Source: a virus
DNA: 64,000 nt
Virus record (IMG/VR): IMGVR_UViG_3300035680_000866
Coordinates: 1-64,000 of that record
Direction: 5' to 3' (one strand)
The notes beneath the pieces are model-generated. The model was not told the origin of the DNA. It did not search any database and saw only the letters and a list, made by a program, of their open reading frames with translations. The translations under genes were made by a program, and so were the position numbers. This document shows positions 1-64,000 of this stretch, piece after piece. Positions within the stretch are counted from its first letter, which is position 1. Each line of letters begins with the position of its first letter.

Positions 1-47
1 ATCTAAGTCTTAGGAGGACCTTGTACTGTCCATTGTACTACAGGGAC
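1..47 (-). tRNA. tRNA-Arg(CCT), 5' part only
   Basis: Cut by the left edge. On the minus strand the acceptor 5' strand GTCCCTG, a D-stem GTAC/GTAC and an anticodon arm with loop CTCCTAA are readable, giving anticodon CCT. The T-arm and acceptor 3' strand lie outside the window. Confidence 0.8.
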
Positions 48-49
48 TA

Positions 50-124
50 TGGCCGGTCTTGAGAGGATCGAACTCCCACCCTCGGTTTCGAAGACCGAGA
101 TGATATCCATTTCACCAAAGACCG
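50..124 (-). tRNA. tRNA-Arg(TCG)
   Basis: Cloverleaf with T-loop TTCGATC, anticodon loop CTTCGAA (anticodon TCG), acceptor CGGTCTT/AAGACCG, discriminator G and encoded CCA. Confidence 0.9.
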
Positions 125-129
125 ATATG

Positions 130-204
130 TGGTACCGCCTACAGGAATCGAACCCATATTCGCAGGGTAGAAGCCTGCCGTATTATCCATTATACGAAAG
201 CGGT
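130..204 (-). tRNA. tRNA-Arg(TCT)
   Basis: T-loop TTCGATT, anticodon stem GCAGG/CCTGC with loop CTTCTAC (anticodon TCT), encoded CCA. One of at least four Arg isoacceptors in the array. Confidence 0.9.
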
Positions 205-205
205 G

Positions 206-295
206 TGGCAGTGAGTGAGAGATTCGAACTCTCGTGCCCCTTACGGAACCATCACCTTTCCAAGATGCGCCAATAGGCCTCTCTGGCAACTCACT
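206..295 (-). tRNA. tRNA-Ser(GGA)
   Basis: Class II tRNA with a long variable arm, T-loop TTCGAAT, anticodon loop TTGGAAA (anticodon GGA), serine-type discriminator G, encoded CCA. Confidence 0.9.
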
Positions 296-301
296 ATTGT
301 T

Positions 302-379
302 TGGTACCCCTGACCGGATTCGAACCGGTACTTGACAATGTTTAAGACTGTTGCCTGCTACCAATTGGGCTACAGGGGC
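302..379 (-). tRNA. tRNA with anticodon TAA (Leu codon UUA), class I shape
   Basis: Good cloverleaf: acceptor GCCCCTG/CAGGGGT, T-arm ACCGG-TTCGAAT-CCGGT, anticodon stem ACAGT/ATTGT with loop CTTAAAC. The anticodon reads TAA, a leucine anticodon, but the variable loop is only 5 nt whereas bacterial tRNA-Leu has a long arm. Amino-acid identity is therefore not certain. Confidence 0.8.
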
Positions 380-536
380 AAATAGGTTTTTGAGAGACCA
401 GCTATCTTTCTCAAGGACTCACTGGCTTGTCTCGTATGAAGGAGTTTAAACTACCTTGTGTTGCTACTGGTGTGTCAGTCTCAAGAATAGGGACCTAGCG
501 CACAAGGGACTCTACTTCAACGTCTATCTCAAAACT
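380..536 (-). other. 157-nt tRNA-array spacer bounded by an inverted repeat
   Basis: No tRNA and no convincing ORF. The spacer is bounded by the 8-bp inverted repeat ttttgaga/tctcaaaa (about 388-395 and 527-534), so a transcript across it could close into one stem-loop domain. It may be a stable RNA or just spacer. Confidence 0.35.
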
Positions 537-612
537 TGGCGTCCCATAGCGGATTCGAACCGCTGTAAATACCGTGAAAGGGTACTATCCTAGGCCTCTA
601 GATGAATGGGAC
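537..612 (-). tRNA. tRNA-Glu(TTC)
   Basis: T-arm AGCGG-TTCGAAT-CCGCT, anticodon loop CTTTCAC (TTC), discriminator G, encoded CCA, acceptor GTCCCAT/ATGGGAC. Confidence 0.9.
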
Positions 613-617
613 ATGTT

Positions 618-692
618 TGGTAGTAACGGTGAGATTCGAACTCACACCGGGCACCGTATGAAGGTGTTGCACAACCATTATGCTACGTTACC
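618..692 (-). tRNA. tRNA with anticodon CAT (Met or Ile2)
   Basis: Loop TTCATAC gives anticodon CAT; T-arm GTGAG-TTCGAAT-CTCAC, encoded CCA. The acceptor starts with a G1-U72 type pair and lacks initiator features. Elongator Met and lysidine-modified Ile cannot be separated by eye. Confidence 0.85.
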
Positions 693-701
693 ATATCAAA
701 A

Positions 702-775
702 CACACTAGCGGAATCGAACCGTTACGCCTCCTGCACTACGTGAGGAAGCGGATGCCCACACTAGTTCTAGTGAG
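702..775 (-). tRNA. degenerate tRNA or tRNA-like RNA
   Basis: A T-loop TTCGATT with a stem and acceptor-like strands (GCTCACT/AGTGTGT, one mismatch) is present. There is no encoded CCA, no regular D-arm and no standard anticodon loop; the middle instead forms CCTC/GAGG. It may be a decayed tRNA. Confidence 0.35.
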
Positions 776-783
776 CTTTGATA

Positions 784-861
784 TGGTAGGACTGTCCGGA
801 TTCGAACCGGAACCTGGCGGATTAAAAGTCCGCTGTGCTAAACCGTTGACACTACAATCCC
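784..861 (-). tRNA. tRNA-Lys(TTT)
   Basis: Anticodon stem GCGGA/TCCGC with loop CTTTTAA (TTT), T-loop TTCGAAT, acceptor GGGATTG/CAGTCCT, encoded CCA. Confidence 0.92.
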
Positions 862-866
862 ATATA

Positions 867-943
867 TGGTCCCTAGCGTCAGATTCGAACTGACACCTCA
901 TCGGTTAAGAGCCGAGTACGCTACCGTTAAACGCCAGCTAGGG
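867..943 (-). tRNA. tRNA-Lys(CTT)
   Basis: Loop CTCTTAA gives anticodon CTT; T-arm GTCAG-TTCGAAT-CTGAC, acceptor CCCTAGC/GCTAGGG, encoded CCA. It is the first mature tRNA downstream of the promoter at 1063-1091. Confidence 0.9.
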
Positions 944-1016
944 TTGTTGCATATTAAATTTGTCTTTAATGTGCCAACCCTAGACCATATACGGGATCTA
1001 AGATTGACACTATCGT

Positions 1017-1040
1017 TTACCTGAACGTTTCATGTCATTA
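1017..1040 (-). CDS. possible 7-codon leader ORF
   Basis: In the leader between the promoter at 1063-1091 and the first tRNA-Lys, a Shine-Dalgarno-like AGAGGT precedes ATG by a normal distance. It opens an ORF encoding only MKRSGKR. It could be a leader peptide or chance; nothing else supports it. Confidence 0.15.
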
Positions 1041-1062
1041 CCTCTTTTGTGTTTAAGTTTCT

Positions 1063-1091
1063 ATTATACAACCTTTTAGGGTAGTTGTCAA
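1063..1091 (-). promoter_or_regulatory. consensus sigma70 promoter for tRNA array
   Basis: Reads TTGACA, 17 nt, TATAAT on the minus strand, a perfect bacterial housekeeping promoter. Transcription would run into tRNA-Lys(CTT) and onward to the left edge. Confidence 0.85.
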
Positions 1092-1194
1092 CCGCATTGA
1101 ATTTGTAAGCTGTTGCGTCCCTCATATCGCAACCATTTTCCCTTGTAATAAAGCCGGCAGGGTCAAGATACGTCACTTGGGCTTTGTCCAGACG

Positions 1195-1314
1195 ATACTC
1201 CAACTGTATTCCGATCTTCCGATCGGACGGGGATCGAACCCGCTACCTTCTACTGTTTTGGTAGTTCGAACATACCTAGACAGCGTGACTCTACTTGCTG
1301 ACACTTACAAAACT
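1195..1314 (-). tRNA. tRNA-like fragment with T-arm and GNRA-type hairpin
   Basis: A clean T-arm (GCGGG-TTCGATC-CCCGT) is followed by the hairpin CCGATC-GGAA-GATCGG in place of an acceptor/CCA end. Upstream there is no matching 5' acceptor strand and no anticodon loop with U33. Not a normal tRNA. The 1092-1195 stretch next to it holds no recognisable gene. Confidence 0.3.
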
Positions 1315-1391
1315 TGGTGGACGATAGTGGAATCGAACCACTGTCACGGCAGGGTTGCTACCGCCTGTTATCCTTTACAACAGTCATCGCC
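1315..1391 (-). tRNA. tRNA with unusual anticodon loop (GCAACCC)
   Basis: Acceptor GGGCGAT/ATCGTCC, D-arm, T-arm AGTGG-TTCGATT-CCACT and CCA are all good. The only sound anticodon stem (CGGTA/TGCCG) leaves loop GCAACCC, with C instead of U at position 33 and a nominal anticodon AAC. Identity unresolved; possibly a decayed or repurposed tRNA. Confidence 0.5.
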
Positions 1392-1399
1392 CATTAACT

Positions 1400-1474
1400 T
1401 GGTGCCCACATATGGAATCGAACCACAATCCCCGGTTTCGTAGACCAGTGTATTATCCATTATACTATGCGGGC
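1400..1474 (-). tRNA. tRNA-Arg(ACG)
   Basis: Loop CTACGAA gives ACG, a substrate for A34-to-inosine editing in bacteria; T-loop TTCGATT, acceptor GCCCGCA/TGTGGGC, CCA encoded. Confidence 0.9.
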
Positions 1475-1483
1475 AAATAAAAC

Positions 1484-1541
1484 AGGATAGCATTTTTGGT
1501 TTCATTAACAGTGAAATTTTTGATTTTGCTGTTGCTATCCT
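1484..1541 (-). ncRNA. structured RNA element, copy 1 (AGGAT...CAGCAA...ATCCTG)
   Basis: Ends pair over 9 bp (AGGATAGCA with TGCTATCCT). CAGCAA begins 10 nt after the first A; an inner hairpin TTTCA/TGAAA sits between A-rich strands; the 3' flank is GTTTTA. Same design as the copies at 2547, 3854, 3999, 27533, 27581 and 27881. Confidence 0.65.
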
Positions 1542-1605
1542 AAAAATTTGTGCTGGGTAGGTGCTCCAGCGCCGATCGTCTTGATATTATCTCACGGCCC
1601 TTGTT
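1542..1605 (-). other. tRNA-array spacer without clear gene
   Basis: Contains one local hairpin (GCTGG/CCAGC) on the minus strand but no T-loop or ORF. Nothing further seen. Confidence 0.3.
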
Positions 1606-1681
1606 TGGTGCCACAAACTGGACTCGAACCAGTAACACACGAATTTTCAATCCGCTGCTCTACCATTGGAGCTATTGTGGC
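1606..1681 (-). tRNA. tRNA-Phe(GAA)
   Basis: Loop TTGAAAA (GAA), T-arm ACTGG-TTCGAGT-CCAGT, acceptor GCCACAA/TTGTGGC, CCA encoded. Confidence 0.9.
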
Positions 1682-1689
1682 AAAATGTT

Positions 1690-1764
1690 TGGTGGAGGCC
1701 GGGGGTATCGAACCCCTCTAGTCACGATGCTTGCAAGGCAACGCCGCAGCCCTCTGCTGCCCCC
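1690..1764 (-). tRNA. tRNA-Ala(TGC)
   Basis: Loop CTTGCAA (TGC), T-loop TTCGATA, CCA encoded. The last acceptor pair and one T-stem pair are mismatched. Confidence 0.85.
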
Positions 1765-1773
1765 AAATTGTAT

Positions 1774-1852
1774 TGGCTCCGTGTGTGAGGATCGAACTCA
1801 CCTAATCATTGATTAACAGTCAAGTCCTTGCACCATGCTTGGATTTCACGGA
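1774..1852 (-). tRNA. tRNA-Asn(GTT)
   Basis: Loop CTGTTAA (GTT), T-arm GTGAG-TTCGATC-CTCAC, discriminator G, CCA encoded. Confidence 0.9.
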
Positions 1853-1860
1853 ATAAATTT

Positions 1861-1935
1861 TGGCGATCCTGCGGGGAATCGAACCCCGATATCCGACTAG
1901 ACAGGCCGGTATAATAACCACTATATGACAGGACC
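1861..1935 (-). tRNA. tRNA-Asp(GTC)
   Basis: Anticodon stem CCGGC/GTCGG with loop CTGTCTA (GTC), discriminator G as in aspartate tRNAs, T-arm CGGGG-TTCGATT-CCCCG, CCA encoded. Confidence 0.9.
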
Positions 1936-1942
1936 ATTAACT

Positions 1943-2029
1943 TGGTGGAGACGACTGGAGTCGAACCAGTAGTGCCTTTCGGGCGGCGGATTTACAGTCC
2001 ACTGGGGTTACCAATTTTCCTACATCTCC
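1943..2029 (-). tRNA. tRNA-Tyr(GTA)
   Basis: Class II variable arm as in bacterial tRNA-Tyr, loop CTGTAAA (GTA), T-loop TTCGACT, acceptor GGAGATG/CGTCTCC, CCA encoded. Confidence 0.9.
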
Positions 2030-2035
2030 ATAACT

Positions 2036-2111
2036 TGGCGCCACAGACGGGAATCGAACCCGCCTAAATCGGATAGACAATCCGGTGCCCTACCCAGAGG
2101 ACTACTGTGGC
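2036..2111 (-). tRNA. tRNA-Asp(GTC), second copy
   Basis: Loop TTGTCTA (GTC), discriminator G, acceptor GCCACAG/CTGTGGC, CCA encoded. It differs from the Asp tRNA at 1861, so it is not a recent duplicate. Confidence 0.85.
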
Positions 2112-2215
2112 AAAACTAATAACACAAGCATAACATTAACCAGTTATGCCTGCCACTCTCATCCCTCGCTGGCAGGGAGACTGAATGCCATCCTACAGTG
2201 CGTTGAGTGTTGTTA
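2112..2215 (-). ncRNA. candidate multi-hairpin RNA in array spacer
   Basis: No T-loop, but the minus strand can form three consecutive hairpins (ACTG/CAGT, CTGCCA/TGGCAG, GCATAAC/GTTATGC) inside a closing AACAC/GTGTT stem, cloverleaf-like in outline. T4 carries stable RNAs of unknown function in its own tRNA cluster. Inference from pairing only. Confidence 0.3.
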
Positions 2216-2218
2216 ACT

Positions 2219-2295
2219 TGGTACTCCGTACGGGACTCGAACCCGTTTTTCCAACTTGAAAGGCTAGCGTCCTAAACCACGTAGACGAACGAAGT
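2219..2295 (-). tRNA. tRNA-Glu(TTC), second copy
   Basis: Loop CTTTCAA (TTC), T-arm ACGGG-TTCGAGT-CCCGT, acceptor ACTTCGT/ACGGAGT, CCA encoded. Discriminator is A, unlike the Glu tRNA at 537 (G). Confidence 0.85.
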
Positions 2296-2301
2296 AAAAT
2301 T

Positions 2302-2410
2302 CTTATACAACTACACACTCACAGGACTCGAACCTGCCAACTGGACTTCTCGTCCAGCTAGATACCACCTCTATCTGCTTGGCCTAAGCATTTGTGTGTA
2401 TGTGTATAAG
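2302..2410 (-). ncRNA. tRNA-like RNA with extended closing stem and extra hairpin
   Basis: A T-arm (GCAGG-TTCGAGT-CCTGT), a D-arm-like hairpin and an anticodon-position hairpin CTGGA-CGAGAAG-TCCAG (no U33) are present. The ends pair as TACACAC/GTGTGTA and continue into a second stem TTCTTATACA/TGTATAAGAA, so there is no free CCA end. An additional hairpin TGCTT/AAGCA precedes the D-arm. It is the first RNA after the promoter at 2472. A tRNA mimic is likelier than a tRNA. Confidence 0.5.
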
Positions 2411-2471
2411 AACTTCTTATACTGTAAATTTTTAAAGAACATTTACATCTAATTGCTTAGTGTATGTGTTA

Positions 2472-2500
2472 ATTATAGCAAGGTTTTACCTCCTTGTCAA
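2472..2500 (-). promoter_or_regulatory. consensus sigma70 promoter in tRNA array
   Basis: TTGACA, 17 nt, TATAAT on the minus strand. The transcript begins in the AT-rich leader before the tRNA-like RNA at 2302-2410. Confidence 0.85.
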
Positions 2501-2546
2501 TAGTCTTTGCAACTATTTTTGTTGTATTTTAACAACACTATTAAAC

Positions 2547-2607
2547 AGGATACTGTTTGCTTTTCACAGCCAAAAAGTGAAATATTTTGGTTTGCTGTAA
2601 GTATCCT
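2547..2607 (-). ncRNA. structured RNA element, copy 2
   Basis: Closing stem AGGATACT/AGTATCCT, CAGCAA at the same 10-nt offset as the other copies, inner hairpin TTTCAC/GTGAAA, and 3' flank GTTTAA. It lies just beyond the promoter at 2472, between that promoter and tRNA-Gly. Confidence 0.65.
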
Positions 2608-2611
2608 AAAC

Positions 2612-2685
2612 TGGTGCGGGGTAAGGGAATCGAACCCTTAACTACTGGGTGGAAGCCAGTGATCTTACCATTAAACGAACCACGC
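2612..2685 (-). tRNA. tRNA-Gly(TCC)
   Basis: Anticodon stem ACTGG/CCAGT with loop CTTCCAC (TCC), T-arm AAGGG-TTCGATT-CCCTT, CCA encoded; one acceptor mismatch. Confidence 0.88.
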
Positions 2686-2691
2686 ATAAAC

Positions 2692-2769
2692 TTGGCCCTC
2701 GAGGTGTATGTCGCAGTACACATTACTAACTATTGGCAAGGGTGTATACGGCCCCGCTTAACTCAAGGA
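2692..2769 (-). tRNA. degenerate tRNA
   Basis: Acceptor strands TCCTTGA/TCGAGGG pair fully with wobbles and a CCA is encoded. The T-arm is aberrant (stem GTGTA/TACAC, loop without TTC) and no anticodon loop with U33 is visible. Likely a decayed tRNA. Confidence 0.35.
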
Positions 2770-2775
2770 TAAAAT

Positions 2776-2851
2776 TGGTGCAACCTGTAGGGATCGAACC
2801 TACTTCAATGGCTCTTCAGACCACCGCTATGACCACATCAGCTAAAGTTGC
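2776..2851 (-). tRNA. tRNA-Phe(GAA), second copy
   Basis: Loop CTGAAGA (GAA, G37), T-arm GTAGG-TTCGATC-CCTAC, acceptor GCAACTT/AGGTTGC, CCA encoded. Sequence differs from the Phe tRNA at 1606. Confidence 0.8.
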
Positions 2852-2858
2852 ATTGTAT

Positions 2859-2934
2859 TGGTGCCCCAGTCCGGAATCGAACCGACTTCCCCTGCTTACA
2901 AGACAGGACCTCATCCATTAAAGGCTTCAAGGGC
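2859..2934 (-). tRNA. tRNA-Thr(TGT)
   Basis: Anticodon stem CCTGT/GCAGG with loop CTTGTAA (TGT), T-loop TTCGATT, CCA encoded. Confidence 0.9.
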
Positions 2935-2941
2935 AATAAAC

Positions 2942-3018
2942 TGGAACATCGGGTGGGACTCGAACCCACGACTGGACGGATTTGCAATCCGCTACATTGG
3001 CCGCTCTGTCACCGATGC
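2942..3018 (-). tRNA. tRNA-Cys(GCA)
   Basis: Loop TTGCAAA (GCA) with the cysteine-specific discriminator U73; T-arm GTGGG-TTCGAGT-CCCAC, acceptor GCATCGG/CCGATGT. Confidence 0.92.
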
Positions 3019-3024
3019 ATAAAC

Positions 3025-3103
3025 TGGTCTGTGTGGCAGGATTCGAACCTGCGACCTCCGACTTCCAAGGCCGGCCGTCTGACCTGACTGACATTACACA
3101 CAG
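3025..3103 (-). tRNA. tRNA-Pro(TGG)
   Basis: Anticodon arm CCGGC-CTTGGAA-GTCGG (TGG), T-arm GCAGG-TTCGAAT-CCTGC, acceptor CTGTGTG/CACACAG, CCA encoded. Confidence 0.92.
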
Positions 3104-3110
3104 ATAAAAT

Positions 3111-3185
3111 TGGTAGCCACGGACAATTTCGAAATGTCGACTCCCGCCTTATCAAGACGGTACTCTGCCTCTGAGTTACGTGGCC
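3111..3185 (-). tRNA. tRNA-Ile(GAT)
   Basis: Loop TTGATAA (GAT), T-arm GACAT-TTCGAAA-TTGTC, acceptor GGCCACG/CGTGGCT, CCA encoded. It ends 5 nt before the stop codon of the endonuclease gene. Confidence 0.9.
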
Positions 3186-3190
3186 ATAAA

Positions 3191-3592
3191 TTACCACTCT
3201 GCGTATTCTGTTATTATACGAGAGTTTTTATCTTTTCTTTTTGTTGATTCTACACATCGCAGTTTAACTTCTTTTACATCGCATATTTCTGCAATAGGAA
3301 CGAGATATACTTTATCTAATTCATTTACATAGACTGCAATATAATCGATGTTACTTTCATTGTAAGAAACTCTATTTGTAAATGTGTTTTGAGATAGTTT
3401 AATTGTAACTATTCCGTTACTTTCTAACGATCTAAACTTAACTTGAATTCGTAAAAGTTTACCGTCGTGTCTATCTAACACATAATCATAAGGACAACCT
3501 TGTGGCATTTTGCCAGTCCAATATCCTCTTTTGGCAGAAACGAGCACAAATGCTGCTTCTCCTATTTCACCTTTTTCGTTTGATATACTCAT
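3191..3592 (-). CDS. PD-(D/E)XK endonuclease, likely homing-type
   Basis: 133 aa. A GExGE element near the N-terminus is followed by PYDYVLD and, some 17 residues later, QVKF. Together these give the catalytic order E...D...(Q/E)xK of PD-(D/E)XK nucleases of the PF11645 type, whose best-known relative is the cyanobacterial tRNA-intron enzyme I-Ssp6803I. The gene sits inside the tRNA array, between a complete tRNA-Ile and a truncated tRNA-Gly-like sequence whose 3' end overlaps its ribosome-binding site. That position suits an enzyme that targets or spreads within tRNA genes. No intron is visible. Family call is from motifs. Confidence 0.7.
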   Translation of the reverse strand: MSISNEKGEIGEAAFVLVSAKRGYWTGKMPQGCPYDYVLDRHDGKLLRIQVKFRSLESNGIVTIKLSQNTFTNRVSYNESNIDYIAVYVNELDKVYLVPIAEICDVKEVKLRCVESTKRKDKNSRIITEYAEW

Positions 3593-3600
3593 AGTGTTCT

Positions 3601-3663
3601 CCTACAAGTATTTATAACGCTCGCCAGGAAAGCGATTGTTATACCATTTAACTACAAGAGGAA
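3601..3663 (-). pseudogene. truncated tRNA-Gly(TCC)-like sequence
   Basis: The minus strand gives acceptor-like TTCCTCT, a D-arm and an anticodon arm TCGC-TTTCCTG-GCGA (TCC), but no T-arm. The sequence runs instead into AGGAGAAC, the ribosome-binding site of the endonuclease gene. It looks like a tRNA whose 3' third was replaced by that gene. Confidence 0.5.
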
Positions 3664-3676
3664 TAAACTGCTTAGG

Positions 3677-3747
3677 GGTGACTAACGGGATTTGAACCCG
3701 TACTGACAAGGTCACAACATGTAGTGCTACCATTACACTATAGCCAC
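3677..3747 (-). tRNA. tRNA-His(GTG)
   Basis: Loop TTGTGAC (GTG) and the histidine-type discriminator C73; T-arm ACGGG-TTCAAAT-CCCGT, acceptor GTGGCTA/TAGTCAC. The terminal CCA is not fully encoded. Confidence 0.8.
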
Positions 3748-3770
3748 ACCTAAGAAGTCTAACAAAATAT

Positions 3771-3844
3771 TGGCACCCGGACTAGGGATCGAACCTAGGC
3801 TAACAGAGTCAAAGTCTGTTGTGCTACCATTACACAATCCGGGA
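3771..3844 (-). tRNA. tRNA-Gln(TTG)
   Basis: Anticodon arm ACAGA-CTTTGAC-TCTGT (TTG), T-arm CTAGG-TTCGATC-CCTAG, CCA encoded. Base pair 1-72 is a T-T mismatch. Confidence 0.88.
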
Positions 3845-3853
3845 ACAAAAAAC

Positions 3854-3908
3854 AGGATGCTTATTTTTCAATTAAAAGTTGAATTTTTTGATTTGCTGGA
3901 CGCATCCT
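3854..3908 (-). ncRNA. structured RNA element, copy 3
   Basis: Closing stem AGGATGC/GCATCCT, CAGCAA at 10 nt, inner hairpin TTCAA/TTGAA, 3' flank GTTTTT. Sits between tRNA-Gln and tRNA-Trp. Confidence 0.65.
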
Positions 3909-3913
3909 AAAAC

Positions 3914-3988
3914 TGGCATACCCCCTTGGATTTGAACCAAGCCTAACGGTTTTGGAGACCGGCGTGCTGCCGCTGACACTAGGGATAC
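3914..3988 (-). tRNA. tRNA-Trp(CCA)
   Basis: Loop CTCCAAA (CCA) with tryptophan-type discriminator G, T-arm CTTGG-TTCAAAT-CCAAG, acceptor GTATCCC/GGGGTAT, CCA end encoded. Confidence 0.9.
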
Positions 3989-3998
3989 ATAATAAAAC

Positions 3999-4058
3999 AG
4001 GATCAACTTTGGTTTTTTTGAATAATAAAAAAGTTTTTAAGTTTGCTGAACTGATCCT
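3999..4058 (-). ncRNA. structured RNA element, copy 4
   Basis: Closing stem AGGATCA/TGATCCT, CAGCAA at 10 nt, A/T-rich interior, 3' flank GTTTTA. Sits between tRNA-Trp and the oversized tRNA-like gene. Confidence 0.6.
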
Positions 4059-4063
4059 AAAAC

Positions 4064-4179
4064 TGGTACGACCGGTAGGTCTCGAACCTACAAGAGCACG
4101 GTAACTATGTTATGTGCCCCTTCCCCTGACCTATGCTATGAGCATAACGGGAGGTCTGCCATATTCCACTTACGGTCGC
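4064..4179 (-). tRNA. oversized tRNA with giant variable arm
   Basis: Acceptor GCGACCG/CGGTCGT, T-arm GTAGG-TTCGAGA-CCTAC and CCA are regular, but the gene is about 113 nt without CCA. A hairpin with loop CTCATAG would give anticodon CAT. A further 8-bp stem (AGGGGCAC/GTGCTCTT) with an inner TAAC/GTTA hairpin occupies the variable region. GACCT/AGGTC could close a longer anticodon arm with an insertion. Identity and function uncertain. Confidence 0.45.
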
Positions 4180-4187
4180 ATAATGTA

Positions 4188-4216
4188 ATTATACAATCTT
4201 ATGTAGAATTTGTCAA
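4188..4216 (-). promoter_or_regulatory. consensus sigma70 promoter in tRNA array
   Basis: TTGACA, 17 nt, TATAAT on the minus strand, directly upstream of the oversized tRNA. Confidence 0.85.
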
Positions 4217-4222
4217 TTGTCT

Positions 4223-4314
4223 TGGCGGAAAGCAGAGGAGTCGAACCCCATCCCATTTCTGAGAACCCAGTTTTCAAGGCTGGTCGCAGGACCAACCCCG
4301 CTGCATTACTTTCC
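4223..4314 (-). tRNA. tRNA-Ser(TGA)
   Basis: Class II with long variable arm, loop CTTGAAA (TGA), discriminator G, acceptor GGAAAGT/GCTTTCC, CCA encoded. Confidence 0.9.
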
Positions 4315-4323
4315 ATTTAAACT

Positions 4324-4399
4324 TGGTCTCGCATGAAGGACTCGAACCTTCGAAATCCTGGCCCCAAACCAGGTGGCATAGCCGCTAACCGAATGCGAG
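4324..4399 (-). tRNA. tRNA-Pro(TGG), second copy
   Basis: Anticodon arm CCTGG-TTTGGGG-CCAGG (TGG), T-arm GAAGG-TTCGAGT-CCTTC, acceptor CTCGCAT/ATGCGAG, CCA encoded. Confidence 0.85.
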
Positions 4400-4406
4400 A
4401 TAAAAT

Positions 4407-4495
4407 TGGTGGAGCCTGAAGGAATTGAACCTCTTGCCAGCCACCCCACTTAATAATGGCTACCAGGTTACAGCTGGCAATGGGGGACAAGCTCC
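4407..4495 (-). ncRNA. tRNA-like RNA with H-type pseudoknot
   Basis: Acceptor GGAGCTT/AGGCTCC, a T-arm with loop TTCAATT and an encoded CCA are present. In place of D and anticodon arms, CCCCA pairs with TGGGG (4481-4485 with 4444-4448) and TTGCCAGC pairs with GCTGGCAA (4473-4480 with 4434-4441). The two helices interleave, as in an H-type pseudoknot. It could be charged or CCA-processed yet cannot read a codon in the normal way. Confidence 0.5.
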
Positions 4496-4709
4496 AAATT
4501 GTTAACACTCTCTTTCGAAAGTGCTTATTAAAACAAACTGTTACGCTATGCGTCCTGTTCTGATTCAGAGTCAGCAGGTACCAATTTGCTTTAATAACTA
4601 GTATTTTTTTATCCACATAAGGATAAGCCATCCACTAGTCCGCCCGTTTAGAACATGTTTTAAGTGCGTTCCCCGGGCCTCGTTCCCGTACTATATTACA
4701 CTTTGCGAT
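4496..4709. other. spacer between tRNA array and first small ORF
   Basis: No T-loop, promoter or terminator was recognised. One small hairpin (CACT..AGTG with TTCG) lies near 4505-4523. Reading frames through it look non-coding. Confidence 0.3.
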
Positions 4710-4859
4710 CTACGACCGCCCTTGAGCAATCTCTCGCTTCCTACTTGCTTCGTAATACGCAGTTGCACGTTGTAACTTTTCCAAAATCATCTTGCGAAGA
4801 TCTTGTTTAGTTAAAGTATGCGCTTTTGTAAACTCAGCTTGTCTCTTCAAATCTGTCAT
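4710..4859 (-). CDS. small basic protein, unknown
   Basis: 49 aa, starting MTDLKRQAEF and rich in Lys/Arg/Glu, probably one long helix (KMILEKLQRATAYYEASRKRE). The start at 4859 has a good Shine-Dalgarno (AAGGAAG). The reading frame continues upstream, but that part crosses a transcription terminator and is unlikely to be translated. Function unknown. Confidence 0.5.
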   Translation of the reverse strand: MTDLKRQAEFTKAHTLTKQDLRKMILEKLQRATAYYEASRKREIAQGRS

Positions 4860-4875
4860 TCTTCCTTGCGGAAAA

Positions 4876-4906
4876 CAAAAAACCCCAGGGTTTTTAATCC
4901 TAGGGT
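4876..4906 (-). terminator. intrinsic terminator
   Basis: Minus-strand hairpin ACCCTAGG/CCTGGGGT (8 bp, one G-U) with an A-rich loop and a TTTTTT tail. It would end the transcript from the promoter at 5142-5170. Confidence 0.75.
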
Positions 4907-4935
4907 CCTTGAAGTTTGTTGTGTTAACTTGTGTG

Positions 4936-5082
4936 TTACACGACAGTCCTCCGGACCCTAGAAATCTCTGGTGTACGATCATATGATAGACTTCCCGCAT
5001 TAATCGATAACCAACCGCAGGCTATTACACCTACCTGTTTGGGCATCGTATTAAATTGTTGATGTCTATTGGACGATTGCAT
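4936..5082 (-). CDS. possible 48-aa ORF on short transcript
   Basis: Lies between the promoter at 5142-5170 and the terminator at 4876-4906; begins MQSSNRHQQF. The ribosome-binding site is weak (AAAGAGA). The transcript's 5' end also folds into the strong hairpin ACATACACT/AGTGTATGT (5110-5138). The unit could be a small mRNA or a roughly 250-nt noncoding RNA. Confidence 0.3.
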   Translation of the reverse strand: MQSSNRHQQFNTMPKQVGVIACGWLSINAGSLSYDRTPEISRVRRTVV

Positions 5083-5141
5083 TTTGTTTTCTCTTTAAAA
5101 CCTTTTGTTACATACACTACCTTATTGCAGTGTATGTTCTA

Positions 5142-5170
5142 ATTATACAGTTATTTAGCATTGTTGTCAA
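5142..5170 (-). promoter_or_regulatory. consensus sigma70 promoter
   Basis: TTGACA, 17 nt, TATAAT on the minus strand. Drives the short transcript ending at the terminator near 4880. Confidence 0.85.
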
Positions 5171-5304
5171 CCCTTATTTGTTCTTTTGAACAAAAAGTTT
5201 TTAACAACTTCTCTTCCTAACTAGTCTCTATTGTACTGCTTCTATTTATGTCTGTCAATAAGTATGTGGTTAAAATGCCACAATTTTGGCGAATTTTTAT
5301 TTTA

Positions 5305-5790
5305 TTACTTTTCTACTACACCGACAAGGTGTAGCCTAGGGTCATCAGAGCAATTCATAAAAGTGTGGGGCTTTCGAGTATCAACCCACCAAACTAATTT
5401 TTTATTCAAGTGTATTATTCTACCAGATTGAAAAACAAAATAGCAACTAGGATTAGTTATTAAAGGTATGTGTATTCTTGGAGTTTCGTCTCGATGGATA
5501 CTATAACATGCATAAGGGTCTACCCACATTAATCTAGTTCTAGTTAATTTATATTGAGCTATTATATTTTCAAATATAGTATTTTTAAAAAATGGATTTA
5601 AATTAGTATATGTTAATTCCTGTCCAGTACTTCTTCCTACTGCACTAGTCCAAGGATCTTCATTATCTTTAAACTGAACTCCGGCTTGTCGCCCTTTGTG
5701 TCCGTAGGATGTCCATTGGATGTTTTCTTCAATTAGATTAAAGGCATCTAATATTTCTTGTTCGTCAATTTTTCCTAAAACTTTTATCAT
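5305..5790 (-). CDS. aspartyl/asparaginyl beta-hydroxylase-like protein
   Basis: 161 aa. The second half carries HRDETPRIHIPLI, a Trp-rich stretch and PHTFMNCSDDPRLHLV. This matches the metal-binding HxD...H core and following Arg of the 2-oxoglutarate/Fe(II) Asp/Asn beta-hydroxylase family (PF05118), which is also used by small-molecule hydroxylases. Last gene of a run of modification enzymes (10033 to 5305). Substrate unknown. No ribosome-binding site is obvious in the short gap to the SDR gene. Confidence 0.6.
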   Translation of the reverse strand: MIKVLGKIDEQEILDAFNLIEENIQWTSYGHKGRQAGVQFKDNEDPWTSAVGRSTGQELTYTNLNPFFKNTIFENIIAQYKLTRTRLMWVDPYACYSIHRDETPRIHIPLITNPSCYFVFQSGRIIHLNKKLVWWVDTRKPHTFMNCSDDPRLHLVGVVEK

Positions 5791-5838
5791 GCTAAAATTA
5801 TATCCGCGGCTTGGTCTTCAGTAATTCGTTGTCAACCA

Positions 5839-6342
5839 CTATTTTCCAAATGTTATGGTATGCACTTTGTAACTACTATTTAATGCAAAATCTAACACAT
5901 CTACTACTTCATTAACTGATAATCTATTACCTAGAATATGTTTAACTCTGTTAGTATCGATTAATCCCGGCTTTAAATTAATTATATATGGTAAGGTAAA
6001 CTCTTTAGACTTGCAAAATATATCCTGTAGTTCTTTATCTTTGCAATATTTTTCAGGACCAGTAGTGTATCGGGATGATATATTAACAATAACTTTGTTT
6101 GTTCCTTCCCATAGCGTGTAAACTTCTTTTAATAATTGTAACTGAGAATCATCAAAATTATTGTATGCATTGTTGATAAACATATCAGCATCTTTAATTT
6201 CTTCTAAAATTTTAATTCTGGATACCGGACTGAATATGTTGTAACCGTTGCTTCTTGAAAATCCAAGAACATCGTGCGACTGAAAATGATCAAAGAACGC
6301 TTTCCCTAATCCTTGTGTATGACCTGTTATTGCAATTTTCAT
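5839..6342 (-). CDS. short-chain dehydrogenase/reductase-like protein
   Basis: 167 aa, shorter than a typical SDR (about 250). The N-terminus ITGHTQGLGKAF is the TGxxxGxG NAD(P)-binding loop, followed by INNAYNN (NNAG-like) and NISSRYTTG around the expected Ser. The YxxxK position reads YCKDK. The start codon overlaps the stop of the upstream gene by 4 nt (ATGA), indicating translational coupling. Probably an oxidoreductase or epimerase acting with the neighbouring hydroxylases. Confidence 0.65.
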   Translation of the reverse strand: MKIAITGHTQGLGKAFFDHFQSHDVLGFSRSNGYNIFSPVSRIKILEEIKDADMFINNAYNNFDDSQLQLLKEVYTLWEGTNKVIVNISSRYTTGPEKYCKDKELQDIFCKSKEFTLPYIINLKPGLIDTNRVKHILGNRLSVNEVVDVLDFALNSSYKVHTITFGK

Positions 6343-6986
6343 AGTTTACACTTTAATCTCAGACTTAATCCAATTTTAGGAACACGGTTAGTAGTAACTG
6401 AGAAGTGTAACTGGTTGCATGGGAAACTAACTAAACTTCCTATTTTCCAACTAATTATAGTGTCAATGCTCATTCCGTCTAATGTTGAATCTGTGAAAAT
6501 TATACCTAACTCGTTTAATCGAGAATCCCACTTGTTATACTCAAGTCCTTGAATATCTTCATAACTTGTAACCATATTGTTCCATCCCTTAGTCCAAGGC
6601 TGTTTGACAAAGGTAGTTGCTTCACCTAGCCATTTTTGATTTAACAATAGCAAATACGAAACACTATCTTCAGGAATATATAAAGGAAACAAAAAAACTG
6701 TATAATCTAAACTGTGAGTATTGTCTTTACCAGTATCAACGTGAATGGGATACTGACTTGCAGTTTCGAGATAGTTCCCACTAGGTTCGTCATCTAAAAT
6801 AACATAACCTAAAGACTCAATAAATGTGTATAATTCAGGTATATCTGTTCGAGTAGGAGGTGTTCCTCTAAGATCTTTTCCTTTAAAGTTGGTATCATAG
6901 GATTGTTGTTTTTTATAAAAGTCTAGCATCTTTGCTACTAGATCTAAAGGAACTGTGTCTTTTGACCAAGAAATAATTTTGCTCAT
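6339..6986 (-). CDS. putative 2OG-Fe(II)-like oxygenase
   Basis: 215 aa. PIHVDTGKDNT supplies an HxD motif, and FPCNQLHFSVTTNRV followed by GLSLRLK resembles the distal His and Arg of double-stranded beta-helix 2-oxoglutarate oxygenases. Overlaps the SDR gene by 4 nt and follows the radical SAM gene by 4 nt. Family call is tentative. Confidence 0.5.
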   Translation of the reverse strand: MSKIISWSKDTVPLDLVAKMLDFYKKQQSYDTNFKGKDLRGTPPTRTDIPELYTFIESLGYVILDDEPSGNYLETASQYPIHVDTGKDNTHSLDYTVFLFPLYIPEDSVSYLLLLNQKWLGEATTFVKQPWTKGWNNMVTSYEDIQGLEYNKWDSRLNELGIIFTDSTLDGMSIDTIISWKIGSLVSFPCNQLHFSVTTNRVPKIGLSLRLKCKL

Positions 6987-6990
6987 AATA

Positions 6991-7998
6991 TCAAGTCATC
7001 CACCAAAATAGCCTGTTAGACCAGCCTTTTGTATTCCATTTCATATCCCAATCTTCTGCCCAACTTTTATAAAAATATAAATTAGATCCTCTTGCACCGT
7101 CTACATAGGGTATTGTTTGATAATCATCAAGTTTTTCTAACACGTTCATAGGAAAATATAAAAGACTGGCATGCTTAGGATGCACGATAAGATGTGTATC
7201 TATACGTCCCCAATAGTTTTTAGCAGTATGATAATCTTGTATAGTATAAGGAGTCATTGCAAAATTTATACTAACATCGCTGACTTCTTTTAGATCACGG
7301 ACACCACTTATTAATTCTTCCCAGGAAGATCCTCTGCGAAACCATTCGTATGTTTCTCCATAACCATCTGCACTGACACTGCATTTAACAGATTGCCAAC
7401 CCTTCCATAGTTCATCTCTAAAGGGACTAATGCCGTTTGTTATATATTCTAATGTACAATGACTTCTATCAAACTGCTGTAAGTATTCTAATATCTTCCA
7501 ATGGTTAGGGTCGAGAAAAGGCTCGCCGCCGGTAAATTTTAGACAAGTTATCTGCGGTAGTAATTCTCCTAACTCTTTTAAAAATTCGTCAGTTAATTCA
7601 AAACTATCGGAAGCTATCGGAGTTATCTTTAAAAACTTTTTCCATCCTGTAGATAACTCAGGACCACAATGAGCACAAGTTAGTTGGCACTTGTTACTCA
7701 TTTTAAATTGAATTGTTTTTAATGTCCTATCTTGTGTGGCAAACGGTGTACTGGTACGCATACTAGGTTGATCTGCAGATTCTAAAATTTCGCATCTGTT
7801 ACAAAATGGTCGAGTCTTTTTAGAATAACCGTTCTTTAACTCCTCTCTTAATTCTAGTAATTTAGAATTATTCCATGCTGCCTGTATTCCGTTATTAATA
7901 TGTGCTATCCTTGCATCCTTAGACGGTTCTGCACAGCACGGTCGCGTCCATCCGTCTGTTTCGATGCTCATCATATTTTCTAACCAGGCACATTTCAT
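6991..7998 (-). CDS. radical SAM protein with extra cysteine cluster
   Basis: About 335 aa from ATG at 7998, chosen because it overlaps the upstream stop as ATGA; an in-frame ATG at 8073 exists. The radical SAM motif CxxxCxxC is at residues 104-111 (CQLTCAHC), preceded by FKMSNK and followed by the glycine-rich TGGEPFLD. N-terminal cysteines (CC about 21-22, CNRC about 66-69) could bind a second Fe-S cluster as in SPASM/twitch enzymes. Probably modifies a peptide, sugar or lipid head group. Confidence 0.8.
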   Translation of the reverse strand: MKCAWLENMMSIETDGWTRPCCAEPSKDARIAHINNGIQAAWNNSKLLELREELKNGYSKKTRPFCNRCEILESADQPSMRTSTPFATQDRTLKTIQFKMSNKCQLTCAHCGPELSTGWKKFLKITPIASDSFELTDEFLKELGELLPQITCLKFTGGEPFLDPNHWKILEYLQQFDRSHCTLEYITNGISPFRDELWKGWQSVKCSVSADGYGETYEWFRRGSSWEELISGVRDLKEVSDVSINFAMTPYTIQDYHTAKNYWGRIDTHLIVHPKHASLLYFPMNVLEKLDDYQTIPYVDGARGSNLYFYKSWAEDWDMKWNTKGWSNRLFWWMT

Positions 7999-9425
7999 AC
8001 TACAGCATTTGCAAAGTTTTGTGCCAATTGTATTCTTAATTGATTGTTCAAGCCTGGCCAGTGTACTACCCAATCACCCTGCTGCCACTGTCCGTCGTTG
8101 CCTAACATGTCAATTCCGTCGACTCCATACATCTTGTAATCGTAGCTGTTCATAGTACGTTGTGGTACAAGTTTAATAATATCCTTGTAGGTAACATAAG
8201 TGTCGATAACACACTGCTGATCAAACCATTTCTTATCGTTGAGGTAGTCCTTGCGCTTACCGATCATATCCTCTAACCACACCCGACTGTTCTCACTGTT
8301 CTTGACAAAGAAGCTGCCTGTGTTAAGACTGGCAATGTCAGTGGCCATGATGATGTCATAGCTGTCATCAATTACATCTTCTATCTTGCAATTGAAGTTG
8401 GTAATCATAGCATCGTTGTCTAACCACCACACCCAAGATAGATTAGGATTATCGTTCATTACTTGCAAAATATGCACAAACTTATCAAAGTGAACTGCTT
8501 CTGAACTAAAGTCGTCCATTTTAGAAAAGGCTTTGTATCCGCGATGTGTTGCATACTTGTCTTTGTTATTGAACCAAGTGTGTTTGGCAAGTTCAAAATG
8601 TGGCTCATTGAACATACTAACAATAGCGTACTTGCTAGGATCACCACGCTTCCAAAGTTGCGGAATACTGTACCACAATCCCTCAAAATCAATGTAAGGA
8701 TCTTTTAAGGACTCTAGTGTGATATGCAGGCTTAGGCTAGGAATAGGACTGAACAACATAACATCGTCTTTGTTCCATACCTGATTGATAGTTTCATTTT
8801 CATCTTTACGCAATATCCATTCTGCTGCATCATCAAAGTGTTTGCGATACTTGTCAAATACAGCACGACTGGCTAAGCAGGTATAGGTACTGTGCTTAAC
8901 TGTACGATAATGCCTGTGGGGACCAAACAACAAAATGCTAGGGTAAACTTGTGCTGTGTAACGGTACACATCGTCATGCGGATTGACTGCAATCATCTTG
9001 CCTGTTTGCTGCTCAAACTGTGTTACAGTATCTAGCATGTCTTGTATTGCTGTTTGAAAATGCGGATAGTCATCTTCTGCATGATACCACAAGTCTGTAC
9101 ACTGTTGATCTACAATTTCATAGACTTTCTTGCAAGTGTAGCTAGCACCAGTTCCGCCTGTTACTGCTACAAACTCTGTAGACGATTTGCATTGTGCAAG
9201 GATGATTTTAAAATCAGCAACTGCTTCGGGTGTGCTGTTGTCATCTAAGACTACTAGCTTAACATCGTGCCCTTCACAGTGATTAATACTATCTACAATA
9301 CTGCTAAGGCAAACATTTACAAGCTCATGCTTAGGTACTTTGTGATAGCGGCCGCCCATGTTTTCACCGTTGAGCATGTTAACACGGGTACAAGTTCTTA
9401 ATACAATTAGTAAGTTTCTTTTCAT
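7995..9425 (-). CDS. two-part glycosyltransferase
   Basis: 476 aa. The N-terminal half has a GT-A layout (LLIVLRTCTRVN, VVLDDNST, ASYTCKKVYE, DLWYHAEDDYPHF with a DxD-like EDD). The C-terminal half (IVSMFNEPHFELAKHTWFNNKDKYATHRGYKAF and WVWWLDNDAMI) resembles the galactosyltransferase GMA12/MNN10 family (GT34), with a DND motif. Coupled by ATGA overlaps to the methyltransferase and radical SAM genes. Confidence 0.75.
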   Translation of the reverse strand: MKRNLLIVLRTCTRVNMLNGENMGGRYHKVPKHELVNVCLSSIVDSINHCEGHDVKLVVLDDNSTPEAVADFKIILAQCKSSTEFVAVTGGTGASYTCKKVYEIVDQQCTDLWYHAEDDYPHFQTAIQDMLDTVTQFEQQTGKMIAVNPHDDVYRYTAQVYPSILLFGPHRHYRTVKHSTYTCLASRAVFDKYRKHFDDAAEWILRKDENETINQVWNKDDVMLFSPIPSLSLHITLESLKDPYIDFEGLWYSIPQLWKRGDPSKYAIVSMFNEPHFELAKHTWFNNKDKYATHRGYKAFSKMDDFSSEAVHFDKFVHILQVMNDNPNLSWVWWLDNDAMITNFNCKIEDVIDDSYDIIMATDIASLNTGSFFVKNSENSRVWLEDMIGKRKDYLNDKKWFDQQCVIDTYVTYKDIIKLVPQRTMNSYDYKMYGVDGIDMLGNDGQWQQGDWVVHWPGLNNQLRIQLAQNFANAVV

Positions 9426-10033
9426 CTGTTCATCATCTGTGTAATGTATGCTGGGTCTGCAATCTTTTCAATCACACACTCAATTTCGTAGCAGCCTTCG
9501 CTGTGTGTTGTATCTGGCAAACTGTAGTCAAAGCCTGCATCATTATCGCACATATGACGTAAGCGCCATTCACCTAGTGGGAGTGCCTCTTGGACTTCTG
9601 CAAGCAGAGTGCTAGGTAAGTAATAACGAAAATGCCCCGCACCTGCAAAGCGACTGGGCAGATCTTTCTTCTTTTCGTATAACAACCAATGTGGTACAAC
9701 AATTACCATGTAACCTCCCACTTTAAGTACTCGGAACCACTCCTGTAACACTTGTTCCCAATACGGAATGTGCTCAAGTACATGACTGCTATATACTGCA
9801 TCTTGGCTAGCATCCTCAAACGGCAGGTGCAACCCGTCGTAGCCCGGATAACCCTGATCAATACCAATTGCATTTTCTACAATAGGAACAACTTCTCGTC
9901 CTGCATTGTATCCTTGGTATCCAATTTCTAAAATGTTCTTACCGCTTAGGTACTTTTCTAAAAATCCACTTTCAATTTTCTGAGCATAACTTTTAATACT
10001 TTCTATGCCTACTGGTCTATTCTTGTCAAACAT
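9422..10033 (-). CDS. class I SAM-dependent methyltransferase
   Basis: 203 aa. Motif I is NILEIGYQGYNAG, with an acidic residue after beta-2 (GIDQG), PFEDASQDAVYSSHVLEH as the Methyltransf_11-type motif and LKVGGYMVIVVPH as motif III. The late-promoter-like CTAAATA and a ribosome-binding site (AAGGAAC) precede ATG. First gene of the modification operon; the methyl acceptor is probably a glycan or small molecule. Confidence 0.8.
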   Translation of the reverse strand: MFDKNRPVGIESIKSYAQKIESGFLEKYLSGKNILEIGYQGYNAGREVVPIVENAIGIDQGYPGYDGLHLPFEDASQDAVYSSHVLEHIPYWEQVLQEWFRVLKVGGYMVIVVPHWLLYEKKKDLPSRFAGAGHFRYYLPSTLLAEVQEALPLGEWRLRHMCDNDAGFDYSLPDTTHSEGCYEIECVIEKIADPAYITQMMNR

Positions 10034-10141
10034 GATCTGTTCCTTTGAGATATTTAGTACATTATATACGCACAGAATAAAATTATCTACTACTATATTG
10101 ATTTTACCATTAACTGTAAATATAATAAACTGGAGTAGGAT

Positions 10142-10420
10142 ATGGGCGATTTCTTTAAATTAGTAGCAGAGTTAGGGTTTCCAATAGCTGGTGCAATAGC
10201 GGCTGGCTACTTTGTTTTCCTAACATTGAAGTTTATTTTAGCTGGTGTAACATCTAGCGTCAACGGAATGGGTGGTATTATTAAAGGTCTAGACAGTCGA
10301 GTAGATACTATGACCAACCAATTACAACGTATTGATGTTAAAGTAAGTCATGCATTGGGACTACAGCCCGATTATGATCGGATTGCTCGTGCTGATCAAG
10401 TTGATCAAAGGAAAGACTAA
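10142..10420 (+). CDS. small membrane protein, holin-like
   Basis: 92 aa. One or two hydrophobic segments (residues about 8-35, LGFPIAGAIAAGYFVFLTLKF) are followed by a charged amphipathic tail with heptads (VDTMTNQLQRIDVKV). This resembles small phage holin/XhlA-type proteins. Good ribosome-binding site (GGAGTAGGAT). First of four plus-strand genes; its relative lies three genes downstream. Confidence 0.6.
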   Translation: MGDFFKLVAELGFPIAGAIAAGYFVFLTLKFILAGVTSSVNGMGGIIKGLDSRVDTMTNQLQRIDVKVSHALGLQPDYDRIARADQVDQRKD

Positions 10421-10569
10421 TGAATAAGATTAAGCAACTGCAAACTGAACTAGCAAAAGATTTAGTAAATTTTGAACAGAGCGAGTTAACTGAAGAACAG
10501 TTAGAAATGATTGAAGAAACTTATCAGCAAGTATATCTTATTCTCGGCACAGTAGAAAGCACCTTATGA
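10420..10569 (+). CDS. small acidic helical protein, unknown
   Basis: 49 aa, mostly predicted helix (KIKQLQTELAKDLVNFEQSELTEEQLEM). Translation start overlaps the upstream stop as TAATG. No family recognised. Confidence 0.6.
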   Translation: MNKIKQLQTELAKDLVNFEQSELTEEQLEMIEETYQQVYLILGTVESTL

Positions 10570-10745
10570 AATACTTAGACTACGACTGGGATCTTCGAAA
10601 AGATCGAATTATTCTAGACAGAGAAATTAACATAGACAAGTTAGAGTGGCGTGCTGGAGATCACTTTGAGCTTAAAAATATAGACGGGCAAAGTCAATTA
10701 GTCAAAGTAGACCCCGTACTAAAATTTACCAAAGGGTATAAGTAA
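10566..10745 (+). CDS. small protein, unknown
   Basis: 59 aa beginning MKYLDYDWDLRKDRI. ATGA overlap with the upstream gene and 1 nt from the next gene show an operon. Resembles conserved small proteins of T4-like marine phages in style; no function assigned. Confidence 0.6.
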   Translation: MKYLDYDWDLRKDRIILDREINIDKLEWRAGDHFELKNIDGQSQLVKVDPVLKFTKGYK

Positions 10746-10746
10746 T

Positions 10747-11109
10747 ATGGATATAGCAGAAATGATCAACAAATATGGTTTTCCTATTGTTGCTGCGGGC
10801 GGCATGGGATACTTTATCTATTACGTGTGGACCTGGGTAACCACAGAAATCAAACCAGTTATAGGACAAGCCAATGGAACTCTTATTGCTCTTATTGATC
10901 GTATTCGTATGCTGGACAATGACCTTATAAGATTAAATCAAAAAGTTGAAACAGTTATGGAATTGCGTGGCAAGACAATTGAGAAAGAACGTATTGCTGC
11001 TGATGCATCTATTAACAAAGAACCTGAACCTGTTAAAGAAAAACTATCTCCAATACCTCAGAGAAAATTTACACCTCAAGAAATTAACGACGCAGCAGCA
11101 GACGATTAA
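10747..11109 (+). CDS. small membrane protein, holin-like paralogue
   Basis: 120 aa with the same plan as the protein at 10142: one hydrophobic segment (YGFPIVAAGGMGYFIYYVWTWV), then a helix (LIDRIRMLDNDLIRLNQKVETV) and a charged tail. The shared GFPI...GYF pattern suggests the two are distant paralogues and may act together in lysis or membrane anchoring. Confidence 0.6.
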   Translation: MDIAEMINKYGFPIVAAGGMGYFIYYVWTWVTTEIKPVIGQANGTLIALIDRIRMLDNDLIRLNQKVETVMELRGKTIEKERIAADASINKEPEPVKEKLSPIPQRKFTPQEINDAAADD

Positions 11110-11202
11110 TTTCTTTAATGTTGTCAGAGTTTCCTAAAACAAAATAAGGCCAATAATATGCCAGGATCCAAAGCCTGGCATATTCATCTAGAACATCTTC
11201 TA

Positions 11203-13266
11203 TCACTTTGATGTAGCTCTGTAGGTACCGTCCCAATCTGCGGCTAGATCTCTTGTACGCATCTCAGCAATACGCTCAATCCATAATTCGTAATAGTGAT
11301 CCATCTTGCCGTCAAACTCACCTGTAAGTTCTTGGCACAGTGTAATGGCCTTGTCCCACTGTTGTTGACGATAATATTCTAACATTAGTTCATGATGCTC
11401 TCGAGCCATGATCCAATCTGCTGCCACAGTGGCATCTGGATTGTAAAACACTGTGAATATGTTAACGCCAATAGTCTTACCTTTAACAGCAATACAGTCT
11501 AATGGAATTGTAAAGTAATTGTCGCCTACTCGAGCCTGTGTAAACTCGCTAATGATGATCAACACACCATAGTTCTTGGTCTGTCCTTCTAGTCGAGCAG
11601 TTAAACTTACTGAGTCGCCTAGTACGTCATAACCAAATCGATCCTTACTACCAATGTTACCAATTAGTGTAGGGCCAGTGTTGATACCCAATCCGCAACC
11701 TACTAAGGGCTTACCTTCTTTGGTAAGTTCAATATTAAACAGCTCAACAGCGTGCAACATTTCAAGACCTGTACGCACTCCTGCTAACACATGATCCGGA
11801 TCTTGTTCTTCTTGAATAGGAGCACCGTGTACGTGTAATGACGCATCACCTATGAACTTGATCAAACACCCATTGTTACGCAGTATAGGCTCCGCAATGG
11901 CAGTCATGTAACGGTTCATAGTCTGTGTAAATGCCACAACGTCATCACCGTATGTCTCACCTAGTCCCGTAAAGTTACGCATGTCGCTCATGATAACAGT
12001 TAAATCTTTCTTCTCACCACCCAGTTTGATAAAGCTAGGATCTTTTTGTAAGCGTTCAACAATAACAGGATTTACGTAACTGCCAAACTGTTTCTTAATC
12101 TGACTCTTCTGTAGGAACTCGCTTACAAACTTGATGCCATAGGCATGCAGAGCGACCAAAGTTGTGCCAACTGCAAAGGCAGTAGCATCGAATAAGAATA
12201 AAAGACTGCTGTAAGCATAGATGCTGCCAGCAATGCCACCGCCAATAATAACAACTGTCGCTGCCAATCCCGCATAGGTCCACCTCGTTAAAAATAATAG
12301 CAATATACCTGCAATTAGAATAGCTACTGTTTCTAAGTCATCTGCGTAGCCTGGACGCTGAATAGTTTTGCCGTTAAGCATTGTACCTAATAAACTTGCC
12401 TGCATATCCTGTGGCCAAATTTCGCCGCGAGCAGTAGCTACTGGTTGAACTAATCCTGCCGCACTTAATCCCACTATAACGATTTCACCGTTGAAGTCTT
12501 TGGGCAATTTGGCAAGACTGTGTTGCTTGGGTTGCTGGCTCCAATCAATCCATACACGACTCAATGGATCTACGTTGATGCGATTCAGTTTAGGAATACG
12601 CACTGCTTCAACCCCCATGTCTGTAATCTTAACTTGTATTTTTGTATCTCCTGCCGCAGTCCTAAGTGTTTCTAAACCGATTGCAGGATGCACAGTTTCT
12701 CCGCTTAGTATTAGCAACGGCATACGACGAACAACACCGTCTATTTCAGGAAAAGTATTTACAACACCTACACCAGCCGCACGTTCTTCTAGCATAGGAA
12801 CGTTGGCGATAATACCTGGATATTCTACTAGACTACCTTCTGGGTCAACGCCTACAATTTGTACAGCACTTCCGAACGTCTTATTCTTGCCTGTGGTGCT
12901 GGCAACCTGCGGCAGCACCACTGAATATTTTTCTAAGGCTTTGGCCAGTTGAGTATCTTGATTGAATCGATCTGATTCAGGCATGAGGATATTGAGCACA
13001 ACAAGTCCAGCGTTTCTATCATATAGGTCTTTAATAATGTCAGCATATAGTCCTCGAGGAAAAGGGAATTGTCCATACTTGTCTAATGCAGCTTCATCTA
13101 TATTAACAGTATGTACAGGAATGTCTTGTTTAGGTTGGCTAATGATAAGTTGATCGAAGTATCGCAGTCTAACTGATTCAACAAATGCAGGATCTGCAAA
13201 TCTGACACCTGCTATCAATACCAATGTAATTAATGCCAACCACGGGCTTAGTAATATTTTTTTCAT
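11203..13266 (-). CDS. CHASE2-domain class III adenylate/guanylate cyclase
   Basis: 687 aa. An N-terminal membrane anchor is followed by a CHASE2 sensor (about 30-300, with FPFPRGLYADII and FNGEIVIVGLSAAGL). Transmembrane helices span about 312-375 and the catalytic domain about 420-600. Metal aspartates D428 (SDMRNFTG) and D474 (FIGDASL) and the ATP-selecting Lys K470 are present. The usual transition-state Asn is Ser (S554) while Arg R558 is kept, so activity may be altered. It likely makes cAMP in response to a periplasmic signal. Lies beside the curli-type cluster; very unusual in a phage. Confidence 0.88.
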   Translation of the reverse strand: MKKILLSPWLALITLVLIAGVRFADPAFVESVRLRYFDQLIISQPKQDIPVHTVNIDEAALDKYGQFPFPRGLYADIIKDLYDRNAGLVVLNILMPESDRFNQDTQLAKALEKYSVVLPQVASTTGKNKTFGSAVQIVGVDPEGSLVEYPGIIANVPMLEERAAGVGVVNTFPEIDGVVRRMPLLILSGETVHPAIGLETLRTAAGDTKIQVKITDMGVEAVRIPKLNRINVDPLSRVWIDWSQQPKQHSLAKLPKDFNGEIVIVGLSAAGLVQPVATARGEIWPQDMQASLLGTMLNGKTIQRPGYADDLETVAILIAGILLLFLTRWTYAGLAATVVIIGGGIAGSIYAYSSLLFLFDATAFAVGTTLVALHAYGIKFVSEFLQKSQIKKQFGSYVNPVIVERLQKDPSFIKLGGEKKDLTVIMSDMRNFTGLGETYGDDVVAFTQTMNRYMTAIAEPILRNNGCLIKFIGDASLHVHGAPIQEEQDPDHVLAGVRTGLEMLHAVELFNIELTKEGKPLVGCGLGINTGPTLIGNIGSKDRFGYDVLGDSVSLTARLEGQTKNYGVLIIISEFTQARVGDNYFTIPLDCIAVKGKTIGVNIFTVFYNPDATVAADWIMAREHHELMLEYYRQQQWDKAITLCQELTGEFDGKMDHYYELWIERIAEMRTRDLAADWDGTYRATSK

Positions 13267-13269
13267 ATT

Positions 13270-13557
13270 TTATTCCTCGCAGTTCCAGCGAGACAGTGCT
13301 TTGGCTTTAGGAGTTGGACGACCTTTCTCGTCCTTCATAGGGCCTTTGTTACCCGACATGCGAGCACAAAAACTCTTGCGGCGTTTAGCATCCTTGCTGC
13401 CTGCTTTTAATTTACTAGGCTTAGTAGTTACAGCAGTCTTAAGTTTGCTGCCTGGATTCTCTCTACGATAAGCATTAACAGCCTTTTGACTAAGGCCATC
13501 TGTCTTGTCTTGTTTGTTGACTTTGTTCCAGTCTTCTAAAAGTTCTTGAATCTTCAT
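13270..13557 (-). CDS. conserved phage protein (DUF6321-like)
   Basis: 95 aa, very basic. The segment SKLKAGSKDAKRRKSFCARMSGNKGPMKDEKGRP resembles the short conserved core I associate with DUF6321 in T4-like aquatic phages. The N-terminus MKIQELLEDW fits the amphipathic capsid-targeting type. ATGA overlap with the upstream gene. Confidence 0.6.
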   Translation of the reverse strand: MKIQELLEDWNKVNKQDKTDGLSQKAVNAYRRENPGSKLKTAVTTKPSKLKAGSKDAKRRKSFCARMSGNKGPMKDEKGRPTPKAKALSRWNCEE

Positions 13558-13886
13558 TTCTTAGCCTTCCCTGCTTTCATATTGGCCATCCAATGTGCTA
13601 ACTGACCTTTTCGACCACCTTGCTTGGCAACCTTACGCAGTGTACTTACTGACGATTTAGTAGGAACACCGTGACGCTTGCTGTCGCCTTTGTCTTGCGG
13701 GTTCTTACCATCTGCAAAGTTTTCTTCTAAACTGTGACCACCTTCCATCATAGCATATTCTAATGCTGTAAATTTTGGAGCAGGTTTATCCGCCATTTCT
13801 GCATCAAGTTTAGCCTGTAAACTTTCTGTATAGGTCAATGGCTTCTGCGGTTTGGCAGGTTTTTTAATAAGGTCGTCGAATCGCAT
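13554..13886 (-). CDS. conserved basic phage protein, unknown
   Basis: 110 aa, with a conserved-looking C-terminus (STLRKVAKQGGRKGQLAHW) and N-terminus MRFDDLIKK. A T4-type late promoter sequence TATAAATA (13892-13899) lies only 5 nt upstream of the start codon, so the mRNA may be nearly leaderless. Probably virion-internal or DNA-associated. Confidence 0.6.
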   Translation of the reverse strand: MRFDDLIKKPAKPQKPLTYTESLQAKLDAEMADKPAPKFTALEYAMMEGGHSLEENFADGKNPQDKGDSKRHGVPTKSSVSTLRKVAKQGGRKGQLAHWMANMKAGKAKK

Positions 13887-13891
13887 CAGTT

Positions 13892-13899
13892 ATTTATAG
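13892..13899 (-). promoter_or_regulatory. T4-type late promoter TATAAATA
   Basis: Exact match to the T4 late-promoter core, immediately upstream of the gene at 13554-13886. Near matches (xTAAATAx) lie before many structural genes in the window. Confidence 0.6.
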
Positions 13900-13905
13900 C
13901 AAAAT

Positions 13906-15891
13906 TTACTTGTTTCTAATAACTGATACCGAGCAGCCTGCTGGATTTGTACAGGTCTGTTGTAGTGTGTAGGCATCTCCTACACCTGTTTGTGTGACGC
14001 TAACAGTGTTTTTATTACCAATTAAGTTTAATAAAGTACTGTGTCCTGTGCCAGTTTGATTAACTGTTGCTGAGTTGTTGTCTCCGCTGACATTTACAAT
14101 GCTTAGATTGTTGCTGCCGGCTTGTGTGTTGTTAACAGTGTTCCAATTGCCTGTTAATGTAGCATAACTTGCATTACCTGTTCCAGTCTTTTGTGTAATG
14201 TTTACAGTATTAATATCCCATGTAGTTTTTACACTAGCGGTATTGTTATTGCTCTGTTGTTGAGCAGTGACTGCATTACCATTACCAGCACTTTCAAAAT
14301 TGAATATATTGTTGTTGACATCACCACCGTTAGCAGTCTGTTGCTTAATGTCAATATTGTTGCCCCAGGCATTCATTTTAACACCTGCAATATTACCTTG
14401 TCCGAACTGTTTTATACTCAGTATGTTGCCGTTGCCATTTAACGTTGCCCACCCGCTGTCGGTTCCTGTAATGGCATTGTTATTTCCATCTTGCTCTAAT
14501 GTAACGGAATTGTTTGTGCCAGCCACAACCTGTTTGATATAAATGCTGTTGCCACTAATGTTAGGAGCGGTTCGAGAATATGTAGGAGCAGTTCCGTAAG
14601 TGGGTGTGATGGTATAGGTAGTGTTAGTAGTGCTACTTGGTGTACCGTTGCTAGTTGTAGTTGATCCGTCACTCCATGTAGTAGTAGTCACCGGTGTTGT
14701 AGTTGTTGTAGTCACTGTAGTTGTTCCTACGAACCCGTCAGTAAAGTTTCCTGTGGTAGTTGGGCGAGTAATTGTTATAGATCCAGTGCTTGAACTAGAT
14801 GAACTTGTGCTAATACTGTTGCTAGTTGATGTACCAACTACCGTTGGTCCTTCGTTGGATACTGCTGCACCTGCTGTACCTGGATTGCTAGGTGTGCCAC
14901 CTGAACCTGTATCACTGCTGGTTACTCCATCATTTAAATCGTAGTAGTAGGTAACTTCAGCAATCTGCACACTATTACCGCTGTTATTTTTAATACTTGG
15001 AAACTTTATAAAGTAATAGACATAGGCGGTAGTGTTGTCCACTGTTATTTCACCACTGACACTAAATCTAGAATCAGATAAAGTCAACGGACCTTCTTTA
15101 ATCAGAGTCCAGTTAACACCATCATTAGATCCGTATAGTTTATAACTTGCTGGATCTCGTTCAACTGAATCATTAGCAGTAGTAATGGTAAACTTTTGAA
15201 CTACACGACCTTGACTTAGTTTAACAGTGACACCTGCGTTCTGTTTATCAAAGTTCAAGTACTTAGTGCCAACGTTGCCGTCAAAGGCATTAGCAGCACC
15301 TTCGTTGCTGGGACTATTATAGCTGGTAGGATAGATGTTGCTGATTACAACTGGCGTGCTGTTGGTTCTAATCATTTGCCAGTTCGGTGTTGCAGGTGCC
15401 GGCTGTGCTGTTTGTCCTGCTGATAACGGTGTTGTGCTAGCAAATGTATAGTTATTTAGGTCACTGCTGGTAACACTAGTATCCATATTAGTAAATGTAG
15501 CACTAGCACCGTAGTTATAACCTTGTGCCGTTGTAATCACATTACCAAAGAACCCAGATCCAATATAGAAGATAGCACCATTACCTAGAGCAGTAATATC
15601 GCCGTGATCATGGACAATACTGTGTTGTGTGCCGTTGCTGTTCATCAATTTCAATCCGTGCTTCCCTGGATTAGTTGTGCTATTAAAGAACTGAAAGTAT
15701 TGTCCTGCGCTAACCGTCACTGTTTGAAAGTTCTTGTTGTAAGGTGCAATAAAGTTGCTGGCATATAATGTGGTACCACTCCAGCTGTATTGTACGTCAA
15801 ATATTTGATTGATGCCAAACTTGCCGTCGGTGATAGCACCAAAGGCATTTGTGCAGACTAGCAACATCATTAAAAATATTTGTCTTATCAT
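13906..15891 (-). CDS. secreted curlin-repeat protein with discoidin-like domain
   Basis: 661 aa. Signal peptide (about 1-19, ending NAFG), a beta-rich N-terminal part, a F5/8-type C-like segment (about 185-320, with LYGSNDGVNWTLI), a Ser/Thr/Gly-rich linker, then C-terminal curlin repeats (about 450-640) with the N-x3-x2-Q pattern (QDGNNNAI, QTGTGHSTL, QTGVGDAY). Likely exported through the CsgG channel encoded nearby to form or anchor amyloid fibres. The overlap with the FecR gene by 4 nt shows one operon. Confidence 0.82.
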   Translation of the reverse strand: MIRQIFLMMLLVCTNAFGAITDGKFGINQIFDVQYSWSGTTLYASNFIAPYNKNFQTVTVSAGQYFQFFNSTTNPGKHGLKLMNSNGTQHSIVHDHGDITALGNGAIFYIGSGFFGNVITTAQGYNYGASATFTNMDTSVTSSDLNNYTFASTTPLSAGQTAQPAPATPNWQMIRTNSTPVVISNIYPTSYNSPSNEGAANAFDGNVGTKYLNFDKQNAGVTVKLSQGRVVQKFTITTANDSVERDPASYKLYGSNDGVNWTLIKEGPLTLSDSRFSVSGEITVDNTTAYVYYFIKFPSIKNNSGNSVQIAEVTYYYDLNDGVTSSDTGSGGTPSNPGTAGAAVSNEGPTVVGTSTSNSISTSSSSSSTGSITITRPTTTGNFTDGFVGTTTVTTTTTTPVTTTTWSDGSTTTSNGTPSSTTNTTYTITPTYGTAPTYSRTAPNISGNSIYIKQVVAGTNNSVTLEQDGNNNAITGTDSGWATLNGNGNILSIKQFGQGNIAGVKMNAWGNNIDIKQQTANGGDVNNNIFNFESAGNGNAVTAQQQSNNNTASVKTTWDINTVNITQKTGTGNASYATLTGNWNTVNNTQAGSNNLSIVNVSGDNNSATVNQTGTGHSTLLNLIGNKNTVSVTQTGVGDAYTLQQTCTNPAGCSVSVIRNK

Positions 15892-17024
15892 CTGTAGCTC
15901 TGATTAATAATGATACTGCCCTGCGGCTTGTTGAGTGATCCAGCAAAATTGAACGCATCGGTAATTCTATCTTGTGTAACTACTACCAACACCTTGTTGT
16001 CATTAGTTAGACTTATAGCAGTAAAGTTATTTCCGTTAGCACTCAAACTCATATAGCCTATACCTAACTGATTTAAGTTTGGATTATCGTTCTTGTAGTA
16101 TCGAACCACATGCTCGTTTTCAAATGCTTTGTCTGTTACTGCAACACCTTTATCTTTTAGTTCTGTTAATAAGGATAAGGCACGGTCTTCTGCATCTCGC
16201 TCCCTAGAAGTTCGTTCTTGATTATTTTTCTGCTGATCGTTAGTCGCTTTGGCTTCTGCCGAACTAGGATCTTTGTTGTCTTTCTTGTCATCGTCACGTT
16301 TGGCATCGCCAGTTTTTTCAGCAGCAGCACGAGCAGCTTGTTGTATACCAACACCTGACATAGTATTAGGCAAACGAATCAATAAATTATTTCCAATTGC
16401 AGTATTAGCTAGATTAACTACTACAGGAATAGTAGGAGGGGTTGCCGCTGTTTCAACAATAGTTGCTTGATAAGGTTTGTCTAATGTAATTATTTTTGAT
16501 CCGCTGTCAACATCTATTCGACCACTACCGCAAACCATTCCTTTTAAGTTAATGCTTTGATTTACTTCACAGGCAGGCATTAACATAACAAGACTTTTAC
16601 CTGTTTCATCTACTGACATTACAAAATCAGTGCCGCGAACAGCAATAGACGCAGTGGGTGTATTAATTTTTACACTGTTGGGGTTGTTGTGTGCGATATT
16701 ACCAGATACATAACGTACAGTACCAGCAGCAGCCTTAAGGCTAAGTTTGCCGCCCGCAGCATTTTTAGGATCGTATACAAAATCATCTATTACTAATGCA
16801 CTGTTTTCAGTTATTTTAACAGTGGTGTTGTCTTTAAACTTGATGTTGACAACACCGTTTTTAGTTTCAACTTTATCATTGGTTTCAACTACAGTGCCTT
16901 TAGCTACGGAGACGATTGTTTTGCCACGTTTAATAACTGCGGTGCCTGAAAGATCAACGACTGATCCTATATCAGCAATCGCAGTGGTGCAAACCAACCA
17001 TAGTGCAATGGCCCATAACTTCAC
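15888..17024 (-). CDS. secreted FecR-domain protein
   Basis: 378 aa with a signal peptide (about 1-17). Residues about 20-160 form a FecR domain: GSVVDLSGTAVIKRG, KGTVVETNDKVETKNG, FKDNTTVKITENS and TASIAVRGTDF are typical. The C-terminal half has a Lys/Asp-rich linker and a globular end. In bacteria such proteins often neighbour CHASE2 cyclases, the same pairing seen here. Confidence 0.82.
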   Translation of the reverse strand: MKLWAIALWLVCTTAIADIGSVVDLSGTAVIKRGKTIVSVAKGTVVETNDKVETKNGVVNIKFKDNTTVKITENSALVIDDFVYDPKNAAGGKLSLKAAAGTVRYVSGNIAHNNPNSVKINTPTASIAVRGTDFVMSVDETGKSLVMLMPACEVNQSINLKGMVCGSGRIDVDSGSKIITLDKPYQATIVETAATPPTIPVVVNLANTAIGNNLLIRLPNTMSGVGIQQAARAAAEKTGDAKRDDDKKDNKDPSSAEAKATNDQQKNNQERTSRERDAEDRALSLLTELKDKGVAVTDKAFENEHVVRYYKNDNPNLNQLGIGYMSLSANGNNFTAISLTNDNKVLVVVTQDRITDAFNFAGSLNKPQGSIIINQSYR

Positions 17025-17036
17025 AGCATCCTCCGA

Positions 17037-17843
17037 TTAACGGCTCTTCTGAATGATGTTAAAAGTGCCACCTGCTGCTGTGGCTGAAATATTAGCAACG
17101 TTAGCATGGGTCCCAGTTTGACTGATGTTAAAAGTTGTTCCACCTGCACCGTTTTGTGCCAATACTAAACTGCTCATGCTTGCACTAGATTGCAGAACGT
17201 TAACAGTGTTGTTGTCACTACTTGACAAGTTAATCAACATTTGTTGACCAGCACCGGTAGAGCTAGATTGTTCTAAGTTAAGTGTATTACCGTTGCCTGT
17301 AACATACGCTGCTGCTTGAAGTGCTGTACCATTGCCGGTATAATTTGCAGTGTTGCTGTTACCAGTGAATCTTAAATCAAGCAATGCATTTTCATCAAGG
17401 CCAGCTTGTCCTGCACAGGTTGTTGTCAATCCACAACTTACATTGGCTGTGTTGCTGTTACCTGACTGTAGCAAGTAAACATTAGCATCACTTCCGGTGA
17501 TTTTCATGGTGTTGATAATGTTATTGTTACCTGTTTGGTCAATAGTAACAACTTGATTATTACCATCTAATATCATACTGTTAATAGCACCTGCGGCAGT
17601 AGCACCAGCACGGTTACTGTTACCGTCTTGATTGATACTGACTGTAGGTGCAGATCCAGTCTGCTCTAGATAGATAATGTTAGTTGTACTTGCACCTAAT
17701 GCAGCCGTAACGCCTGCTGCAAAGCGTGTGGTACTGGCTGTAGTAATCGTGGGCGCACTGGCCTGCGTTGGTGCAGTAGGTGCTGTTTGTGCAAAAGCCG
17801 GCAGTGTTGCGGCTAATATAATTGCTAATAGTGTTTTTTTCAT
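17037..17843 (-). CDS. curlin-like fibre subunit
   Basis: 268 aa from ATG at 17843, preceded by CCAGGAGC. Sec signal peptide MKKTLLAIILAATLPAFAQ, then many curlin-type repeats with Q-x-G-x-x-N and N-x-V (SINQDGNSNRAG, TIDQTGNNNIIN, LLQSGNSNTAN, QTGTHANVAN). Related in plan to CsgA/CsgB but with less regular repeats. Substrate candidate for the CsgF/CsgG exporter upstream. Confidence 0.85.
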   Translation of the reverse strand: MKKTLLAIILAATLPAFAQTAPTAPTQASAPTITTASTTRFAAGVTAALGASTTNIIYLEQTGSAPTVSINQDGNSNRAGATAAGAINSMILDGNNQVVTIDQTGNNNIINTMKITGSDANVYLLQSGNSNTANVSCGLTTTCAGQAGLDENALLDLRFTGNSNTANYTGNGTALQAAAYVTGNGNTLNLEQSSSTGAGQQMLINLSSSDNNTVNVLQSSASMSSLVLAQNGAGGTTFNISQTGTHANVANISATAAGGTFNIIQKSR

Positions 17844-17844
17844 T

Positions 17845-18039
17845 TTATTTGCTCCTGGTTTTGTTGACCGGTCTCGCTTTATTTTGTTGTTTGGATCCTG
17901 TTGCCTGATCCGTCGGTAGCATTCCAACTACCTTCTTCTTTACTTCCTCTAGCATTTTTTCCGTTGCTGGGCTGTACTGACGATGCGGAAGGTGTTTGGG
18001 CGGCTCCTTCACGTGGGGCTTCCTTTTGAACCAACTCAT
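17845..18039 (-). CDS. small basic protein overlapping csgG 3' end
   Basis: 64 aa (MSWFKRKPHVKEPPKHLPHR start), with a strong ribosome-binding site (AAGGAG) 9 nt upstream of ATG. It overlaps the last 161 nt of csgG in another frame and ends 1 nt before the curlin gene. Its sequence looks more protein-like than the low-complexity CsgG tail it overlaps. Function unknown. Confidence 0.6.
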   Translation of the reverse strand: MSWFKRKPHVKEPPKHLPHRQYSPATEKMLEEVKKKVVGMLPTDQATGSKQQNKARPVNKTRSK

Positions 18040-18844
18040 TAGGTTTCTCCTTGAATTTCCATAGACCTAGATTTTTTCCACTTTTAACTAGCTCAATAAT
18101 CCCTTGCTCAATTGCCGACCTTAGAGCATAGTTGCCTGGTTCATTAAAAGTTTGACTACTGTCAAACTCAAATGATCGCGTTCCTTGATTGTAAAATTTA
18201 ACAGCAGTTGTACCGTCTTTGGTACTCAAAAGATTTTTCTCAATAGTAACACTGGTTAATATTTCTCCGGTTTGTACACTGACTAATCTCATACTGATTA
18301 CCACTTGATCTTGCATATACTGTGTGTATGGGCCAATTCCTAAAACTGCAAATCCAGTTCCGCCTGTTAGTACATTACTGTTGTAGTCAATGATACCACC
18401 TTCTAGAATAACTCCAGCTAATGCCAAAGGTGGTAGCATTTTAGCATTAGCTCCGTCGTATATCTCACGAGTCTGTTTAATCATCTGACGTTCTTTTAAT
18501 AGGTTGTCAAGATTAACACGTTCTACTACAGTAAACCATTGACGATTACCTGCTTCTTGTAAACTCTTGATTAGATAACTTTCGGCACCTTGTGTTACTG
18601 CGGTTGAGAATAAACTCAGCGTGGTGCTGTTTTTTCTCTGTCCAGTCATGTCTTTAAATCCGTAAACTGCCACTGCAATCTTAGGACCGTCTGGCGCAGG
18701 TAGTGTATCAATTTCTTTTTGTATAGTCTCTGTTACTTTTGGTATGTCTCCAATACCTACTTTGCCAAAAGGTCTAACTACGGATGCACACCCCATCAAT
18801 ACTGCTGTTGCAAGAACAATAGTTGATAATTTAAATATTCTCAT
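17879..18844 (-). CDS. csgG: CsgG-like outer-membrane curli secretion lipoprotein
   Basis: 321 aa from ATG at 18844 (GGAG 7 nt upstream). Lipoprotein signal with lipobox LMGC, then the CsgG core: KIAVAVYGFKDMTGQRK, LIKSLQEAGNRQWFTVVER, LAGVILEGGIIDYNSN, YMQDQVVISMRLVSVQTGEILTSV. CsgG forms a nonameric outer-membrane channel for curlin export. The C-terminal 50 residues are Ser/Gly/Asn-rich and overlap another gene. Adjacent csgF and curlin genes support function. From memory, csgG/csgF homologues are known in some marine T4-like phages. Confidence 0.9.
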   Translation of the reverse strand: MRIFKLSTIVLATAVLMGCASVVRPFGKVGIGDIPKVTETIQKEIDTLPAPDGPKIAVAVYGFKDMTGQRKNSTTLSLFSTAVTQGAESYLIKSLQEAGNRQWFTVVERVNLDNLLKERQMIKQTREIYDGANAKMLPPLALAGVILEGGIIDYNSNVLTGGTGFAVLGIGPYTQYMQDQVVISMRLVSVQTGEILTSVTIEKNLLSTKDGTTAVKFYNQGTRSFEFDSSQTFNEPGNYALRSAIEQGIIELVKSGKNLGLWKFKEKPNELVQKEAPREGAAQTPSASSVQPSNGKNARGSKEEGSWNATDGSGNRIQTTK

Positions 18845-18854
18845 CCATCGCTCC

Positions 18855-19343
18855 TTAAAAATTAAAACTAGATACTGGCACAGTGATAGTCTGTGTCGGA
18901 CTTGCATTTGGAACAAATTTCTTGTCAACGATTTTTCCATCAAAAACATTCAGCGTAACATTATTCTCTAATTTAGTCCAGACAATTTTTTGTGTTTCAG
19001 TTACCATAAACTCACCTTTAGAACAATTTGATCCAGTACATTCTTTAAACAGATTGTTAGTTAACTGTGTAGCCAATTGACTGTATACTTGTCCTGTAAA
19101 CAGATTCATAAATCTAGCCAACGGTGTATTTGCTGCGGCCGCTTCTGCTGCGGCTCTTTCTCCAGCCTCTCTTGACGCTTTACTGGCCTGTGCGCTCTGT
19201 CGCATTTGCTCCATAGTCAGCACTTGGCTGGCCCACCCTTGACCGCTAAAGGTAGGATTGTTGAATTGGTGTACCAATTCTGCATTTGCAGTAGCAAGTC
19301 CTAGTGTAAGACATACTCCTAACGCTATTTTAATTTTCTTCAT
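18855..19343 (-). CDS. csgF: CsgF-like curli assembly factor
   Basis: 162 aa with a signal peptide ending ANA. The mature N-terminus ELVHQFNNPTFSGQGW matches the CsgF start that plugs the CsgG channel. The C-terminal region FDGKIVDKKF...TQTITVPVSSFNF is CsgF-like. A central Ala/Glu-rich helix lengthens it relative to the E. coli protein. First gene of the curli-type cluster. Confidence 0.85.
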   Translation of the reverse strand: MKKIKIALGVCLTLGLATANAELVHQFNNPTFSGQGWASQVLTMEQMRQSAQASKASREAGERAAAEAAAANTPLARFMNLFTGQVYSQLATQLTNNLFKECTGSNCSKGEFMVTETQKIVWTKLENNVTLNVFDGKIVDKKFVPNASPTQTITVPVSSFNF

Positions 19344-19422
19344 TGCTCGCTCCGATGTCCTTACATATATTTAAGGGCATTTGGAGAGCGATTATATACG
19401 CAGTTTTGTTGGGTTTAACAAT

Positions 19423-19791
19423 TCAAACTAACAAAAACCATATCATCCATATGTATGTGACTTGATGTGCTAGCTGGTCTAGACCGAACTGTGTCCAGAA
19501 GATAGGTTTAGTGTTGTCTTTGCTACCATACTTTACCTTGCTGTAATCCACAAGATAGTGAACAATACCTTCAATTAGAGTAACAAATATTATAGCAAAC
19601 GCACCAACAGGAACAAAGAAACTGAAAATAAGCATTGCTATTAAAGTACAATACATATGATCTGTTGTATGACTAATTCCCGTGGGGTCCATCCACACAC
19701 CTTTTTTAACGGTCTGTTGATAAGTCTGCAGGACAAAATCAGCATAACAATGCTTGATCTGCAAAAGAAGGAGTATTGAGAGCAGTTCCAT
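19423..19791 (-). CDS. DUF3307-type membrane protein
   Basis: 122 aa with three or four hydrophobic segments and conserved polar residues (KHCYADFVLQT, DPTGISHTTDH, EGIVHYLVDY, FWTQFGLDQLAHQ) matching DUF3307. Function of the family is unknown. Preceded by a late-promoter-like CTAAATA. Confidence 0.7.
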   Translation of the reverse strand: MELLSILLLLQIKHCYADFVLQTYQQTVKKGVWMDPTGISHTTDHMYCTLIAMLIFSFFVPVGAFAIIFVTLIEGIVHYLVDYSKVKYGSKDNTKPIFWTQFGLDQLAHQVTYIWMIWFLLV

Positions 19792-19828
19792 CGTTAAGTA
19801 TTTAGTATATACTTAACGACAGGAATAA

Positions 19829-21211
19829 TTAATTAAGTTTCCAGGTCATTGCACTATCCCATTTTGGAGCAGGATCTTTGTGCTCAAATGTAATAGTACC
19901 ACCTACTTTTGAAGGCCATTTTACATCTGTTATAAATTGCTTGCCTTTAATAGTGGTTTTTAATAGAACAAAATTCTGTCCTAACAATTCAATCATACGT
20001 TTAGAAAAATTAGGAATGACGCCTTTCTTAACAGCACTATGAATTACATCCTTGACATAGTATCTCAAGTAGTACCATAAAGGGTGTTTAGCAGTTATAG
20101 AAGTTTCCACTAACTTATATAGTTCTTGAAATTCTGCTGGAATTTGATCTAGTGTTTCTGGCACACCTTCGTTACGAGATTTTAGAATAGTGGACAAATA
20201 TATAAACAATTCGTCAGTAAAGGGTAAAAATTTACTTAATTCTCCCATTGAACCTGGATAGTTTTCTTCTAACCAATTTGCGGCATAGAACGGTTGTATC
20301 CATGCAGGTTTGGCATTTTGTTGCAACATGTCAATAAATGTAATTGCAGGATCTTTGCCAATCATTTTTCTCATGTTATTGGGAATCTTTAATGCGGTTA
20401 CACTGCTTGGCATGCCACCTCCAGCGCCCTTACTGCTGATAAAAATAGTATTTTCAGTTTTTCTGTTAACAAGAGCGTAACTATCTGCTACAGGATTACT
20501 AGAACTAGCCGGAAAATATAATACTAATTCCTCTAGATTGCCGCCCACGTGTTCGTAAAATGCTTCAGAATTTGGAAAATTTGCAACACCTTTGATTAGG
20601 GCTTGTACTCCTAGATATTCAAATCCATAGTTTTGTATGTTGCCAATTTCTGATTTGCTGAGATCTGGAACCGTCGGAATTTGTTCTGCATCAATTGCAC
20701 GGGAAATTTCTTTAACAGCCGCACCAGCTGCACCCTGACTATCAAGATGTTTATTTGATTGTATCTTTTGCCCCAATTGTCCCGCAAGAAATGCCCCCAA
20801 CTCCAAGGCAAGTTCGGGTGTTAGATTTTGATCTTTATTTGGGTCACCGTGTTGGAAGACCTGTCCTGGTCTAAGGCCAGCAACAGGAACTGCATCTGTG
20901 TCTTGTTGATTAGGAGGAACACTTTGACCACCGTATTCTTTTGTTTTTAAGAATGATCCCAGTGGATAGGGTTTTTGATCTGCACCTAGTAGAGTTATAG
21001 TACCAGCAAATTTTCCTTGATCAAAAAGATCTTGTAATCGCTTTGCTTCTGTGTTTTTAATAACAACAGGAGTACCGTCTTTTAAGTATAAAGGGTTGCC
21101 GGCAGTAATATTAGCAATGAGCCTATCAAACCGTACCATATCTTTTGTCAGTTTGTTAGGATTAAGAGTTTGCTCGGATTCTAATAGGGTTAAAAATTCA
21201 CGTGATCGCAT
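19829..21211 (-). CDS. large phage protein, unknown, CTS-like N-terminus
   Basis: 460 aa, starting MRSREFLTLLESEQ, an amphipathic capsid-targeting-like N-terminus with a possible cleavage Glu. The rest is soluble and mixed alpha/beta; no catalytic motif recognised. CTAAATA late-promoter sequence just upstream. Possibly a virion-internal protein. Confidence 0.6.
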   Translation of the reverse strand: MRSREFLTLLESEQTLNPNKLTKDMVRFDRLIANITAGNPLYLKDGTPVVIKNTEAKRLQDLFDQGKFAGTITLLGADQKPYPLGSFLKTKEYGGQSVPPNQQDTDAVPVAGLRPGQVFQHGDPNKDQNLTPELALELGAFLAGQLGQKIQSNKHLDSQGAAGAAVKEISRAIDAEQIPTVPDLSKSEIGNIQNYGFEYLGVQALIKGVANFPNSEAFYEHVGGNLEELVLYFPASSSNPVADSYALVNRKTENTIFISSKGAGGGMPSSVTALKIPNNMRKMIGKDPAITFIDMLQQNAKPAWIQPFYAANWLEENYPGSMGELSKFLPFTDELFIYLSTILKSRNEGVPETLDQIPAEFQELYKLVETSITAKHPLWYYLRYYVKDVIHSAVKKGVIPNFSKRMIELLGQNFVLLKTTIKGKQFITDVKWPSKVGGTITFEHKDPAPKWDSAMTWKLN

Positions 21212-21221
21212 AATAGAGTAT

Positions 21222-21893
21222 TTAGTGAAATTCCGGGAATAAGATTTCCTGTACGAATTTCTTCATAGTAGGTTCAGATATGCCCATACTAATCATACTT
21301 TTGATCACATGGGGATTCTGTTTCTGATAATGGCAATAACGATTTTGTGCCATGTGATAATCAGCACCACTTTGTTGTTCTATTCCTACATTCTTTAGAT
21401 AGAAATCTAATGTGGTTAATGCTGTATTGCATAGTTGGTCTATTTCAGCTTCGTCTTGTAGATTACCAGCAGCTACCATAGCAGGACTGAAGATCTGTTG
21501 TGCCCACTCGGGTAATTGTCTAGGCTTGTTCCATTCTAGTCCATGCACCTGAGCTTTAAACCACAAATACATAAAACTATTAGGATCACCAGCGTGACTG
21601 AAGTCGTGAAACGCACCTGTTATTTTGTTTGGGCCGCATACAGCATCAAACCCATAGATAGGGCTAGGATCGTTGAAGTGCGGAAATACTGTGACATGTA
21701 ATATGTAGATATTGTAGGTCTCACGGAAATCTACAATTTCAACATGTGCTCTGCGGAATTGGTTACTGGACCATAGAGTATTATGCCAACCATATTGATG
21801 TGCAGACGGGGAATTAATCTGTTCCCCGACAACATTAAATCTTTCTGTAATATCAGCGGCTAGTTTACTAACCTTATCCCAAACTACTGTCAT
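21222..21893 (-). CDS. ferredoxin-dependent bilin reductase
   Basis: 223 aa. RRAHVEIVDF, LHVTVFPHFNDPSPIYGFD and GAFHDFSHAG match the HY2/PcyA/PebS family of ferredoxin-dependent bilin reductases, including the conserved Asp in AFHDFS. It would reduce biliverdin, the product of the heme oxygenase whose gene overlaps it by 20 nt upstream. By size and non-cyanobacterial context it fits the phage PcyX group. Exact product not predictable from sequence. Confidence 0.85.
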   Translation of the reverse strand: MTVVWDKVSKLAADITERFNVVGEQINSPSAHQYGWHNTLWSSNQFRRAHVEIVDFRETYNIYILHVTVFPHFNDPSPIYGFDAVCGPNKITGAFHDFSHAGDPNSFMYLWFKAQVHGLEWNKPRQLPEWAQQIFSPAMVAAGNLQDEAEIDQLCNTALTTLDFYLKNVGIEQQSGADYHMAQNRYCHYQKQNPHVIKSMISMGISEPTMKKFVQEILFPEFH

Positions 21894-22410
21894 AGTCCCT
21901 CATCATTCGTATTGCCCAATCAAAGGCCACATTGGCTTCATCGCCCATGCTGTCGTCCAGCTTGGCACGAATATTGGTCATCAGTGTTCGGGGATCTTCG
22001 AACTCTAAGTTACGATGTGCGCCCGGAACAATCTTCTTAATCATTTGGCCACCGAACATGTCACCCATGTGCCATGTATACAAGTGTGCCATAATCTTGT
22101 TAGGATCTTTACTAATGCTTAGAATGTAATTGTAATAGTCAACAACGATATGACGGAACTCATGGCGGGGATTGTCCCCGTTCATTTCTTGATAATCCAT
22201 TGCTAGATAAAATGCACGGCGTAAGTCTGGCAAGTCTCCTAACAATCGATTGGCCCCTGCGGCACCTTCAATGGCTCCATAGAATAGCCACTTTTGATAT
22301 GTCCAATCTACCCACAAATCAAAAGGCAGGGTTTGTGCAAACACTGCCTTCATAAACGGAGTAGATTCAGCCTCTGCATGTTTAGCACTGGTTAAATCTT
22401 TTAAGCTCAT
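21874..22410 (-). CDS. heme oxygenase
   Basis: 178 aa. The proximal heme ligand is H11 (LTSAKHAEAES) and the distal-helix glycine cluster is GDMFGGQMIKK. Length is slightly under that of bacterial/cyanobacterial HO1. It opens heme to biliverdin, CO and iron using ferredoxin. With the downstream bilin reductase and the nearby ALA synthase it forms a bilin pathway. Confidence 0.88.
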   Translation of the reverse strand: MSLKDLTSAKHAEAESTPFMKAVFAQTLPFDLWVDWTYQKWLFYGAIEGAAGANRLLGDLPDLRRAFYLAMDYQEMNGDNPRHEFRHIVVDYYNYILSISKDPNKIMAHLYTWHMGDMFGGQMIKKIVPGAHRNLEFEDPRTLMTNIRAKLDDSMGDEANVAFDWAIRMMRDYDSSLG

Positions 22411-22418
22411 TTAAATCC

Positions 22419-22736
22419 TCATTCTGGTTCTACTTTAATTATCAAAGGGAATCCATTAGTACGAGCAAGATTGGTAGCATCGATTCCTTTTTGGTCTGCA
22501 ACTTCATAACTATAGATTCCTACAACAGCGTGTCCGTTGTTATGTATCTTTAAAGTCAATTCAAGAGAACTTTTTTCACTATGTCTAAACACAGCAACTA
22601 GCATGGATATTACAAATTCAACAGGAGTAACATCGTCGTTGCAAACAATGACTTTGTACCTAGTAGGTTCTTGACTTTTTTCCTTATTTTTAGAAATAGT
22701 TTTTGTGTCTTTTTCGATAATTGTATCAGATGCCAT
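22419..22736 (-). CDS. clpS: ClpS N-degron adaptor
   Basis: 105 aa. YKVIVCNDDVTPVEFVI, the conserved N-end-rule pocket (N, DD and the following hydrophobics), and VAVFRHSEKSSLELTLKIHNNGHAVVGIYSYEVA match ClpS. Bacterial ClpS delivers N-degron substrates to ClpA and inhibits SsrA substrates; a ClpX is encoded at 39421. The phage could redirect host proteolysis. Confidence 0.88.
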   Translation of the reverse strand: MASDTIIEKDTKTISKNKEKSQEPTRYKVIVCNDDVTPVEFVISMLVAVFRHSEKSSLELTLKIHNNGHAVVGIYSYEVADQKGIDATNLARTNGFPLIIKVEPE

Positions 22737-22778
22737 ATTATTCCTATTGGACGGGGAGTTGCCTCCCCCTGGGTTATA

Positions 22779-23210
22779 TTACTTGATTGCAATCACGCGA
22801 GGCTTGAGTGCTTCAGGTACTTCTCGTGTTAGTTTAACACTTAAAATACCGTTTGTCAATTCTGCATTGCCCACAATAATGTGCTCTGCAAGAGTAAACG
22901 TGCGTTCGAAGTCTCGAGCTGCTAGTCCACGATATACATACTTAGATGTGTCGTCTTCTTTCTGGCGTTGGCCTTTAATAATAAGTAGACTTTGATCTAC
23001 CTCAATGCTGATATCCTCTCGATCAAATCCTGCAACAGCAACTTCAATTTCAAAAGAATTGTCGTCGTGCTTTAGAACGTTGTATGGAGGATAGTTAGGA
23101 ACGGAGTTTGAAAATCGTCTTTCAACATCGTTGAAAAGGCTATCAAATCCAATAAGTGCTCTGTTTAGTTGATTTAGAGCGGTGGTGTCGAAACGTGCGA
23201 GTTGATTCAT
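22779..23210 (-). CDS. small heat-shock protein (HSP20)
   Basis: 143 aa from ATG at 23210 (AAGGAG upstream). The alpha-crystallin domain spans about 38-130 (YPPYNVLKHDDNSFEIEVAVAGF, LLIIKGQRQK, FERTFTLAEHI, NGILSVKL), with a C-terminal I-x-I-like AIK. IbpA-type chaperone. HSP20 is a common auxiliary gene of T4-like aquatic phages. Confidence 0.88.
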   Translation of the reverse strand: MNQLARFDTTALNQLNRALIGFDSLFNDVERRFSNSVPNYPPYNVLKHDDNSFEIEVAVAGFDREDISIEVDQSLLIIKGQRQKEDDTSKYVYRGLAARDFERTFTLAEHIIVGNAELTNGILSVKLTREVPEALKPRVIAIK

Positions 23211-23310
23211 AGTTTTTCTCCTTAATAAGCAAGAATCATTTTGAGGTACCATACCTCAATGTAAAACCCTTACGGCGTCTTACAATATTATTTATACACG
23301 AAATATCAAA

Positions 23311-23562
23311 TTACTGCGAGAAATTTGAAAAAGTTTCCACAGTTTTTTGTTCATTTGGCACTATCTCGGCATTCCAGTGTAACGCCATCAATAATGCATC
23401 CTTATTACTTTTAAAAATAAAGTCCATGTAGTTTACATTGGCATGGGTTTCGAATCTGCCCCCAGGCAGGCCAAAATATTCAATTGCCCATGTACATACT
23501 TCATTCCAATAGAATGAGTTATCATATTTACGAACCCACGATATACGTACAGTACTACTCAT
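23311..23562 (-). CDS. small phage protein, unknown
   Basis: 83 aa from ATG at 23562, chosen because it overlaps the phosphoesterase stop (ATGA). Aromatic-rich (SFYWNEVCTWAIEYFGLPG, NYMDFIFKSNKDALLMALHW), compact, no motif recognised. Confidence 0.6.
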   Translation of the reverse strand: MSSTVRISWVRKYDNSFYWNEVCTWAIEYFGLPGGRFETHANVNYMDFIFKSNKDALLMALHWNAEIVPNEQKTVETFSNFSQ

Positions 23563-24413
23563 ACTTCCACTATTTTTGTAATGTCCCAACCGCTGTCTTC
23601 ACAGTATCCGTCGCTTTCATATCCGCGAGGGTTACAAACAATACGAGTCTCTCCAATGACATAGTCAAATGGGTGATGCGTATGTCCGTGTGTCCACAAT
23701 TTGATCTGCGGATGGTCCATAATGAATTCACTTAGATCACTACTATAAGCACCGTTCATGAGATATTGAGATTTGTACTGCTCATGTGTGCTCATCTTGC
23801 TAGGTGCATGATGTCCAATAACGACACACTTTTTGTCCTTGTGCTCACTGACAATGTGTTTGATGTATTGCAGTGTCTCACGATGACGAATAGCAGTATC
23901 AGCAGGCTTCAAAGGTGTGTAACCTTTTTCATCGTTTTTAATAATACGGAAGTCGTTCATCATATCACGAACAGCGTGAAGAGTTATAGGGTCACCCTTG
24001 TTCATATCAGTCCACAAAGTACCTCCTACAAACACAACATCATCGATGATCTTCGTGTCCTTTTCCAAGAAATAGACGTTAGAGTGTTTGGCGCATTCGT
24101 CACGCAGGTACTGAATACCTTTGTAGAACCCACCGTTGTAGAACTCATGGTTGCCAGCTACGTAGAAGACATGCGGAAACTGGAAGGCACACCGCTTCAG
24201 GAAATCACGAAATCGAGCAACTCGTTGCAACTTGCGACCGAGATCAGCTAATGCTCCATTACTGTAGGGGCTAAAATCTGCGGCGTGATGGTCGTGCAAA
24301 TCCTGAGAGATCATAATATCACCCGAAAGAATTAGCACATCTGCGCCTTCATCATTTGGAATTGTGATATCACTAAATTCCAAATGTAGATCTGATACAA
24401 TTTTGATTTTCAT
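23559..24413 (-). CDS. metallophosphoesterase
   Basis: 284 aa from MKIKIVSDLHLEF. Motifs in order: DLHLEF, LILSGDI, YVAGNHEFYN, VIGHHAPS and HGHTHHPFDY, a complete calcineurin-like metal site. Substrate unknown (phosphodiester or nucleotide). The perfect promoter at 24421-24449 places the predicted +1 at the start codon, so the mRNA may be leaderless. Confidence 0.85.
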   Translation of the reverse strand: MKIKIVSDLHLEFSDITIPNDEGADVLILSGDIMISQDLHDHHAADFSPYSNGALADLGRKLQRVARFRDFLKRCAFQFPHVFYVAGNHEFYNGGFYKGIQYLRDECAKHSNVYFLEKDTKIIDDVVFVGGTLWTDMNKGDPITLHAVRDMMNDFRIIKNDEKGYTPLKPADTAIRHRETLQYIKHIVSEHKDKKCVVIGHHAPSKMSTHEQYKSQYLMNGAYSSDLSEFIMDHPQIKLWTHGHTHHPFDYVIGETRIVCNPRGYESDGYCEDSGWDITKIVEV

Positions 24414-24420
24414 AATAGTA

Positions 24421-24449
24421 ATTATACACTCAATTAAATTTTTTGTCAA
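24421..24449 (-). promoter_or_regulatory. consensus sigma70 promoter of metallophosphoesterase
   Basis: TTGACA, 17 nt, TATAAT on the minus strand; 7 nt separate TATAAT from the ATG. It lies back-to-back with the plus-strand ALA synthase gene. Confidence 0.8.
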
Positions 24450-24463
24450 TAAATACATACATT

Positions 24464-25678
24464 ATGATTAAGCCAAAAACTCAAGATGTTATTGCCCAAA
24501 GTTTAGAAAAACTTAAAACAGAGGGTAATTATCGTACATTTACTGATATTCTACGTGAACGTGGAAGTTTTCCTAAAGCCATGTATTACGGACGTTATAA
24601 CATCAAACATATAACCAACTGGTGCAGTAACGATTATCTAGGAATGGGTCAGCATAAAGTGGTAATCGATGCCATGCATACAGCATTAGACACTACCGGA
24701 GCAGGGTCCGGTGGAACAAGAAATATCAGCGGAACTAGTCACTATCATGTTGCACTAGAACACGAACTAGCCAAGTTGCATGACAAGACTACAGCATTGA
24801 CATTTACCAGTGGCTATGTTGCCAATCAAAGTACCCTAGGAGTACTAGGTAAGATGCTGCCAAACGTTCATTATATCAGCGACAGTGAAAATCACAACAG
24901 CATGATTGTAGGAATGAAATCTAGTCAAGCACCTATTACTGTTTGGCGTCATAATGATCTTACACATCTAAAAGAAATTTTATCCACATTGTCCGATGAT
25001 ATTCAACCTATCATTGCCATGGAAGGTGTGTATAGTATGGACGGAGATCGAGGACTTGTTAGCGATGTATGCGATATTGCTCGACTATATGGAGCAATGG
25101 TATATGTTGACGAAGTACATGCTGTGGGACTCTATGGTCACAGAGGTGCTGGCATCGCTGAAGAACAGCGGTGCGTCGATGGAGTAGACGTTATTCAAGG
25201 CACTTTAGCCAAGGCATTTGGTGTACAAGGAGGATACGTTGCAGGTAGCAGAGATCTTATAGATATGGTTCGTAGCTATGCTAACGGATTTATTTTTTCA
25301 ACGTCTATGAGTCCTGTATTATGTGCAGGAGCACTCGCTTCAGTTAAATGGGTTCAGGACCATCCTGATTTGCGTTCTAAAATTTTTGAAGTTGCAGGGG
25401 CAACAAGAGAACATCTTAAAAATGCAGGACTAGAAGTACATCTCAGCTCAGAAGGTGGACATATAGTCCCTGTTATGATACGTGATGTTAAGAAATGTAA
25501 GGCAATCAGTGACTGGTTGTTGAACGAAAAGGCCATTTATGTGCAGCCTATAAATTATCCCACAGTTCCGTGGAGCACAGAGCGTTTACGTTTTACGCCA
25601 ACGCCAAATCATACAGAATCAGATATATATTATCTGGCTAAAAGCCTAAAGGAGGCATTTGATGTTTACAAAAATTAA
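24464..25678 (+). CDS. hemA: 5-aminolevulinate synthase
   Basis: 404 aa, a full-length PLP enzyme of the alpha-oxoamine synthase family. CSNDYLGM, GAGSGGTRNISGTSHYH, DEVHAVGLYG (residues 216 onward), K250 in GTLAKAFG as PLP lysine, and FIFSTSMSP fit ALAS better than KBL or BioF. It condenses glycine and succinyl-CoA, the first step of the C4 heme pathway. A late-promoter-like AATAAATAC precedes ATG and no ribosome-binding site is seen. With the heme oxygenase and bilin reductase it would feed bilin synthesis. Confidence 0.9.
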   Translation: MIKPKTQDVIAQSLEKLKTEGNYRTFTDILRERGSFPKAMYYGRYNIKHITNWCSNDYLGMGQHKVVIDAMHTALDTTGAGSGGTRNISGTSHYHVALEHELAKLHDKTTALTFTSGYVANQSTLGVLGKMLPNVHYISDSENHNSMIVGMKSSQAPITVWRHNDLTHLKEILSTLSDDIQPIIAMEGVYSMDGDRGLVSDVCDIARLYGAMVYVDEVHAVGLYGHRGAGIAEEQRCVDGVDVIQGTLAKAFGVQGGYVAGSRDLIDMVRSYANGFIFSTSMSPVLCAGALASVKWVQDHPDLRSKIFEVAGATREHLKNAGLEVHLSSEGGHIVPVMIRDVKKCKAISDWLLNEKAIYVQPINYPTVPWSTERLRFTPTPNHTESDIYYLAKSLKEAFDVYKN

Positions 25679-26084
25679 AAAGTATTTATGGTTTACAGCC
25701 GGTATCCTATTTCTAGGAATCGCATACATTGGAGTCATAGTGCCGGGAATCCCGTGGAGCACACCTAGTTTAATTGCTGCCTATTGTTTTGCTCGAAGTA
25801 GCGAAAGATTTCATAACTATATGCTCAATCACAAATTGTTTGGTCCGTTCATTACTAACTGGCGTGACGGGAAAGTTTACCCAACTAAGGTAAAATGGAT
25901 CATGTTTATCTGCATGGATGCTAGTTTAGTTATTATGTGGTTTGCTACACAGAACTGGAAAGCTGTAGCAGGTATGGGCGTATTCTTTGCATTGGTACTA
26001 TTGTGGGCCAGTCGTTATCCAGGTAGCAAAGAAGAAAGCGACCGTAGAAAGGCTGCTGGCGAAAAGATCGGTTGGTTTAAGTAA
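25662..26084 (+). CDS. YbaN-like (DUF454) inner-membrane protein
   Basis: 140 aa from ATG 25662 (GGAGG 6 nt upstream), overlapping the ALA synthase stop. Hydrophobic segments, GVIVPGIPWSTPSLIAAYCFARSSERFHNYMLNHKLFGPFI and KVKWIMF match DUF454/YbaN. In bacteria ybaN often lies near heme and iron genes; here it is translationally linked to ALAS. Confidence 0.8.
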   Translation: MFTKIKKYLWFTAGILFLGIAYIGVIVPGIPWSTPSLIAAYCFARSSERFHNYMLNHKLFGPFITNWRDGKVYPTKVKWIMFICMDASLVIMWFATQNWKAVAGMGVFFALVLLWASRYPGSKEESDRRKAAGEKIGWFK

Positions 26085-26090
26085 CCAAAA

Positions 26091-26114
26091 AAAAGGACTC
26101 CTAAGAGTCCTTTT
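26091..26114. terminator. bidirectional intrinsic terminator
   Basis: Perfect hairpin AAAAGGACTC/GAGTCCTTTT with loop CTAA between the convergent ybaN-like and TROVE-vWA genes; A- and T-runs on both sides serve both strands. Confidence 0.85.
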
Positions 26115-26121
26115 AAAACAC

Positions 26122-27519
26122 TTACGCTATTACAGCGTAACGTGGAGCGTTGATTGTAGCCAACATTACATTGACTGGATCCAACGATTCGGCGCTTAGG
26201 ATGCTCTTCATGATAGCAGGGCTGAATCCGCTAACAAGGGCAACACCCTTCTTGTCATGCTTAACTGGAACGTTGCCAGCACGAGCATTCAAGTTCCAGA
26301 ATACAATGTTGGGAACAGTGTATCCTGCCGCTTCATACTTACGAGCGATCATTTCCATTGCCGAGTCGTCGTGACGAGCACAGTAATTGAATTCCATATC
26401 ACTCATGATAAGGATATACTTTGGCATATCCTTTGCATCAACATTGCCCTTGACTGCGAAGTCAAGCACAGTGTTAAATGCGGCGTGTAGATTAGTACTC
26501 ATGTCCCATTCTGCACGTTGTAGTTGAGCCAACTTGCTCAACAGGTTACCCTTCAAGATTTCGATCTTGCTCTTGGTAGAGAAGGTCAAAAACATGTCCT
26601 TGAATGGACCAGTGTTCTTGTCAGCAAGGTACAAGCCCAAACTAACGCAAACATCCATACAGGTCAAGTTAGCGTTTCCGCCAACTGGAGAGCTCATAGA
26701 GCCAGACACGTCACACATTGGCAACACCAGTTCATCACCGATGTAGTTTGGCAATGCATCCCATTGTGCTTGCACAACAGTGGCGTCACCACCAAACTTG
26801 TGGCTCTTGATAACGTCATATGGGTAAACAGCCGAAGCGTTAACCTTTGCGTCACCAGTAACCAACTTTGCCTTGTAAGCATCATAGCCTACAGGGTCGT
26901 GCTTCTTAAAAGCCTTTTGGTATCGAGCAGCCGCCAACGATGGTACGTGGCTATAGTTGATGTCATCCCAAGTGTTTGCACACATGTTCTGTTCAACTGT
27001 CTTGCTCAAGTTAACCAAACTCTTACGGTAGAACTTTGGGCTCATTCCGAAGAAGGTGCGGATTTCAGCAGCCAACGCACCTTGACGTGGCATCCACTTT
27101 GCGGCCAGCCCGTTGCTTGCACGTAGCGCATCACCGATTAGGGTAAATGCTTGTGCCTTCACTTCCTTAGAAGTAAAGATCAACAGGTCGTCCCAACGAC
27201 CGAATTCAGCCAGGTGTGGCAAAATACGGGCAAGCGCCTTAGGGTTGGTCTTTTCAAGATTCAAAAGAATCTTACGAACAACTTCACGTTCGCCTGCACC
27301 ACCACGGACGTCACGAGCCCACATCAAAAGACGTAGAGCAAGAGTTTCGTCTTGTGCTAGTGCGCGAGCAAACTGAGTGCTCAAATCCTTACCACGGCTT
27401 GCACCAATGGCAAAGAACAAATCTACAAGATCACTCTTGCTAGATTCAAAAGTCTTCATACCGTTTGCGGTACGAGATTCAACTGGAACGGACTTAACCG
27501 CTTCTACAAATGCGTTCAT
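26122..27519 (-). CDS. TROVE/DUF2828-like protein with vWA domain
   Basis: 465 aa. The N-terminal helical-repeat half includes RLLMWARDVRGGAGER and HLAEFGRWDDLLIF, the signature of DUF2828/TROVE (Ro60-related RNA-binding) proteins. The C-terminal half is a von Willebrand A domain with MIDAS motif DVSGSMSS at D270 and a later ILIMSDMEF. Ro proteins bind structured Y RNAs and misfolded RNA. The 5' leader carries one RNA element and two more lie just upstream, followed by an AAA+ ATPase gene as in AAA-vWA pairs. RNA binding is inferred. Confidence 0.75.
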   Translation of the reverse strand: MNAFVEAVKSVPVESRTANGMKTFESSKSDLVDLFFAIGASRGKDLSTQFARALAQDETLALRLLMWARDVRGGAGEREVVRKILLNLEKTNPKALARILPHLAEFGRWDDLLIFTSKEVKAQAFTLIGDALRASNGLAAKWMPRQGALAAEIRTFFGMSPKFYRKSLVNLSKTVEQNMCANTWDDINYSHVPSLAAARYQKAFKKHDPVGYDAYKAKLVTGDAKVNASAVYPYDVIKSHKFGGDATVVQAQWDALPNYIGDELVLPMCDVSGSMSSPVGGNANLTCMDVCVSLGLYLADKNTGPFKDMFLTFSTKSKIEILKGNLLSKLAQLQRAEWDMSTNLHAAFNTVLDFAVKGNVDAKDMPKYILIMSDMEFNYCARHDDSAMEMIARKYEAAGYTVPNIVFWNLNARAGNVPVKHDKKGVALVSGFSPAIMKSILSAESLDPVNVMLATINAPRYAVIA

Positions 27520-27532
27520 TTTATTTTCCTTC

Positions 27533-27572
27533 AGGTTACTTTTAAATTAAAAAATTTTGCTGTATATAACCT
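27533..27572 (-). ncRNA. structured RNA element, copy 7, in leader of TROVE-vWA gene
   Basis: AGGTTA pairs with TAACCT; CAGCAA begins exactly 10 nt in. The 3' strand CCTG abuts the ribosome-binding site GAAGGA of the vWA gene at 27519. Likely a cis-regulatory site, possibly bound by the encoded protein. Confidence 0.55.
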
Positions 27573-27580
27573 ATACAAGC

Positions 27581-27817
27581 AGGATGGGTGTGCCAATTTG
27601 TTTATTTTCTGGTCTGGCCAATTATAGCACCCAGACCCTATCGACAATTCATGTTGACTATCTAAACTTGTGTCTGCGTTAGAAACATACAAAGTCTTTC
27701 CCTTGTGTCATCCATTCCTTGAGTGTCTAGTTTCCTAGAACAGTATCTCCACTGTGTCCTACAACCACTTTCTATGGCATTTAACTTTAGTATTGTTTTA
27801 ATTGCTGAATCCATCCT
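27581..27817 (-). ncRNA. long structured RNA, element copy 6
   Basis: Ends AGGATGG/CCATCCT pair; CAGCAA at the 10-nt offset. It has its own promoter (27825-27853), whose predicted start is at the 5' stem. A 50-codon ORF (27662-27814) runs inside but has poor initiation context and atypical composition. A second TATAAT (27621-27626), with a poor -35, lies within and may serve the vWA mRNA. Confidence 0.55.
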
Positions 27818-27824
27818 AGGATCA

Positions 27825-27853
27825 ATTATAGCACACGTTCGTCTGAGGTTCAA
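27825..27853 (-). promoter_or_regulatory. sigma70-like promoter for RNA copy 6
   Basis: TTGAAC, 17 nt, TATAAT on the minus strand; predicted start lies within a few bases of the AGGATGG stem. Confidence 0.65.
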
Positions 27854-27880
27854 TTCAGTTGTAGTGCTATAAAATAAAAC

Positions 27881-28043
27881 AGGTTAGTTGTCGGCTGCTT
27901 TTATTCAACTCAGGCCACCACTCTGAGCTCGCTAGTCTATTTCAATGTTGACTCTTCAACGCACTCGGTCAAGACTCTGTGCTCCAATTCAACACCATAG
28001 GGTCTAGCAGTCCATATTAAATGAAAATTGCTGCACCTAACCT
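27881..28043 (-). ncRNA. long structured RNA, element copy 5
   Basis: Ends AGGTTAG/CTAACCT pair, CAGCAA at the 10-nt offset, 3' flank CCTGTTTTATTTT as in the tRNA-array copies. The interior of about 110 nt carries further hairpins (such as CTCAG/CTGAG) and no ORF. Transcribed from the perfect promoter at 28080-28108. Confidence 0.6.
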
Positions 28044-28079
28044 AAAACTTCTTTTAACAAGTTTCCTTGCTATATATCT

Positions 28080-28108
28080 ATTATAGTGTCATATAATTAT
28101 CTTGTCAA
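28080..28108 (-). promoter_or_regulatory. consensus sigma70 promoter for RNA copy 5
   Basis: TTGACA, 17 nt, TATAAT on the minus strand, pointing into a region without protein gene until 27519. Confidence 0.85.
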
Positions 28109-28146
28109 CAAAAATATGCACTATAATAGCCAAAATCTAGATGATT

Positions 28147-29253
28147 TTAAAATGCATCCATGTAGTTGTAGTACTTTTCTTTAATGCGGTTCAGTGTCAC
28201 ACGGTCACCGTCCTCGTTAATGAAAACAAACTTACCAGCAGTTGCATCAATCTGCTTGAGATCTTCTTGACCAAATCGAGCATCTTCCCAATTCCAGTCT
28301 GTTTCAATAGAAGCCAGACCGTCGAGTGCTGGCTCAGCACTCTTTGCATCTTCAAAGACCTTGTAGTCAATGCTGACACGATTGGTCAGTGGATTGCCTG
28401 TCCAGACTTCTTGCTCAATCAACTCCGGATTAATGTCTAGGCCTTTGATCTGCAGGGCAACCTTGTACTTGCTGTCACCACCGAACTCTGGCTTGGCGTT
28501 GAGCATACGCATAGCTTCGCTGGCAGTTTCTTTGTATCGATTCATTTCTTCAACCAATGCCTTCAGCATGTCAAAGTTGAACTGATCAAACATTGCCGCA
28601 ACTCGGCATACACTGGCGATATGATCAACATTGTCCAGATTGTCTGCACAGTACTCCATAATGAAGTCTTGTTCCAGACCTTTGAAGTCCAGTGAGTAGA
28701 AGATACGACCAGGACGGTTTCGCATGTGGCTGTCAATGCGCCACTTGTCGTTACAGGTTAGAATGAACAGCTTCTTGGAGGGATATACACCGTCCAATAG
28801 TGTCAGCATCTTTTCCTGGTCATCCTTGTCGTAGACCTTTTCAAACTCGTCAAATAGGATCACTGTGGGTTGCTCAATCATCTGCATGAAGCTGTTAAAG
28901 CCTTCACCGCACCATGGCTCGTTGATAACAATTGTTGGCACCGCCGCTTCTGCGGCAGTGACTGCCAACAGTTTGGCTAACAGTGTCTTGCCCGAACCTT
29001 TTTCACCAGTAAGCATTACACCAGTGGATGCAGTACGGTCATTGAAAGTATTGAGAATACGTTGGCTCTGCTTGCGAGTATCTCCGTATACCTTGCCGCG
29101 GATCTCGAAGCTTTCGATCGCTTCAAGATAGAAACAGCCAGCCATCTTGTCAAATTTAACAGTGTAGTTGCCAACAGGCAGTTGCTCATGTAGATCCATT
29201 GCTTCCTTAGTGGAAACATTAAATCGTGTACCAGATTTCAAAAAATATGTCAT
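28147..29253 (-). CDS. AAA+ ATPase
   Basis: 368 aa. Walker A GEKGSGKT (83-90), Walker B VILFDEFEK (131-139), sensor 1 region LFILTCNDKW, and RNRPGRIFYSLDF with candidate Arg finger. Upstream of the two RNAs and the vWA protein on the same strand. AAA+/vWA gene pairs (MoxR, RavA-ViaA) act as remodelling machines, so this is the likely partner of the TROVE-vWA protein. Confidence 0.85.
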   Translation of the reverse strand: MTYFLKSGTRFNVSTKEAMDLHEQLPVGNYTVKFDKMAGCFYLEAIESFEIRGKVYGDTRKQSQRILNTFNDRTASTGVMLTGEKGSGKTLLAKLLAVTAAEAAVPTIVINEPWCGEGFNSFMQMIEQPTVILFDEFEKVYDKDDQEKMLTLLDGVYPSKKLFILTCNDKWRIDSHMRNRPGRIFYSLDFKGLEQDFIMEYCADNLDNVDHIASVCRVAAMFDQFNFDMLKALVEEMNRYKETASEAMRMLNAKPEFGGDSKYKVALQIKGLDINPELIEQEVWTGNPLTNRVSIDYKVFEDAKSAEPALDGLASIETDWNWEDARFGQEDLKQIDATAGKFVFINEDGDRVTLNRIKEKYYNYMDAF

Positions 29254-29300
29254 ACTGTCTTTCAGTGTGTTTTGTTGCTATGTGTAAATTATACAATAAA

Positions 29301-29326
29301 AACAAGGGGTTGTATAGCCCCTTGTT
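29301..29326 (-). terminator. intrinsic terminator after NAMPT gene
   Basis: Minus-strand hairpin AACAAGGGG/CCCCTTGTT followed by TTTTTATTG, just past the NAMPT stop. Confidence 0.85.
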
Positions 29327-29330
29327 AGTT

Positions 29331-30725
29331 TTATTTGCGAGCGTTAGCTCGAACTTCTTCGAACGAAATCTCGTTGTAAAGTTTGCCGTTCTCGAATACC
29401 TTCTGTAGAGAAGACTTCCACTCGAGTCCTCGATCAGTCCAACCTTTTGGTTGTTCTACGGAGGATTGATATTCTCCGCCGGACTCCCACAGTTCGACTC
29501 GGCCTTTCTTGCTTTTCTTACCTGGATCAGTGACAGGATCTTTCTGGACATCTACCCAGGTTCCGTTGATACAGGCTGCACTTGCTTTTAGGGCAAACTT
29601 CTGCGTGTCACGATCTACAATCTGCAACAGGGCACCGCCCATACCAAAAGCAATGTTATCGGCACTCCAACCCATGGCCATGAACGCACCAAGGATACTG
29701 CGAACAGTGAGTTCGTTGATGCCGTCACCTTGGATCAGACGCACATTGTTCAGTACCTTGAATCCTTTAGCGTTAACTGTGTAGCCAAACTTCTCGCCCA
29801 GGATTTCAACTAGACGACGGTTGACTTCGACAGGATCGCCACTATCAGGCCTAATGACAACAGTAGCACCACTATCGATAACCTGTTGGCGAAGTTCTTC
29901 GCCCCAGAGCTTAGAGGCTGCGTTGTAGATATCATAACTATCACTGACAACAGCGAGGATAGTACCGGGACGAGCGAACTGGGTAAGCATATTTCTGTAA
30001 GCATCTACTTCCCCGTCACGACCCCAACTGGTGATTGTACTATGCTCTGCGGCTGGGATTGAGAAACCAGCAATACCAGCATTGTAATATTCACGAGCAA
30101 ACAGAACACCAGTAATAGTGTCAGTTCCCATAAAGTTGACCAAGTGCGCGGCACTGCCAATGCCAGCACTTTCAAGGCTAGATACGCCACGAGCACCAAA
30201 GTCGTGCAACTTAAAATCGATAGTAGTAGGATCACCAGTTCTCTCCAAGAAGTCAAGAATGACTTGTTTAATTGTGTATGATTGTGTTGCCACAGTAGTA
30301 CCATACCACACTGCACGAAGCAGGGCAGTTTCCAACCAAGTGGTCAACCAGAAGCATTCTGGATCTGTGTTTTCAATTGTCGCAAGTACATTTTTGACGG
30401 GGACCACAGTTCCTTCTGGCACGGCCCGAATGACAACTGGGAGGTATCCACGGTGCTTGTCCAGTATGTATTGCCATCCTGCTCGGTTGAAAGGCTCACC
30501 GTGTAGGGTAAGGATTTCTTCAGCGATGTCAATGTCTGCTTGGGTGATGGGTTCGAGAAGGTACTCTTTGATAAAAGCCTGTAATCCGAAGAATACTGTT
30601 CTATCGTACCGCCCGCCTCTAGACTCGATATATGAATATACACCTGTAGTACCTGCTGGGTATTGTTTGAACATGCTGACTTTGTAGCTGTCAGTGTTCA
30701 AAATAAGATTTTTTGCGAGTTTCAT
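29331..30725 (-). CDS. nampt: nicotinamide phosphoribosyltransferase
   Basis: 464 aa, full length for NAMPT/NadV. LNTDSYKVSMFKQYPAGT at the N-terminus, DFGARGVSSLESAGIGSAAHLVNF, SIPAAEHSTITSWGRDGE, VVIRPDSGDP (PRPP site) and GMGGALLQ are family hallmarks. It makes NMN from nicotinamide and PRPP. The adjacent NMN adenylyltransferase completes NAD+ synthesis, a route phages use to rebuild NAD+ depleted by host defences. Confidence 0.93.
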   Translation of the reverse strand: MKLAKNLILNTDSYKVSMFKQYPAGTTGVYSYIESRGGRYDRTVFFGLQAFIKEYLLEPITQADIDIAEEILTLHGEPFNRAGWQYILDKHRGYLPVVIRAVPEGTVVPVKNVLATIENTDPECFWLTTWLETALLRAVWYGTTVATQSYTIKQVILDFLERTGDPTTIDFKLHDFGARGVSSLESAGIGSAAHLVNFMGTDTITGVLFAREYYNAGIAGFSIPAAEHSTITSWGRDGEVDAYRNMLTQFARPGTILAVVSDSYDIYNAASKLWGEELRQQVIDSGATVVIRPDSGDPVEVNRRLVEILGEKFGYTVNAKGFKVLNNVRLIQGDGINELTVRSILGAFMAMGWSADNIAFGMGGALLQIVDRDTQKFALKASAACINGTWVDVQKDPVTDPGKKSKKGRVELWESGGEYQSSVEQPKGWTDRGLEWKSSLQKVFENGKLYNEISFEEVRANARK

Positions 30726-30778
30726 AATAAAGTTCCTTTATCAAAATTGCCAGGCGTCTATCGCTTGGACTTGTTTAT

Positions 30779-30808
30779 AGTATAACACAGACCCTATGTC
30801 TGCGTCAA
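30779..30808 (-). promoter_or_regulatory. sigma70 promoter of NAMPT gene
   Basis: TTGACG, 18 nt, TATACT; the spacer contains the inverted repeat CAGAC/GTCTG. Confidence 0.65.
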
Positions 30809-31278
30809 CTAATTCTTTGGCCAAATTCTACTAGTGTGACTGTGCCGCCTTCAAGGGCAATTCGTCCGGCAAATACGTCGATCATGTCAACAATAGTTTC
30901 CTGTTCGCCACCGGCAAGTCCACACCCAATATAGGGCAAGCCAATCCGTTTGCCAGGAAAGACAAAGGCCAGCTTTTCCAAAATCAATTGAAAGGCAGTG
31001 TACTCAAATACATCAGTGCCGCGACTCATATTGTATTGAGTGTAAGCATTAACAATCAAAAACTTGCCGGTAAAGGCTGTGGTAAAATTGCCCAACTTGC
31101 GGTAGTCGCCTTTTACGGTCTCATTATCAACTAATGCAGCCATTGGATAACGCTCACGAATCTCACGAGCAATGCCGCCACCCATGGTGTTGAAGCAGTT
31201 ACAGCCTTGGACAACAATGTCAAAGTCTCCCGCTTCTGCCAGGTCGAGCAGATTGCCTTTAGTATGTTTTAATGTCAT
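30805..31278 (-). CDS. macrodomain protein
   Basis: 157 aa from ATG 31278 (overlaps upstream stop as ATGA). KGNLLDLAEAGDFDIVVQGCNCFNTMGGGIAREI and LPYIGCGLAGGE are the ADP-ribose-binding loops of a macrodomain (Poa1p/ALC1-like with NCFNTMGGGIA). It likely binds or hydrolyses ADP-ribose derivatives; its position beside NAD+ salvage genes supports a role in NAD+ metabolism or anti-defence. Confidence 0.85.
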   Translation of the reverse strand: MTLKHTKGNLLDLAEAGDFDIVVQGCNCFNTMGGGIAREIRERYPMAALVDNETVKGDYRKLGNFTTAFTGKFLIVNAYTQYNMSRGTDVFEYTAFQLILEKLAFVFPGKRIGLPYIGCGLAGGEQETIVDMIDVFAGRIALEGGTVTLVEFGQRIS

Positions 31279-31526
31279 AGTTCTACTCCGAAATGTTCTT
31301 TGATTCTCATACCGTTTGTTTTGGTAATATATCCACAACCAACTGAATTGGGTCTCTCCGTATCAGCAATCTCAGCACATTGCCTCACAATCTTCTCAGC
31401 GAAACGCTCCAAATCAACCATTACACTACTGTAGTAATCACCGTTCTCTAGTTTGTCGTATGGATCACAAATACAATCATAAATGCCGCCTGTGATGGCT
31501 AAATCTCTAATCAGTTGTTTGTTCAT
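31275..31526 (-). CDS. small phage protein, paralogue A
   Basis: 83 aa. Shares with the next gene upstream the pattern MN-I/L-IR-LA ... FAEKIVRQCAEI ... EHFGVE at the C-terminus. A family often found in tandem in phages; function unknown. Confidence 0.65.
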   Translation of the reverse strand: MNKQLIRDLAITGGIYDCICDPYDKLENGDYYSSVMVDLERFAEKIVRQCAEIADTERPNSVGCGYITKTNGMRIKEHFGVEL

Positions 31527-31765
31527 TCTTCAACTCCGAAATGTTCTTCAATATCATTGATTGCTGTGGACATTGCTTCATCCACATTCCATCCATCTTC
31601 AATAGCCAGGTCTCTGTTGGCAGATACAAGTTCCACACATTCTCTCACAATCAACTCGGCGAACTTTTCTTTATCGAACACGTCAAATGTCAAGCCGTCG
31701 TATGGAGGATGTCCGGGCATGTGGGAAGTAGCCTGTTCAGCAAGTTCTCGAATTCGTTCGTTCAT
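31523..31765 (-). CDS. small phage protein, paralogue B
   Basis: 80 aa, MNERIRELAEQA start and FAELIVRECVELV ... IEEHFGVEE end; duplicate of the gene at 31275. The two are joined by an ATGA overlap. Confidence 0.65.
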   Translation of the reverse strand: MNERIRELAEQATSHMPGHPPYDGLTFDVFDKEKFAELIVRECVELVSANRDLAIEDGWNVDEAMSTAINDIEEHFGVEE

Positions 31766-31766
31766 A

Positions 31767-32786
31767 TTATGCTCCTACAAAATGTGAGATGATTTCAAAA
31801 TGGTCTTCAAAGCATTCTTCGCTTCGAACCTCTGCAATAGGTACCCAACGTGCTTTCTCAGCATCGTCACTGCCTTTTACTTTTGGCAACTCACCGTCTG
31901 GCAGTTGGATGTGAAACGCATGTGTAATTATACGTCCTCTAGGACTTCTGTCAACCGCATCAAATACCTTACTGCGAACAATCGATCCACGCAACACCGG
32001 AGCAGGCACTTTAATCATAGTTTCTTCACGCAGTTCACGGATAGCCGCATCTTCAACTGACTTGTCGGTATTGGCGTTGACGTAGCCGCCTGGCAGTGCC
32101 CACAAGCCCTTGCCGGGCTCTGCACGGCGTTTGATCATCAGCACATGACCTGAACAGATCACAACACTATCAGCAGTGCTGAAGATTGGAGGATATGGCA
32201 ATGACGCATACTGTTTCTTATAGTTTGCAACAAACTCTCGCTCACGGATAATTTGTTCATATTCGGCATGGTGGCGGAATTCATCCAAGAACTCAAACAC
32301 AGTTTCTGGCACAACACCTTTAATGAACTTCATGTTGACATCACGCTTGAAGTAAAGATCACGAATGTCAACAGCACTAAGGAACTCAATCAGTTCCACG
32401 TTTTCATATCCCCATTGTGGGAACATGTCCAGATAGAAGCTACTGTCGTCTTTCTTGTGTCCAATAATACCAGTCTTGGTACCAAGGACTGCATACTTGC
32501 TGACAATGCCTTGGATACGCACTGCCCAGGCTTGATCGTTATAGATAGTGTCTACATTGGGTTCAATGTAGATTTGCATATTCAATCCACGGGTAGCCGA
32601 TTTGATCATGCCCGCACGTTCTGCACTTGTGAACGGATTCTTGTAAGTACGGGGTTGTGCGGCAGAACCAGTGATAATTACTAACTGTTCGCATAGGGCA
32701 GTGGCACGTTTTACAATCTCAAGGTGAGCACTGTGAAATGGTTGAAAGCGCCCAATGAGCACTAGGGTGTGATATTTTTTAGTCAT
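31767..32786 (-). CDS. nadM: bifunctional NMN adenylyltransferase/Nudix hydrolase
   Basis: 339 aa. The N-terminal nucleotidyltransferase has GRFQPFHSAH (the HxGH motif is HSAH), FTSAERAGMI and a later ISxx-like NPFTSAERAG region. The C-terminal Nudix domain (about 200-330) has the box GGYVNANTDKSVEDAAIRELREET. It converts NMN to NAD+ and probably hydrolyses ADP-ribose. With NAMPT this is a two-step NAD+ reconstitution pathway (the NARP2 type). Confidence 0.9.
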   Translation of the reverse strand: MTKKYHTLVLIGRFQPFHSAHLEIVKRATALCEQLVIITGSAAQPRTYKNPFTSAERAGMIKSATRGLNMQIYIEPNVDTIYNDQAWAVRIQGIVSKYAVLGTKTGIIGHKKDDSSFYLDMFPQWGYENVELIEFLSAVDIRDLYFKRDVNMKFIKGVVPETVFEFLDEFRHHAEYEQIIREREFVANYKKQYASLPYPPIFSTADSVVICSGHVLMIKRRAEPGKGLWALPGGYVNANTDKSVEDAAIRELREETMIKVPAPVLRGSIVRSKVFDAVDRSPRGRIITHAFHIQLPDGELPKVKGSDDAEKARWVPIAEVRSEECFEDHFEIISHFVGA

Positions 32787-33139
32787 TTTGTGCCTTCCAA
32801 CATGGCAAGTTTGCGGGCCAATTCTTTGCGAATTTGGGTAATCTCTGCTTTGGCTTTTGCTCGGGCTTCTGACATGATTTCAGTAGTTAGAATCACTTTA
32901 GCTTGGATCTCGACTTCCAGAACTTCGATACTGACAACGTCTCGACGCATGTAGTCTGTGCTGGAGAATATTGGAATCTTGTCCAGCGATTCCCAAGTTT
33001 TGTCTTGGGAGAAGTAAGGGCTCCAATACGGATAACCGCCTGAGTGTGAATCAGTGTCGTAATAGACACGCTTGCCTGCCTTGTCAATTGCTGACAACGC
33101 ATAGGTTTTTTTGATGGTGAATGTAGTTGCTTTTGACAT
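32783..33139 (-). CDS. phage protein, unknown
   Basis: 118 aa, with an aromatic central part (HSGGYPYWSPYFSQDKTW) and a C-terminal Ala/Lys/Glu helix. ATGA overlap with nadM places it in the NAD operon. No family recognised. Confidence 0.65.
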   Translation of the reverse strand: MSKATTFTIKKTYALSAIDKAGKRVYYDTDSHSGGYPYWSPYFSQDKTWESLDKIPIFSSTDYMRRDVVSIEVLEVEIQAKVILTTEIMSEARAKAKAEITQIRKELARKLAMLEGTK

Positions 33140-33195
33140 ACAAAAATCCTTTGTATAATGTACGCTCGGAGTCTATCTCTTTGCTGTATGTATTT

Positions 33196-33224
33196 ATTAT
33201 ACAGGGTTTTACGGACCCTGTAAA
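33196..33224 (-). promoter_or_regulatory. sigma70 promoter with hairpin in spacer
   Basis: TTTACA, 17 nt, TATAAT. The inverted repeat ACAGGGT/ACCCTGT covers the spacer and flanks, so the same DNA could terminate incoming and start new transcripts. Confidence 0.65.
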
Positions 33225-33241
33225 CCGGTTATTTTGCCAAA

Positions 33242-33748
33242 TTAACTGTTTAATACTTTAGCAACACTATTCATGACACTGGCAATACGTCCAATATCAC
33301 GAAGTTGTTCCACTGTGTAGCCTTCTGTCTTCAATGTCTCGTAATGTGCTTTCACACAGAAGTGACACTTACCGACAATGCTTGCGGCTAAACTGAATGC
33401 TTCAAAGTTGCTCTTGGTAGTTCCGCCATGATTGGCAATGGCGTTCATTCGCAACTGTGCCGGCAATCCTTTTAGACCAGGATCATCAGCCATTTCAACA
33501 AAGGGGTACCACGTGTTGTTTTGGCTCATAATTGAAGCGGCACACATAGCTGACTCTGCGTGGACAGGAGCATCCGCTAACAAGATGCCCAATACCTTAC
33601 CGTTACCAGTTGCAGCCAATGCAGCCACAGCACAACCTATGGCCACATCTGCATCCAATGTGCTACGAAGTAGCACAGCGTCAAGATTTAACTTAGTGTC
33701 TTTGGCATAGTCTGGCAACGCACCTTTTACTGATTCAATAAAGCTCAT
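33242..33748 (-). CDS. AhpD-like alkylhydroperoxidase
   Basis: 168 aa. KCHFCVKAHYETL is the CxxC-xx-H active site of AhpD/carboxymuconolactone decarboxylase proteins. Helical throughout, full family length. AhpD reduces AhpC-type peroxiredoxins in some bacteria; AhpC is two genes upstream. Confidence 0.85.
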   Translation of the reverse strand: MSFIESVKGALPDYAKDTKLNLDAVLLRSTLDADVAIGCAVAALAATGNGKVLGILLADAPVHAESAMCAASIMSQNNTWYPFVEMADDPGLKGLPAQLRMNAIANHGGTTKSNFEAFSLAASIVGKCHFCVKAHYETLKTEGYTVEQLRDIGRIASVMNSVAKVLNS

Positions 33749-33749
33749 T

Positions 33750-34400
33750 TTAATATTTTCCTGATGCTAATACGATTTGGCAAATGTGTTCCAATCGTTC
33801 AATGTGTTCAAATGCACGCCACGGACTTGTATCAATTGCTACCACGCCGTGGCCCTTGATGCCCACAATATCATACTTAATGTTACCCGCACTGTCTAAC
33901 TTAAGATTCTCATGGCAACGGTCAGCAAGCTCTTGACTAATTGGAGCAACATCACCCACATTAGGTGCTACCTTAGTGTAACGATTTAATTCTGGAAATG
34001 CTGAACTGATAGTACTTAAATCAATGCCGGCATGCATGGCCGCAATACAATAGGTAGGGTGTAAGTGAACTACTACTCTAACATCATTACTATGCTGACC
34101 CATATTCTTTTGTAAGCCAAAATGCAGAGGTAATTCTCCACTAGGTTTTAGCTTCTCACTGATGTCAGTATATGCCAATTCTTTCCAAGAATAGTATGGC
34201 CTAGGAGGTTGGTCATAGTAGCCTTGTTCAATACCAATCTTCTTAAACTGGTCTGGCTGCATGGTTTGCTTACGGACGCCACTGGGTGTGATATAAAAGT
34301 GATCACGGTCGTGATGGCGAATCGAAACATTGCCATCACGACTGGTAATCCAGTTGCGTCTATATGCTTCAACCAAAGTATCGCATATAGTCTCTAACAT
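33750..34400 (-). CDS. class II aldolase/adducin-family protein
   Basis: 216 aa. SRDGNVSIR, KPSGELPLHFGLQ, VVHLHPTYCIAAM (HxH zinc ligands) and GIKGHGVVAI (third His) match the fuculose/ribulose-phosphate aldolase or MtnB fold. Reaction not predictable. Lies between ahpD and ahpC with tight spacing, so probably one operon. Confidence 0.8.
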   Translation of the reverse strand: MLETICDTLVEAYRRNWITSRDGNVSIRHHDRDHFYITPSGVRKQTMQPDQFKKIGIEQGYYDQPPRPYYSWKELAYTDISEKLKPSGELPLHFGLQKNMGQHSNDVRVVVHLHPTYCIAAMHAGIDLSTISSAFPELNRYTKVAPNVGDVAPISQELADRCHENLKLDSAGNIKYDIVGIKGHGVVAIDTSPWRAFEHIERLEHICQIVLASGKY

Positions 34401-34939
34401 TACAGAGTCTCGCCGCCAACTGTGCGGTTACATGCACACAGTTCGCCAGTCTGCAGGGCATCAAGCACACGCAGGGTTTCTTCTGGACTACGACCAACGT
34501 TCAAGTTGTTGACTGTGACGTGTTGGATTTCGTTGTTTGGATCAACAATGAATGTAGCACGAAGTGCAGCACCTGCTGGAGCGTAGAATACGCCTAATTG
34601 CTCAATCAAGCTCAACTCACCACGCTGTGTATCAGCAAATTGAGTGTGTGTGATCTTCTTTAAATCTGGGTGAGCCGTTTGCCAAGCTGTCTTACAGAAT
34701 TCGTTATCGGTTGAACCGGTCAATAGAACGGCATCACGATCAAAAAAGTCATCTGTTAGTTTGTCGTATGCCACAATTTCTGTAGGGCATACAAATGTAA
34801 AGTCTTTTGGGTAGTATACGATTACTTTCCACTTGCCTGGCCAGCTCTCATCTGTAATTGTAAAGAAAGCGTCTTCTGGTTGTCCTGGCTTAACACCAGT
34901 GACTGCGAATGGGGCTAATTTGTCGCCAACTGTTTTCAT
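34400..34939 (-). CDS. ahpC: peroxiredoxin AhpC
   Basis: 179 aa from ATG 34939 (AAAGGAG upstream). Peroxidatic Cys in DFTFVCPTE, resolving Cys in ELCACNR near the C-terminus, catalytic Arg downstream; 2-Cys AhpC1 type. Would detoxify peroxides during infection with AhpD as reductant. Confidence 0.92.
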   Translation of the reverse strand: MKTVGDKLAPFAVTGVKPGQPEDAFFTITDESWPGKWKVIVYYPKDFTFVCPTEIVAYDKLTDDFFDRDAVLLTGSTDNEFCKTAWQTAHPDLKKITHTQFADTQRGELSLIEQLGVFYAPAGAALRATFIVDPNNEIQHVTVNNLNVGRSPEETLRVLDALQTGELCACNRTVGGETL

Positions 34940-34994
34940 AATATCTCCTTTGTGTGTGAAATGAAAAATTTGCAGAATTATTCTGCGTGTGTTT

Positions 34995-35023
34995 ATTGTA
35001 CAGTTATTTACAATAGCAATCAA
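34995..35023 (-). promoter_or_regulatory. sigma70-like promoter of ahpC operon
   Basis: TTGATT, 17 nt, TACAAT on the minus strand, about 55 nt before the ahpC start. Confidence 0.6.
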
Positions 35024-35074
35024 CTAAAAACTCATGGTTTTCCATTGATTTTTCCTATGTCAATAATAGGTTAT

Positions 35075-35293
35075 TCAAAAATCAAATAATCTTCGTTTCG
35101 GTGCGACGAAGTCTTTGGCAATTCTAGCACCTTCTAATCTCACAGCAGGATCTCGACTGTTAAGCATCTCGTTAATCAGTGCTGTCTTTGCCATGTCGTT
35201 CATAGTTTTATCACGACTGACACTTTTCTCTACATCTGGATTTGTTGCACATCCCGTTAAGAGCAGTGCTGTAATAATTATAATTGATTTCAT
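35075..35293 (-). CDS. small lipoprotein
   Basis: 72 aa with lipoprotein signal and lipobox LLTGC at about 11-15, then a short charged periplasmic part. Could be an outer-membrane spanin-type lysis lipoprotein, but the domain is not specific. Confidence 0.6.
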   Translation of the reverse strand: MKSIIIITALLLTGCATNPDVEKSVSRDKTMNDMAKTALINEMLNSRDPAVRLEGARIAKDFVAPKRRLFDF

Positions 35294-35294
35294 A

Positions 35295-35543
35295 TTATGT
35301 TTCTTTTAATTTAAATTTGATGTCTTTATGTTTGACTATGATAAACAAAGTTATTTTATCATTAACTCGTATAGGCAAATCTAAGTGTATAGTTACTTCC
35401 GGCCCGTCGATGTCGTTAATTTTGCGGTCATTACCTACTGTACCAACAAATGGGATTTTATTATAGTGACCAAATACACGATCACCTATGTTATAGGTAT
35501 GCTTGTATCCAATCTTGTTAAAATAATCAGTTTGATTGCCCAT
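35295..35543 (-). CDS. small beta-rich protein, unknown
   Basis: 82 aa from ATG 35543, which overlaps the upstream gene's 3' end. IGDRVFGHYNKIPFVGTV suggests an SH3/KOW-like barrel. Function unknown. Confidence 0.55.
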   Translation of the reverse strand: MGNQTDYFNKIGYKHTYNIGDRVFGHYNKIPFVGTVGNDRKINDIDGPEVTIHLDLPIRVNDKITLFIIVKHKDIKFKLKET

Positions 35544-35820
35544 ATACTTTCCAACAGTTATTTTCAACGTCCCAATGACGATTGTCATAAAGAGTTGCGT
35601 TAATGCTGTAGCCAAACAGACCCAGACCTAATGTTGCACCAGAATGGTCGCATCGTGTTCTTACTGTAAAATCAAATTCTACAATGCAACCATTTTTAAG
35701 CAGCTCGAACTCCCAATGCTTATTTTTAAAAGGAGTAGCACCATGCCAATGTCGGATGTTCTTAAAACTCTTCCAACCTTTAAATCGAGGATTCTGTATG
35801 GCAAAGGTAATCGCTATCAT
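35527..35820 (-). CDS. phage protein, unknown
   Basis: 97 aa, aromatic-rich (WKSFKNIRHWHG, FGYSINATLYDNRHWD). Coupled to its neighbours by overlaps at both ends. Confidence 0.6.
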   Translation of the reverse strand: MIAITFAIQNPRFKGWKSFKNIRHWHGATPFKNKHWEFELLKNGCIVEFDFTVRTRCDHSGATLGLGLFGYSINATLYDNRHWDVENNCWKVYGQSN

Positions 35821-36137
35821 TCGTCATCCTCATCGAGATCTCCGTCATGCATATGTCCGATAATATCTTCATCGTCTAGTGTTGCACCTAGCATCCGAAT
35901 GAGCCTAAGAACATCAGGGGGTCCTAGACTTAAAGTCATACTGGTTACATCAGTATGTAGAGTTAAAGTAGTTGATCCTGTTTCATTGTCGTAACCTACT
36001 CTATAGTGATCACGAAATTGATTTTTTGGAATATTAGGAATAGGAGGGATTGGATTAATTTTATTTTCCATATTTGTATACCCGTGATTTTGGTTCTCGT
36101 CTCTAGAGTTTTTAAAATTTTTAAACCAGTCAAACAT
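35817..36137 (-). CDS. phage protein with acidic tail, unknown
   Basis: 106 aa. Basic, Pro-rich N-terminus (INPIPPIPNIPK), a beta segment (TTLTLHTDVTSMTLSLGPPDV) and a very acidic end (DGDLDEDDE). No family recognised. Confidence 0.6.
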   Translation of the reverse strand: MFDWFKNFKNSRDENQNHGYTNMENKINPIPPIPNIPKNQFRDHYRVGYDNETGSTTLTLHTDVTSMTLSLGPPDVLRLIRMLGATLDDEDIIGHMHDGDLDEDDE

Positions 36138-36206
36138 ATTAACGTCCTAGATTATCTTGGTCAGCGGCAGGAATGTCAGACCCAGGCGTTGCCAAATTTA
36201 TCCAAA

Positions 36207-36488
36207 TTAAGATTCTGGATTAACTACAGAAATACCCTGATTTTGGAAATACATGATTAGAAATCGTTTAGCGGCCTGTGCATCAGATTTGCTTAGATTT
36301 TGGATAACTGTTTCAACTCTTACCAATTCTCCTGCTCGAATCTTTTGGTAAGTCTTGCTCATAACATCTAGAGATGCTTGTGCCCAAGACTCGTGAATTT
36401 CTACTTTGTTTTCGCCCACGTTTTTGCGGGCGTGAATACCGATTGAGCCGTCTCGGTAGTGACGAATTAATACATTATGTTCTTTCAT
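36207..36488 (-). CDS. phage protein, unknown
   Basis: 93 aa starting MKEHNVLIRHYRDGSIGIHARKN; soluble, mixed alpha/beta; ribosome-binding site AAGGAG. Function unknown. Confidence 0.6.
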   Translation of the reverse strand: MKEHNVLIRHYRDGSIGIHARKNVGENKVEIHESWAQASLDVMSKTYQKIRAGELVRVETVIQNLSKSDAQAAKRFLIMYFQNQGISVVNPES

Positions 36489-36533
36489 ACAATTTCTCCT
36501 TGTAAAATGCCGTTTCTCACAGCATAAAATTTA

Positions 36534-36635
36534 TTAACGCTTTTTTGCGGCTCGACGAGCCATTTCGTTTACAGTCTTTGGCTTTGGGGGCTTTTTGCCT
36601 TTTAAGATTTGACTGACTTTGCGTGGGCTTGGCAT
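36534..36635 (-). CDS. 33-aa basic microprotein
   Basis: MPSPRKVSQILKGKKPPKPK... rich in Lys, Arg and Pro, ending AARRAAKKR-like. Third of three overlapping micro-ORFs from one promoter. The AGG near the stop of the preceding ORF (AAAAAGGAAATAA) can act as ribosome-binding site. Likely binds nucleic acid or ribosomes. Confidence 0.5.
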   Translation of the reverse strand: MPSPRKVSQILKGKKPPKPKTVNEMARRAAKKR

Positions 36636-36638
36636 AAG

Positions 36639-36716
36639 TTATTTCCTTTTTTTGACAATTCGACGTGCAGTAGCACGTACTGATCGAGGATGATGTGCTC
36701 TAAATTTAGCCATCAT
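36639..36716 (-). CDS. 25-aa basic microprotein
   Basis: MMAKFRAHHPRSVRATARRI... with about 40% Arg/Lys/His. Its ATG overlaps the stop of the upstream micro-ORF (ATGA type), a sign of real translation. Confidence 0.5.
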   Translation of the reverse strand: MMAKFRAHHPRSVRATARRIVKKRK

Positions 36717-36787
36717 TTTTTCTTTCTAAGTTGGCGGCGAACTGCAACTTTAATTGGACTTGTTGCCCTATCTGATCTACGTGCCAT
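36713..36787 (-). CDS. 24-aa basic microprotein
   Basis: MARRSDRATSPIKVAVRRQL... preceded by an excellent ribosome-binding site (AAGGAG, 6 nt) and the promoter at 36806-36834. First of the micro-ORF trio. Confidence 0.55.
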   Translation of the reverse strand: MARRSDRATSPIKVAVRRQLRKKK

Positions 36788-36805
36788 GATTATCTCCTTG
36801 TGTTT

Positions 36806-36834
36806 AGTGTATTATTTATTGTTCAAGTTGTCAA
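36806..36834 (-). promoter_or_regulatory. sigma70 promoter of micro-ORF operon
   Basis: TTGACA, 17 nt, TACACT on the minus strand, about 20 nt before the first micro-ORF. Confidence 0.7.
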
Positions 36835-37351
36835 TGTTTAATTTACCCAAACTTTCTAGGTAGATGATTAACTTTTGTTGCTCATCTGACGACATATCTT
36901 GATAAAGATCAATGATAGTGGCTCTGCGTTCTTTATCCGAATTAGTATTTCCTCTATTTTCATTCAGACGCCTGCATCGGATACGTAGATTTCCTGGAAC
37001 ATCCTTGCCGCCGAGACTTTTTGGAACAATATGGTCTAGATTAGGAACATGCAGATAATCTGAGGTAATCAAATTTTTGCCCTTGCCCCAATCGTAATAA
37101 TATTCATTTACTCCGTCAGTCCATTTTATTGAATTCTCTTTATGATCTTCAATAAATTGATCTGCTTGCTCTCTAGTCCATTTATATTCTTTTGCGTAAT
37201 AACCGTAGACTGCTAGTTTAAAAAGAATAAACGGGTCGTCATGGTTATCACATACATAGTCATAAAGCTCGCCTGTAAAATAGGTACCTTCTTCACGCCC
37301 AGTAAAGAGGGACCTATTAGTTATAGCCTTGTTGATATCAATGTGGTTCAT
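36812..37351 (-). CDS. HNH endonuclease
   Basis: 179 aa. LDHIVPKSLGGKDVPGNLRIRCRRLNENRGN is the DHxxP...N...N form of the HNH motif, without a clear zinc knuckle. Could be a homing or free-standing nuclease. ATGA overlap with the ParB-like gene upstream. Confidence 0.8.
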   Translation of the reverse strand: MNHIDINKAITNRSLFTGREEGTYFTGELYDYVCDNHDDPFILFKLAVYGYYAKEYKWTREQADQFIEDHKENSIKWTDGVNEYYYDWGKGKNLITSDYLHVPNLDHIVPKSLGGKDVPGNLRIRCRRLNENRGNTNSDKERRATIIDLYQDMSSDEQQKLIIYLESLGKLNIDNLNNK

Positions 37352-38568
37352 GGCTTCTTAGGAATTGCTTTAAATCCTGCAAGTGCAACTTCAACATCTT
37401 GTCCATTGTAATTAATTGGTGCCCAATTAATTGTAGGATGTACAATTTTGCACAATTTACCAATACCGGCCGCAAGATATCTTGGCTCGGAGCAGTCTAG
37501 AAACTTACCGGCTTTAGCATTATTTTCCAAAAACTCACGAAATACTTTTTTAATATCTAAGTGCATGCCACTACGAACTGGATCTGTGTACTTGTAAGTA
37601 ATTGCTTCCTGAATGTTCCAATCCAACTCCATTGAATCAGAGATGGGTCCGTTGTTTTCTTGTTCACGCAAGTATTCCATAATTCCCCACGCATTTGCAG
37701 TAGAGAACGGTGCTTTGGCAAATATAGAACATACTATTCCCACCGCACGTTCGTAGATGTCGGCTCCGTAAACATCGTAGTATTTTAGCATGTTACCCAC
37801 GCCTGTACATTCTTTTGGTAACACATTATCCGTGCCTTTACCTTTTTCTACAAATCGACTTCCGTATCGAGCATGAATGTCAAACACATGTTCACATTTG
37901 ATATCTTCGGCAATTAAATCAGTTCGACCTTCTGCCTTACGTACTTGATTTCGTCGAACCTTAATTCGAAACTCGTCAAAAGGGCTAGCAGACAATGTAT
38001 GCAGATTGTCTGTTGCATACAGGTCAACGTCTACACTTTCAAAATCACTAACTTTCCATTCTACCGGAACTTCACGTACCCCAATAATAATACATGCAAG
38101 TGTTCGATGTTGACCATTATTAAGATTGTAAGTACCGTCACTGAGCTGCCGAGCCAGTCCCATTAATACATGACTAGGCTCAAATTCAAAGAGGATGTCC
38201 TGCAATAGATGGCGTAACTGAATGCCGCGCTGAACAGAATTGTTTTTATATGCCTTGGCAGTGTGAATATAATGAGAAGGGTCGCGGAAAATTCCCCCAT
38301 TTGACAAGGACATACACCAGTTAAGGTCAATACCATTTAGTGCCTTGGTATTCTTTAGTATTAACAGAATCTTGTTTGCAACCTGATAAAAGCTAGGACG
38401 TGGGCCAAGGTCGTCTGTTTCTACATATTCCGGTACTTTATCTAAAATAGCCTCTTTCTCAGCAGGAGTGAGTTTAGAAATATGTTTTCGAGCAGTGCGT
38501 GGTCCAAAAATTTGAATTAAGTCTTGCCCAAAATTATCTTTAGGGTCAGCATGTTGATTAAAAGCCAT
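37348..38568 (-). CDS. ParB/nuclease-like domain protein
   Basis: 406 aa from ATG 38568 (AAAGGA upstream). DGTYNLNNGQHRTLACIIIGVREVPVEW resembles the conserved GxxRxxA-type box of ParB/Srx-fold domains (DGQHR variant). The remainder is helical. Role unknown; paired with the HNH gene. Confidence 0.65.
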   Translation of the reverse strand: MAFNQHADPKDNFGQDLIQIFGPRTARKHISKLTPAEKEAILDKVPEYVETDDLGPRPSFYQVANKILLILKNTKALNGIDLNWCMSLSNGGIFRDPSHYIHTAKAYKNNSVQRGIQLRHLLQDILFEFEPSHVLMGLARQLSDGTYNLNNGQHRTLACIIIGVREVPVEWKVSDFESVDVDLYATDNLHTLSASPFDEFRIKVRRNQVRKAEGRTDLIAEDIKCEHVFDIHARYGSRFVEKGKGTDNVLPKECTGVGNMLKYYDVYGADIYERAVGIVCSIFAKAPFSTANAWGIMEYLREQENNGPISDSMELDWNIQEAITYKYTDPVRSGMHLDIKKVFREFLENNAKAGKFLDCSEPRYLAAGIGKLCKIVHPTINWAPINYNGQDVEVALAGFKAIPKKP

Positions 38569-38593
38569 ATCAAATCCTTTTGTGTGTAAGTCT

Positions 38594-38622
38594 TTATTAT
38601 ACAAGAAAAAACCAGTCCTGTC
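38594..38622 (-). promoter_or_regulatory. consensus promoter overlapping a terminator
   Basis: TTGACA, 17 nt, TATAAT on the minus strand. The -35 and spacer are formed by the terminator hairpin at 38603-38631. Confidence 0.8.
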
Positions 38623-38631
38623 AAGAACTGG
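38603..38631 (-). terminator. intrinsic terminator after exonuclease gene
   Basis: Hairpin AACCAGT/ACTGGTT with 10-nt loop and T-rich tail TTTTCTTG on the minus strand, directly after the exonuclease stop. Confidence 0.7.
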
Positions 38632-38641
38632 TTTATCCAAA

Positions 38642-39172
38642 TTATCTAGGACGGATCTTCATTTTACTGTAGATATTTTGGACACCTACTGCTTGTCGGA
38701 TAGCATCTTGCAGAGCATCGTGTTTCCCACCTTTGGGCATGTCCGGATCAAATCCTAGATCAAACAGAGTGCGAGTGTCGCGTAACTGCCAATAATTCCA
38801 CGGCAACGGCTTACCAAGTTGGCGATAGATGTTTTCGATAATTACTAAGTCAAAGGTAGCACCGTGTGACCAAAATGCATCACATCCCCAAGCAAACTTG
38901 TGAAACTGGTCCATTGCATCCGCAAGTGGAATTCGATTGTCTGGACTAAAGGCTTCTTCCATAATAACCGGATCTTGTTTACTCCACCAATCTAGTGTGT
39001 TTGGGTCAATTTCTCTACCCAATTTATCTTGGTCGTCGAGGTCAACACGGAAATAAATCTTCTCTCCATATCCGTTGCCCCAGGGATTAAAGTGTACAGC
39101 GCCTAAACTAAGGACAACTGCGTTTGGGGAGACAGCCATAGTCTCCATATCAATCATTAAGTGTTTTGCCAT
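38642..39172 (-). CDS. 3'-5' exonuclease (DnaQ-like, T4 DexA type)
   Basis: 176 aa from ATG 39172. HLMIDMETMAVSPNAVVLSLGAV gives the DxE motif, FWSHGATFDLVIIENIY the second Asp, and HDALQDAIRQA the terminal DAxxD. This order fits RNase T/DexA exonucleases. The promoter at 39179-39207 ends 6 nt before ATG, so the mRNA may be leaderless. Confidence 0.85.
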   Translation of the reverse strand: MAKHLMIDMETMAVSPNAVVLSLGAVHFNPWGNGYGEKIYFRVDLDDQDKLGREIDPNTLDWWSKQDPVIMEEAFSPDNRIPLADAMDQFHKFAWGCDAFWSHGATFDLVIIENIYRQLGKPLPWNYWQLRDTRTLFDLGFDPDMPKGGKHDALQDAIRQAVGVQNIYSKMKIRPR

Positions 39173-39178
39173 ACTGTA

Positions 39179-39207
39179 AGTATAACACACTTAATGATCT
39201 TTGTCAA
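39179..39207 (-). promoter_or_regulatory. sigma70 promoter of exonuclease gene
   Basis: TTGACA, 17 nt, TATACT on the minus strand, 6 nt from the start codon. Confidence 0.75.
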
Positions 39208-39437
39208 TACATTTTTTTAGGTAGTTCGTTATCGCGTAGTTTCTTTTGCCAACGAGATTTAGCTGCGCCTTTTTTTCGCTTTCTTTCGGTAGTTGGTTTT
39301 TCGTAAAACATTTTAGATCGGAGTGTTTCTAGTACTCCACTATCTTCTACCTTTTGTTTGAATTTTCTTAATGCCACATTTAATGGCAAGTCGCCAACGA
39401 TAACTTTATTACCGACTGCTTTATTTTGTTTGCTCAT
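39204..39437 (-). CDS. rpsU: ribosomal protein bS21 homologue
   Basis: 77 aa from ATG 39437. PLNVALRKFKQKVEDSGVL, MFYEKPTTERKRKKGAAKSR and the basic tail match bS21 closely. bS21 sits at the mRNA exit/anti-SD side of the 30S subunit, so a phage copy could bias initiation toward phage mRNAs. Start overlaps the clpX stop by 17 nt. Confidence 0.92.
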   Translation of the reverse strand: MSKQNKAVGNKVIVGDLPLNVALRKFKQKVEDSGVLETLRSKMFYEKPTTERKRKKGAAKSRWQKKLRDNELPKKMY

Positions 39438-40650
39438 TTTTCTTTTTATCAAAAATCATTATGGCAGGTTTGCCATCAATCGTATCTTTACTTATGCGAA
39501 TAGCTGTTAAACCTCGAGCAACTAAGTCAACTGCATCAAATTGATATGGCAGCAATGTTTTTTCGATGATGTTTTTAAGTCCCCTAGCATTAGTTTTGAG
39601 ATCTTTGGCTTTACGGGCAATTTCTTTTAGAGCTTGAATTTCAAATTCTAATTTAATACCATCTAACTCAAACATATACTGATATTGTTTAACTGGGCTA
39701 TTTTTAGTTTCAGTAAGGATATTGACTAGTTGATCCTCTGACAATTCGTCTACATTAGTAATAAGCCCAAATCGTCCTACAAACTCGGGAATAAGACCGT
39801 ATTTGATAAGATCTTTTGTACTGATGTCTTGTAGAACACTTGCGTCTTCGTCGATGTTGTCTACATTTGCATGGAATCCGACTGACTTTGCACCCTTACG
39901 CTGTTTAATGATTTTGTCCAAGCCTACAAATGCTCCACCGCATATAAACAATATACCCCTAGTGTCAATTTCCTGCATATCACTTCCGGGATGTTTTCGT
40001 TTACCAGTCGATGGCACTCGCATAATCGATCCCTCGATCATTTTCAACAAGGCCTGTTGTACACCTTCTCCACTAACATCTCGGCTAATACTAACATTTT
40101 CGCCCTTCTTGGAAATTTTATCAATTTCGTCAATGTAGACAATGCCACGAGCCGCTTTATCAAGATCACCATCTGCTTCGTTGATTAATCTTGTTAAAAT
40201 GCTCTCAACATCATCACCGACATAACCTGCTTCTGTAATACCTGTGGCATCACATATGGCAAAAGGTAATTCTAAATATTGTGCAATTTTACGTGCCATC
40301 ATGGTCTTACCGCAGCCCGTGGGTCCTAACAATAACACGTTGGTTTTCTCGAGCTCAATATCTTTACTAGGATTATTGATGCGTTTGTAATGCTGACTAA
40401 CTGCAACACTAAGGCTAATTTTAGCATCATCCTGTCCTATAACGTACTCGTCAAGATAGTCTTTGATAGCAACAGGATTTAGAAGTTTAGAAGGTTCAGC
40501 AACTTTTTCTTTTTTGTCTTTTAGTATATCGACACAAAGGTCTACGCACTCGTTACAAATAGCCGCATGTTCACCTACGATCAGTTTCTCGACATCTTCT
40601 TTGCTCTTTCCGCAGAAGTCACAAGAGTGATCACTTTCTGTTTTGTTCAT
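39421..40650 (-). CDS. clpX: ClpX ATPase
   Basis: 409 aa. N-terminal zinc domain with C10, C13, C32, C35; Walker A GPTGCGKT (109-116); pore loop GYVG (142-145); Walker B IVYIDEIDK; sensor 2 region NARGLK. The ClpP-docking IGF loop reads VGF. It would unfold SsrA-tagged substrates; the phage also encodes tmRNA and ClpS. No clpP in this window. Confidence 0.93.
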   Translation of the reverse strand: MNKTESDHSCDFCGKSKEDVEKLIVGEHAAICNECVDLCVDILKDKKEKVAEPSKLLNPVAIKDYLDEYVIGQDDAKISLSVAVSQHYKRINNPSKDIELEKTNVLLLGPTGCGKTMMARKIAQYLELPFAICDATGITEAGYVGDDVESILTRLINEADGDLDKAARGIVYIDEIDKISKKGENVSISRDVSGEGVQQALLKMIEGSIMRVPSTGKRKHPGSDMQEIDTRGILFICGGAFVGLDKIIKQRKGAKSVGFHANVDNIDEDASVLQDISTKDLIKYGLIPEFVGRFGLITNVDELSEDQLVNILTETKNSPVKQYQYMFELDGIKLEFEIQALKEIARKAKDLKTNARGLKNIIEKTLLPYQFDAVDLVARGLTAIRISKDTIDGKPAIMIFDKKKNEQTK

Positions 40651-41032
40651 TGAATGCCTTTTCTAAAAATGTTTCAATATTAGTTATCCGATCTTGGTTT
40701 ATGTAGTGATAAACTGCGGACAGGCTTTCATCATCAACTTTATAGAATGTATTCTTTTTCCCTACAATGTATCCACTGAGTGATCGAGTGACATCATTAA
40801 CTTCGTTGAGATCGATGTATTTGTAATCGCATCTAGCCAACGCATGAAAGAGCCAAGGTAAATCTATTTCGTGATCGTAGAAGTATACATTAATATGTTC
40901 TTCGATGTCTGATTCAGCTAACCATTTACTAACTAATTGTTGATCGGAATCGCTTAGATGCATAAACAGTACACTATACGAATCATTTTCAAAAATGTCG
41001 GGAGGGGTGATGAGTGTAATTTTTCCGTTCAT
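40631..41032 (-). CDS. phage protein, unknown
   Basis: 133 aa, acidic, mixed alpha/beta (ITLITPPDIFENDSYSVLFMH, DLPWLFHALARCDYKYIDLNEV). Overlaps clpX by 20 nt and abuts the membrane-protein gene; probably one operon. Confidence 0.6.
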   Translation of the reverse strand: MNGKITLITPPDIFENDSYSVLFMHLSDSDQQLVSKWLAESDIEEHINVYFYDHEIDLPWLFHALARCDYKYIDLNEVNDVTRSLSGYIVGKKNTFYKVDDESLSAVYHYINQDRITNIETFLEKAFNEQNRK

Positions 41033-42306
41033 TATCTTCTCGCTCTGATATCTAATAAAAGATGTTCTGGAATATCTGCCATTGTAATTTCTTTGTTTCT
41101 AAGTTTTGTCAACCACTCGTTAAGTGTTGCTTCCTGTCTGCTAATTTCTGTATATTCTTCCTGACTAATAGCTTTAGCTGTTTTAGTCCATAGGCCACTA
41201 TTTGACTGTTCTTCGTTTTGAACAAATAGCGGTTCTTCTAGAACCTGTAATTCTGTTTCGGGCGCAACTGCTGAGCGATCATTCATTCTTTCTAGTTCGG
41301 GCTTATACACCATAGGTGCTAGATCTTTGAAATGTACAAACGGCTCTAACAGATAAGGATGGTGTGCTAAAATAGATGTGACAGTGGTTGCCGTGGAGAC
41401 TACGTCATCAATCGGACCTGTTGGGCTGTCACCCTCCGTAGTCTCTTGTTGTTCTGTAACAGTAGGCGGCTCTGGGTCTACGACCTCGGTGGTCCCTCCG
41501 GGGCTGTTACCCTCCACTAATTCCTTTTTACGGTCACGGAAATTCTGGAAACTGATCTGACTAGCTAACAATAAGATAACTGCCAACGGATCAAATACCA
41601 CAATAAGAACAATAATTACCCATGTAACTGCTTTTTCCAAAATTGTAGGATCTGTTTCACCGTAGACAAACTGTGCAATATATTTTATCGGACCAACTTC
41701 TGCTTCAACCTTGCGTACTTCGGCTGCAATTGGCGCACGTTCTTCGCTAATAGAGGTAATAGTTTTCTGTTCGGCTTGGATCTCAGATTGAAGGCGGGCA
41801 CGCTCTTTTTGTTGTGCGCGGCGTATAGCAACTGCCTTGTCGGCACCCGTTTCCGAACTGCTTCTTGCCATGACTTGGTCCACAGCCTCATCCATCTGTT
41901 TAAGCGCCTTACGGTTTGCATCTATATTTTCCTTTGCGGTTTTTATCTTTTCATCGTAGACTGCAATCTTACTCTGCACGTCACCCGACACTAAACTTTG
42001 GTCACTGTGAGCCTGGCTGAGGAATCCAAAAATTCCCATCGAAGTAACGCCCATGAGAACAGCAATGGCAGTCAGCAGGTATGTTCTAACTAACCAGTGT
42101 GCAATTTTCCAATTTTGTTTGAGCCAAAGAGTAGCAGCAATCTTACCAATGCCCAATACAATGCCCATAATGATTACGGGAATTTGGGCGGCGGCAAAGA
42201 TTGCAGTAAAGCCGATGATACTGTAGAATTCGGCGACTAGGCTGATAGCGAGACCGCTAAACAGTGCAAGATAGGCTATTAGTTTTTCATTTAATGTTAC
42301 AGGCAT
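41032..42306 (-). CDS. membrane protein with periplasmic coiled coil
   Basis: 424 aa. Four or so N-terminal hydrophobic segments (about 8-110), a coiled coil (about 118-210, IAVYDEKIKTAKENIDANRKALKQ), another membrane segment (about 228-250) and a long acidic cytosolic tail. Typical of large T4-like aquatic phages; function unknown. Late-promoter-like GATAAATA upstream. Confidence 0.65.
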   Translation of the reverse strand: MPVTLNEKLIAYLALFSGLAISLVAEFYSIIGFTAIFAAAQIPVIIMGIVLGIGKIAATLWLKQNWKIAHWLVRTYLLTAIAVLMGVTSMGIFGFLSQAHSDQSLVSGDVQSKIAVYDEKIKTAKENIDANRKALKQMDEAVDQVMARSSSETGADKAVAIRRAQQKERARLQSEIQAEQKTITSISEERAPIAAEVRKVEAEVGPIKYIAQFVYGETDPTILEKAVTWVIIVLIVVFDPLAVILLLASQISFQNFRDRKKELVEGNSPGGTTEVVDPEPPTVTEQQETTEGDSPTGPIDDVVSTATTVTSILAHHPYLLEPFVHFKDLAPMVYKPELERMNDRSAVAPETELQVLEEPLFVQNEEQSNSGLWTKTAKAISQEEYTEISRQEATLNEWLTKLRNKEITMADIPEHLLLDIRARR

Positions 42307-42315
42307 AGATGATAT

Positions 42316-42708
42316 TTATCGACGCATGTTGGCAATGGCCACAGCTTCCTCATCGCTAAAAATAGGCACAGCATTGCTCTTATGCATAGTACCGATACCT
42401 TTAATTTTAGTGCCTGTATAGACCTTAGCTGGTGCCAGTGCGGCAACGCCTGCTCCGGAATTTAAACTTTTGATGTGATGAGTATTTGTCCTACCAACAG
42501 GTGTCGGTAATGAATATGACAATGTCTCTGCACTCATTGCTCGTTTACGCTTTTTGTCCTCTGCCTCTACTCCCCATTTCTTTTGGAGGGTGTTCCATTG
42601 CTCATCGAGCTCACGTGCCTTACGTGCTTCTTCAGCATTACGGAATTTGACTTTGCCCTTCTTCTTGCCGTTAAGACTAAGGCTAGGGTGATGCAGATGC
42701 ATTGACAT
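42316..42708 (-). CDS. conserved phage protein, unknown
   Basis: 130 aa, basic, with KARELDEQWNTLQKKWGVEA and a C-terminal GIGTMHKSNAVPIFSDEEA motif of the kind conserved in marine T4-like phages. Abuts its neighbours. Confidence 0.6.
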   Translation of the reverse strand: MSMHLHHPSLSLNGKKKGKVKFRNAEEARKARELDEQWNTLQKKWGVEAEDKKRKRAMSAETLSYSLPTPVGRTNTHHIKSLNSGAGVAALAPAKVYTGTKIKGIGTMHKSNAVPIFSDEEAVAIANMRR

Positions 42709-43040
42709 TATGCAAGCTCAGTTTGAGGGAAGTTGATAGGATTGGCAGTATTTGATGCATGTGACTCAAATGTCTTTTGAACCTTGCTAGGGATACCTGT
42801 AAATCGTGCTACAGTACCATTGGGATTAATTTTAAGCGAACCGGCTACTACCCAAATTTGTTTGCCAGCTGGGTCAATACCTGCTAACTTTCGTACTACA
42901 CCGTTAATCAATCCAGTTGCGGTATCCTTGCCTCTGTTCCATTGATATGTAGTATCTTTATTAAACCAAATCTGTTCATCTTTAGATTGGGCAATGCACC
43001 AAAGTTTCAATTGTGTAAGTGTATGTTCAGCATTATTCAT
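42708..43040 (-). CDS. phage protein, unknown
   Basis: 110 aa with NRGKDTATGLINGVVRKLAGIDPAGKQIWVVAGSLKI; beta-rich. Ribosome-binding site AGGAGG. First gene after the promoter at 43071-43099. Confidence 0.6.
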   Translation of the reverse strand: MNNAEHTLTQLKLWCIAQSKDEQIWFNKDTTYQWNRGKDTATGLINGVVRKLAGIDPAGKQIWVVAGSLKINPNGTVARFTGIPSKVQKTFESHASNTANPINFPQTELA

Positions 43041-43070
43041 AGAACCTCCTAATGTGTATGTCTATGCACT

Positions 43071-43099
43071 ACTATACAACAAAACTGGTTTTATTGCAA
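43071..43099 (-). promoter_or_regulatory. sigma70-like promoter
   Basis: TTGCAA, 17 nt, TATAGT on the minus strand, upstream of the gene at 42708. Confidence 0.5.
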
Positions 43100-43110
43100 C
43101 CGAAAATTTT

Positions 43111-43136
43111 ACCAAAAGAAAAGCACCCGAAGGTGC
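43111..43136 (-). terminator. intrinsic terminator after pstS
   Basis: Hairpin GCACC-TTCG-GGTGC followed by TTTTCTTTTGG on the minus strand. Confidence 0.8.
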
Positions 43137-43183
43137 CAGTGCTGACTACTTATCACATTATACGCCGTCAGCCGGCGAGTATC

Positions 43184-44188
43184 TTATTTGATCTGTGTCC
43201 AAACACGTTCACGGATCTGCTTTGTCAAGCTGTCAGGCAATGCCACATAGTCTAGGTCGGCAGCATCTTTCTTACCATTCTTGAATGCCCAATCAAAGAA
43301 CTTTAATACTTCGTCACTAGTAGCTTTGTTAGCAGGAGTTTTGTACATGATGATAAAACTTGCTGAACTCACTGGCCATGCATTGGGATTCTTTTGATCC
43401 ACGATGCTAAGTCCCATACCTGGAACACTGAACCAATCAGCACCATCTGCTGCGGCAGCAAATGTCAAGTCGTCCGGGCTTACATACTTGCCACTCTTGT
43501 TTTGTAGTTGCAGGAATGTCATGTTGTTTTTCTTAACATAAGCATACTCTACATAACCAATTGAACCTTTGATTCTGTTCACATTGGCAGCAACACCTTC
43601 ATTGCCCTTGCCACCTACTGAAGTGGCTGCTGGCCACTTGACTGCGGCGCCACGACCCACACGTTGTAGCCACTCAGGGCTTACTGTGGCCAAGTAATCG
43701 GTCCAGTTGAATGTTGTACCTGAACCATCAGCACGATGAACAATGGTGATGTTCTCGTTAGGTAGGTTCTTGCCTGGATTTAATGCAGCCAGTTTAGGGT
43801 CATTCCACTTGGTGATGTTGCCCATAAACACTTCAGCCATAACTGGACCAGTGATGCGTAGTTCTCCGGGTTTGAATCCGTCTAAGTTTACCACAGGAAC
43901 TGTGCCGCCAATGATAGCAGGAAATTGAACCTGTCCGTTCTTGTCCAAGTTCTCACCGCTTACCGGAGCATCTGTTGCACCAAAGTCAACGGTCTTTGCA
44001 TTGATTTGACGAATGCCACCCGAACTTCCGATGCTTTGATAGTTCATGCCTGTACCTGTGGCTTTTTTGTAGCCTTCAGCCCACTTGGCATAGATTGGGA
44101 ATGGGAAGGTAGCTCCGGCACCTGTAATGTCTGCGGCTTGTGCTGACACTGCTACGGCTGCAAATAGAATAGCAAATAATTTTTTCAC
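43184..44188 (-). CDS. pstS: phosphate-binding protein PstS
   Basis: 334 aa from a GTG start with AAGGAG upstream. Signal peptide ending AQA, then DITGAGATFPFPIYAKWAEGY, SIGSSGGIRQI, VDFGATDAPV, IVHRADGSGTTFNWTDYLA, the phosphate-contact segments of PstS. High-affinity periplasmic phosphate binding for host Pst import during infection. A Pho-box-like repeat lies upstream. Confidence 0.93.
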   Translation of the reverse strand: MKKLFAILFAAVAVSAQAADITGAGATFPFPIYAKWAEGYKKATGTGMNYQSIGSSGGIRQINAKTVDFGATDAPVSGENLDKNGQVQFPAIIGGTVPVVNLDGFKPGELRITGPVMAEVFMGNITKWNDPKLAALNPGKNLPNENITIVHRADGSGTTFNWTDYLATVSPEWLQRVGRGAAVKWPAATSVGGKGNEGVAANVNRIKGSIGYVEYAYVKKNNMTFLQLQNKSGKYVSPDDLTFAAAADGADWFSVPGMGLSIVDQKNPNAWPVSSASFIIMYKTPANKATSDEVLKFFDWAFKNGKKDAADLDYVALPDSLTKQIRERVWTQIK

Positions 44189-44233
44189 TGTAAGTCTCCT
44201 TGTGTTTGTGATATTAATATTTAAACACAAAAC

Positions 44234-44252
44234 GATTACAATATGATTACAA
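44234..44252 (-). promoter_or_regulatory. Pho-box-like direct repeat before pstS
   Basis: TTGTAATC-ATA-TTGTAATC on the minus strand: two TTGTAAT units with 11-nt period, as in PhoB boxes. It implies control of phage pstS by host phosphate starvation. Confidence 0.55.
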
Positions 44253-44269
44253 TTTTAAGAAATTTTTGC

Positions 44270-44295
44270 CAAAAAGAAACCCGCCGAAGCGGGTT
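44270..44295 (-). terminator. intrinsic terminator of tmRNA gene
   Basis: Perfect hairpin AACCCGC-TTCG-GCGGGTT followed by TCTTTTTGG on the minus strand. Confidence 0.9.
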
Positions 44296-44485
44296 CTGCT
44301 ATTTTGGGTGACAAGGTATAACTACCTCGTGGAGATCACGCTGCTAGGCGGTCTTCTCCAAAGTATGCATCGTTTGCATTTAGGTTTTTTGCTTCTGCGA
44401 CCGGGTCACCCCAATCCTAACGGCTTCTACATTGCCGGACTGTCCATTTCAATACTCTTGACCCAATCGATCCTGTGTCAGGCCC

Positions 44486-44549
44486 ATTATAAAACATACT
44501 CACCCGAATGGACATTGTCACCTCCGCCTACTGTCGGAAATATGTTTTA
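44486..44549 (-). other. intervening segment of permuted tmRNA
   Basis: The 10-bp inverted repeat ATAAAACATA/TATGTTTTAT brings the CCA end and the 5' acceptor strand together. The segment is expected to be removed by host RNases to give two RNA pieces. Confidence 0.8.
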
Positions 44550-44721
44550 TGGTGGACCTGGCGGGCACTGCCCCCGCGTCTTGAATCCTTTTCTGTCTAC
44601 TTCATACAGTCTTAACTTTTAACAGACTTCCCAGGGTGTGTTTGGCCTCTGCTAAGCCTGCAGGAATCTCACCTACTGCATATCTGCTACGCAAACTTGC
44701 CCCTGCGAAAGTCTATTATTT

Positions 44722-44751
44722 ATTATACAACAGGATTGCCTTGACTGTCAA
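44722..44751 (-). promoter_or_regulatory. sigma70 promoter of tmRNA
   Basis: TTGACA, 18 nt, TATAAT on the minus strand, overlapping the stop region of the upstream gene. Confidence 0.8.
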
Positions 44752-45214
44752 GTTCCATCCAAGTATGATCACCCATATATTTTACGTGAGCAATATATTC
44801 ATAATCTTCAGGAGCACTACTTGACCATCCATCCGGTCCCTGAAACACTAACAATGTTTTTGATTTCCTCTTGTCCCAAGTTAACCAGTATGATTGTCCT
44901 AGCACAGGGCTGAATTGATATTCAGCGGCATGTACTGCGTCAGTTATTTCTAACCGTCGTTTGATCTGCTGGGCTTGTGTTTCAAGTACAGATACTAACT
45001 GCATAATCCGATCATATTCTTGCTGGGCATATATCCTAGCATGGTTGATCATGATATCTTTTTGCTTAGTTACGGGAACTAGGTCAAATTTGATACCGCC
45101 TGCTTCTGTGGGATATTCACTGACGTTTCTATTGAAGAACGGAATTAACGAACCAGTAGATGTAGAATCATAACTGGTTCTTCCTTTGGCAAGATTTGAA
45201 CGTTCATCAGCCAA
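44723..45214 (-). CDS. DUF2452-like phage protein
   Basis: 163 aa. INHARIYAQQEYDRIMQLVSVLETQAQQIKRRLEITDAVHAAEYQFSPVLGQSYWL follows the conserved helix-then-beta pattern of DUF2452. Function unknown. Its 3' end hosts the tmRNA promoter. Confidence 0.7.
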   Translation of the reverse strand: MADERSNLAKGRTSYDSTSTGSLIPFFNRNVSEYPTEAGGIKFDLVPVTKQKDIMINHARIYAQQEYDRIMQLVSVLETQAQQIKRRLEITDAVHAAEYQFSPVLGQSYWLTWDKRKSKTLLVFQGPDGWSSSAPEDYEYIAHVKYMGDHTWMELDSQGNPVV

Positions 45215-45353
45215 TTCGGGTCCAGTTTAACACGTTACCTGAACCGTACTGTGCTTCTGCAAGCATCTTGGCCTGCAGGTCATCGTTAGCATTTACGCGA
45301 ACGTGTGCGGTTTGATATGCGTTAAGTCGGATCCAAACTTCGTATGTGTACAT
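45207..45353 (-). CDS. small conserved phage protein
   Basis: 48 aa from ATG 45353: MYTYEVWIRLNAYQTAHVRV ... AKMLAEAQYG. A pattern common to short proteins of marine T4-like phages (antiparallel beta hairpin plus helix). Directly follows the cold-shock gene. Confidence 0.65.
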   Translation of the reverse strand: MYTYEVWIRLNAYQTAHVRVNANDDLQAKMLAEAQYGSGNVLNWTRIG

Positions 45354-45354
45354 T

Positions 45355-45564
45355 TTAAACTTTCTTAGTTGATCGAATATTTTGAGCTTGCTTACCTTTG
45401 TCACCTTCAGTTAGATCAAATTCTACTTCTTGTCCAACTGCCAGTGTCTTATATCCTTCCATTTGGATTTGACTAAAGTGTGCAAACACATCATCAGTTG
45501 TACCATCTGGAACGATAAATCCAAAACCTTTTGAATTATTAAACCATTTAACTTTTCCCTGCAT
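45355..45564 (-). CDS. cold-shock protein (CspA family)
   Basis: 69 aa. [17 protein letters not shown] holds RNP1 (KGFGFI) and DVFAHFS holds RNP2. Single-stranded nucleic-acid chaperone; may melt phage mRNA structures. Own consensus promoter upstream. Confidence 0.93.
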
Positions 45565-45584
45565 ACTGCTTCCTACTTGTTTAT

Positions 45585-45613
45585 ATTATACTGTGATTTT
45601 ACCAGTTTGTCAA
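45585..45613 (-). promoter_or_regulatory. consensus sigma70 promoter of csp gene
   Basis: TTGACA, 17 nt, TATAAT on the minus strand, about 20 nt before the start codon. Confidence 0.85.
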
Positions 45614-45617
45614 CCGA

Positions 45618-46445
45618 TTATTTGGTAATTCTCCAGCAACTTACCCAACTTGGATTACTTGCCGCTGTACCACCCGGGTATGAAATTGTAACATCGCCAT
45701 CATTTGGATTATTACTTGCTTTTGGACTTTGATTCCCGCCAACAAAAGTAAACTTTCCATTGTTAGCCGTGTAGACAAAGTTTACGTGCCTATAACTCCA
45801 AAATGCAATATCACCTGGCTGTGCTTGATCTTTAGGTACCTGCACTGCACCCCAACGTTCGGGTGTGGTTGTTATTGCGGCTGCACTTGCAGTCTGGACA
45901 TATTTGTATCCTGAACACTTTAATCCAAAGTTTATGAAACCCATGCACCATGCAGTTTGATCACTGACCCACGGTCCTGAATTAGGGTATCCTAGATTGG
46001 ACCATATACCTGTAATATTTTTATTACTAACGCCTCCGGCCTGACCAGTTTCTCTCCACATACCTCGACCTGCTTCTTCCATAGTGCGTTGCAAGAACGG
46101 AACGATATCGGATGCTGAAGTCGATGTGCTAACTGTACCTGTATTGAATGTTTGGTCTTCAATAGGTGCGTAATTTCCTTTTACTCCGTCAACTGCTGCC
46201 TCTGGAGTATAATATTGATTTTGTCCGGAAGGGTTTGCTATCTGCGCCGCAACAAGATCGTTTGTCTGAGTTGCAATAGCAACTTCTACATCAGGCGGAA
46301 TTGTTATTGCACTAGATGCACTTACACCTGCAAAGGCAGAACTGCCCCCGGGTGCAAGCCACAAGGCGACAGGAACATTGTTTACATACACATTTCCGCT
46401 GCGATATACATCGCTAATTCTACCACCACCAGGAATATAAGGCAT
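45618..46445 (-). CDS. PAAR-like tip fused to CHAP/NlpC-type peptidase
   Basis: 275 aa. The first 40 residues (GGGRISDVYRSGNVYVNNVPVALW) look like a PAAR-type spike-tip repeat. Residues about 110-275 have TAWCMGFINFGL (catalytic Cys) and QPGDIAFWSYRHVNFVY (catalytic His), as in CHAP/NlpC amidases. It likely caps the tail spike and cuts peptidoglycan during DNA entry. Confidence 0.75.
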   Translation of the reverse strand: MPYIPGGGRISDVYRSGNVYVNNVPVALWLAPGGSSAFAGVSASSAITIPPDVEVAIATQTNDLVAAQIANPSGQNQYYTPEAAVDGVKGNYAPIEDQTFNTGTVSTSTSASDIVPFLQRTMEEAGRGMWRETGQAGGVSNKNITGIWSNLGYPNSGPWVSDQTAWCMGFINFGLKCSGYKYVQTASAAAITTTPERWGAVQVPKDQAQPGDIAFWSYRHVNFVYTANNGKFTFVGGNQSPKASNNPNDGDVTISYPGGTAASNPSWVSCWRITK

Positions 46446-46454
46446 AAGTTTAGT

Positions 46455-46922
46455 TTACAATGGAATAGCGGTACCGGTTATCTTATACCAGTTACCGTTA
46501 AAATAAAATGCAGGCTTACTATTATCATTGGATACAGCACCTATCATACCGTTATCTGGATCAATGCTAATAGGGGTATCTACAATGACAATGTTTTGAG
46601 TTACGGCTAATACTGCGCCCGAAGTGTTATTTTCTCTTAATTGGACGATGAAAAATTCTGGACCTTCAGGTGGTGTAGTAGTGTTTGTCGACATTGTTTT
46701 GGTAAAGGTAACTACACCGGATAATAAACTATCCGGTAATGTAATGTCTCCCCAAAGCCCAAAAACATCAGAAAAGTCTGTTGCATTAGCAAATGTACTG
46801 GTTCCTGATTTAATAGTAACACCGTATGTACTAGTAGAACCGTCAGTTACATCAACCGTAAAAACAACACTGCCGCCTTCATCGACTTCTATAATGTCCG
46901 GGGTAATAGAATATATCGCCAT
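46455..46922 (-). CDS. virion protein with Calx-beta-like domain
   Basis: 155 aa, beta-sandwich sequence (IIEVDEGGSVVFTVDVTD, VTFTKTMSTNT, EFFIVQLRENN) resembling Calx-beta/Ig-like modules of phage tail decorations, plus a C-terminal FNGNWYKITGTAI tag. CTAAATA-type late promoter upstream. Confidence 0.65.
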   Translation of the reverse strand: MAIYSITPDIIEVDEGGSVVFTVDVTDGSTSTYGVTIKSGTSTFANATDFSDVFGLWGDITLPDSLLSGVVTFTKTMSTNTTTPPEGPEFFIVQLRENNTSGAVLAVTQNIVIVDTPISIDPDNGMIGAVSNDNSKPAFYFNGNWYKITGTAIPL

Positions 46923-46943
46923 ATTGATCTCTTAAACTAGTAT

Positions 46944-47231
46944 TTAAGCCATTGCTATACCAGTAGTACCTTGCATATATTGATCTGCGGCTTCCTTTTG
47001 ACTAGGTACCATACAAAATACGTGTGCTTTTTGTAATGTGATTATATTTTTTGCACCCAAGAACAACCAAGGAATCATTCCTAATCCTTGTGCATTCATA
47101 GTCAATGCTTTTGGTCTGTCTAATTTAATCTCAGTGGCTGTTTCGCCTTCAAAACGTGCGATAATTTCGTCACCGTTTAATAATTTAAGACTTACTACAT
47201 CTCCTGTAGCGATTTGTTTTTCTAATAACAT
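46944..47231 (-). CDS. small phage protein with Sm-like start
   Basis: 95 aa. GDVVSLKLLNGDEIIARFEGETATEIKL reads like the beta1-beta3 segment of an LSm/Hfq fold. The C-terminal part is different. Conserved-style T4-like phage protein; function unknown. Confidence 0.6.
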   Translation of the reverse strand: MLLEKQIATGDVVSLKLLNGDEIIARFEGETATEIKLDRPKALTMNAQGLGMIPWLFLGAKNIITLQKAHVFCMVPSQKEAADQYMQGTTGIAMA

Positions 47232-47234
47232 GTT

Positions 47235-47393
47235 TTATCCTTTTCGTTGTGCTAAAATGTTTATGTCTTGTTTACGTCGGGCGTTTTCTCTTTCTATAAA
47301 AGAGACACGCTGATTTAATTCTTTAACCTGCTGAGTTAGCCTAGCAAGTTGCTGCTCAAGTGCAGCTATCTTTTGATCTTTAGGATCCGTCAT
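47235..47393 (-). CDS. small coiled-coil protein
   Basis: 52 aa: MTDPKDQKIAALEQQLARLT and further heptads through RVSFIERENA, SlyX-like. ATG overlaps the 3' end of the upstream structural gene. Likely translated by coupling. Confidence 0.55.
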   Translation of the reverse strand: MTDPKDQKIAALEQQLARLTQQVKELNQRVSFIERENARRKQDINILAQRKG

Positions 47394-47826
47394 CTTTCTT
47401 CTCAGGTATCTCGCACAGTGCTTCTAGAGTTTTATAATGCTGGTATGCTTTCTGGAGTGCCTCAAAGTGCTCTAACTTGGCCGGATCCGGAGTTAGGATA
47501 GCCAGTCTCTTTTCAATAGTAGTTAACAGTTCTCCAAGGCTTCGGCCCTTCCATTTAATGTCGCCATCAAACTTAGCATCGCTAGTAACGTGTAGCCCTG
47601 CGTGTGACATGCTTGCTACGCTGGAATTAGCAGTTGTAAAAACATAAGGGTTAGTTGCCCATGTTCCGTTACCCCCTGCTCCAGTAGATACATAATAAGA
47701 TCCCGAAGCTCCTGTTGCACCAGTTGATGAAAAAGAGTAGTTCATCGTATTGCTAATGTCTATTGACATGGTATTGTCGAGTGGATCATCTAAAGAGATG
47801 GATAGTTCATCATCACTATTAGCCAT
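47380..47826 (-). CDS. virion structural protein, unknown
   Basis: 148 aa. Acidic start (DDELSISLDDPLDN), Gly/Ser-rich middle and a C-terminal helix (LTPDPAKLEHFEALQKAYQHYKTLEAL). A pattern seen in tail-associated proteins of T4-like phages. Confidence 0.6.
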   Translation of the reverse strand: MANSDDELSISLDDPLDNTMSIDISNTMNYSFSSTGATGASGSYYVSTGAGGNGTWATNPYVFTTANSSVASMSHAGLHVTSDAKFDGDIKWKGRSLGELLTTIEKRLAILTPDPAKLEHFEALQKAYQHYKTLEALCEIPEKKDDGS

Positions 47827-48043
47827 TTAGTTTTGCCTTTAGTTCGGTGAAGCCGCCAACTAGCTCCCCATCTAAAAAGATTTGGGGAACTGCTCTAGCT
47901 GTTGGTACAGCTTCTAATAATTCTTCTTTGGTATAACCATCACCTATTTTCTTTTCTTCAAAGGCAATGCCTTTCTGTTTTAGTAATGCCTTTGCTTGAT
48001 CGCAGTAGGGGCAATGGTACTTAGACCACACAATCGCTTTCAT
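47819..48043 (-). CDS. glutaredoxin
   Basis: 74 aa. Active site CPYC, cis-Pro region AVPQIF and GG-FTEL at the end. Likely electron donor to the ribonucleotide reductase encoded nearby, or Fe-S cluster carrier for the adjacent Isc genes. Confidence 0.92.
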   Translation of the reverse strand: MKAIVWSKYHCPYCDQAKALLKQKGIAFEEKKIGDGYTKEELLEAVPTARAVPQIFLDGELVGGFTELKAKLNG

Positions 48044-48068
48044 TTTATATTTCCTTTAAACTGATAAT

Positions 48069-48395
48069 TCATACTCTAAAACTTTCACCGCATCCACATC
48101 GGTCACGTTCGTTAGGATTCTTAAATTCAAATCCTTCATTAAGTCCGTTGCGTACCCAGTGTACTTCCAATCCATTAACATACGGATAAGATTTTCCATC
48201 TACCCAAACTTTAACACCGTTGCTTTCGTAGACAAATTGATCGCGAGTTACTGGAACATGATCTACAAATTCTAACGTATAAGCCAAGCCAGAACACCCT
48301 GTGGTTTTTACACCGATACGTATCCCTAGCCCTTTGCCTCTTCGTTCTAGATGTTTCTTAACTTTAGCGGCAGCTTGTTCCATTAATGTTATCAT
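48069..48395 (-). CDS. A-type iron-sulfur carrier (IscA/ErpA)
   Basis: 108 aa with the three cysteines TGCSGLAY and DRCGCGESF. Directly follows iscU. Could supply Fe-S clusters to the radical SAM enzyme or ferredoxin-dependent steps. Confidence 0.9.
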
Positions 48396-48770
48396 TTAAT
48401 GTTTTTTACGATAATCTTCAACAGCAGCTTTAATAGCATCTTCAGCCAATATACTGCAATGTATCTTAACGGGCGGTAGTGCTAATTCTTCAGCAATCTG
48501 GCTATTACGAATGTTACTAGCATCATCCACATGCATTCCTTTAACCATCTCAGTGACAAGACTGGAGCTGGCGATTGCTGAACCACATCCATATGTCTTG
48601 AAACGAGCATCTCTAATAATACCATTTTCATCTACCTTTATCTGTAATTTCATTACGTCACCGCAAGCAGGTGCACCGACCATGCCTGTACCTACAGTGT
48701 CGTCTATTTCAAACTTACCTACATTACGAGGGTTTTCGTAATGGTCAATTACTTTATTTGAGTATGCCAT
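48396..48770 (-). CDS. iscU: Fe-S scaffold IscU
   Basis: 124 aa from ATG 48770. MAYSNKVIDHYENPRNVG start, cysteines in PACGDVM, TYGCGSAIASSS and IHCSILAEDAI; the LPPVK Hsc66-binding motif is present. Begins 4 nt after nrdB stop. Confidence 0.92.
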   Translation of the reverse strand: MAYSNKVIDHYENPRNVGKFEIDDTVGTGMVGAPACGDVMKLQIKVDENGIIRDARFKTYGCGSAIASSSLVTEMVKGMHVDDASNIRNSQIAEELALPPVKIHCSILAEDAIKAAVEDYRKKH

Positions 48771-48774
48771 AGTT

Positions 48775-49875
48775 TTATAAATCCGGTAATTCGTCGTAAC
48801 TAACTGCATCACTCATAACACCGATGACATAGTTAGTACTTTCGTTTTCTTGCAAGGCGGTCTGTTTCTTATTGATATTAACGTGTTTGTTGAACCAAGG
48901 GATAGGACTAAACTTAGGATGCTCTCCTTGATACTTAATACCAATTTCCTTTAAACGCACAAACGCAGTGTAGTCAACAAAGTCAGACAGGATAGTAGCA
49001 TTAAGGCCAATAACTGGTCCTAGCTTGAACAAATAATCTGCCCACTCTTTTTCTTCTCGGATGACATCCATATAGAGGGTATAGACTTCTTCTGCACATT
49101 CTTCTTCAAGTTTTACAAAGTCTGTATCATCTTTAGTCACGTTGTTGATCAGCCAGGCAGTCCATTCTGTATGTAACAACTCATCTTGTAGAATCAAACT
49201 GATGATGTTACCGTTGCCAATATAGATCTTATTCTCTACCATTGCTAGACTTGTGGCAAAACTTACCATGAAGCGTAGAGCCTCCAATGCATATGATGCG
49301 TGTAAGGCCAACCATATGGCTCGCTTATGAGTATGGAGTTCAATTTCCTCGCCCAACTCTTTACGACAGTTGAGCTGATGAAGATCCTCATAGTAGCGAC
49401 CAATGTTAGCAGCCATGCCAACAATTTCAGCCGTGTCGTGAATCTTGTTAAATTCTTCTTTAGGTACGCCATAGACATTACGAATAATGTGACTGTAAGA
49501 TTTTGAGTGAATATTTGTTTCAAAGAAACTCCAATTGCTTACTAATGCTTCTAGTTCAGGAATACTGATAACAGGTTGAAATACTTGATTAGGTGCGCGA
49601 CCTTGAATACTATCTAATGCTGTCTGACGCAGTAAGTTACTAGTAAAAATATGCTTAACTGCATCACTTGCATCCTTGTGATCCATCTTGTCTTTAGTAA
49701 GACTGATCTCTTCTGGGACCCAAAAGAATCCACGAGCAAGTTCTTCGTACTTGGTAATCTTAGGGTACTTGACTTCTTCAAAGCGTTGCACAGTAACTGG
49801 ACCAGCTGGATCCAGAAACATTGTACGTTTTAGATAGTTTGTTTGTTTTGATAGATTGTATTGTTCTTTGCTCAT
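48775..49875 (-). CDS. nrdB: ribonucleotide reductase beta subunit (class Ia)
   Basis: 366 aa. DSIQGRAPN with the first metal Asp, NWSFFETNIHSKSYSHIIRN with metal Glu/His and the radical Tyr, and LILQDELLHTEW with the second Glu/His set. It makes the tyrosyl radical for NrdA. Downstream of nrdA, upstream of iscU. Confidence 0.93.
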   Translation of the reverse strand: MSKEQYNLSKQTNYLKRTMFLDPAGPVTVQRFEEVKYPKITKYEELARGFFWVPEEISLTKDKMDHKDASDAVKHIFTSNLLRQTALDSIQGRAPNQVFQPVISIPELEALVSNWSFFETNIHSKSYSHIIRNVYGVPKEEFNKIHDTAEIVGMAANIGRYYEDLHQLNCRKELGEEIELHTHKRAIWLALHASYALEALRFMVSFATSLAMVENKIYIGNGNIISLILQDELLHTEWTAWLINNVTKDDTDFVKLEEECAEEVYTLYMDVIREEKEWADYLFKLGPVIGLNATILSDFVDYTAFVRLKEIGIKYQGEHPKFSPIPWFNKHVNINKKQTALQENESTNYVIGVMSDAVSYDELPDL

Positions 49876-49887
49876 GTGTGGTTCTCT

Positions 49888-52218
49888 TTATAATTTACAG
49901 GCTTCGCAATCATCATCGTACAATACTACATTATCTGCGGCATTGATTGCAATGGGGATAGATATGTTAGTGTTTGTTACATCTGCCTTTGCACCCATTT
50001 TATTAATTAAACTGTAATAGATTGTCTTAATGCCCCATTTGTAGGCTAACATTAAATTTTTAGCAATTAATGTACCCGGCACTTTTCCTCCAGCAAAATG
50101 TGCCGGGTTGTAGAATGTATTAGTGCTCAGGCTTTGATCAATGTAGGCAGCAAGCACAGCACTGGTCTTCAAATAGTCAACACAGTCCTTCTGATCCCAC
50201 ATCAACTGATAACGATTCTTTAGACGTTTGTACTCTGGCACGACTTGTACAAACGATCCAGCTTTCGATTCCTTTACAGAAATCAATTCCATCGGCATTT
50301 CAATTCCGTTGGTAGAGTTTAACACAACTGAACTGGACTCTACTGGTGCCACGGCCATTAAGGTAGCATTACGAATACCGTACTTGATCATTCTTTCACG
50401 TAATGGTTCCCAATCCATACTAGGAGTAAAGTCAGTTAATTCGTTAACTCCAGGTTTACGACGCTCCCAGGGAAACACTCCCTTACCATAGTAAGTGTAC
50501 TGACTACGTCCGCATGGGCCACGTTCTTGGGCAAGCTCGACACTCATTTCGGTTAGGTAGTATGCTTGGTGTTCCGTCCAACGCTTAACTTCAGCTAATG
50601 CTTCATCGGTCCCGTATTTGAAACTTTTACGTGCATGCCAGTAAGCAAGATTAGTAATGCCAACTCCAAGTGGTTCGAAGTCTTGATTAGCGAGTTTACT
50701 TTGTACACTTAAAAAATCTTGATATTGTAGTAAATTACTTAAACTTCGGACCAGCACACGACAGGCTTTTCTCATCTCTTGTGGGTTACGGAACGCTCCC
50801 CAGTTGATGCTGCCAAGAGTGCAAAGAGCAATTCGTCCCTCTGGATCTTCAATTCTCTGGAAAGGGCGGGTGGGTAAAAGTATCTCCTGGCATAAGTTTG
50901 ATTGATATATTGGATCCAAGGTTGTATCAAATGGACCCTGGTTAATAACGTTGTCGATATTGACAAGATATATACGCCCCGTATCAGTTCGCTCTTTAAG
51001 GATTCCATTTTTGAATATCTCATCCGCTGATACAACTTTCTTTTTCTTTGTCTTATCTTGTTCATATTGTAGATACAACTTTTCAAATTCTGCTGAGTCT
51101 CTGTAGTAGGCTTCGTATAGATCCGGAACTTCTGCTGGATCAAACAAACTCATTGTTTCGCCACGCTTATACCGATTCCAGAACATAGCATTAACAACAA
51201 CACTATAGTCCATTTGGCGTACCCGCACTTCCTCGGTACCTTGGTTGTTCTTTAGAACAATAAGGTCCTCAAACTGATAATGCCAGATGGGAAAAGTTAC
51301 TGTACAGCTAGCATTACGAATACCGCCTTGACTGCAACTGCGAAGGTCTGCAAACCATTTCTTTAAGAATGGTATCATACCCGTATGCTTGATCTCACCG
51401 TTGCGAATAGGGGCCCCTAAGGGGCGGATTCTGCCAATTTCGAGACCAATTCCGGCTCGTTTTGAAGCATATTTGGCCATCATTTCGCCTGCGGCAAAGA
51501 TCGAATCAAGAGTATCATCACTACTAATAAGTACGCAACTACTGAATTGTTTAGTTGTGGTGCCAAGGCCAGCAAGGACAGGGGTAGCTAAAGTAAAGTG
51601 GCCATCACTTGCACACTCATAATATTCCTTTACTAATTTTAGTCTTTTATCCTTAGATTCATTGTGAAAAGCTGTTGCGGCGGCAATAGCATAACGAACC
51701 TGAGGAGTTTCATAGATTATACCTGTAGCACGATTTTGTACTAGATACTTTTCAGCCAATTGTGCCACGGCTGCATAGGTATAGTTTTCATCTTTGCTAT
51801 GATCAATGAATAGGTCAATAATATCCCATTCTTCTTGTGTATACCATTCTAGCAGATCACTAGTATACATACCTAGCTCTACATTCTTTTTAACAATGCT
51901 GTATAGTTTAGGAGGATCATACTCTCCGTATACTTCTTTACGTAACATACTGACTTTTTGCCTGCCAGCTACCTGTTGATAGTTTACATTATTAATTTCT
52001 GGATTTTCTGTTTCGTCGATCAAGTCGACCATTGCTTTTAACAGTAGTTCGTCGATGGTTTTAGTGGTCATTCCGTCGTGTAGTTCAATCTGTGCCTTGA
52101 TCTCAATCATGGATGGACTTACTCCATCTATACCTCTACACGAATATGCTACCTGTCTTTGTATCTTTGCTATGTCTAAGGGGACACGATTCCCATTACG
52201 TTTAACCACTGTAATCAT
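49888..52218 (-). CDS. nrdA: ribonucleotide reductase alpha subunit (class Ia)
   Basis: 776 aa. ATP-cone at the N-terminus (VVKRNGNRVPLDIAKIQRQV), SSCVLISSDDTLDSI, SNLCQEILLPT, ALCTLGSINWG and MAVAPVESSSVVLNSTNGIEM, ending with redox CEACKL. Converts NDPs to dNDPs for phage DNA synthesis. Operon order nrdA-nrdB-iscU-iscA-grx. Confidence 0.94.
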   Translation of the reverse strand: MITVVKRNGNRVPLDIAKIQRQVAYSCRGIDGVSPSMIEIKAQIELHDGMTTKTIDELLLKAMVDLIDETENPEINNVNYQQVAGRQKVSMLRKEVYGEYDPPKLYSIVKKNVELGMYTSDLLEWYTQEEWDIIDLFIDHSKDENYTYAAVAQLAEKYLVQNRATGIIYETPQVRYAIAAATAFHNESKDKRLKLVKEYYECASDGHFTLATPVLAGLGTTTKQFSSCVLISSDDTLDSIFAAGEMMAKYASKRAGIGLEIGRIRPLGAPIRNGEIKHTGMIPFLKKWFADLRSCSQGGIRNASCTVTFPIWHYQFEDLIVLKNNQGTEEVRVRQMDYSVVVNAMFWNRYKRGETMSLFDPAEVPDLYEAYYRDSAEFEKLYLQYEQDKTKKKKVVSADEIFKNGILKERTDTGRIYLVNIDNVINQGPFDTTLDPIYQSNLCQEILLPTRPFQRIEDPEGRIALCTLGSINWGAFRNPQEMRKACRVLVRSLSNLLQYQDFLSVQSKLANQDFEPLGVGITNLAYWHARKSFKYGTDEALAEVKRWTEHQAYYLTEMSVELAQERGPCGRSQYTYYGKGVFPWERRKPGVNELTDFTPSMDWEPLRERMIKYGIRNATLMAVAPVESSSVVLNSTNGIEMPMELISVKESKAGSFVQVVPEYKRLKNRYQLMWDQKDCVDYLKTSAVLAAYIDQSLSTNTFYNPAHFAGGKVPGTLIAKNLMLAYKWGIKTIYYSLINKMGAKADVTNTNISIPIAINAADNVVLYDDDCEACKL

Positions 52219-52253
52219 GAGGTACTTCCTTTATTTTTCTTCTAAGCTGGTAT

Positions 52254-52688
52254 TTACCTGGGGGCAGTAACTTCAACTAGATTTTCTATCTTAAATGACC
52301 CGTTGACTTTATCAACTGGTACAGGTCCGTTGTCGTCATAATTGACAACCCACTTATCATCAATATAAACTAAATTATACTCTCTCGTTTGGTTGTTGTC
52401 TACTAAAGTGCGGACTTCAATGTTACTATCCTTAAATTTTTTTGTCAATTTAAGCGTCCAGCTAATCATTAGTGCTTTGGTAAAATCGTCGTAGACGTTT
52501 TCTACAATAATTTCCCAAGGACTGGGCCAGCTTTGTTGATAGTAAGGATCAATTGATCTATTATATGGTATGAAGGGGGCATGGTGCCAAAAATCCCAAA
52601 CTACCTGTAAGGGATTCTCAACCTCGTCTAATTTCCTTCTATGATTTGTCCACTCTGTTAATCTGTCATCTACAGGTTGGTTAAACAT
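52254..52688 (-). CDS. phage protein, unknown
   Basis: 144 aa, Trp-rich (WDFWHHAPFIPYNR, SWPSPWEIIVENVYDDF). Fits the style of T4-like structural or assembly proteins; between the tail-fibre and RNR genes. Confidence 0.6.
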   Translation of the reverse strand: MFNQPVDDRLTEWTNHRRKLDEVENPLQVVWDFWHHAPFIPYNRSIDPYYQQSWPSPWEIIVENVYDDFTKALMISWTLKLTKKFKDSNIEVRTLVDNNQTREYNLVYIDDKWVVNYDDNGPVPVDKVNGSFKIENLVEVTAPR

Positions 52689-52695
52689 ATTTTCC

Positions 52696-54627
52696 TTACA
52701 GCATTAATTTATTTTGGAATTCAAGAACTACGGGAACTGTTATAACAGGACCAAAATTTGTGTCTGTATTTAAACTTGCACTAATTTCGTAATAGCTTCC
52801 TGTATTATTTACGCTGACAAAGAACGCTAGGCCACCGTCTGAATTAATAAAGTTGTAATCGTCAGTGACCAATACATTAGGGTTTGCACTATCTTGTAGG
52901 TAAACACCTAGGTTACCCATTCTATCTAACTGTGAAGCAAAAGCTAAAATGTCAGTTGCCGCCAATGTAACAGTATTTGAAAATGTGATCGTATTTGTAT
53001 CATAATCAACCGCATCAATTACTGTATTAGGTGGAATAACTGAAGTTACTGTAGAAGCTACAAGAATTTCAACGGTAGAAAACTCTAACACTGAAGTAGT
53101 ATCATTTATAGTAGCAGTGGTTCCGTTTATTGTGCCAATAATAACAGTAGCAGTACTTGCTCCTGCATTTTGTCTAAATGCACTGTACTTAATACCTAAA
53201 TGTTGACTGTTGCCTGTAATAGGTAATCTTAAGAAGGTAGTTGCAGTGTTGCCAGGATAGATAGTTGCAGTGGTAACAAATACTTCGTCTAGTGTAGTTC
53301 TTCCGTCAACTAGAGGTCTATAATATGTAGTTAAAGGAGTGTTGATATATTGCTTATGAACAAGTGCTCGTCTAAAATGATCATTGATGCTGGAGTTTTG
53401 ATCAGATAAGAAACTAATAACCGCGCTGGCGGTTGATCCTATGTCACCGTATTCGTCATCGTGTCGTATGCCAACTCTTTCAAAAAAGTTGTTCTGACTT
53501 ATTACATAACTACCTGTGTTAGAACCATTACTACCTACGTAAATAGCTTCTCGTTCTATAACATCAAATCTGTTGTTGGCAATTTTTACAAAGGTAGGTC
53601 CAACTAAGGCTGTTCCGTCTTTAGGATCATTAAATGTTACGCCTCTTACCAATGTATTAAATTCTGAGTTTTGAATCGTAATTGTTTTAATATCATGATT
53701 AGATATAACTCCAGAATAAAGACCATCAAAGGAACAATTGTCAATAATAGAATTAGCATGTGTTCCGTTTTCTGTCTTACCTCGTAGGTTTAATCCTACG
53801 TAACCTGATGTAGTTAATACTCCAGTTCCCGTTGTGTGATTGCCTTTAAACTCTACATTCCTAATTAACGAGTTGTCGGCACAGTCAAGACTTAACAAAC
53901 TCATTGCTGATGTAACAGTTGTAGCTGTATTATACTGTAATGTAAGATCACTCATTTGAATGAATCTTGCAGTACCTGTAGTTACAAAACCACCTGAGTC
54001 GAATGTAAGTGGGTTAAGGCCACTGACGGACCGACTATCCATTGTTTTAATCATAGCAGATGTATTCGTTGTCAAAACAAATACAGTCTTTCCAATACCA
54101 TCACCTATAATATTAGTATAAGCAGGAATATAAACAGTTCCTGTTATGTAATATGTACCGGCTGGAAAATACAACTTTTTAGCCGGATCAATATTGTACT
54201 TTGCATTATTTAAAAACAGCCTATCAATAGTAAATTGTAACCTATCTAGATCCCAATCATTACCATTGCCGTAAACTCCAAAATCTCTTACACTAACAAT
54301 ATCATCTAATTTATCTTGTATAGTTCGATCCCATTCGGCACCACCATACTCAGTAATACCGTCAATTCCTGCCACAGCAGAAGCCGAACCTTCTCTATAG
54401 ATATAAGTTGATGTTGTGAAACTAACTTGGAAGAAGTTCTTCAGATGATTTTCTGTTAGAATTTCTACATTTGCGTCACGTGACCCACCGTCATCTCTTC
54501 TTAAGCCGACGAACAGACGTTCTGTATCAGCAGCCCAAGCAAATTCGCCACCTGCAAGTGCAGGTATTCCTGTTTGATTTTCTTGTCCTCTTCGGACCTG
54601 GATTTTTGCAATCTCGATGACAGCCAT
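52696..54627 (-). CDS. tail fibre/spike with parallel beta-helix
   Basis: 643 aa. N-terminal virion-attachment part (IEIAKIQVRRGQENQTGIPALAGGEFAWAADTERLFVGLRRDDGG) common to T4-like fibres, then a pectate-lyase-type right-handed beta-helix (about 100-410: LYFPAGTYYITGTVYIPAYTNIIGDGIGKT), and a C-terminal beta-rich domain with Thr repeats. Likely receptor binding or polysaccharide depolymerase. Confidence 0.85.
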   Translation of the reverse strand: MAVIEIAKIQVRRGQENQTGIPALAGGEFAWAADTERLFVGLRRDDGGSRDANVEILTENHLKNFFQVSFTTSTYIYREGSASAVAGIDGITEYGGAEWDRTIQDKLDDIVSVRDFGVYGNGNDWDLDRLQFTIDRLFLNNAKYNIDPAKKLYFPAGTYYITGTVYIPAYTNIIGDGIGKTVFVLTTNTSAMIKTMDSRSVSGLNPLTFDSGGFVTTGTARFIQMSDLTLQYNTATTVTSAMSLLSLDCADNSLIRNVEFKGNHTTGTGVLTTSGYVGLNLRGKTENGTHANSIIDNCSFDGLYSGVISNHDIKTITIQNSEFNTLVRGVTFNDPKDGTALVGPTFVKIANNRFDVIEREAIYVGSNGSNTGSYVISQNNFFERVGIRHDDEYGDIGSTASAVISFLSDQNSSINDHFRRALVHKQYINTPLTTYYRPLVDGRTTLDEVFVTTATIYPGNTATTFLRLPITGNSQHLGIKYSAFRQNAGASTATVIIGTINGTTATINDTTSVLEFSTVEILVASTVTSVIPPNTVIDAVDYDTNTITFSNTVTLAATDILAFASQLDRMGNLGVYLQDSANPNVLVTDDYNFINSDGGLAFFVSVNNTGSYYEISASLNTDTNFGPVITVPVVLEFQNKLML

Positions 54628-54656
54628 AAAAAATATCCCCGTTATGGGATATTTAT
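54628..54656 (-). terminator. terminator/late-promoter composite before tail fibre gene
   Basis: Hairpin AAATATCCC/GGGATATTT with 6-nt loop, followed by TTT at the tail-fibre ATG. The 5' arm also contains the late-promoter core GATAAATA. Confidence 0.6.
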
Positions 54657-54657
54657 C

Positions 54658-55383
54658 TTACTGAGTGAGCATTTGCTTTAAGCCCTGCATGCCTTTAGTG
54701 TAGTATTCTTCTACTTTTCCTAACCACATGTCTTCGTACTTGTTAAAGTTGTCTTTGTTTAGATCAAACTGCTGATACTGTAAATCGCGGCTGCACATAA
54801 AAATAACACCCCTACGAATGTTAGTTCCGTAGACTTCATTATGTGCTAATATATAGGCAACTAACTGTACATAATAGTCCTCGACCCACTCTGCTTTTTT
54901 AGGCTTGTTAGTCTGCTTATGATCGCATACTGCTGGCTCATCCTCGAATACTCCAACTAGGTCAGTAGTACCACTGTATAGTCCCGGGAAATACAGGCTC
55001 TGTTCCATGGCCCATACTTCGTTCATTTTACTCAGTCCGTTTTCAATGATGATATCAGCCATTTTATTAGCCTGCACATGCACTGGGTTATTACCGGGCT
55101 GTCGCTGTTCACCAATTAGGAATCGTTCTAAATTGGCGTGCATGGCTGTACCTACGCCTGCTGCCTCTGTGGTGATCTGTTGCGCTTTCTCAGCACCTAC
55201 TCGTTTACGCCATTCAATCAAGTGCGTCTGATCTTTGGTGGCACTGAGGATAGTAGTTACGCTGGGTAGCTTTTCACCGTCAGGTGTTTGATAAACTCGT
55301 TTCCGTGTTACGGGATCATTTATCTGCTGACAATTTTTGTATTGGAATCGTTCAATGAACGGGGGAGGAGTATAAACTTGCAT
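54658..55383 (-). CDS. PD-(D/E)XK exonuclease (RecB/Cas4-like)
   Basis: 241 aa. YSGTTDLVGVF supplies the catalytic Asp, VCDHKQTN the DxK (in place of ExK), and YYVQLVAYILA the QxxxY of RecB-family nucleases. Probably an exonuclease in phage recombination or host DNA breakdown. Confidence 0.8.
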   Translation of the reverse strand: MQVYTPPPFIERFQYKNCQQINDPVTRKRVYQTPDGEKLPSVTTILSATKDQTHLIEWRKRVGAEKAQQITTEAAGVGTAMHANLERFLIGEQRQPGNNPVHVQANKMADIIIENGLSKMNEVWAMEQSLYFPGLYSGTTDLVGVFEDEPAVCDHKQTNKPKKAEWVEDYYVQLVAYILAHNEVYGTNIRRGVIFMCSRDLQYQQFDLNKDNFNKYEDMWLGKVEEYYTKGMQGLKQMLTQ

Positions 55384-55415
55384 TACTATAATTATAGCAT
55401 CGCAAGTTTATAAGG

Positions 55416-55754
55416 TCAAATATTTGGCGATAATTGTTTGGCGTTGCTAGATGCCATTGCATCTACTGCCGGGGAACCTGTGGGTTCTTGTGGTTGATTT
55501 GGATTTGCTTCGCCTGTATTAAGGATAACATTTCCTTGATCATCAATGTCTTGAATAACATCTCCTGCTGGATCTACTTCATTTTTAAGAGCAATTAACC
55601 CGTCTGGAGTACTAATTCCCAAACCAAATGGTCTAATTAGTTTTATGACAACAGCAAAAGGCAAAGTTGAACTTTGCCCTGCTCTATTTGCCTGTCCTTG
55701 AAGAACTGCTAAGACATCCCTAGCACTTCCTAAGTCTACTTCAAATAATCTCAT
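55416..55754 (-). CDS. virion-type protein, unknown
   Basis: 112 aa starting MRLFEVDLGSARDVL, a capsid-targeting-like N-terminus, then a small beta domain and a disordered Asn/Pro-rich tail. Overlaps the 55751 gene by 4 nt. Confidence 0.55.
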   Translation of the reverse strand: MRLFEVDLGSARDVLAVLQGQANRAGQSSTLPFAVVIKLIRPFGLGISTPDGLIALKNEVDPAGDVIQDIDDQGNVILNTGEANPNQPQEPTGSPAVDAMASSNAKQLSPNI

Positions 55755-57064
55755 TTTGCCAATTTAGACATAATGCTGTGAGACTCGGCCAACTTGCGGG
55801 CAAAACGGCTTTCACGCATTTCTCGACCTGTTGTGCCCATGCCTGCTGCTGCATCACTAGCACCAAACTCGTCACCGGCCGGTGCAGGTGCATTCATATC
55901 GTCTGGTGCCGCAATATCCATGCTTGGATCATCTGTTGGCATACCTGCGTCCATGCCTGGCTCCATTCCCATATTGCCCATGTCTGGAGTAGCTTCGCCT
56001 GCCAACACTGCAACTGCGCCGCTTACTGCTTCACGCTGTTGTGTCAATACTTCTAGTGTTGCGCTCAGTGCCGGGCCTACGGATGCCTTGAATGCTTCTG
56101 CTTCTTGTGCTCCAAAGTCTGCCTTGATAGCATCAGCCAATTCAATCATTGTCTTTGTCTGATATTGACCAACACGTTGCATCCAACTTGTAAAGTCATT
56201 GACCATGTCGCCTGCGGCTGTGATAGCCTTGGCCTTGCCTTCTTCGTCTTCTTGCAATAAGAACTGTAGGCTCTCATTTACAAAGTGAACGTTGTGGTTA
56301 AATTGGCTTTCTTTCATAGCCTTCTTAGCTTTCTTATCGCTGTCTGGTGCTTTAGGAGCATCCTTACCACCGTAGTTCTTGCCTGCTGTGTGCTTTAGAC
56401 CTGTAGCAGTTTTAGTAATCTCGCCACCTGTGCTTGACTTCTTCTTCTCGCCTGCTTTCATACTGGCTGTACCAGCGGCTGCTTTCTTAGCATCGTCAAC
56501 AGTTGGGAAACCTTCTTTGACTTTTTTGTCTTTAACGGCTTTCTTCATCGGTTCTTTTTTATTACCGTCTTTGTCCATGTCGAGGAAGTCTGGCTTAGAT
56601 CCTTTACCTTCTTCAAATGGCTTGCCTGACTTGGCAGCAGCTTTAGCACGACTACCCCAGACTTCGTCCTTAGGGCTTTCTTTCTTGCCATCGCCGTCGT
56701 AGTCTTTAGCAGAGGTACCCTGTGAGTGAATCTTGTACTTAGGTGCTTTGACGCCCTTTTTAGCTTCACTTAGCTCTGTCATTTTGTCACGTAGTTTTTT
56801 GATGTCTTCACCTAGCATTTCTTTAATCCTTGTGTTGAGCAAGTCCAACATGGCCTTGTCTTTTTGGTATGTTTCGTTAGTTAGCAGATCGTTAATACCT
56901 GCACGTCCTTCTTGTTGGAACACCCTTGTGCGTAGTTTGTTACGCATATCTTCTAGCTGCTCTCTGTCATATTTGTCAAGATGAACGTTAAGGCCAAACA
57001 TTTTATTCATGTTTTCCTTTAGTTTAAAACTAGTAATTGTAGCTGAAAAATCTGTTGTCTTCAT
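55751..57064 (-). CDS. large virion or prohead-core-type protein
   Basis: 437 aa. N-terminal helical region, two calcium-loop-like repeats (DYDGDGKKESPKDEVW, DMDKDGNKKEPMKK), a Lys-rich low-complexity middle and a Met/Pro/Ala-rich acidic tail ending RESRFARKLAES. Composition resembles T4-like prohead core or neck-associated proteins. Exact role unknown. Confidence 0.6.
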   Translation of the reverse strand: MKTTDFSATITSFKLKENMNKMFGLNVHLDKYDREQLEDMRNKLRTRVFQQEGRAGINDLLTNETYQKDKAMLDLLNTRIKEMLGEDIKKLRDKMTELSEAKKGVKAPKYKIHSQGTSAKDYDGDGKKESPKDEVWGSRAKAAAKSGKPFEEGKGSKPDFLDMDKDGNKKEPMKKAVKDKKVKEGFPTVDDAKKAAAGTASMKAGEKKKSSTGGEITKTATGLKHTAGKNYGGKDAPKAPDSDKKAKKAMKESQFNHNVHFVNESLQFLLQEDEEGKAKAITAAGDMVNDFTSWMQRVGQYQTKTMIELADAIKADFGAQEAEAFKASVGPALSATLEVLTQQREAVSGAVAVLAGEATPDMGNMGMEPGMDAGMPTDDPSMDIAAPDDMNAPAPAGDEFGASDAAAGMGTTGREMRESRFARKLAESHSIMSKLAK

Positions 57065-57094
57065 AGTGGTTCCGAAAGAATTGGTTAAATTTAT

Positions 57095-57565
57095 TTATCT
57101 AAACCGCATTAGTTTCTCGAAGACTTTCTTAACTTCAAACATGTGCTGATTCTTTTTGTGTCTTGCAATAATTGACTTTGTGTACATCATTTCGGCTTTG
57201 TCTAGGTCTTTTTTACCTAGGCTGCGCTCAGCTAAATGAGTATGCAATTCTTCATCGAAATGTGCATGGCCATATTTTGTATCTGCCTGCATTATATTGT
57301 CATCTATATACTTGCCCAGTGCTAACCTGTTGGCCTGTATTGCTGCGGTTTGCGGTAAGTTTATACGATTAAGTATAACTTCATTTTTAAAATCCAGTAT
57401 GGAGTAAAATCCAGACCCTTCTTTTTTGATGCTGTACGAACCTATTTGAATAGATCCATCACGTTTCTTTACAGGAACAACAATGCCCTGACGTTTAAGT
57501 GTTTCCTTAACATCAGTGCTGATTTGTTGAATCTTTAAATAAATTTCATCTGAAGTTATTTTCAT
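57095..57565 (-). CDS. conserved phage protein, unknown
   Basis: 156 aa. IGSYSIKKEGSGFYSILDFKNEVILNRINLPQTAAIQANRLALG and a helical C-terminus. Conserved style in T4-like aquatic phages. 3' end carries a GATAAATA late-promoter motif for the next gene. Confidence 0.6.
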   Translation of the reverse strand: MKITSDEIYLKIQQISTDVKETLKRQGIVVPVKKRDGSIQIGSYSIKKEGSGFYSILDFKNEVILNRINLPQTAAIQANRLALGKYIDDNIMQADTKYGHAHFDEELHTHLAERSLGKKDLDKAEMMYTKSIIARHKKNQHMFEVKKVFEKLMRFR

Positions 57566-57755
57566 CTAATTTCTTTATAATTGATCGGCTGTCATTACTT
57601 AGTTCATAGATGCCCTTGCGTACAAGGTTCTGAGCAATCCATTTATCTCGCTCGTCTAGTGCGTTGATAGTGGCTTCAGGGAAACGCTTTACAAATTTTT
57701 GTTCTTCATTTGTAAGTGCAATTGAAACACCGTCTAAAAGTTGTGCAATTTTCAT
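57546..57755 (-). CDS. small phage protein, unknown
   Basis: 69 aa, starting MKIAQLLDGVSIAL, capsid-targeting-like; helical. Overlaps its downstream neighbour by 20 nt. Confidence 0.55.
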   Translation of the reverse strand: MKIAQLLDGVSIALTNEEQKFVKRFPEATINALDERDKWIAQNLVRKGIYELSNDSRSIIKKLDENNFR

Positions 57756-57756
57756 A

Positions 57757-58173
57757 TTACATTGTTCCCTGTGCAGGAGTTGTTTGGCCTGGCAGGGTAG
57801 CAGGCTTTTGTCCCATTGGCTGACCTGGCTTTTGTGCAGATAATTGTTTTAGAGCAGTTGCAAATCCTTGATTCTTCATCATAGGATTAACTAGTTTACC
57901 TAACAGCTCTTGCTGATCAGGCCTTAATTGTTTAGGATTCTGCATGGCAACTTGCAGAGCGGATGTGGCATTGTTTAGATCTTCCGGGTTTGTAATACCC
58001 TGTGGCATCAACAACTTGGCCATCTTTTCTTGATCGGGATTTGTGGTTGCCTTATTATCAGTATTGGTCGGTGCAGATGATTGACTAACTTGAGGAACCT
58101 GACCAGGAGTGCCTGCAGTTGAGCCCACACTGCCAATTGGTTGAATCTGCTCTAGAAGTTCGAATATACGCAT
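57757..58173 (-). CDS. phage protein with disordered Pro/Gln regions
   Basis: 138 aa, starting MRIFELLEQIQPIG, then Ser/Thr/Gln-rich and Pro-Gly-Gln-rich ends around a short helical core (PEDLNNATSALQVAMQNPKQL). Likely virion-internal; function unknown. Confidence 0.55.
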   Translation of the reverse strand: MRIFELLEQIQPIGSVGSTAGTPGQVPQVSQSSAPTNTDNKATTNPDQEKMAKLLMPQGITNPEDLNNATSALQVAMQNPKQLRPDQQELLGKLVNPMMKNQGFATALKQLSAQKPGQPMGQKPATLPGQTTPAQGTM

Positions 58174-58174
58174 G

Positions 58175-58480
58175 TTATTTTATAAATTTTAAGATAGTGT
58201 CAGCATGTGCTGTTGCCCAACCTAATACTATCATTCCGCCGGCAAACGTATACATCCACCTGTCTTTTAATCTTTCCATGGCAGATATTTTTTTAGCCAG
58301 TTCCTCGTGCTGCTGGCAACTGGCCTGATACATAGTATCAAGTTTAACTCCTAGTTCATCACGAGTTTTATCTAGACAATCGTGCATTTCTTTTACATCG
58401 ACTTTAAGATTGTCTAATTTTTCATCTAAGTTAGTGACCTTGGTCTCTACTATACCAAGTCGCTCTACTGTTGTTGCCAT
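58175..58480 (-). CDS. coiled-coil protein with C-terminal membrane anchor
   Basis: 101 aa. Long coiled coil (ETKVTNLDEKLDNLKVDVKE onward) then hydrophobic YTFAGGMIVLGWATAHADTILKFI. XhlA/hemolysin-like layout, a possible holin accessory or spanin-like protein. Confidence 0.6.
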   Translation of the reverse strand: MATTVERLGIVETKVTNLDEKLDNLKVDVKEMHDCLDKTRDELGVKLDTMYQASCQQHEELAKKISAMERLKDRWMYTFAGGMIVLGWATAHADTILKFIK

Positions 58481-58518
58481 TGAGGCTCTCCTTAATTTTT
58501 AAAACTGAAACTTACTAC

Positions 58519-58944
58519 TTAGTTATTGCCTTGGATTGCCTTGATGATGGTATTTTTAGTGGCGGCGTTTTTTAACTCAAACATGGCCGTATCCATATTT
58601 ATAGTTTCTGTCAATTTTTGGATAACGGGGACTCCGTTGACATCGTCGAGTAGTGCGCCAACTTCGTTGTTTCCTTCTATGTAAGCCCCACTACGATCTG
58701 GATAGAATCGGAATGTCCATACCCTGTGTTTGCCCTTGTATTGTGATCCAAATCCTAGATCCTTGATGTCGACTGTTTCCACAGTTGGACTAGCGTCATA
58801 GCTGATAATAGATCTAATCTCAACACATTGTCTCAGTGTTGTAAAGTTTCGATATTGATCGTGTGCTAGAACAGATCCTTGATTGGGTCTAGCGACTTTA
58901 GTGTCTGTAATGTCTACAAGTGTTTGAATTTCGATGGTTTGCAT
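58519..58944 (-). CDS. conserved phage protein, unknown
   Basis: 141 aa, beta-rich (YKGKHRVWTFRFYPDRSGAY). Typical of a T4-like structural gene. Late-promoter ACATAAATA upstream. Confidence 0.6.
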   Translation of the reverse strand: MQTIEIQTLVDITDTKVARPNQGSVLAHDQYRNFTTLRQCVEIRSIISYDASPTVETVDIKDLGFGSQYKGKHRVWTFRFYPDRSGAYIEGNNEVGALLDDVNGVPVIQKLTETINMDTAMFELKNAATKNTIIKAIQGNN

Positions 58945-58983
58945 AAAGTACCTATTTAATTACAGATATTTATGTCAAAGAAA

Positions 58984-59005
58984 AAGGACGCTAAAAAACG
59001 TCCTT
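58984..59005 (-). terminator. intrinsic terminator after 59026 gene
   Basis: Hairpin AAGGACG/CGTCCTT with 8-nt loop and TTTCTTTG tail on the minus strand. Confidence 0.75.
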
Positions 59006-59025
59006 CTCTTATCTAAGTAATTAGA

Positions 59026-59430
59026 TTATAGTGCGTAAGCAACTACGGTAGCATTTGCAAGGTTAACACCCTGGTGTGTACCAGCGGCAATAACTAGGTC
59101 TTCTAGGTGAACAGCGAAAGCTTCGCTGTTTGTACCGTCATATGTGTCAGCACCGTATGCACCGCCGATTGCTGCAACAGCAATACGTAGGCCATTACCA
59201 GCACCGCCAGTTGCATCACCTGCACCGATAATTTCGATGCTAGCAACTTGTGCAATTGCTTCTAGAGCAACAGCAACTGGGCTGCGTGGAGCATTTGGGA
59301 ATCCAACTGGGTCAGAATCGAACATTGCAGATACGTCTGCGCCGAAGTCAATTTGGAAGAACTGTAGTGTTACGCCGTTCTTGTAAAAAGGTGCTACTAC
59401 CTTTTCGTTTTTGTTTGTTAATGTTGCCAT
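59026..59430 (-). CDS. small virion structural protein
   Basis: 134 aa, Ala/Gly-rich, neutral, no Cys (VALEAIAQVASIEIIGAGDATGGAGNGLRIAV). Strong ribosome-binding site (AAGGAG), late promoter ACTAAATA and own terminator suggest high late expression, as for decoration or tail-tube proteins. Identity unproven. Confidence 0.6.
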   Translation of the reverse strand: MATLTNKNEKVVAPFYKNGVTLQFFQIDFGADVSAMFDSDPVGFPNAPRSPVAVALEAIAQVASIEIIGAGDATGGAGNGLRIAVAAIGGAYGADTYDGTNSEAFAVHLEDLVIAAGTHQGVNLANATVVAYAL

Positions 59431-59523
59431 TTTAATGGTCTCCTTAATCGTTTTTGAACTCCCCTATGGAGCTCGTTATGTTTTTATTTAGTCTCTTTGA
59501 AAAAAATTTACTCAAATGACTGA

Positions 59524-59823
59524 TTAATCGTCATCTTTTAGGTCACCCTCGATAACTTTTAACCCTTTAGCAGTTTCTTTACTATCACGTAACTTACGTA
59601 TACCCCTAGTAAATTTAGTAGGATCACCTGCTTTGATGCTGTTTAAGAGGCGCCGCTCTAACTCATACGCCTGCTCAGGTGGGAAATTTTCCTTAATGAT
59701 TGCTAAAAGATTAATTGCGCTATTAATGACATGAGCAGCTCTACTTTCTACAATAGCTTCGCCGTCTTTCTTAAGCGTAATTGAATTTAGTTCTTCTAAT
59801 AGGCTTTTTGTGGCTCTTTTCAA
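59524..59823 (-). CDS. phage protein, unknown, TTG start
   Basis: 99 aa. No ATG fits. A TTG at 59823 has AAAGGA at good distance, while the longer frame (TTG at 59853) would start inside the late-promoter motif CTAAATA. Helical, with LLAIIKENFPPEQAYELERRLLNSIKAGDPTKF, conserved in T4-like phages. Confidence 0.6.
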   Translation of the reverse strand: MKRATKSLLEELNSITLKKDGEAIVESRAAHVINSAINLLAIIKENFPPEQAYELERRLLNSIKAGDPTKFTRGIRKLRDSKETAKGLKVIEGDLKDDD

Positions 59824-59915
59824 GTTAGTATCCTTTGCAATATTTAGTTTCAAATAAAGTATAATAGATATTTTGGTAAAATACTATCTTGTTTTAACTC
59901 AGTAGAAACACTAAT

Positions 59916-59925
59916 ATATAAATAC
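59916..59925 (+). promoter_or_regulatory. T4-type late promoter (TATAAATA)
   Basis: ATATATAAATACAG on the plus strand about 50 nt before the DUF3563-like gene; a second copy (ATAATAAATAC) lies near 60315 before the phasin-like gene. Confidence 0.5.
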
Positions 59926-59973
59926 AGAGTCAGTAGAAACCATGAGTCTACCCACACTTACAGAGGAAAAAAT

Positions 59974-60150
59974 ATGAAAATTATATCAGAATTTATGCTA
60001 GGACTAATGGAACGTTTAAGTGAGATGTTTCCGGGATCTAGTTATCAAAGCCGCTTAGACGCATATCTAAGCACCAAAGGCATTACCGATGCCGCACAGT
60101 TGGAAACTTACGTCCGACAATTTAATTCTCAAAAGGAAAACTATCTATGA
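59974..60150 (+). CDS. DUF3563-like small protein
   Basis: 58 aa. SSYQSRLDAYLSTKGITDAAQLETYVRQF follows the pattern of proteobacterial DUF3563 (YQ-R-x-L-D-x-YL...D-x-A-x-LE-x-R). Ribosome-binding site GAGGAA. A host-type small protein in a phage. Confidence 0.65.
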   Translation: MKIISEFMLGLMERLSEMFPGSSYQSRLDAYLSTKGITDAAQLETYVRQFNSQKENYL

Positions 60151-60269
60151 AAAAATTACTAAACATTCTATACGAAATTGGCCTAAGCATTGGTCAAGCT
60201 CGTGCTGCTTCTGCTATGGTTCGTGCAGGCATGCACAAAGAAGCACAGACATTACTGGCTGGCAAGTAA
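60147..60269 (+). CDS. 40-aa small protein, unknown
   Basis: MKKLLNILYEIGLSIGQARA ... ending LLAGK, one amphipathic helix with RAASAMVRAGMHKEA. ATGA-coupled to the DUF3563-like gene. Similar small RAAA-V-x-G proteins accompany DUF3563 in proteobacteria. Confidence 0.55.
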   Translation: MKKLLNILYEIGLSIGQARAASAMVRAGMHKEAQTLLAGK

Positions 60270-60375
60270 TATCGTATTTTGTCAGATCGCTTTACACAGC
60301 GTAACAAGATCTATATAATAAATACTTAGGCAGTAATGATACTGCTTATACAAACATACACACAAGGAGAAAAAT

Positions 60376-60630
60376 ATGTTTTCAGCATTTGCACCATACT
60401 TTACGCTCGAGGCACAGATCGATGCGTTTCAAACTACCAAGCGTGGTTTAACAGATAAGATCATCACTGATCCTACATTGAACAAAGCGGCACACCAATA
60501 CATCGATGCTCAGACTACATTTGCCAAGATGTTGTCTAAGAACTTCGCTGATCTTGCCAAGTATTCCGTGGATTCTTTTGCCAACAAGGCATTTCCACAG
60601 ACTAAAGAAAAAGCCACTACTAAGGCTTAA
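60376..60630 (+). CDS. phasin-like small protein
   Basis: 84 aa. Helical, with LEAQIDAFQTTKRGLTDKI and YIDAQTTFAKMLSKNFADLAKYSVDSF, resembling fragments of phasin (PHA granule-associated) proteins. Strong ribosome-binding site AAGGAGA. Role in infection unknown. Confidence 0.5.
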   Translation: MFSAFAPYFTLEAQIDAFQTTKRGLTDKIITDPTLNKAAHQYIDAQTTFAKMLSKNFADLAKYSVDSFANKAFPQTKEKATTKA

Positions 60631-60652
60631 TACACACATACAGGAAAAAAAT

Positions 60653-60922
60653 ATGACAGACTTTAATACACCAAAGCTACCAGAAGTTAAATTTAATAAG
60701 AACGGCTACGAAATCCGTACAGACATTCTAGGCATGGCAAAAAGCCTAGTACAAGAAGATTTCCATGCTAAATTTCAAGGCTGGGAAATGACTGCTACTC
60801 GTGACGAGAAGACTGGTCAGATCGTCAGTACTGTTGCAATGCCGACTTTTCCAGGACTAGACAAAGTTCTTGAAACAGCAGAAAAAATGTACGCATTTGT
60901 CAACGCTGGCGCCAAGAAATAA
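60653..60922 (+). CDS. small conserved protein, phasin-neighbour
   Basis: 89 aa from ATG 60653. KLPEVKFNKNGYEIRTDILGMAKSLVQEDF and FPGLDKVLETAEKMYAFVNAG; helical, paired with the phasin-like gene. Function unknown. Confidence 0.55.
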   Translation: MTDFNTPKLPEVKFNKNGYEIRTDILGMAKSLVQEDFHAKFQGWEMTATRDEKTGQIVSTVAMPTFPGLDKVLETAEKMYAFVNAGAKK

Positions 60923-60970
60923 TTTATAATAATATTAGGGCATAGCCCATAAAATAATATACTAGAAAAT

Positions 60971-60996
60971 AAAAAAGGACCTTCGGGTCCTTTTTT
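60971..60996. terminator. bidirectional intrinsic terminator
   Basis: AAAAAAGGACC-TTCG-GGTCCTTTTTT between convergent genes. Confidence 0.88.
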
Positions 60997-61400
60997 TATA
61001 GTGGCTTGCTTCTTAGATAGTTAGGATATCGTTTATTGAAGTTACGCATAATAACTCCTGCTATCTCATGTGCTTGATTTTCATGCGGACTACCTGTTTC
61101 ACCACTAGTATCCGTTAGCTCACCTTGCTGATCTTGTTTGTAATGAACCAGCTCGTGTGCCACTGTTCTCAGTATGTCAACAGGGTGACGGTTCTTTAAG
61201 GCAACTAACAGCATATTCTCACTCGGCACGTATGCACCAAAGCTGGGCTGCTCGCCTGTATTTAGATCCGGGGCAAACTGCATCTTAGGCAACTGATCTA
61301 TTTCAAGGATCTCCATAGCTAGAGGTAGAAACTTTTGAAACATTTCCACAACGTTGGCATTTTCCTCTGCGCCTTCAACAATAAACTGACGTGCTCTCAT
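60996..61400 (-). CDS. zinc metallopeptidase-like protein
   Basis: 134 aa. VAHELVHYKQDQ is a HExxH zincin motif with a downstream Glu/His region (ENQAHEIAG). N-terminus MRARQFIVEGAEE fits a cleavable capsid-targeting peptide. Possibly an injected peptidase. Late promoter CTAAATA upstream. Confidence 0.65.
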   Translation of the reverse strand: MRARQFIVEGAEENANVVEMFQKFLPLAMEILEIDQLPKMQFAPDLNTGEQPSFGAYVPSENMLLVALKNRHPVDILRTVAHELVHYKQDQQGELTDTSGETGSPHENQAHEIAGVIMRNFNKRYPNYLRSKPL

Positions 61401-61408
61401 AGCAGTAT

Positions 61409-64000
61409 TTAGCGCCGAACAAAATGATAATCACCGTCGGGTCCGTTGTTGCTAAAGATACCCAAACAGTCGAACCCTTGTGTGTCCATATATGCTATTA
61501 CATCATCTTTTAACGGGGCACCTTTATTGTATTCTACAACCTGTAGTTCTAGAATAACATGTTTCACTGTGGATAATGTTTCTACAGCACCCTTTAGCAC
61601 ATCTAACTCTGCACCTTGTACATCCATTTTAATCATATCTGGGGGAGGAAAGTTTTTAAGGCGGCGTACAGCATCTAGGGTCACTGTCTTTAGCCTACGA
61701 CGATGTGTTTCGTTAAAGTAGTTGACTGTTTCGGGATTTACTTCTTCGTTTTCTTTGTAATAACTGTTGCCACCCGGATGTACATCATTTTGATAGAAGT
61801 CAACTTCTTTGCCACTCTGGTCACTTAGCACACCCATATGATATTGCAAATTACGTTCTTTATATAGGAACTCGCTACTGTCCATTGCTTCAAATACAAC
61901 ATACTTTGCTCGATCCCAAATACGTTGTGCTTCGTTAGTCCAGTGCAGAACACATGCACCGATATCGTATATAACCTTTGGTTCAAACCCTTCATTCTTG
62001 AGTTTGGCAAGATAATCTACATGGTTACGAGGAATCAGTCGTTGACTTCCTAACTCCCGTAAACGATCCTGTATGTTAAACGGTGTTACATCTGGGGCAG
62101 CAGTAATGGCATTATCTACATTAAAAGTAAAGCTGCCAGTATGGCTGCATAACACACTGGGATCTGCCCAAATTTTAAATCCTTTGTCCCGGGCCTTGCG
62201 ACAGAAATCTACATCTTCTGAAACAGTGTTCCTATGATCGATAGCACTATAATACTTAAATTGTGGATAACCTATTTCACACATAACTTCTGCTTTGACT
62301 AGAGCACAACCAAATCCACAGCCGGCAATTTCAACTAAAGGTCTACCCTTTAGCTTTTCATACGGCATATTGCTTACTCCGCCATTCTGATTGTGTTCAT
62401 ATATTTCTAAAATATGTAATCCAGGTTTACGTTGTATGTATAAACCGCTGACAACATCCTTATCGTGCGATAGCAACTTTGACAGTGTGTTAGGAGGGAA
62501 GCTAATATCACTATCTACACTGAATAGATAATCAAATCCTTTTACTACCCAGTCGGCAATCAAGTTGCGTACCTGATCAATATTGTATCCGTAAAAATAT
62601 TGGAACGTTGCTTCGTAGCCCTCGGGGATGATTAAGTCATAGATACTTTTAAAAGTTTCCGGTTCAATATTACGAGCTGTTGGAATTGCTATGAGAATCT
62701 TTTTTTTAGATGGATTCATTTTTTTAATAATAGATTTAGCTGCTACGTTTTGTTCAATAGCATTTACTTTGTAATCGTTGAGTGGATTAACATCATTGTA
62801 ATTATATACAATATCTTGTAGACATTTAACTTTACTAGGATCAGCATTTTCGATTAGTGCATAGAAAATACTGCCGTCACCGCCTGCCTTATACCATGCA
62901 CCTGTGTCATCTTGGAATAGGCTATCGTCTAGACCGTCAATTAACTGTTGTTTAAATGTGCGTAGGTGTGTGTAAGGTAAGATCCAATTAAAGTGATGAT
63001 TCCTGTATTCTTTGCTGTTCTTTACGTGCTCGGGATAAGGCTGACTAATCAATGGAATATTATCAACCATTGACCAGCAACTACCGTAGGTAAATTCTGT
63101 TGTGCCGTCATACACATTGTTATAGTAGCTGAACACAGTGTTGTCATTAACTAGACTGTCGTCACCGTCGAGTATCATTACAATAGCATTGGGATCTTGT
63201 AGACTTCTAAATGTATCTATTTGATTTTTTACTGCGCCTACGTTATTTTGATTTTCAATAACTTCAAACTTGGCTCGAATGTGTGCAGGATAGGCTGACA
63301 GTGCAGTGTACAATGCTTCCAGTGTATTATCAGTACTTGCATCGTCTACCAAAATACATCGATAGTTGTCGTAGTCTTGTGTAGCAATACTGTTGATGCA
63401 ACGTGCAATATAATTTTTGCAATTGTAGAATGTGCTAACAACCACAATAGGTTGCTCTGTTCCCGGCTTGTAATCTTCTAATTCAACTGTATTATGAAAC
63501 TTGCGATTGTAAATCTTGTGCAGTCTGTGGTTGATTTTGCTAACAGCACGATAGTCACTGCTGCTTAGATAATGTCCTGTCTTTTTATAAAAATGCTGCT
63601 TCCATTGCAGTGCTACACTGTCCCAACCCGCAATGTCTTTAACAATGTTGCAATAGTATTGTTTCTGTTGATGTAGATACGGATTACGATATGCTTCTAC
63701 CGTGGTCTTGACAAACTGTTCAACCTGTGTTGGTACACTGATATCCGGAAACAGTCCATTGGGTTCAATAGCATAGTCAATTAAGTAACAAGCACCTGCC
63801 ACTGCAATTTCTTCTAATGCACCAAAGCGGCAAGTTATGATAGGAGTGTTGTAGCATAAACTCTCCATTGATGAAATGCCGTAGGTTTCCGGAAACGCTG
63901 CCGGATACAGCATGAAGTTAGCAGTAGTTAGTATATCGGCAATTTCTTTCTGCGGTATAACACCTGTAAATTCTATACCTTGTGCTGCTAGCTGCGGATC
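61409..64000 (-). CDS. multidomain glycosyltransferase-FkbM methyltransferase (partial)
   Basis: 863 residues visible; the frame stays open to the right edge, so the N-terminus is missing. Order: C-terminal part of a GT4 glycosyltransferase (FPETYGISSMESLCYNTPIITC), a GT2 domain (VVSTFYNCKNYIARCINSIA, LVDDASTDNT, ILDGDDSL), a second GT-A-like domain (ILIAIPTARNIEPETF, FLFSVDSDISFPP-like), and a FkbM methyltransferase (VIYDIGACVLHW, VTLDAVRRL, IKMDVQGAELDVLKGA). Builds and methylates a glycan, perhaps on the virion or host surface. Confidence 0.82.
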   Translation of the reverse strand, partial: DPQLAAQGIEFTGVIPQKEIADILTTANFMLYPAAFPETYGISSMESLCYNTPIITCRFGALEEIAVAGACYLIDYAIEPNGLFPDISVPTQVEQFVKTTVEAYRNPYLHQQKQYYCNIVKDIAGWDSVALQWKQHFYKKTGHYLSSSDYRAVSKINHRLHKIYNRKFHNTVELEDYKPGTEQPIVVVSTFYNCKNYIARCINSIATQDYDNYRCILVDDASTDNTLEALYTALSAYPAHIRAKFEVIENQNNVGAVKNQIDTFRSLQDPNAIVMILDGDDSLVNDNTVFSYYNNVYDGTTEFTYGSCWSMVDNIPLISQPYPEHVKNSKEYRNHHFNWILPYTHLRTFKQQLIDGLDDSLFQDDTGAWYKAGGDGSIFYALIENADPSKVKCLQDIVYNYNDVNPLNDYKVNAIEQNVAAKSIIKKMNPSKKKILIAIPTARNIEPETFKSIYDLIIPEGYEATFQYFYGYNIDQVRNLIADWVVKGFDYLFSVDSDISFPPNTLSKLLSHDKDVVSGLYIQRKPGLHILEIYEHNQNGGVSNMPYEKLKGRPLVEIAGCGFGCALVKAEVMCEIGYPQFKYYSAIDHRNTVSEDVDFCRKARDKGFKIWADPSVLCSHTGSFTFNVDNAITAAPDVTPFNIQDRLRELGSQRLIPRNHVDYLAKLKNEGFEPKVIYDIGACVLHWTNEAQRIWDRAKYVVFEAMDSSEFLYKERNLQYHMGVLSDQSGKEVDFYQNDVHPGGNSYYKENEEVNPETVNYFNETHRRRLKTVTLDAVRRLKNFPPPDMIKMDVQGAELDVLKGAVETLSTVKHVILELQVVEYNKGAPLKDDVIAYMDTQGFDCLGIFSNNGPDGDYHFVRR

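What the first reader, a model, noticed from the sequence alone, without database searches (positions are those of the whole stretch)
27533..28108. Seven-copy RNA element linking a Ro60-like vWA protein, an AAA+ ATPase and the tRNA array
Seen: at 1484, 2547, 3854, 3999, 27533, 27581 and 27881 (minus strand) the sequence AGG[A/T]T, five variable bases, then CAGCAA occurs with identical spacing. Each copy ends with the complementary A[T/A]CCT followed by G, giving a closing stem whose variable bases co-vary (AGGATAGCA/TGCTATCCT, AGGATGC/GCATCCT, AGGTTAG/CTAACCT and so on). Four copies sit between tRNA genes; three lie directly upstream of the TROVE/DUF2828-vWA gene, one of them in its leader next to the ribosome-binding site. 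Two of the three have longer interiors (163 and 237 nt) and their own promoters. Known: Ro60/Rsr proteins bind Y RNAs whose ends pair, and bacterial Y RNAs can contain tRNA-like parts. Inference: the elements are ligands of the TROVE-vWA protein, with the AAA+ ATPase as remodeller, possibly an RNA quality-control or tRNA-handling system.
Basis: partly seen in the sequence, partly recalled or inferred. Interest (0 to 1): 0.93.

Follow-up and report, generated by a model that had tools for sequence, protein, structure and literature searches.

The report
Phage Y-like RNAs with tRNA mimics
Many large bacterial viruses appear to carry a family of small RNAs, a good part of them shaped like pieces of transfer RNA, that share one docking motif and occur together with a gene for a Ro60-like RNA-binding protein; this points to an RNA-protein machine of infection that has hardly been studied.

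Summary
In detail: seven copies, fixed spacing, closing stems. They belong to an RNA family found with a phage gene whose predicted fold is Ro60's (Z 18.4; DUF2828/DUF7788). In 39 distinct regions upstream of that gene, 75 of 83 CAGCAA sites close with a >=7-bp stem starting 10 nt before, against 12 of 616 for the other permutations. A model of the mini elements finds them in 15 of 17 cultured phages examined that have the gene and in 0 of 6 without. Interiors are interchangeable: anticodon-arm-like hairpins, permuted tRNA elbows as in YrlA, acceptor-less tRNAs, and larger folds near the gene. 92 of 152 mini elements lie within 20 nt of a tRNA gene, all on its strand.

Best reading: Y-type RNAs that dock on a phage Ro60-like protein by paired ends plus CAGCAA and display tRNA mimics; a copy in the gene's leader suggests feedback. 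Binding and function are inferred. The AAA+ gene is not a conserved neighbour.

Unexpected: Dictyostelium class I RNAs share this layout; their Rfam model ranks copies 1-4 first in this record, below its cut-off.

The parts
1483..1541 (-). mini element E1 (59 nt with final G), ahead of tRNA-Arg; can form an anticodon-arm-like hairpin TTTCA-CTGTTAA-TGAAA, though the minimum-energy fold differs
   Evidence: (R1 56.9 bits)
2546..2607 (-). mini element E2, between tRNA-Gly and tRNA-Thr
   Evidence: 57.7 bits
3853..3908 (-). mini element E3, between tRNA-Trp and tRNA-Gln; can form TTCAA-CTTTTAA-TTGAA (loop like anticodon UUU)
   Evidence: (54.4 bits)
3998..4058 (-). mini element E4, ahead of tRNA-Trp
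   Evidence: 55.5 bits
27880..28043 (-). large element E7 (163 nt plus G), first of the three ahead of the Ro60-like gene
27580..27817 (-). large element E6 (237 nt plus G) with internal covarying helices in its class
27532..27572 (-). leader element E5 (40 nt plus G) directly before AAGGA (27527-27531) and the ATG at 27519 of the Ro60-like gene
   Evidence: 32.7 bits
28080..28108 (-). promoter TTGACA-N17-TATAAT ahead of E7, recurring in 16 of 72 related loci
26122..27519 (-). Ro60-like protein gene: helical N-terminal part (DUF2828) and vWA (DUF7788) with DVSGS; PHROG phrog_850 'RNA-binding protein'
50..4399 (-). tRNA array (25 ARAGORN calls in the window) holding E1-E4

Best explanation
These are genes for phage Y-type RNAs. 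The two ends of each RNA pair (typically 7 bp) and leave CAGCAA unpaired ten bases from the 5' end; that end is the docking site of the phage's Ro60-like protein. The inside is an exchangeable display module. Shown by sequence: the family, the stem, the fixed motif and spacing, the co-occurrence with the Ro60-like gene, and tRNA-mimic modules of three kinds (anticodon-arm-like hairpin; permuted T-arm/acceptor/D-arm as in YrlA; D-arm + anticodon arm + T-arm without acceptor stem). Inferred: mini elements are transcribed with the tRNA array and cut out with it; E7 and E6 come from a leader transcript ahead of the gene; the protein binds all of them, and binding to E5 next to the start codon lowers its own translation; the particle offers tRNA-like bait, most likely so that host nucleases that attack tRNA anticodon loops are titrated or damaged tRNAs are handled during infection. 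Step odds: one structured RNA family tied to this gene 0.95; bound by the protein 0.8; tRNA mimicry as the functional point of the tRNA-like members 0.7; decoy against anticodon nucleases in particular 0.4.
For: CAGCAA/stem link without picking sites by stem: 75 of 83 sites upstream of the gene versus 12 of 616 (39 deduplicated regions), only at offset 10 (0-5 of 83 at offsets 6-9 and 11-14); best-stem histogram peaks at exactly 7 bp (68 of 83). Cultured phages: 26 of 248 versus 201 of 9,938, p 4e-11. 65 of 72 loci with >=400 nt upstream hold an element within 650 nt of the gene (the loci are the best 80 of 345 found); 6 of 6 loci from bacterial genome bins. Contigs found by a protein-blind pattern: gene present in 51 of 93 with a >=7-bp stem, 1 of 27 with a shorter one; 21 of 24 versus 0 of 4 at >=60 kb. 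Cultured: 15 of 17, of which 7 of 9 not used to build the model nor close to one used; 0 of 6 controls (125, 126). Fold: Ro60 entries fill the ten best rows, Z 18.4 to 12.3, next row 10.2. Mimics: 5-bp/7-nt hairpins in 35 of 74 mini elements versus 11.5 in dinucleotide shuffles (largest 20 of 200 runs); anticodon-like loops 17 versus 0.89 (largest 5); T-arms in 36 of 53 mid-sized elements versus 0.38; 4 of 4 acceptor-less tRNAs folded show an anticodon arm and a T-arm; YrlA consensus matches the Whirlwind module. 92 of 152 mini elements within 20 nt of a tRNA, all on its strand, 6-7 nt after one and 10-11 nt before the next. Leader copies end <=30 nt before ATG in 17 of 72.
Against: No binding, transcription or function data for any of these RNAs. 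Lowest-energy folds of E1 and E3 do not contain the anticodon-like hairpin (-14.0 versus -5.6 and -10.0 versus -8.8 kcal/mol), and 2 of 3 MS02 minis tested also fold otherwise. Only 17 of 74 mini elements have the strict anticodon-like loop; E2 and E4 do not. 11 of 43 element-bearing contigs of >=30 kb lack the gene (3 of 24 at >=60 kb), though fragments can miss it. Two cultured phages with the gene, Lak-C1 and PG-2021_14, give no hit. In SP116, GAP32, ValKK3, Munch, EniLVp02 and the Erwinia phage the elements are in tRNA regions and not upstream of the gene. Co-occurrence is confounded by lineage and by tRNA-rich large genomes. The Rfam YrlA and class I models stay below their cut-offs.
Confidence: 0.75

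Rival explanations
1. The mini elements are processing or folding spacers of the tRNA array (for example guides for RNase cuts between tRNAs) and have nothing to do with the Ro60-like protein.
For: 92 of 152 mini elements lie within 20 nt of a tRNA, with regular gaps, on its strand; in several phages they occur only in tRNA regions.
Against: The same ends, motif and spacing close large RNAs outside tRNA arrays directly upstream of the gene (65 of 72 loci) and in Listeria, Campylobacter, Staphylococcus and mycobacteriophage loci flank the gene itself; six tRNA-bearing or large control phages lack both gene and elements.
Confidence: 0.1
2. Decoy RNAs for host anticodon nucleases or tRNA-modifying enzymes that act by themselves; the Ro60-like protein only stabilises or exports them, or is a bystander.
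For: Anticodon-like loops 17 of 74 versus 0.89 in shuffles, 14 of the 17 with U at position 36 (UUU and UGU five each); acceptor-less tRNAs; PMC7790460 (passages) suggests that the YrlA tRNA-like domain could be a competitive inhibitor of an anticodon nuclease.
Against: Most mini elements lack the strict loop; the common constant part is the end, not the mimic.
Confidence: 0.2
3. Cis-acting regulatory elements: binding sites that let the protein control its own and neighbouring transcripts.
For: E5 lies against the ribosome-binding site; 17 of 72 loci have such a leader copy.
Against: Copies among tRNA genes have no open reading frame to control; large interiors with their own covarying helices exceed a binding site.
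Confidence: 0.08
4. A dispersed mobile repeat with inverted ends.
For: Inverted ends and T-rich flanks are shared.
Against: Ends vary and covary between lineages, interiors are unrelated to each other, copies keep strand, spacing and place.
Confidence: 0.02

Closest known systems
Ro60/Rsr and bacterial Y RNAs (YrlA, Rfam RF02553); mycobacteriophage Y RNAs of Chen et al. 2014 (paper not held; known here only through PMC12282133's citation and recall)
   Same: Ends pair, gene next to a Ro60-like gene, and a permuted tRNA elbow in the mid-sized class that aligns with the YrlA consensus.
   Different: The stem motif differs: the YrlA consensus printed has no CAGCAA; no element reaches the YrlA cut-off; the 50-70-nt mini class, the anticodon-arm class, the acceptor-less tRNA class, placement inside tRNA arrays and the leader copy are not part of the YrlA model.
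Dictyostelium class I RNAs (Rfam RF01414; PMC7919456, passages and section 15 read)
   Same: About 60 nt, short stem of paired ends with compensatory changes, conserved 11-nt motif next to the 5' stem with C6, C9, A10, A11 (and T3) constant, 3' CUGU end; consensus CUUACAGCAA at the same distance from the 5' end.
   Different: Eukaryotic, promoter DUSE, bound by the RRM protein Rnp1A; the paper reports none outside Dictyostelia; phage elements score below the Rfam cut-off (best 33.1 of 41.5).
Rsr-like protein and putative Y RNAs of Listeria phage CKA15 (PMC12282133, passages and section 8 read)
   Same: Same protein family (33.9% identity); the authors propose that three highly transcribed regions could be Y RNAs. 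Three elements of this family lie 73-340 nt upstream of CKA15_055.
   Different: The one region they give coordinates for (26,236-26,727) corresponds in A511 to a ROOL-like RNA (RF03087, 87.5 bits, cut-off 99.1), not to this family. Whether the other two regions are these elements I could not tell.
Ro60 of Thermus phage phiLo (PDB 9kop, 9l5y; titles only)
   Same: Phage protein with the same fold (Z 17.7 and 16.1).
   Different: About 16% identity in the structural alignment; its RNAs were not examined here.

Membership tests
Ro60/TROVE proteins | ring of helical repeats plus vWA, Ro60 fold | tested here: met
   AlphaFold model mean pLDDT 76.8; Foldseek best hit 9kop E 1.3e-8; VIA-align Z 18.4 to 1yvp over 386 residues, rmsd 4.4
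Ro60/TROVE proteins | match to the Pfam TROVE model | tested here: not met
   only DUF2828 and DUF7788 at E<=0.001, in 19 of 19 relatives. I therefore call it Ro60-like, not a TROVE-family member
Ro60/TROVE proteins | MIDAS-type DxSxS in the vWA part | tested here: met
   D270, S272, S274 invariant in 19 sequences
Ro60/TROVE proteins | binds Y RNA | not testable with these tools
   needs binding assay or CLIP
Y RNA (general) | 5' and 3' ends form a stem | tested here: met
Y RNA (general) | encoded with a Ro60-type gene | tested here: met
Y RNA (general) | bound by Ro60 | not testable with these tools
YrlA (RF02553) | permuted tRNA-like module | tested here: met
   for the 81-145-nt class only: Whirlwind element aligns, 38.3 bits; T-arm in 36 of 53
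YrlA (RF02553) | score over the Rfam cut-off, YrlA stem sequence | tested here: not met
   0 of 4 phage records over the cut-off; so not filed as YrlA
Dictyostelium class I RNA (RF01414) | stem + 11-nt motif + CUGU end, about 60 nt | tested here: met
   consensus and layout; criteria from PMC7919456
Dictyostelium class I RNA (RF01414) | score over the Rfam cut-off | tested here: not met
   best 33.1 bits versus 41.5; so not filed as class I RNA
tRNA | recognised as a tRNA gene | tested here: not met
   2 of 292 distinct elements overlap an ARAGORN call; none of the window's copies is an Rfam tRNA hit

The most novel reading that the evidence does not exclude
CAGCAA on a short end-pairing stem is an ancient Ro60-type docking module shared by phages and Dictyostelid amoebae. 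Dictyostelium class I RNAs, whose function and main partner have been open, would then be Y RNAs of a Ro60/DUF2828-type protein, and phages would have turned the same module into a kit that displays every part of a tRNA (anticodon arm, elbow, whole acceptor-less body) on a Ro60 particle to shield translation from host tRNA-cutting defences.
Probability: 0.25. Interest if true: 0.95.

Novelty: new variant of a known kind. Interest (0 to 1): 0.85.

Why it matters
It gives a sequence rule (end stem, CAGCAA ten bases in) that finds Y-type RNAs in phages of very different hosts, including model phages that can be grown today, where annotations I saw list only an 'RNA-binding protein'. It shows tRNA mimicry beyond the YrlA elbow: anticodon arms and acceptor-less tRNAs mounted on the same stem. 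It makes two open questions testable: what phage Ro60-like proteins bind, and whether Dictyostelium class I RNAs are ligands of a Ro60-type protein. I found no paper joining class I RNAs with Y RNA, Ro60 or TROVE in one search, none on DUF2828 in phages, and none describing phage mini Y RNAs with anticodon arms; subscription papers are mostly not held, so this is weak evidence of novelty.

Tried and rejected
AAA+ ATPase as partner: rejected, 2 of 55 loci. Rfam at gathering level: no element matched, only tRNAs and a tmRNA; at E<=10 on 27400-28200 only chance-looking hits. Promoter inside the 237-nt copy: rejected. Gene sequence search of PDB chains with profile A1: nothing significant, TROVE chains at E 1.2; the fold comparison decided it. 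My first reading of CAGCAA as invariant was by construction, since scans required it; MS02 has a CCGCAA copy, and (7 of 7 pairs with changes on both sides, covariation score 0.804 versus 0.174 shuffled) used elements already chosen for a >=7-bp stem, so carry that point. Hexamer test per phage included overlapping S13 loci; removes duplicates. Consensus fold of the 163-nt class gives only the end stem (2 of 7 pairs with changes on both sides); the 237-nt class gives 20 pairs, 10 with changes on both sides. L107, counted as chance-like, does hold a real 114-nt element. RF01414: 3 of 25 chance-like records also ring at E<=0.01 against 23 of 25 element-bearing, 0 of 14 control genomes; at E<=10, 8 of 14 control genomes ring. 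Search of GAP32, ValKK3, Erwinia, Munch and EniLVp02 near the gene gave nothing below E 0.01 until whole records were searched.

Full report
Observation. The pattern AGGWTN5CAGCAA occurs seven times in the window, all on the minus strand, against 0.09 expected, and nowhere else in the 98.6-kb virus record. Each copy closes with a complementary arm followed by G. Four lie in a tRNA array, three ahead of a gene for a DUF2828/DUF7788 protein.

The protein. All 19 aligned relatives match DUF2828 and DUF7788; PHROG calls the family 'RNA-binding protein'. The AlphaFold model (mean pLDDT 76.8) has TROVE structure 9kop as its best Foldseek hit (E 1.3e-8). VIA-align puts Ro60 entries in the ten best rows, from 1yvp (Z 18.4, 386 residues, rmsd 4.4) down to D. 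radiodurans Rsr 2nvo (Z 12.3); the next, unrelated vWA, has 10.2. DxSxS is invariant. Pfam's TROVE model does not match, so I say Ro60-like. In the phage collection 681 records hold a homologue, among them mycobacteriophage genes annotated 'Ro-like RNA binding protein' (60 of 681 rows seen).

The RNA family. Of the best 80 of 345 viral loci with the gene, 72 have at least 400 nt upstream and 65 of these hold an element within 650 nt. To avoid choosing sites by their stem, I took every CAGCAA and every other permutation of its letters in 39 deduplicated upstream regions: 75 of 83 CAGCAA sites close with a stem of at least 7 bp that begins ten bases before, against 12 of 616; shifting the start to 6-9 or 11-14 gives 0-5 of 83. 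The longest stem peaks at exactly 7 bp (68 of 83). In cultured phages the same test gives 26 of 248 against 201 of 9,938. Stem bases differ between lineages (AGGAT, AGACC, AGGAA, AGAGA, TGGAC, AAGAC) and all seven pairs show changes on both sides, in a set chosen for pairing.

Co-occurrence. The gene is in 51 of 93 and 1 of 27; at >=60 kb in 21 of 24 and 0 of 4. Eleven element-bearing contigs of 30 kb or more lack it. Six of six loci with the gene in bacterial genome bins carry elements. Model R1 finds elements at E<=0.01 in 15 of 17 cultured phages with the gene that I chose for spread; seven of these gave rows to the model and cka15 is close to one of them; of the nine others seven are positive, Lak-C1 and PG-2021_14 negative. 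T4, SPO1, phiKZ, P-SSM2, phage G and RB43 have neither gene nor element. In the five phages where nothing lay near the gene, the 19 R1 matches in the fetched stretches are on the strand of, and among, tRNA genes; three of these stretches had been fetched because R1 hits lay there, so only the tRNA neighbourhood is new information.

Interiors. Among 292 distinct elements 152 are up to 80 nt, 69 are 81-145 and 71 longer. Mini elements: 5-bp hairpins with 7-nt loops in 35 of 74 deduplicated, against 11.5 in dinucleotide shuffles (largest of 200: 20), other loop sizes near expectation except 9; anticodon-like loops (Y-U-NNN-A-) 17 against 0.89 (largest 5), anticodons UGU 5, UUU 5, GAU 2 and five singles, 14 of 17 with U at position 36. 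That U36-A37 marks tRNAs that carry t6A, and that UUU is the PrrC target, are recalled. Mid-sized elements: T-arms in 36 of 53 against 0.38; many have T-arm, acceptor loop and D-arm in permuted order as in the YrlA consensus. Four elements of 98-101 nt carry D-arm-like, anticodon and T-arm hairpins in normal order on the closing stem, without acceptor stem; all four fold so by energy alone, and one (L200) is called tRNA-Met by ARAGORN. The large classes ahead of the gene (E7, E6) are conserved; the E6 class has internal covarying helices (20 pairs, 10 with changes on both sides), the E7 class shows only its end stem. Against the mimic reading: by energy E1 and E3 prefer other folds.

Place. 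92 of 152 mini elements lie within 20 nt of a tRNA gene, all 92 on its strand, 53 with tRNAs on both sides, 6-7 nt after one and 10-11 nt before the next; 37 of 69 mid-sized; 3 of 71 large. This is the spacing of a further unit in the array, which suggests that they are cut out with the tRNAs (inference). E7, E6 and the gene follow a promoter that recurs in 16 of 72 loci. In 17 of 72 a copy ends within 30 nt of the start codon, as E5 does, which suggests feedback (inference).

Comparison with known kinds. Rfam YrlA rings weakly and never over its cut-off. Unexpectedly the Rfam model of Dictyostelium class I RNAs (consensus CUUACAGCAA beside a closing stem, 3' CUG) ranks E3, E2, E4 and E1 first in the whole record (E 7e-5, 7e-5, 0.0014, 0.83), and rings at E<=0.01 in 23 of 25 element-bearing records, 3 of 25 chance-like ones and 0 of 14 control genomes, never over its cut-off. 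PMC7919456 (passages, section 15) describes class I RNAs by just these features and reports none outside Dictyostelia, having searched one bacterium and several eukaryotes. Common descent or convergence on one kind of binding site cannot be told apart here.

Listeria phage CKA15. PMC12282133 (passages, section 8) reports three highly transcribed non-coding regions less than 2 kb upstream of an Rsr-like gene and suggests Y RNAs. Three elements of this family lie there, 22 nt behind a TTGACA..TATCAT site. But the most transcribed region given, 26,236-26,727, matches the place of a ROOL-like RNA in the near relative A511. Coordinates of the others are not in the text I saw.

Mechanism and odds are in Best explanation. 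Literature: PMC7824862 and PMC7765460 (passages) mention Ro60/TROVE proteins in jumbo phages, PMC7790460 (passages) the Rsr-Y RNA-RtcB operon and the decoy idea for YrlA. The original Y RNA papers are not held.

Noticed in passing
window 44336-44611 (-): Permuted tmRNA in a phage genome (Rfam RF04321, 101.9 bits).
   Followed up: no
window 29331-30725 and 31767-32786 (-): NAMPT-like and cytidylyltransferase-NUDIX genes beside the locus, which together look like a phage NAD salvage pathway (pathway reading recalled).
   Followed up: no
L212:2507-3058: ROOL-like RNA in Listeria phage A511 (87.5 bits, just under cut-off) at the place of the most transcribed, unexplained region of relative CKA15.
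   Followed up: partly
L171 (G004:30205-32564) and L193 (G026:114278-116805): Ro60-like gene split in two pieces about 1 kb apart, as if interrupted.
   Followed up: no
L026:8342-8486: Polynucleobacter-1 RNA (RF01718, 83.2 bits, over cut-off) downstream of a Ro60-like gene.
   Followed up: no
L209, L257, L212: RNA ligase gene next to or near the Ro60-like gene in phages GAP32 and Munch, and a 'tRNA splicing ligase' near it in A511, recalling the bacterial Rsr-RtcB operon.
   Followed up: no
window 3191-3592 (-): PD-(D/E)XK endonuclease gene inside the tRNA array.
   Followed up: no
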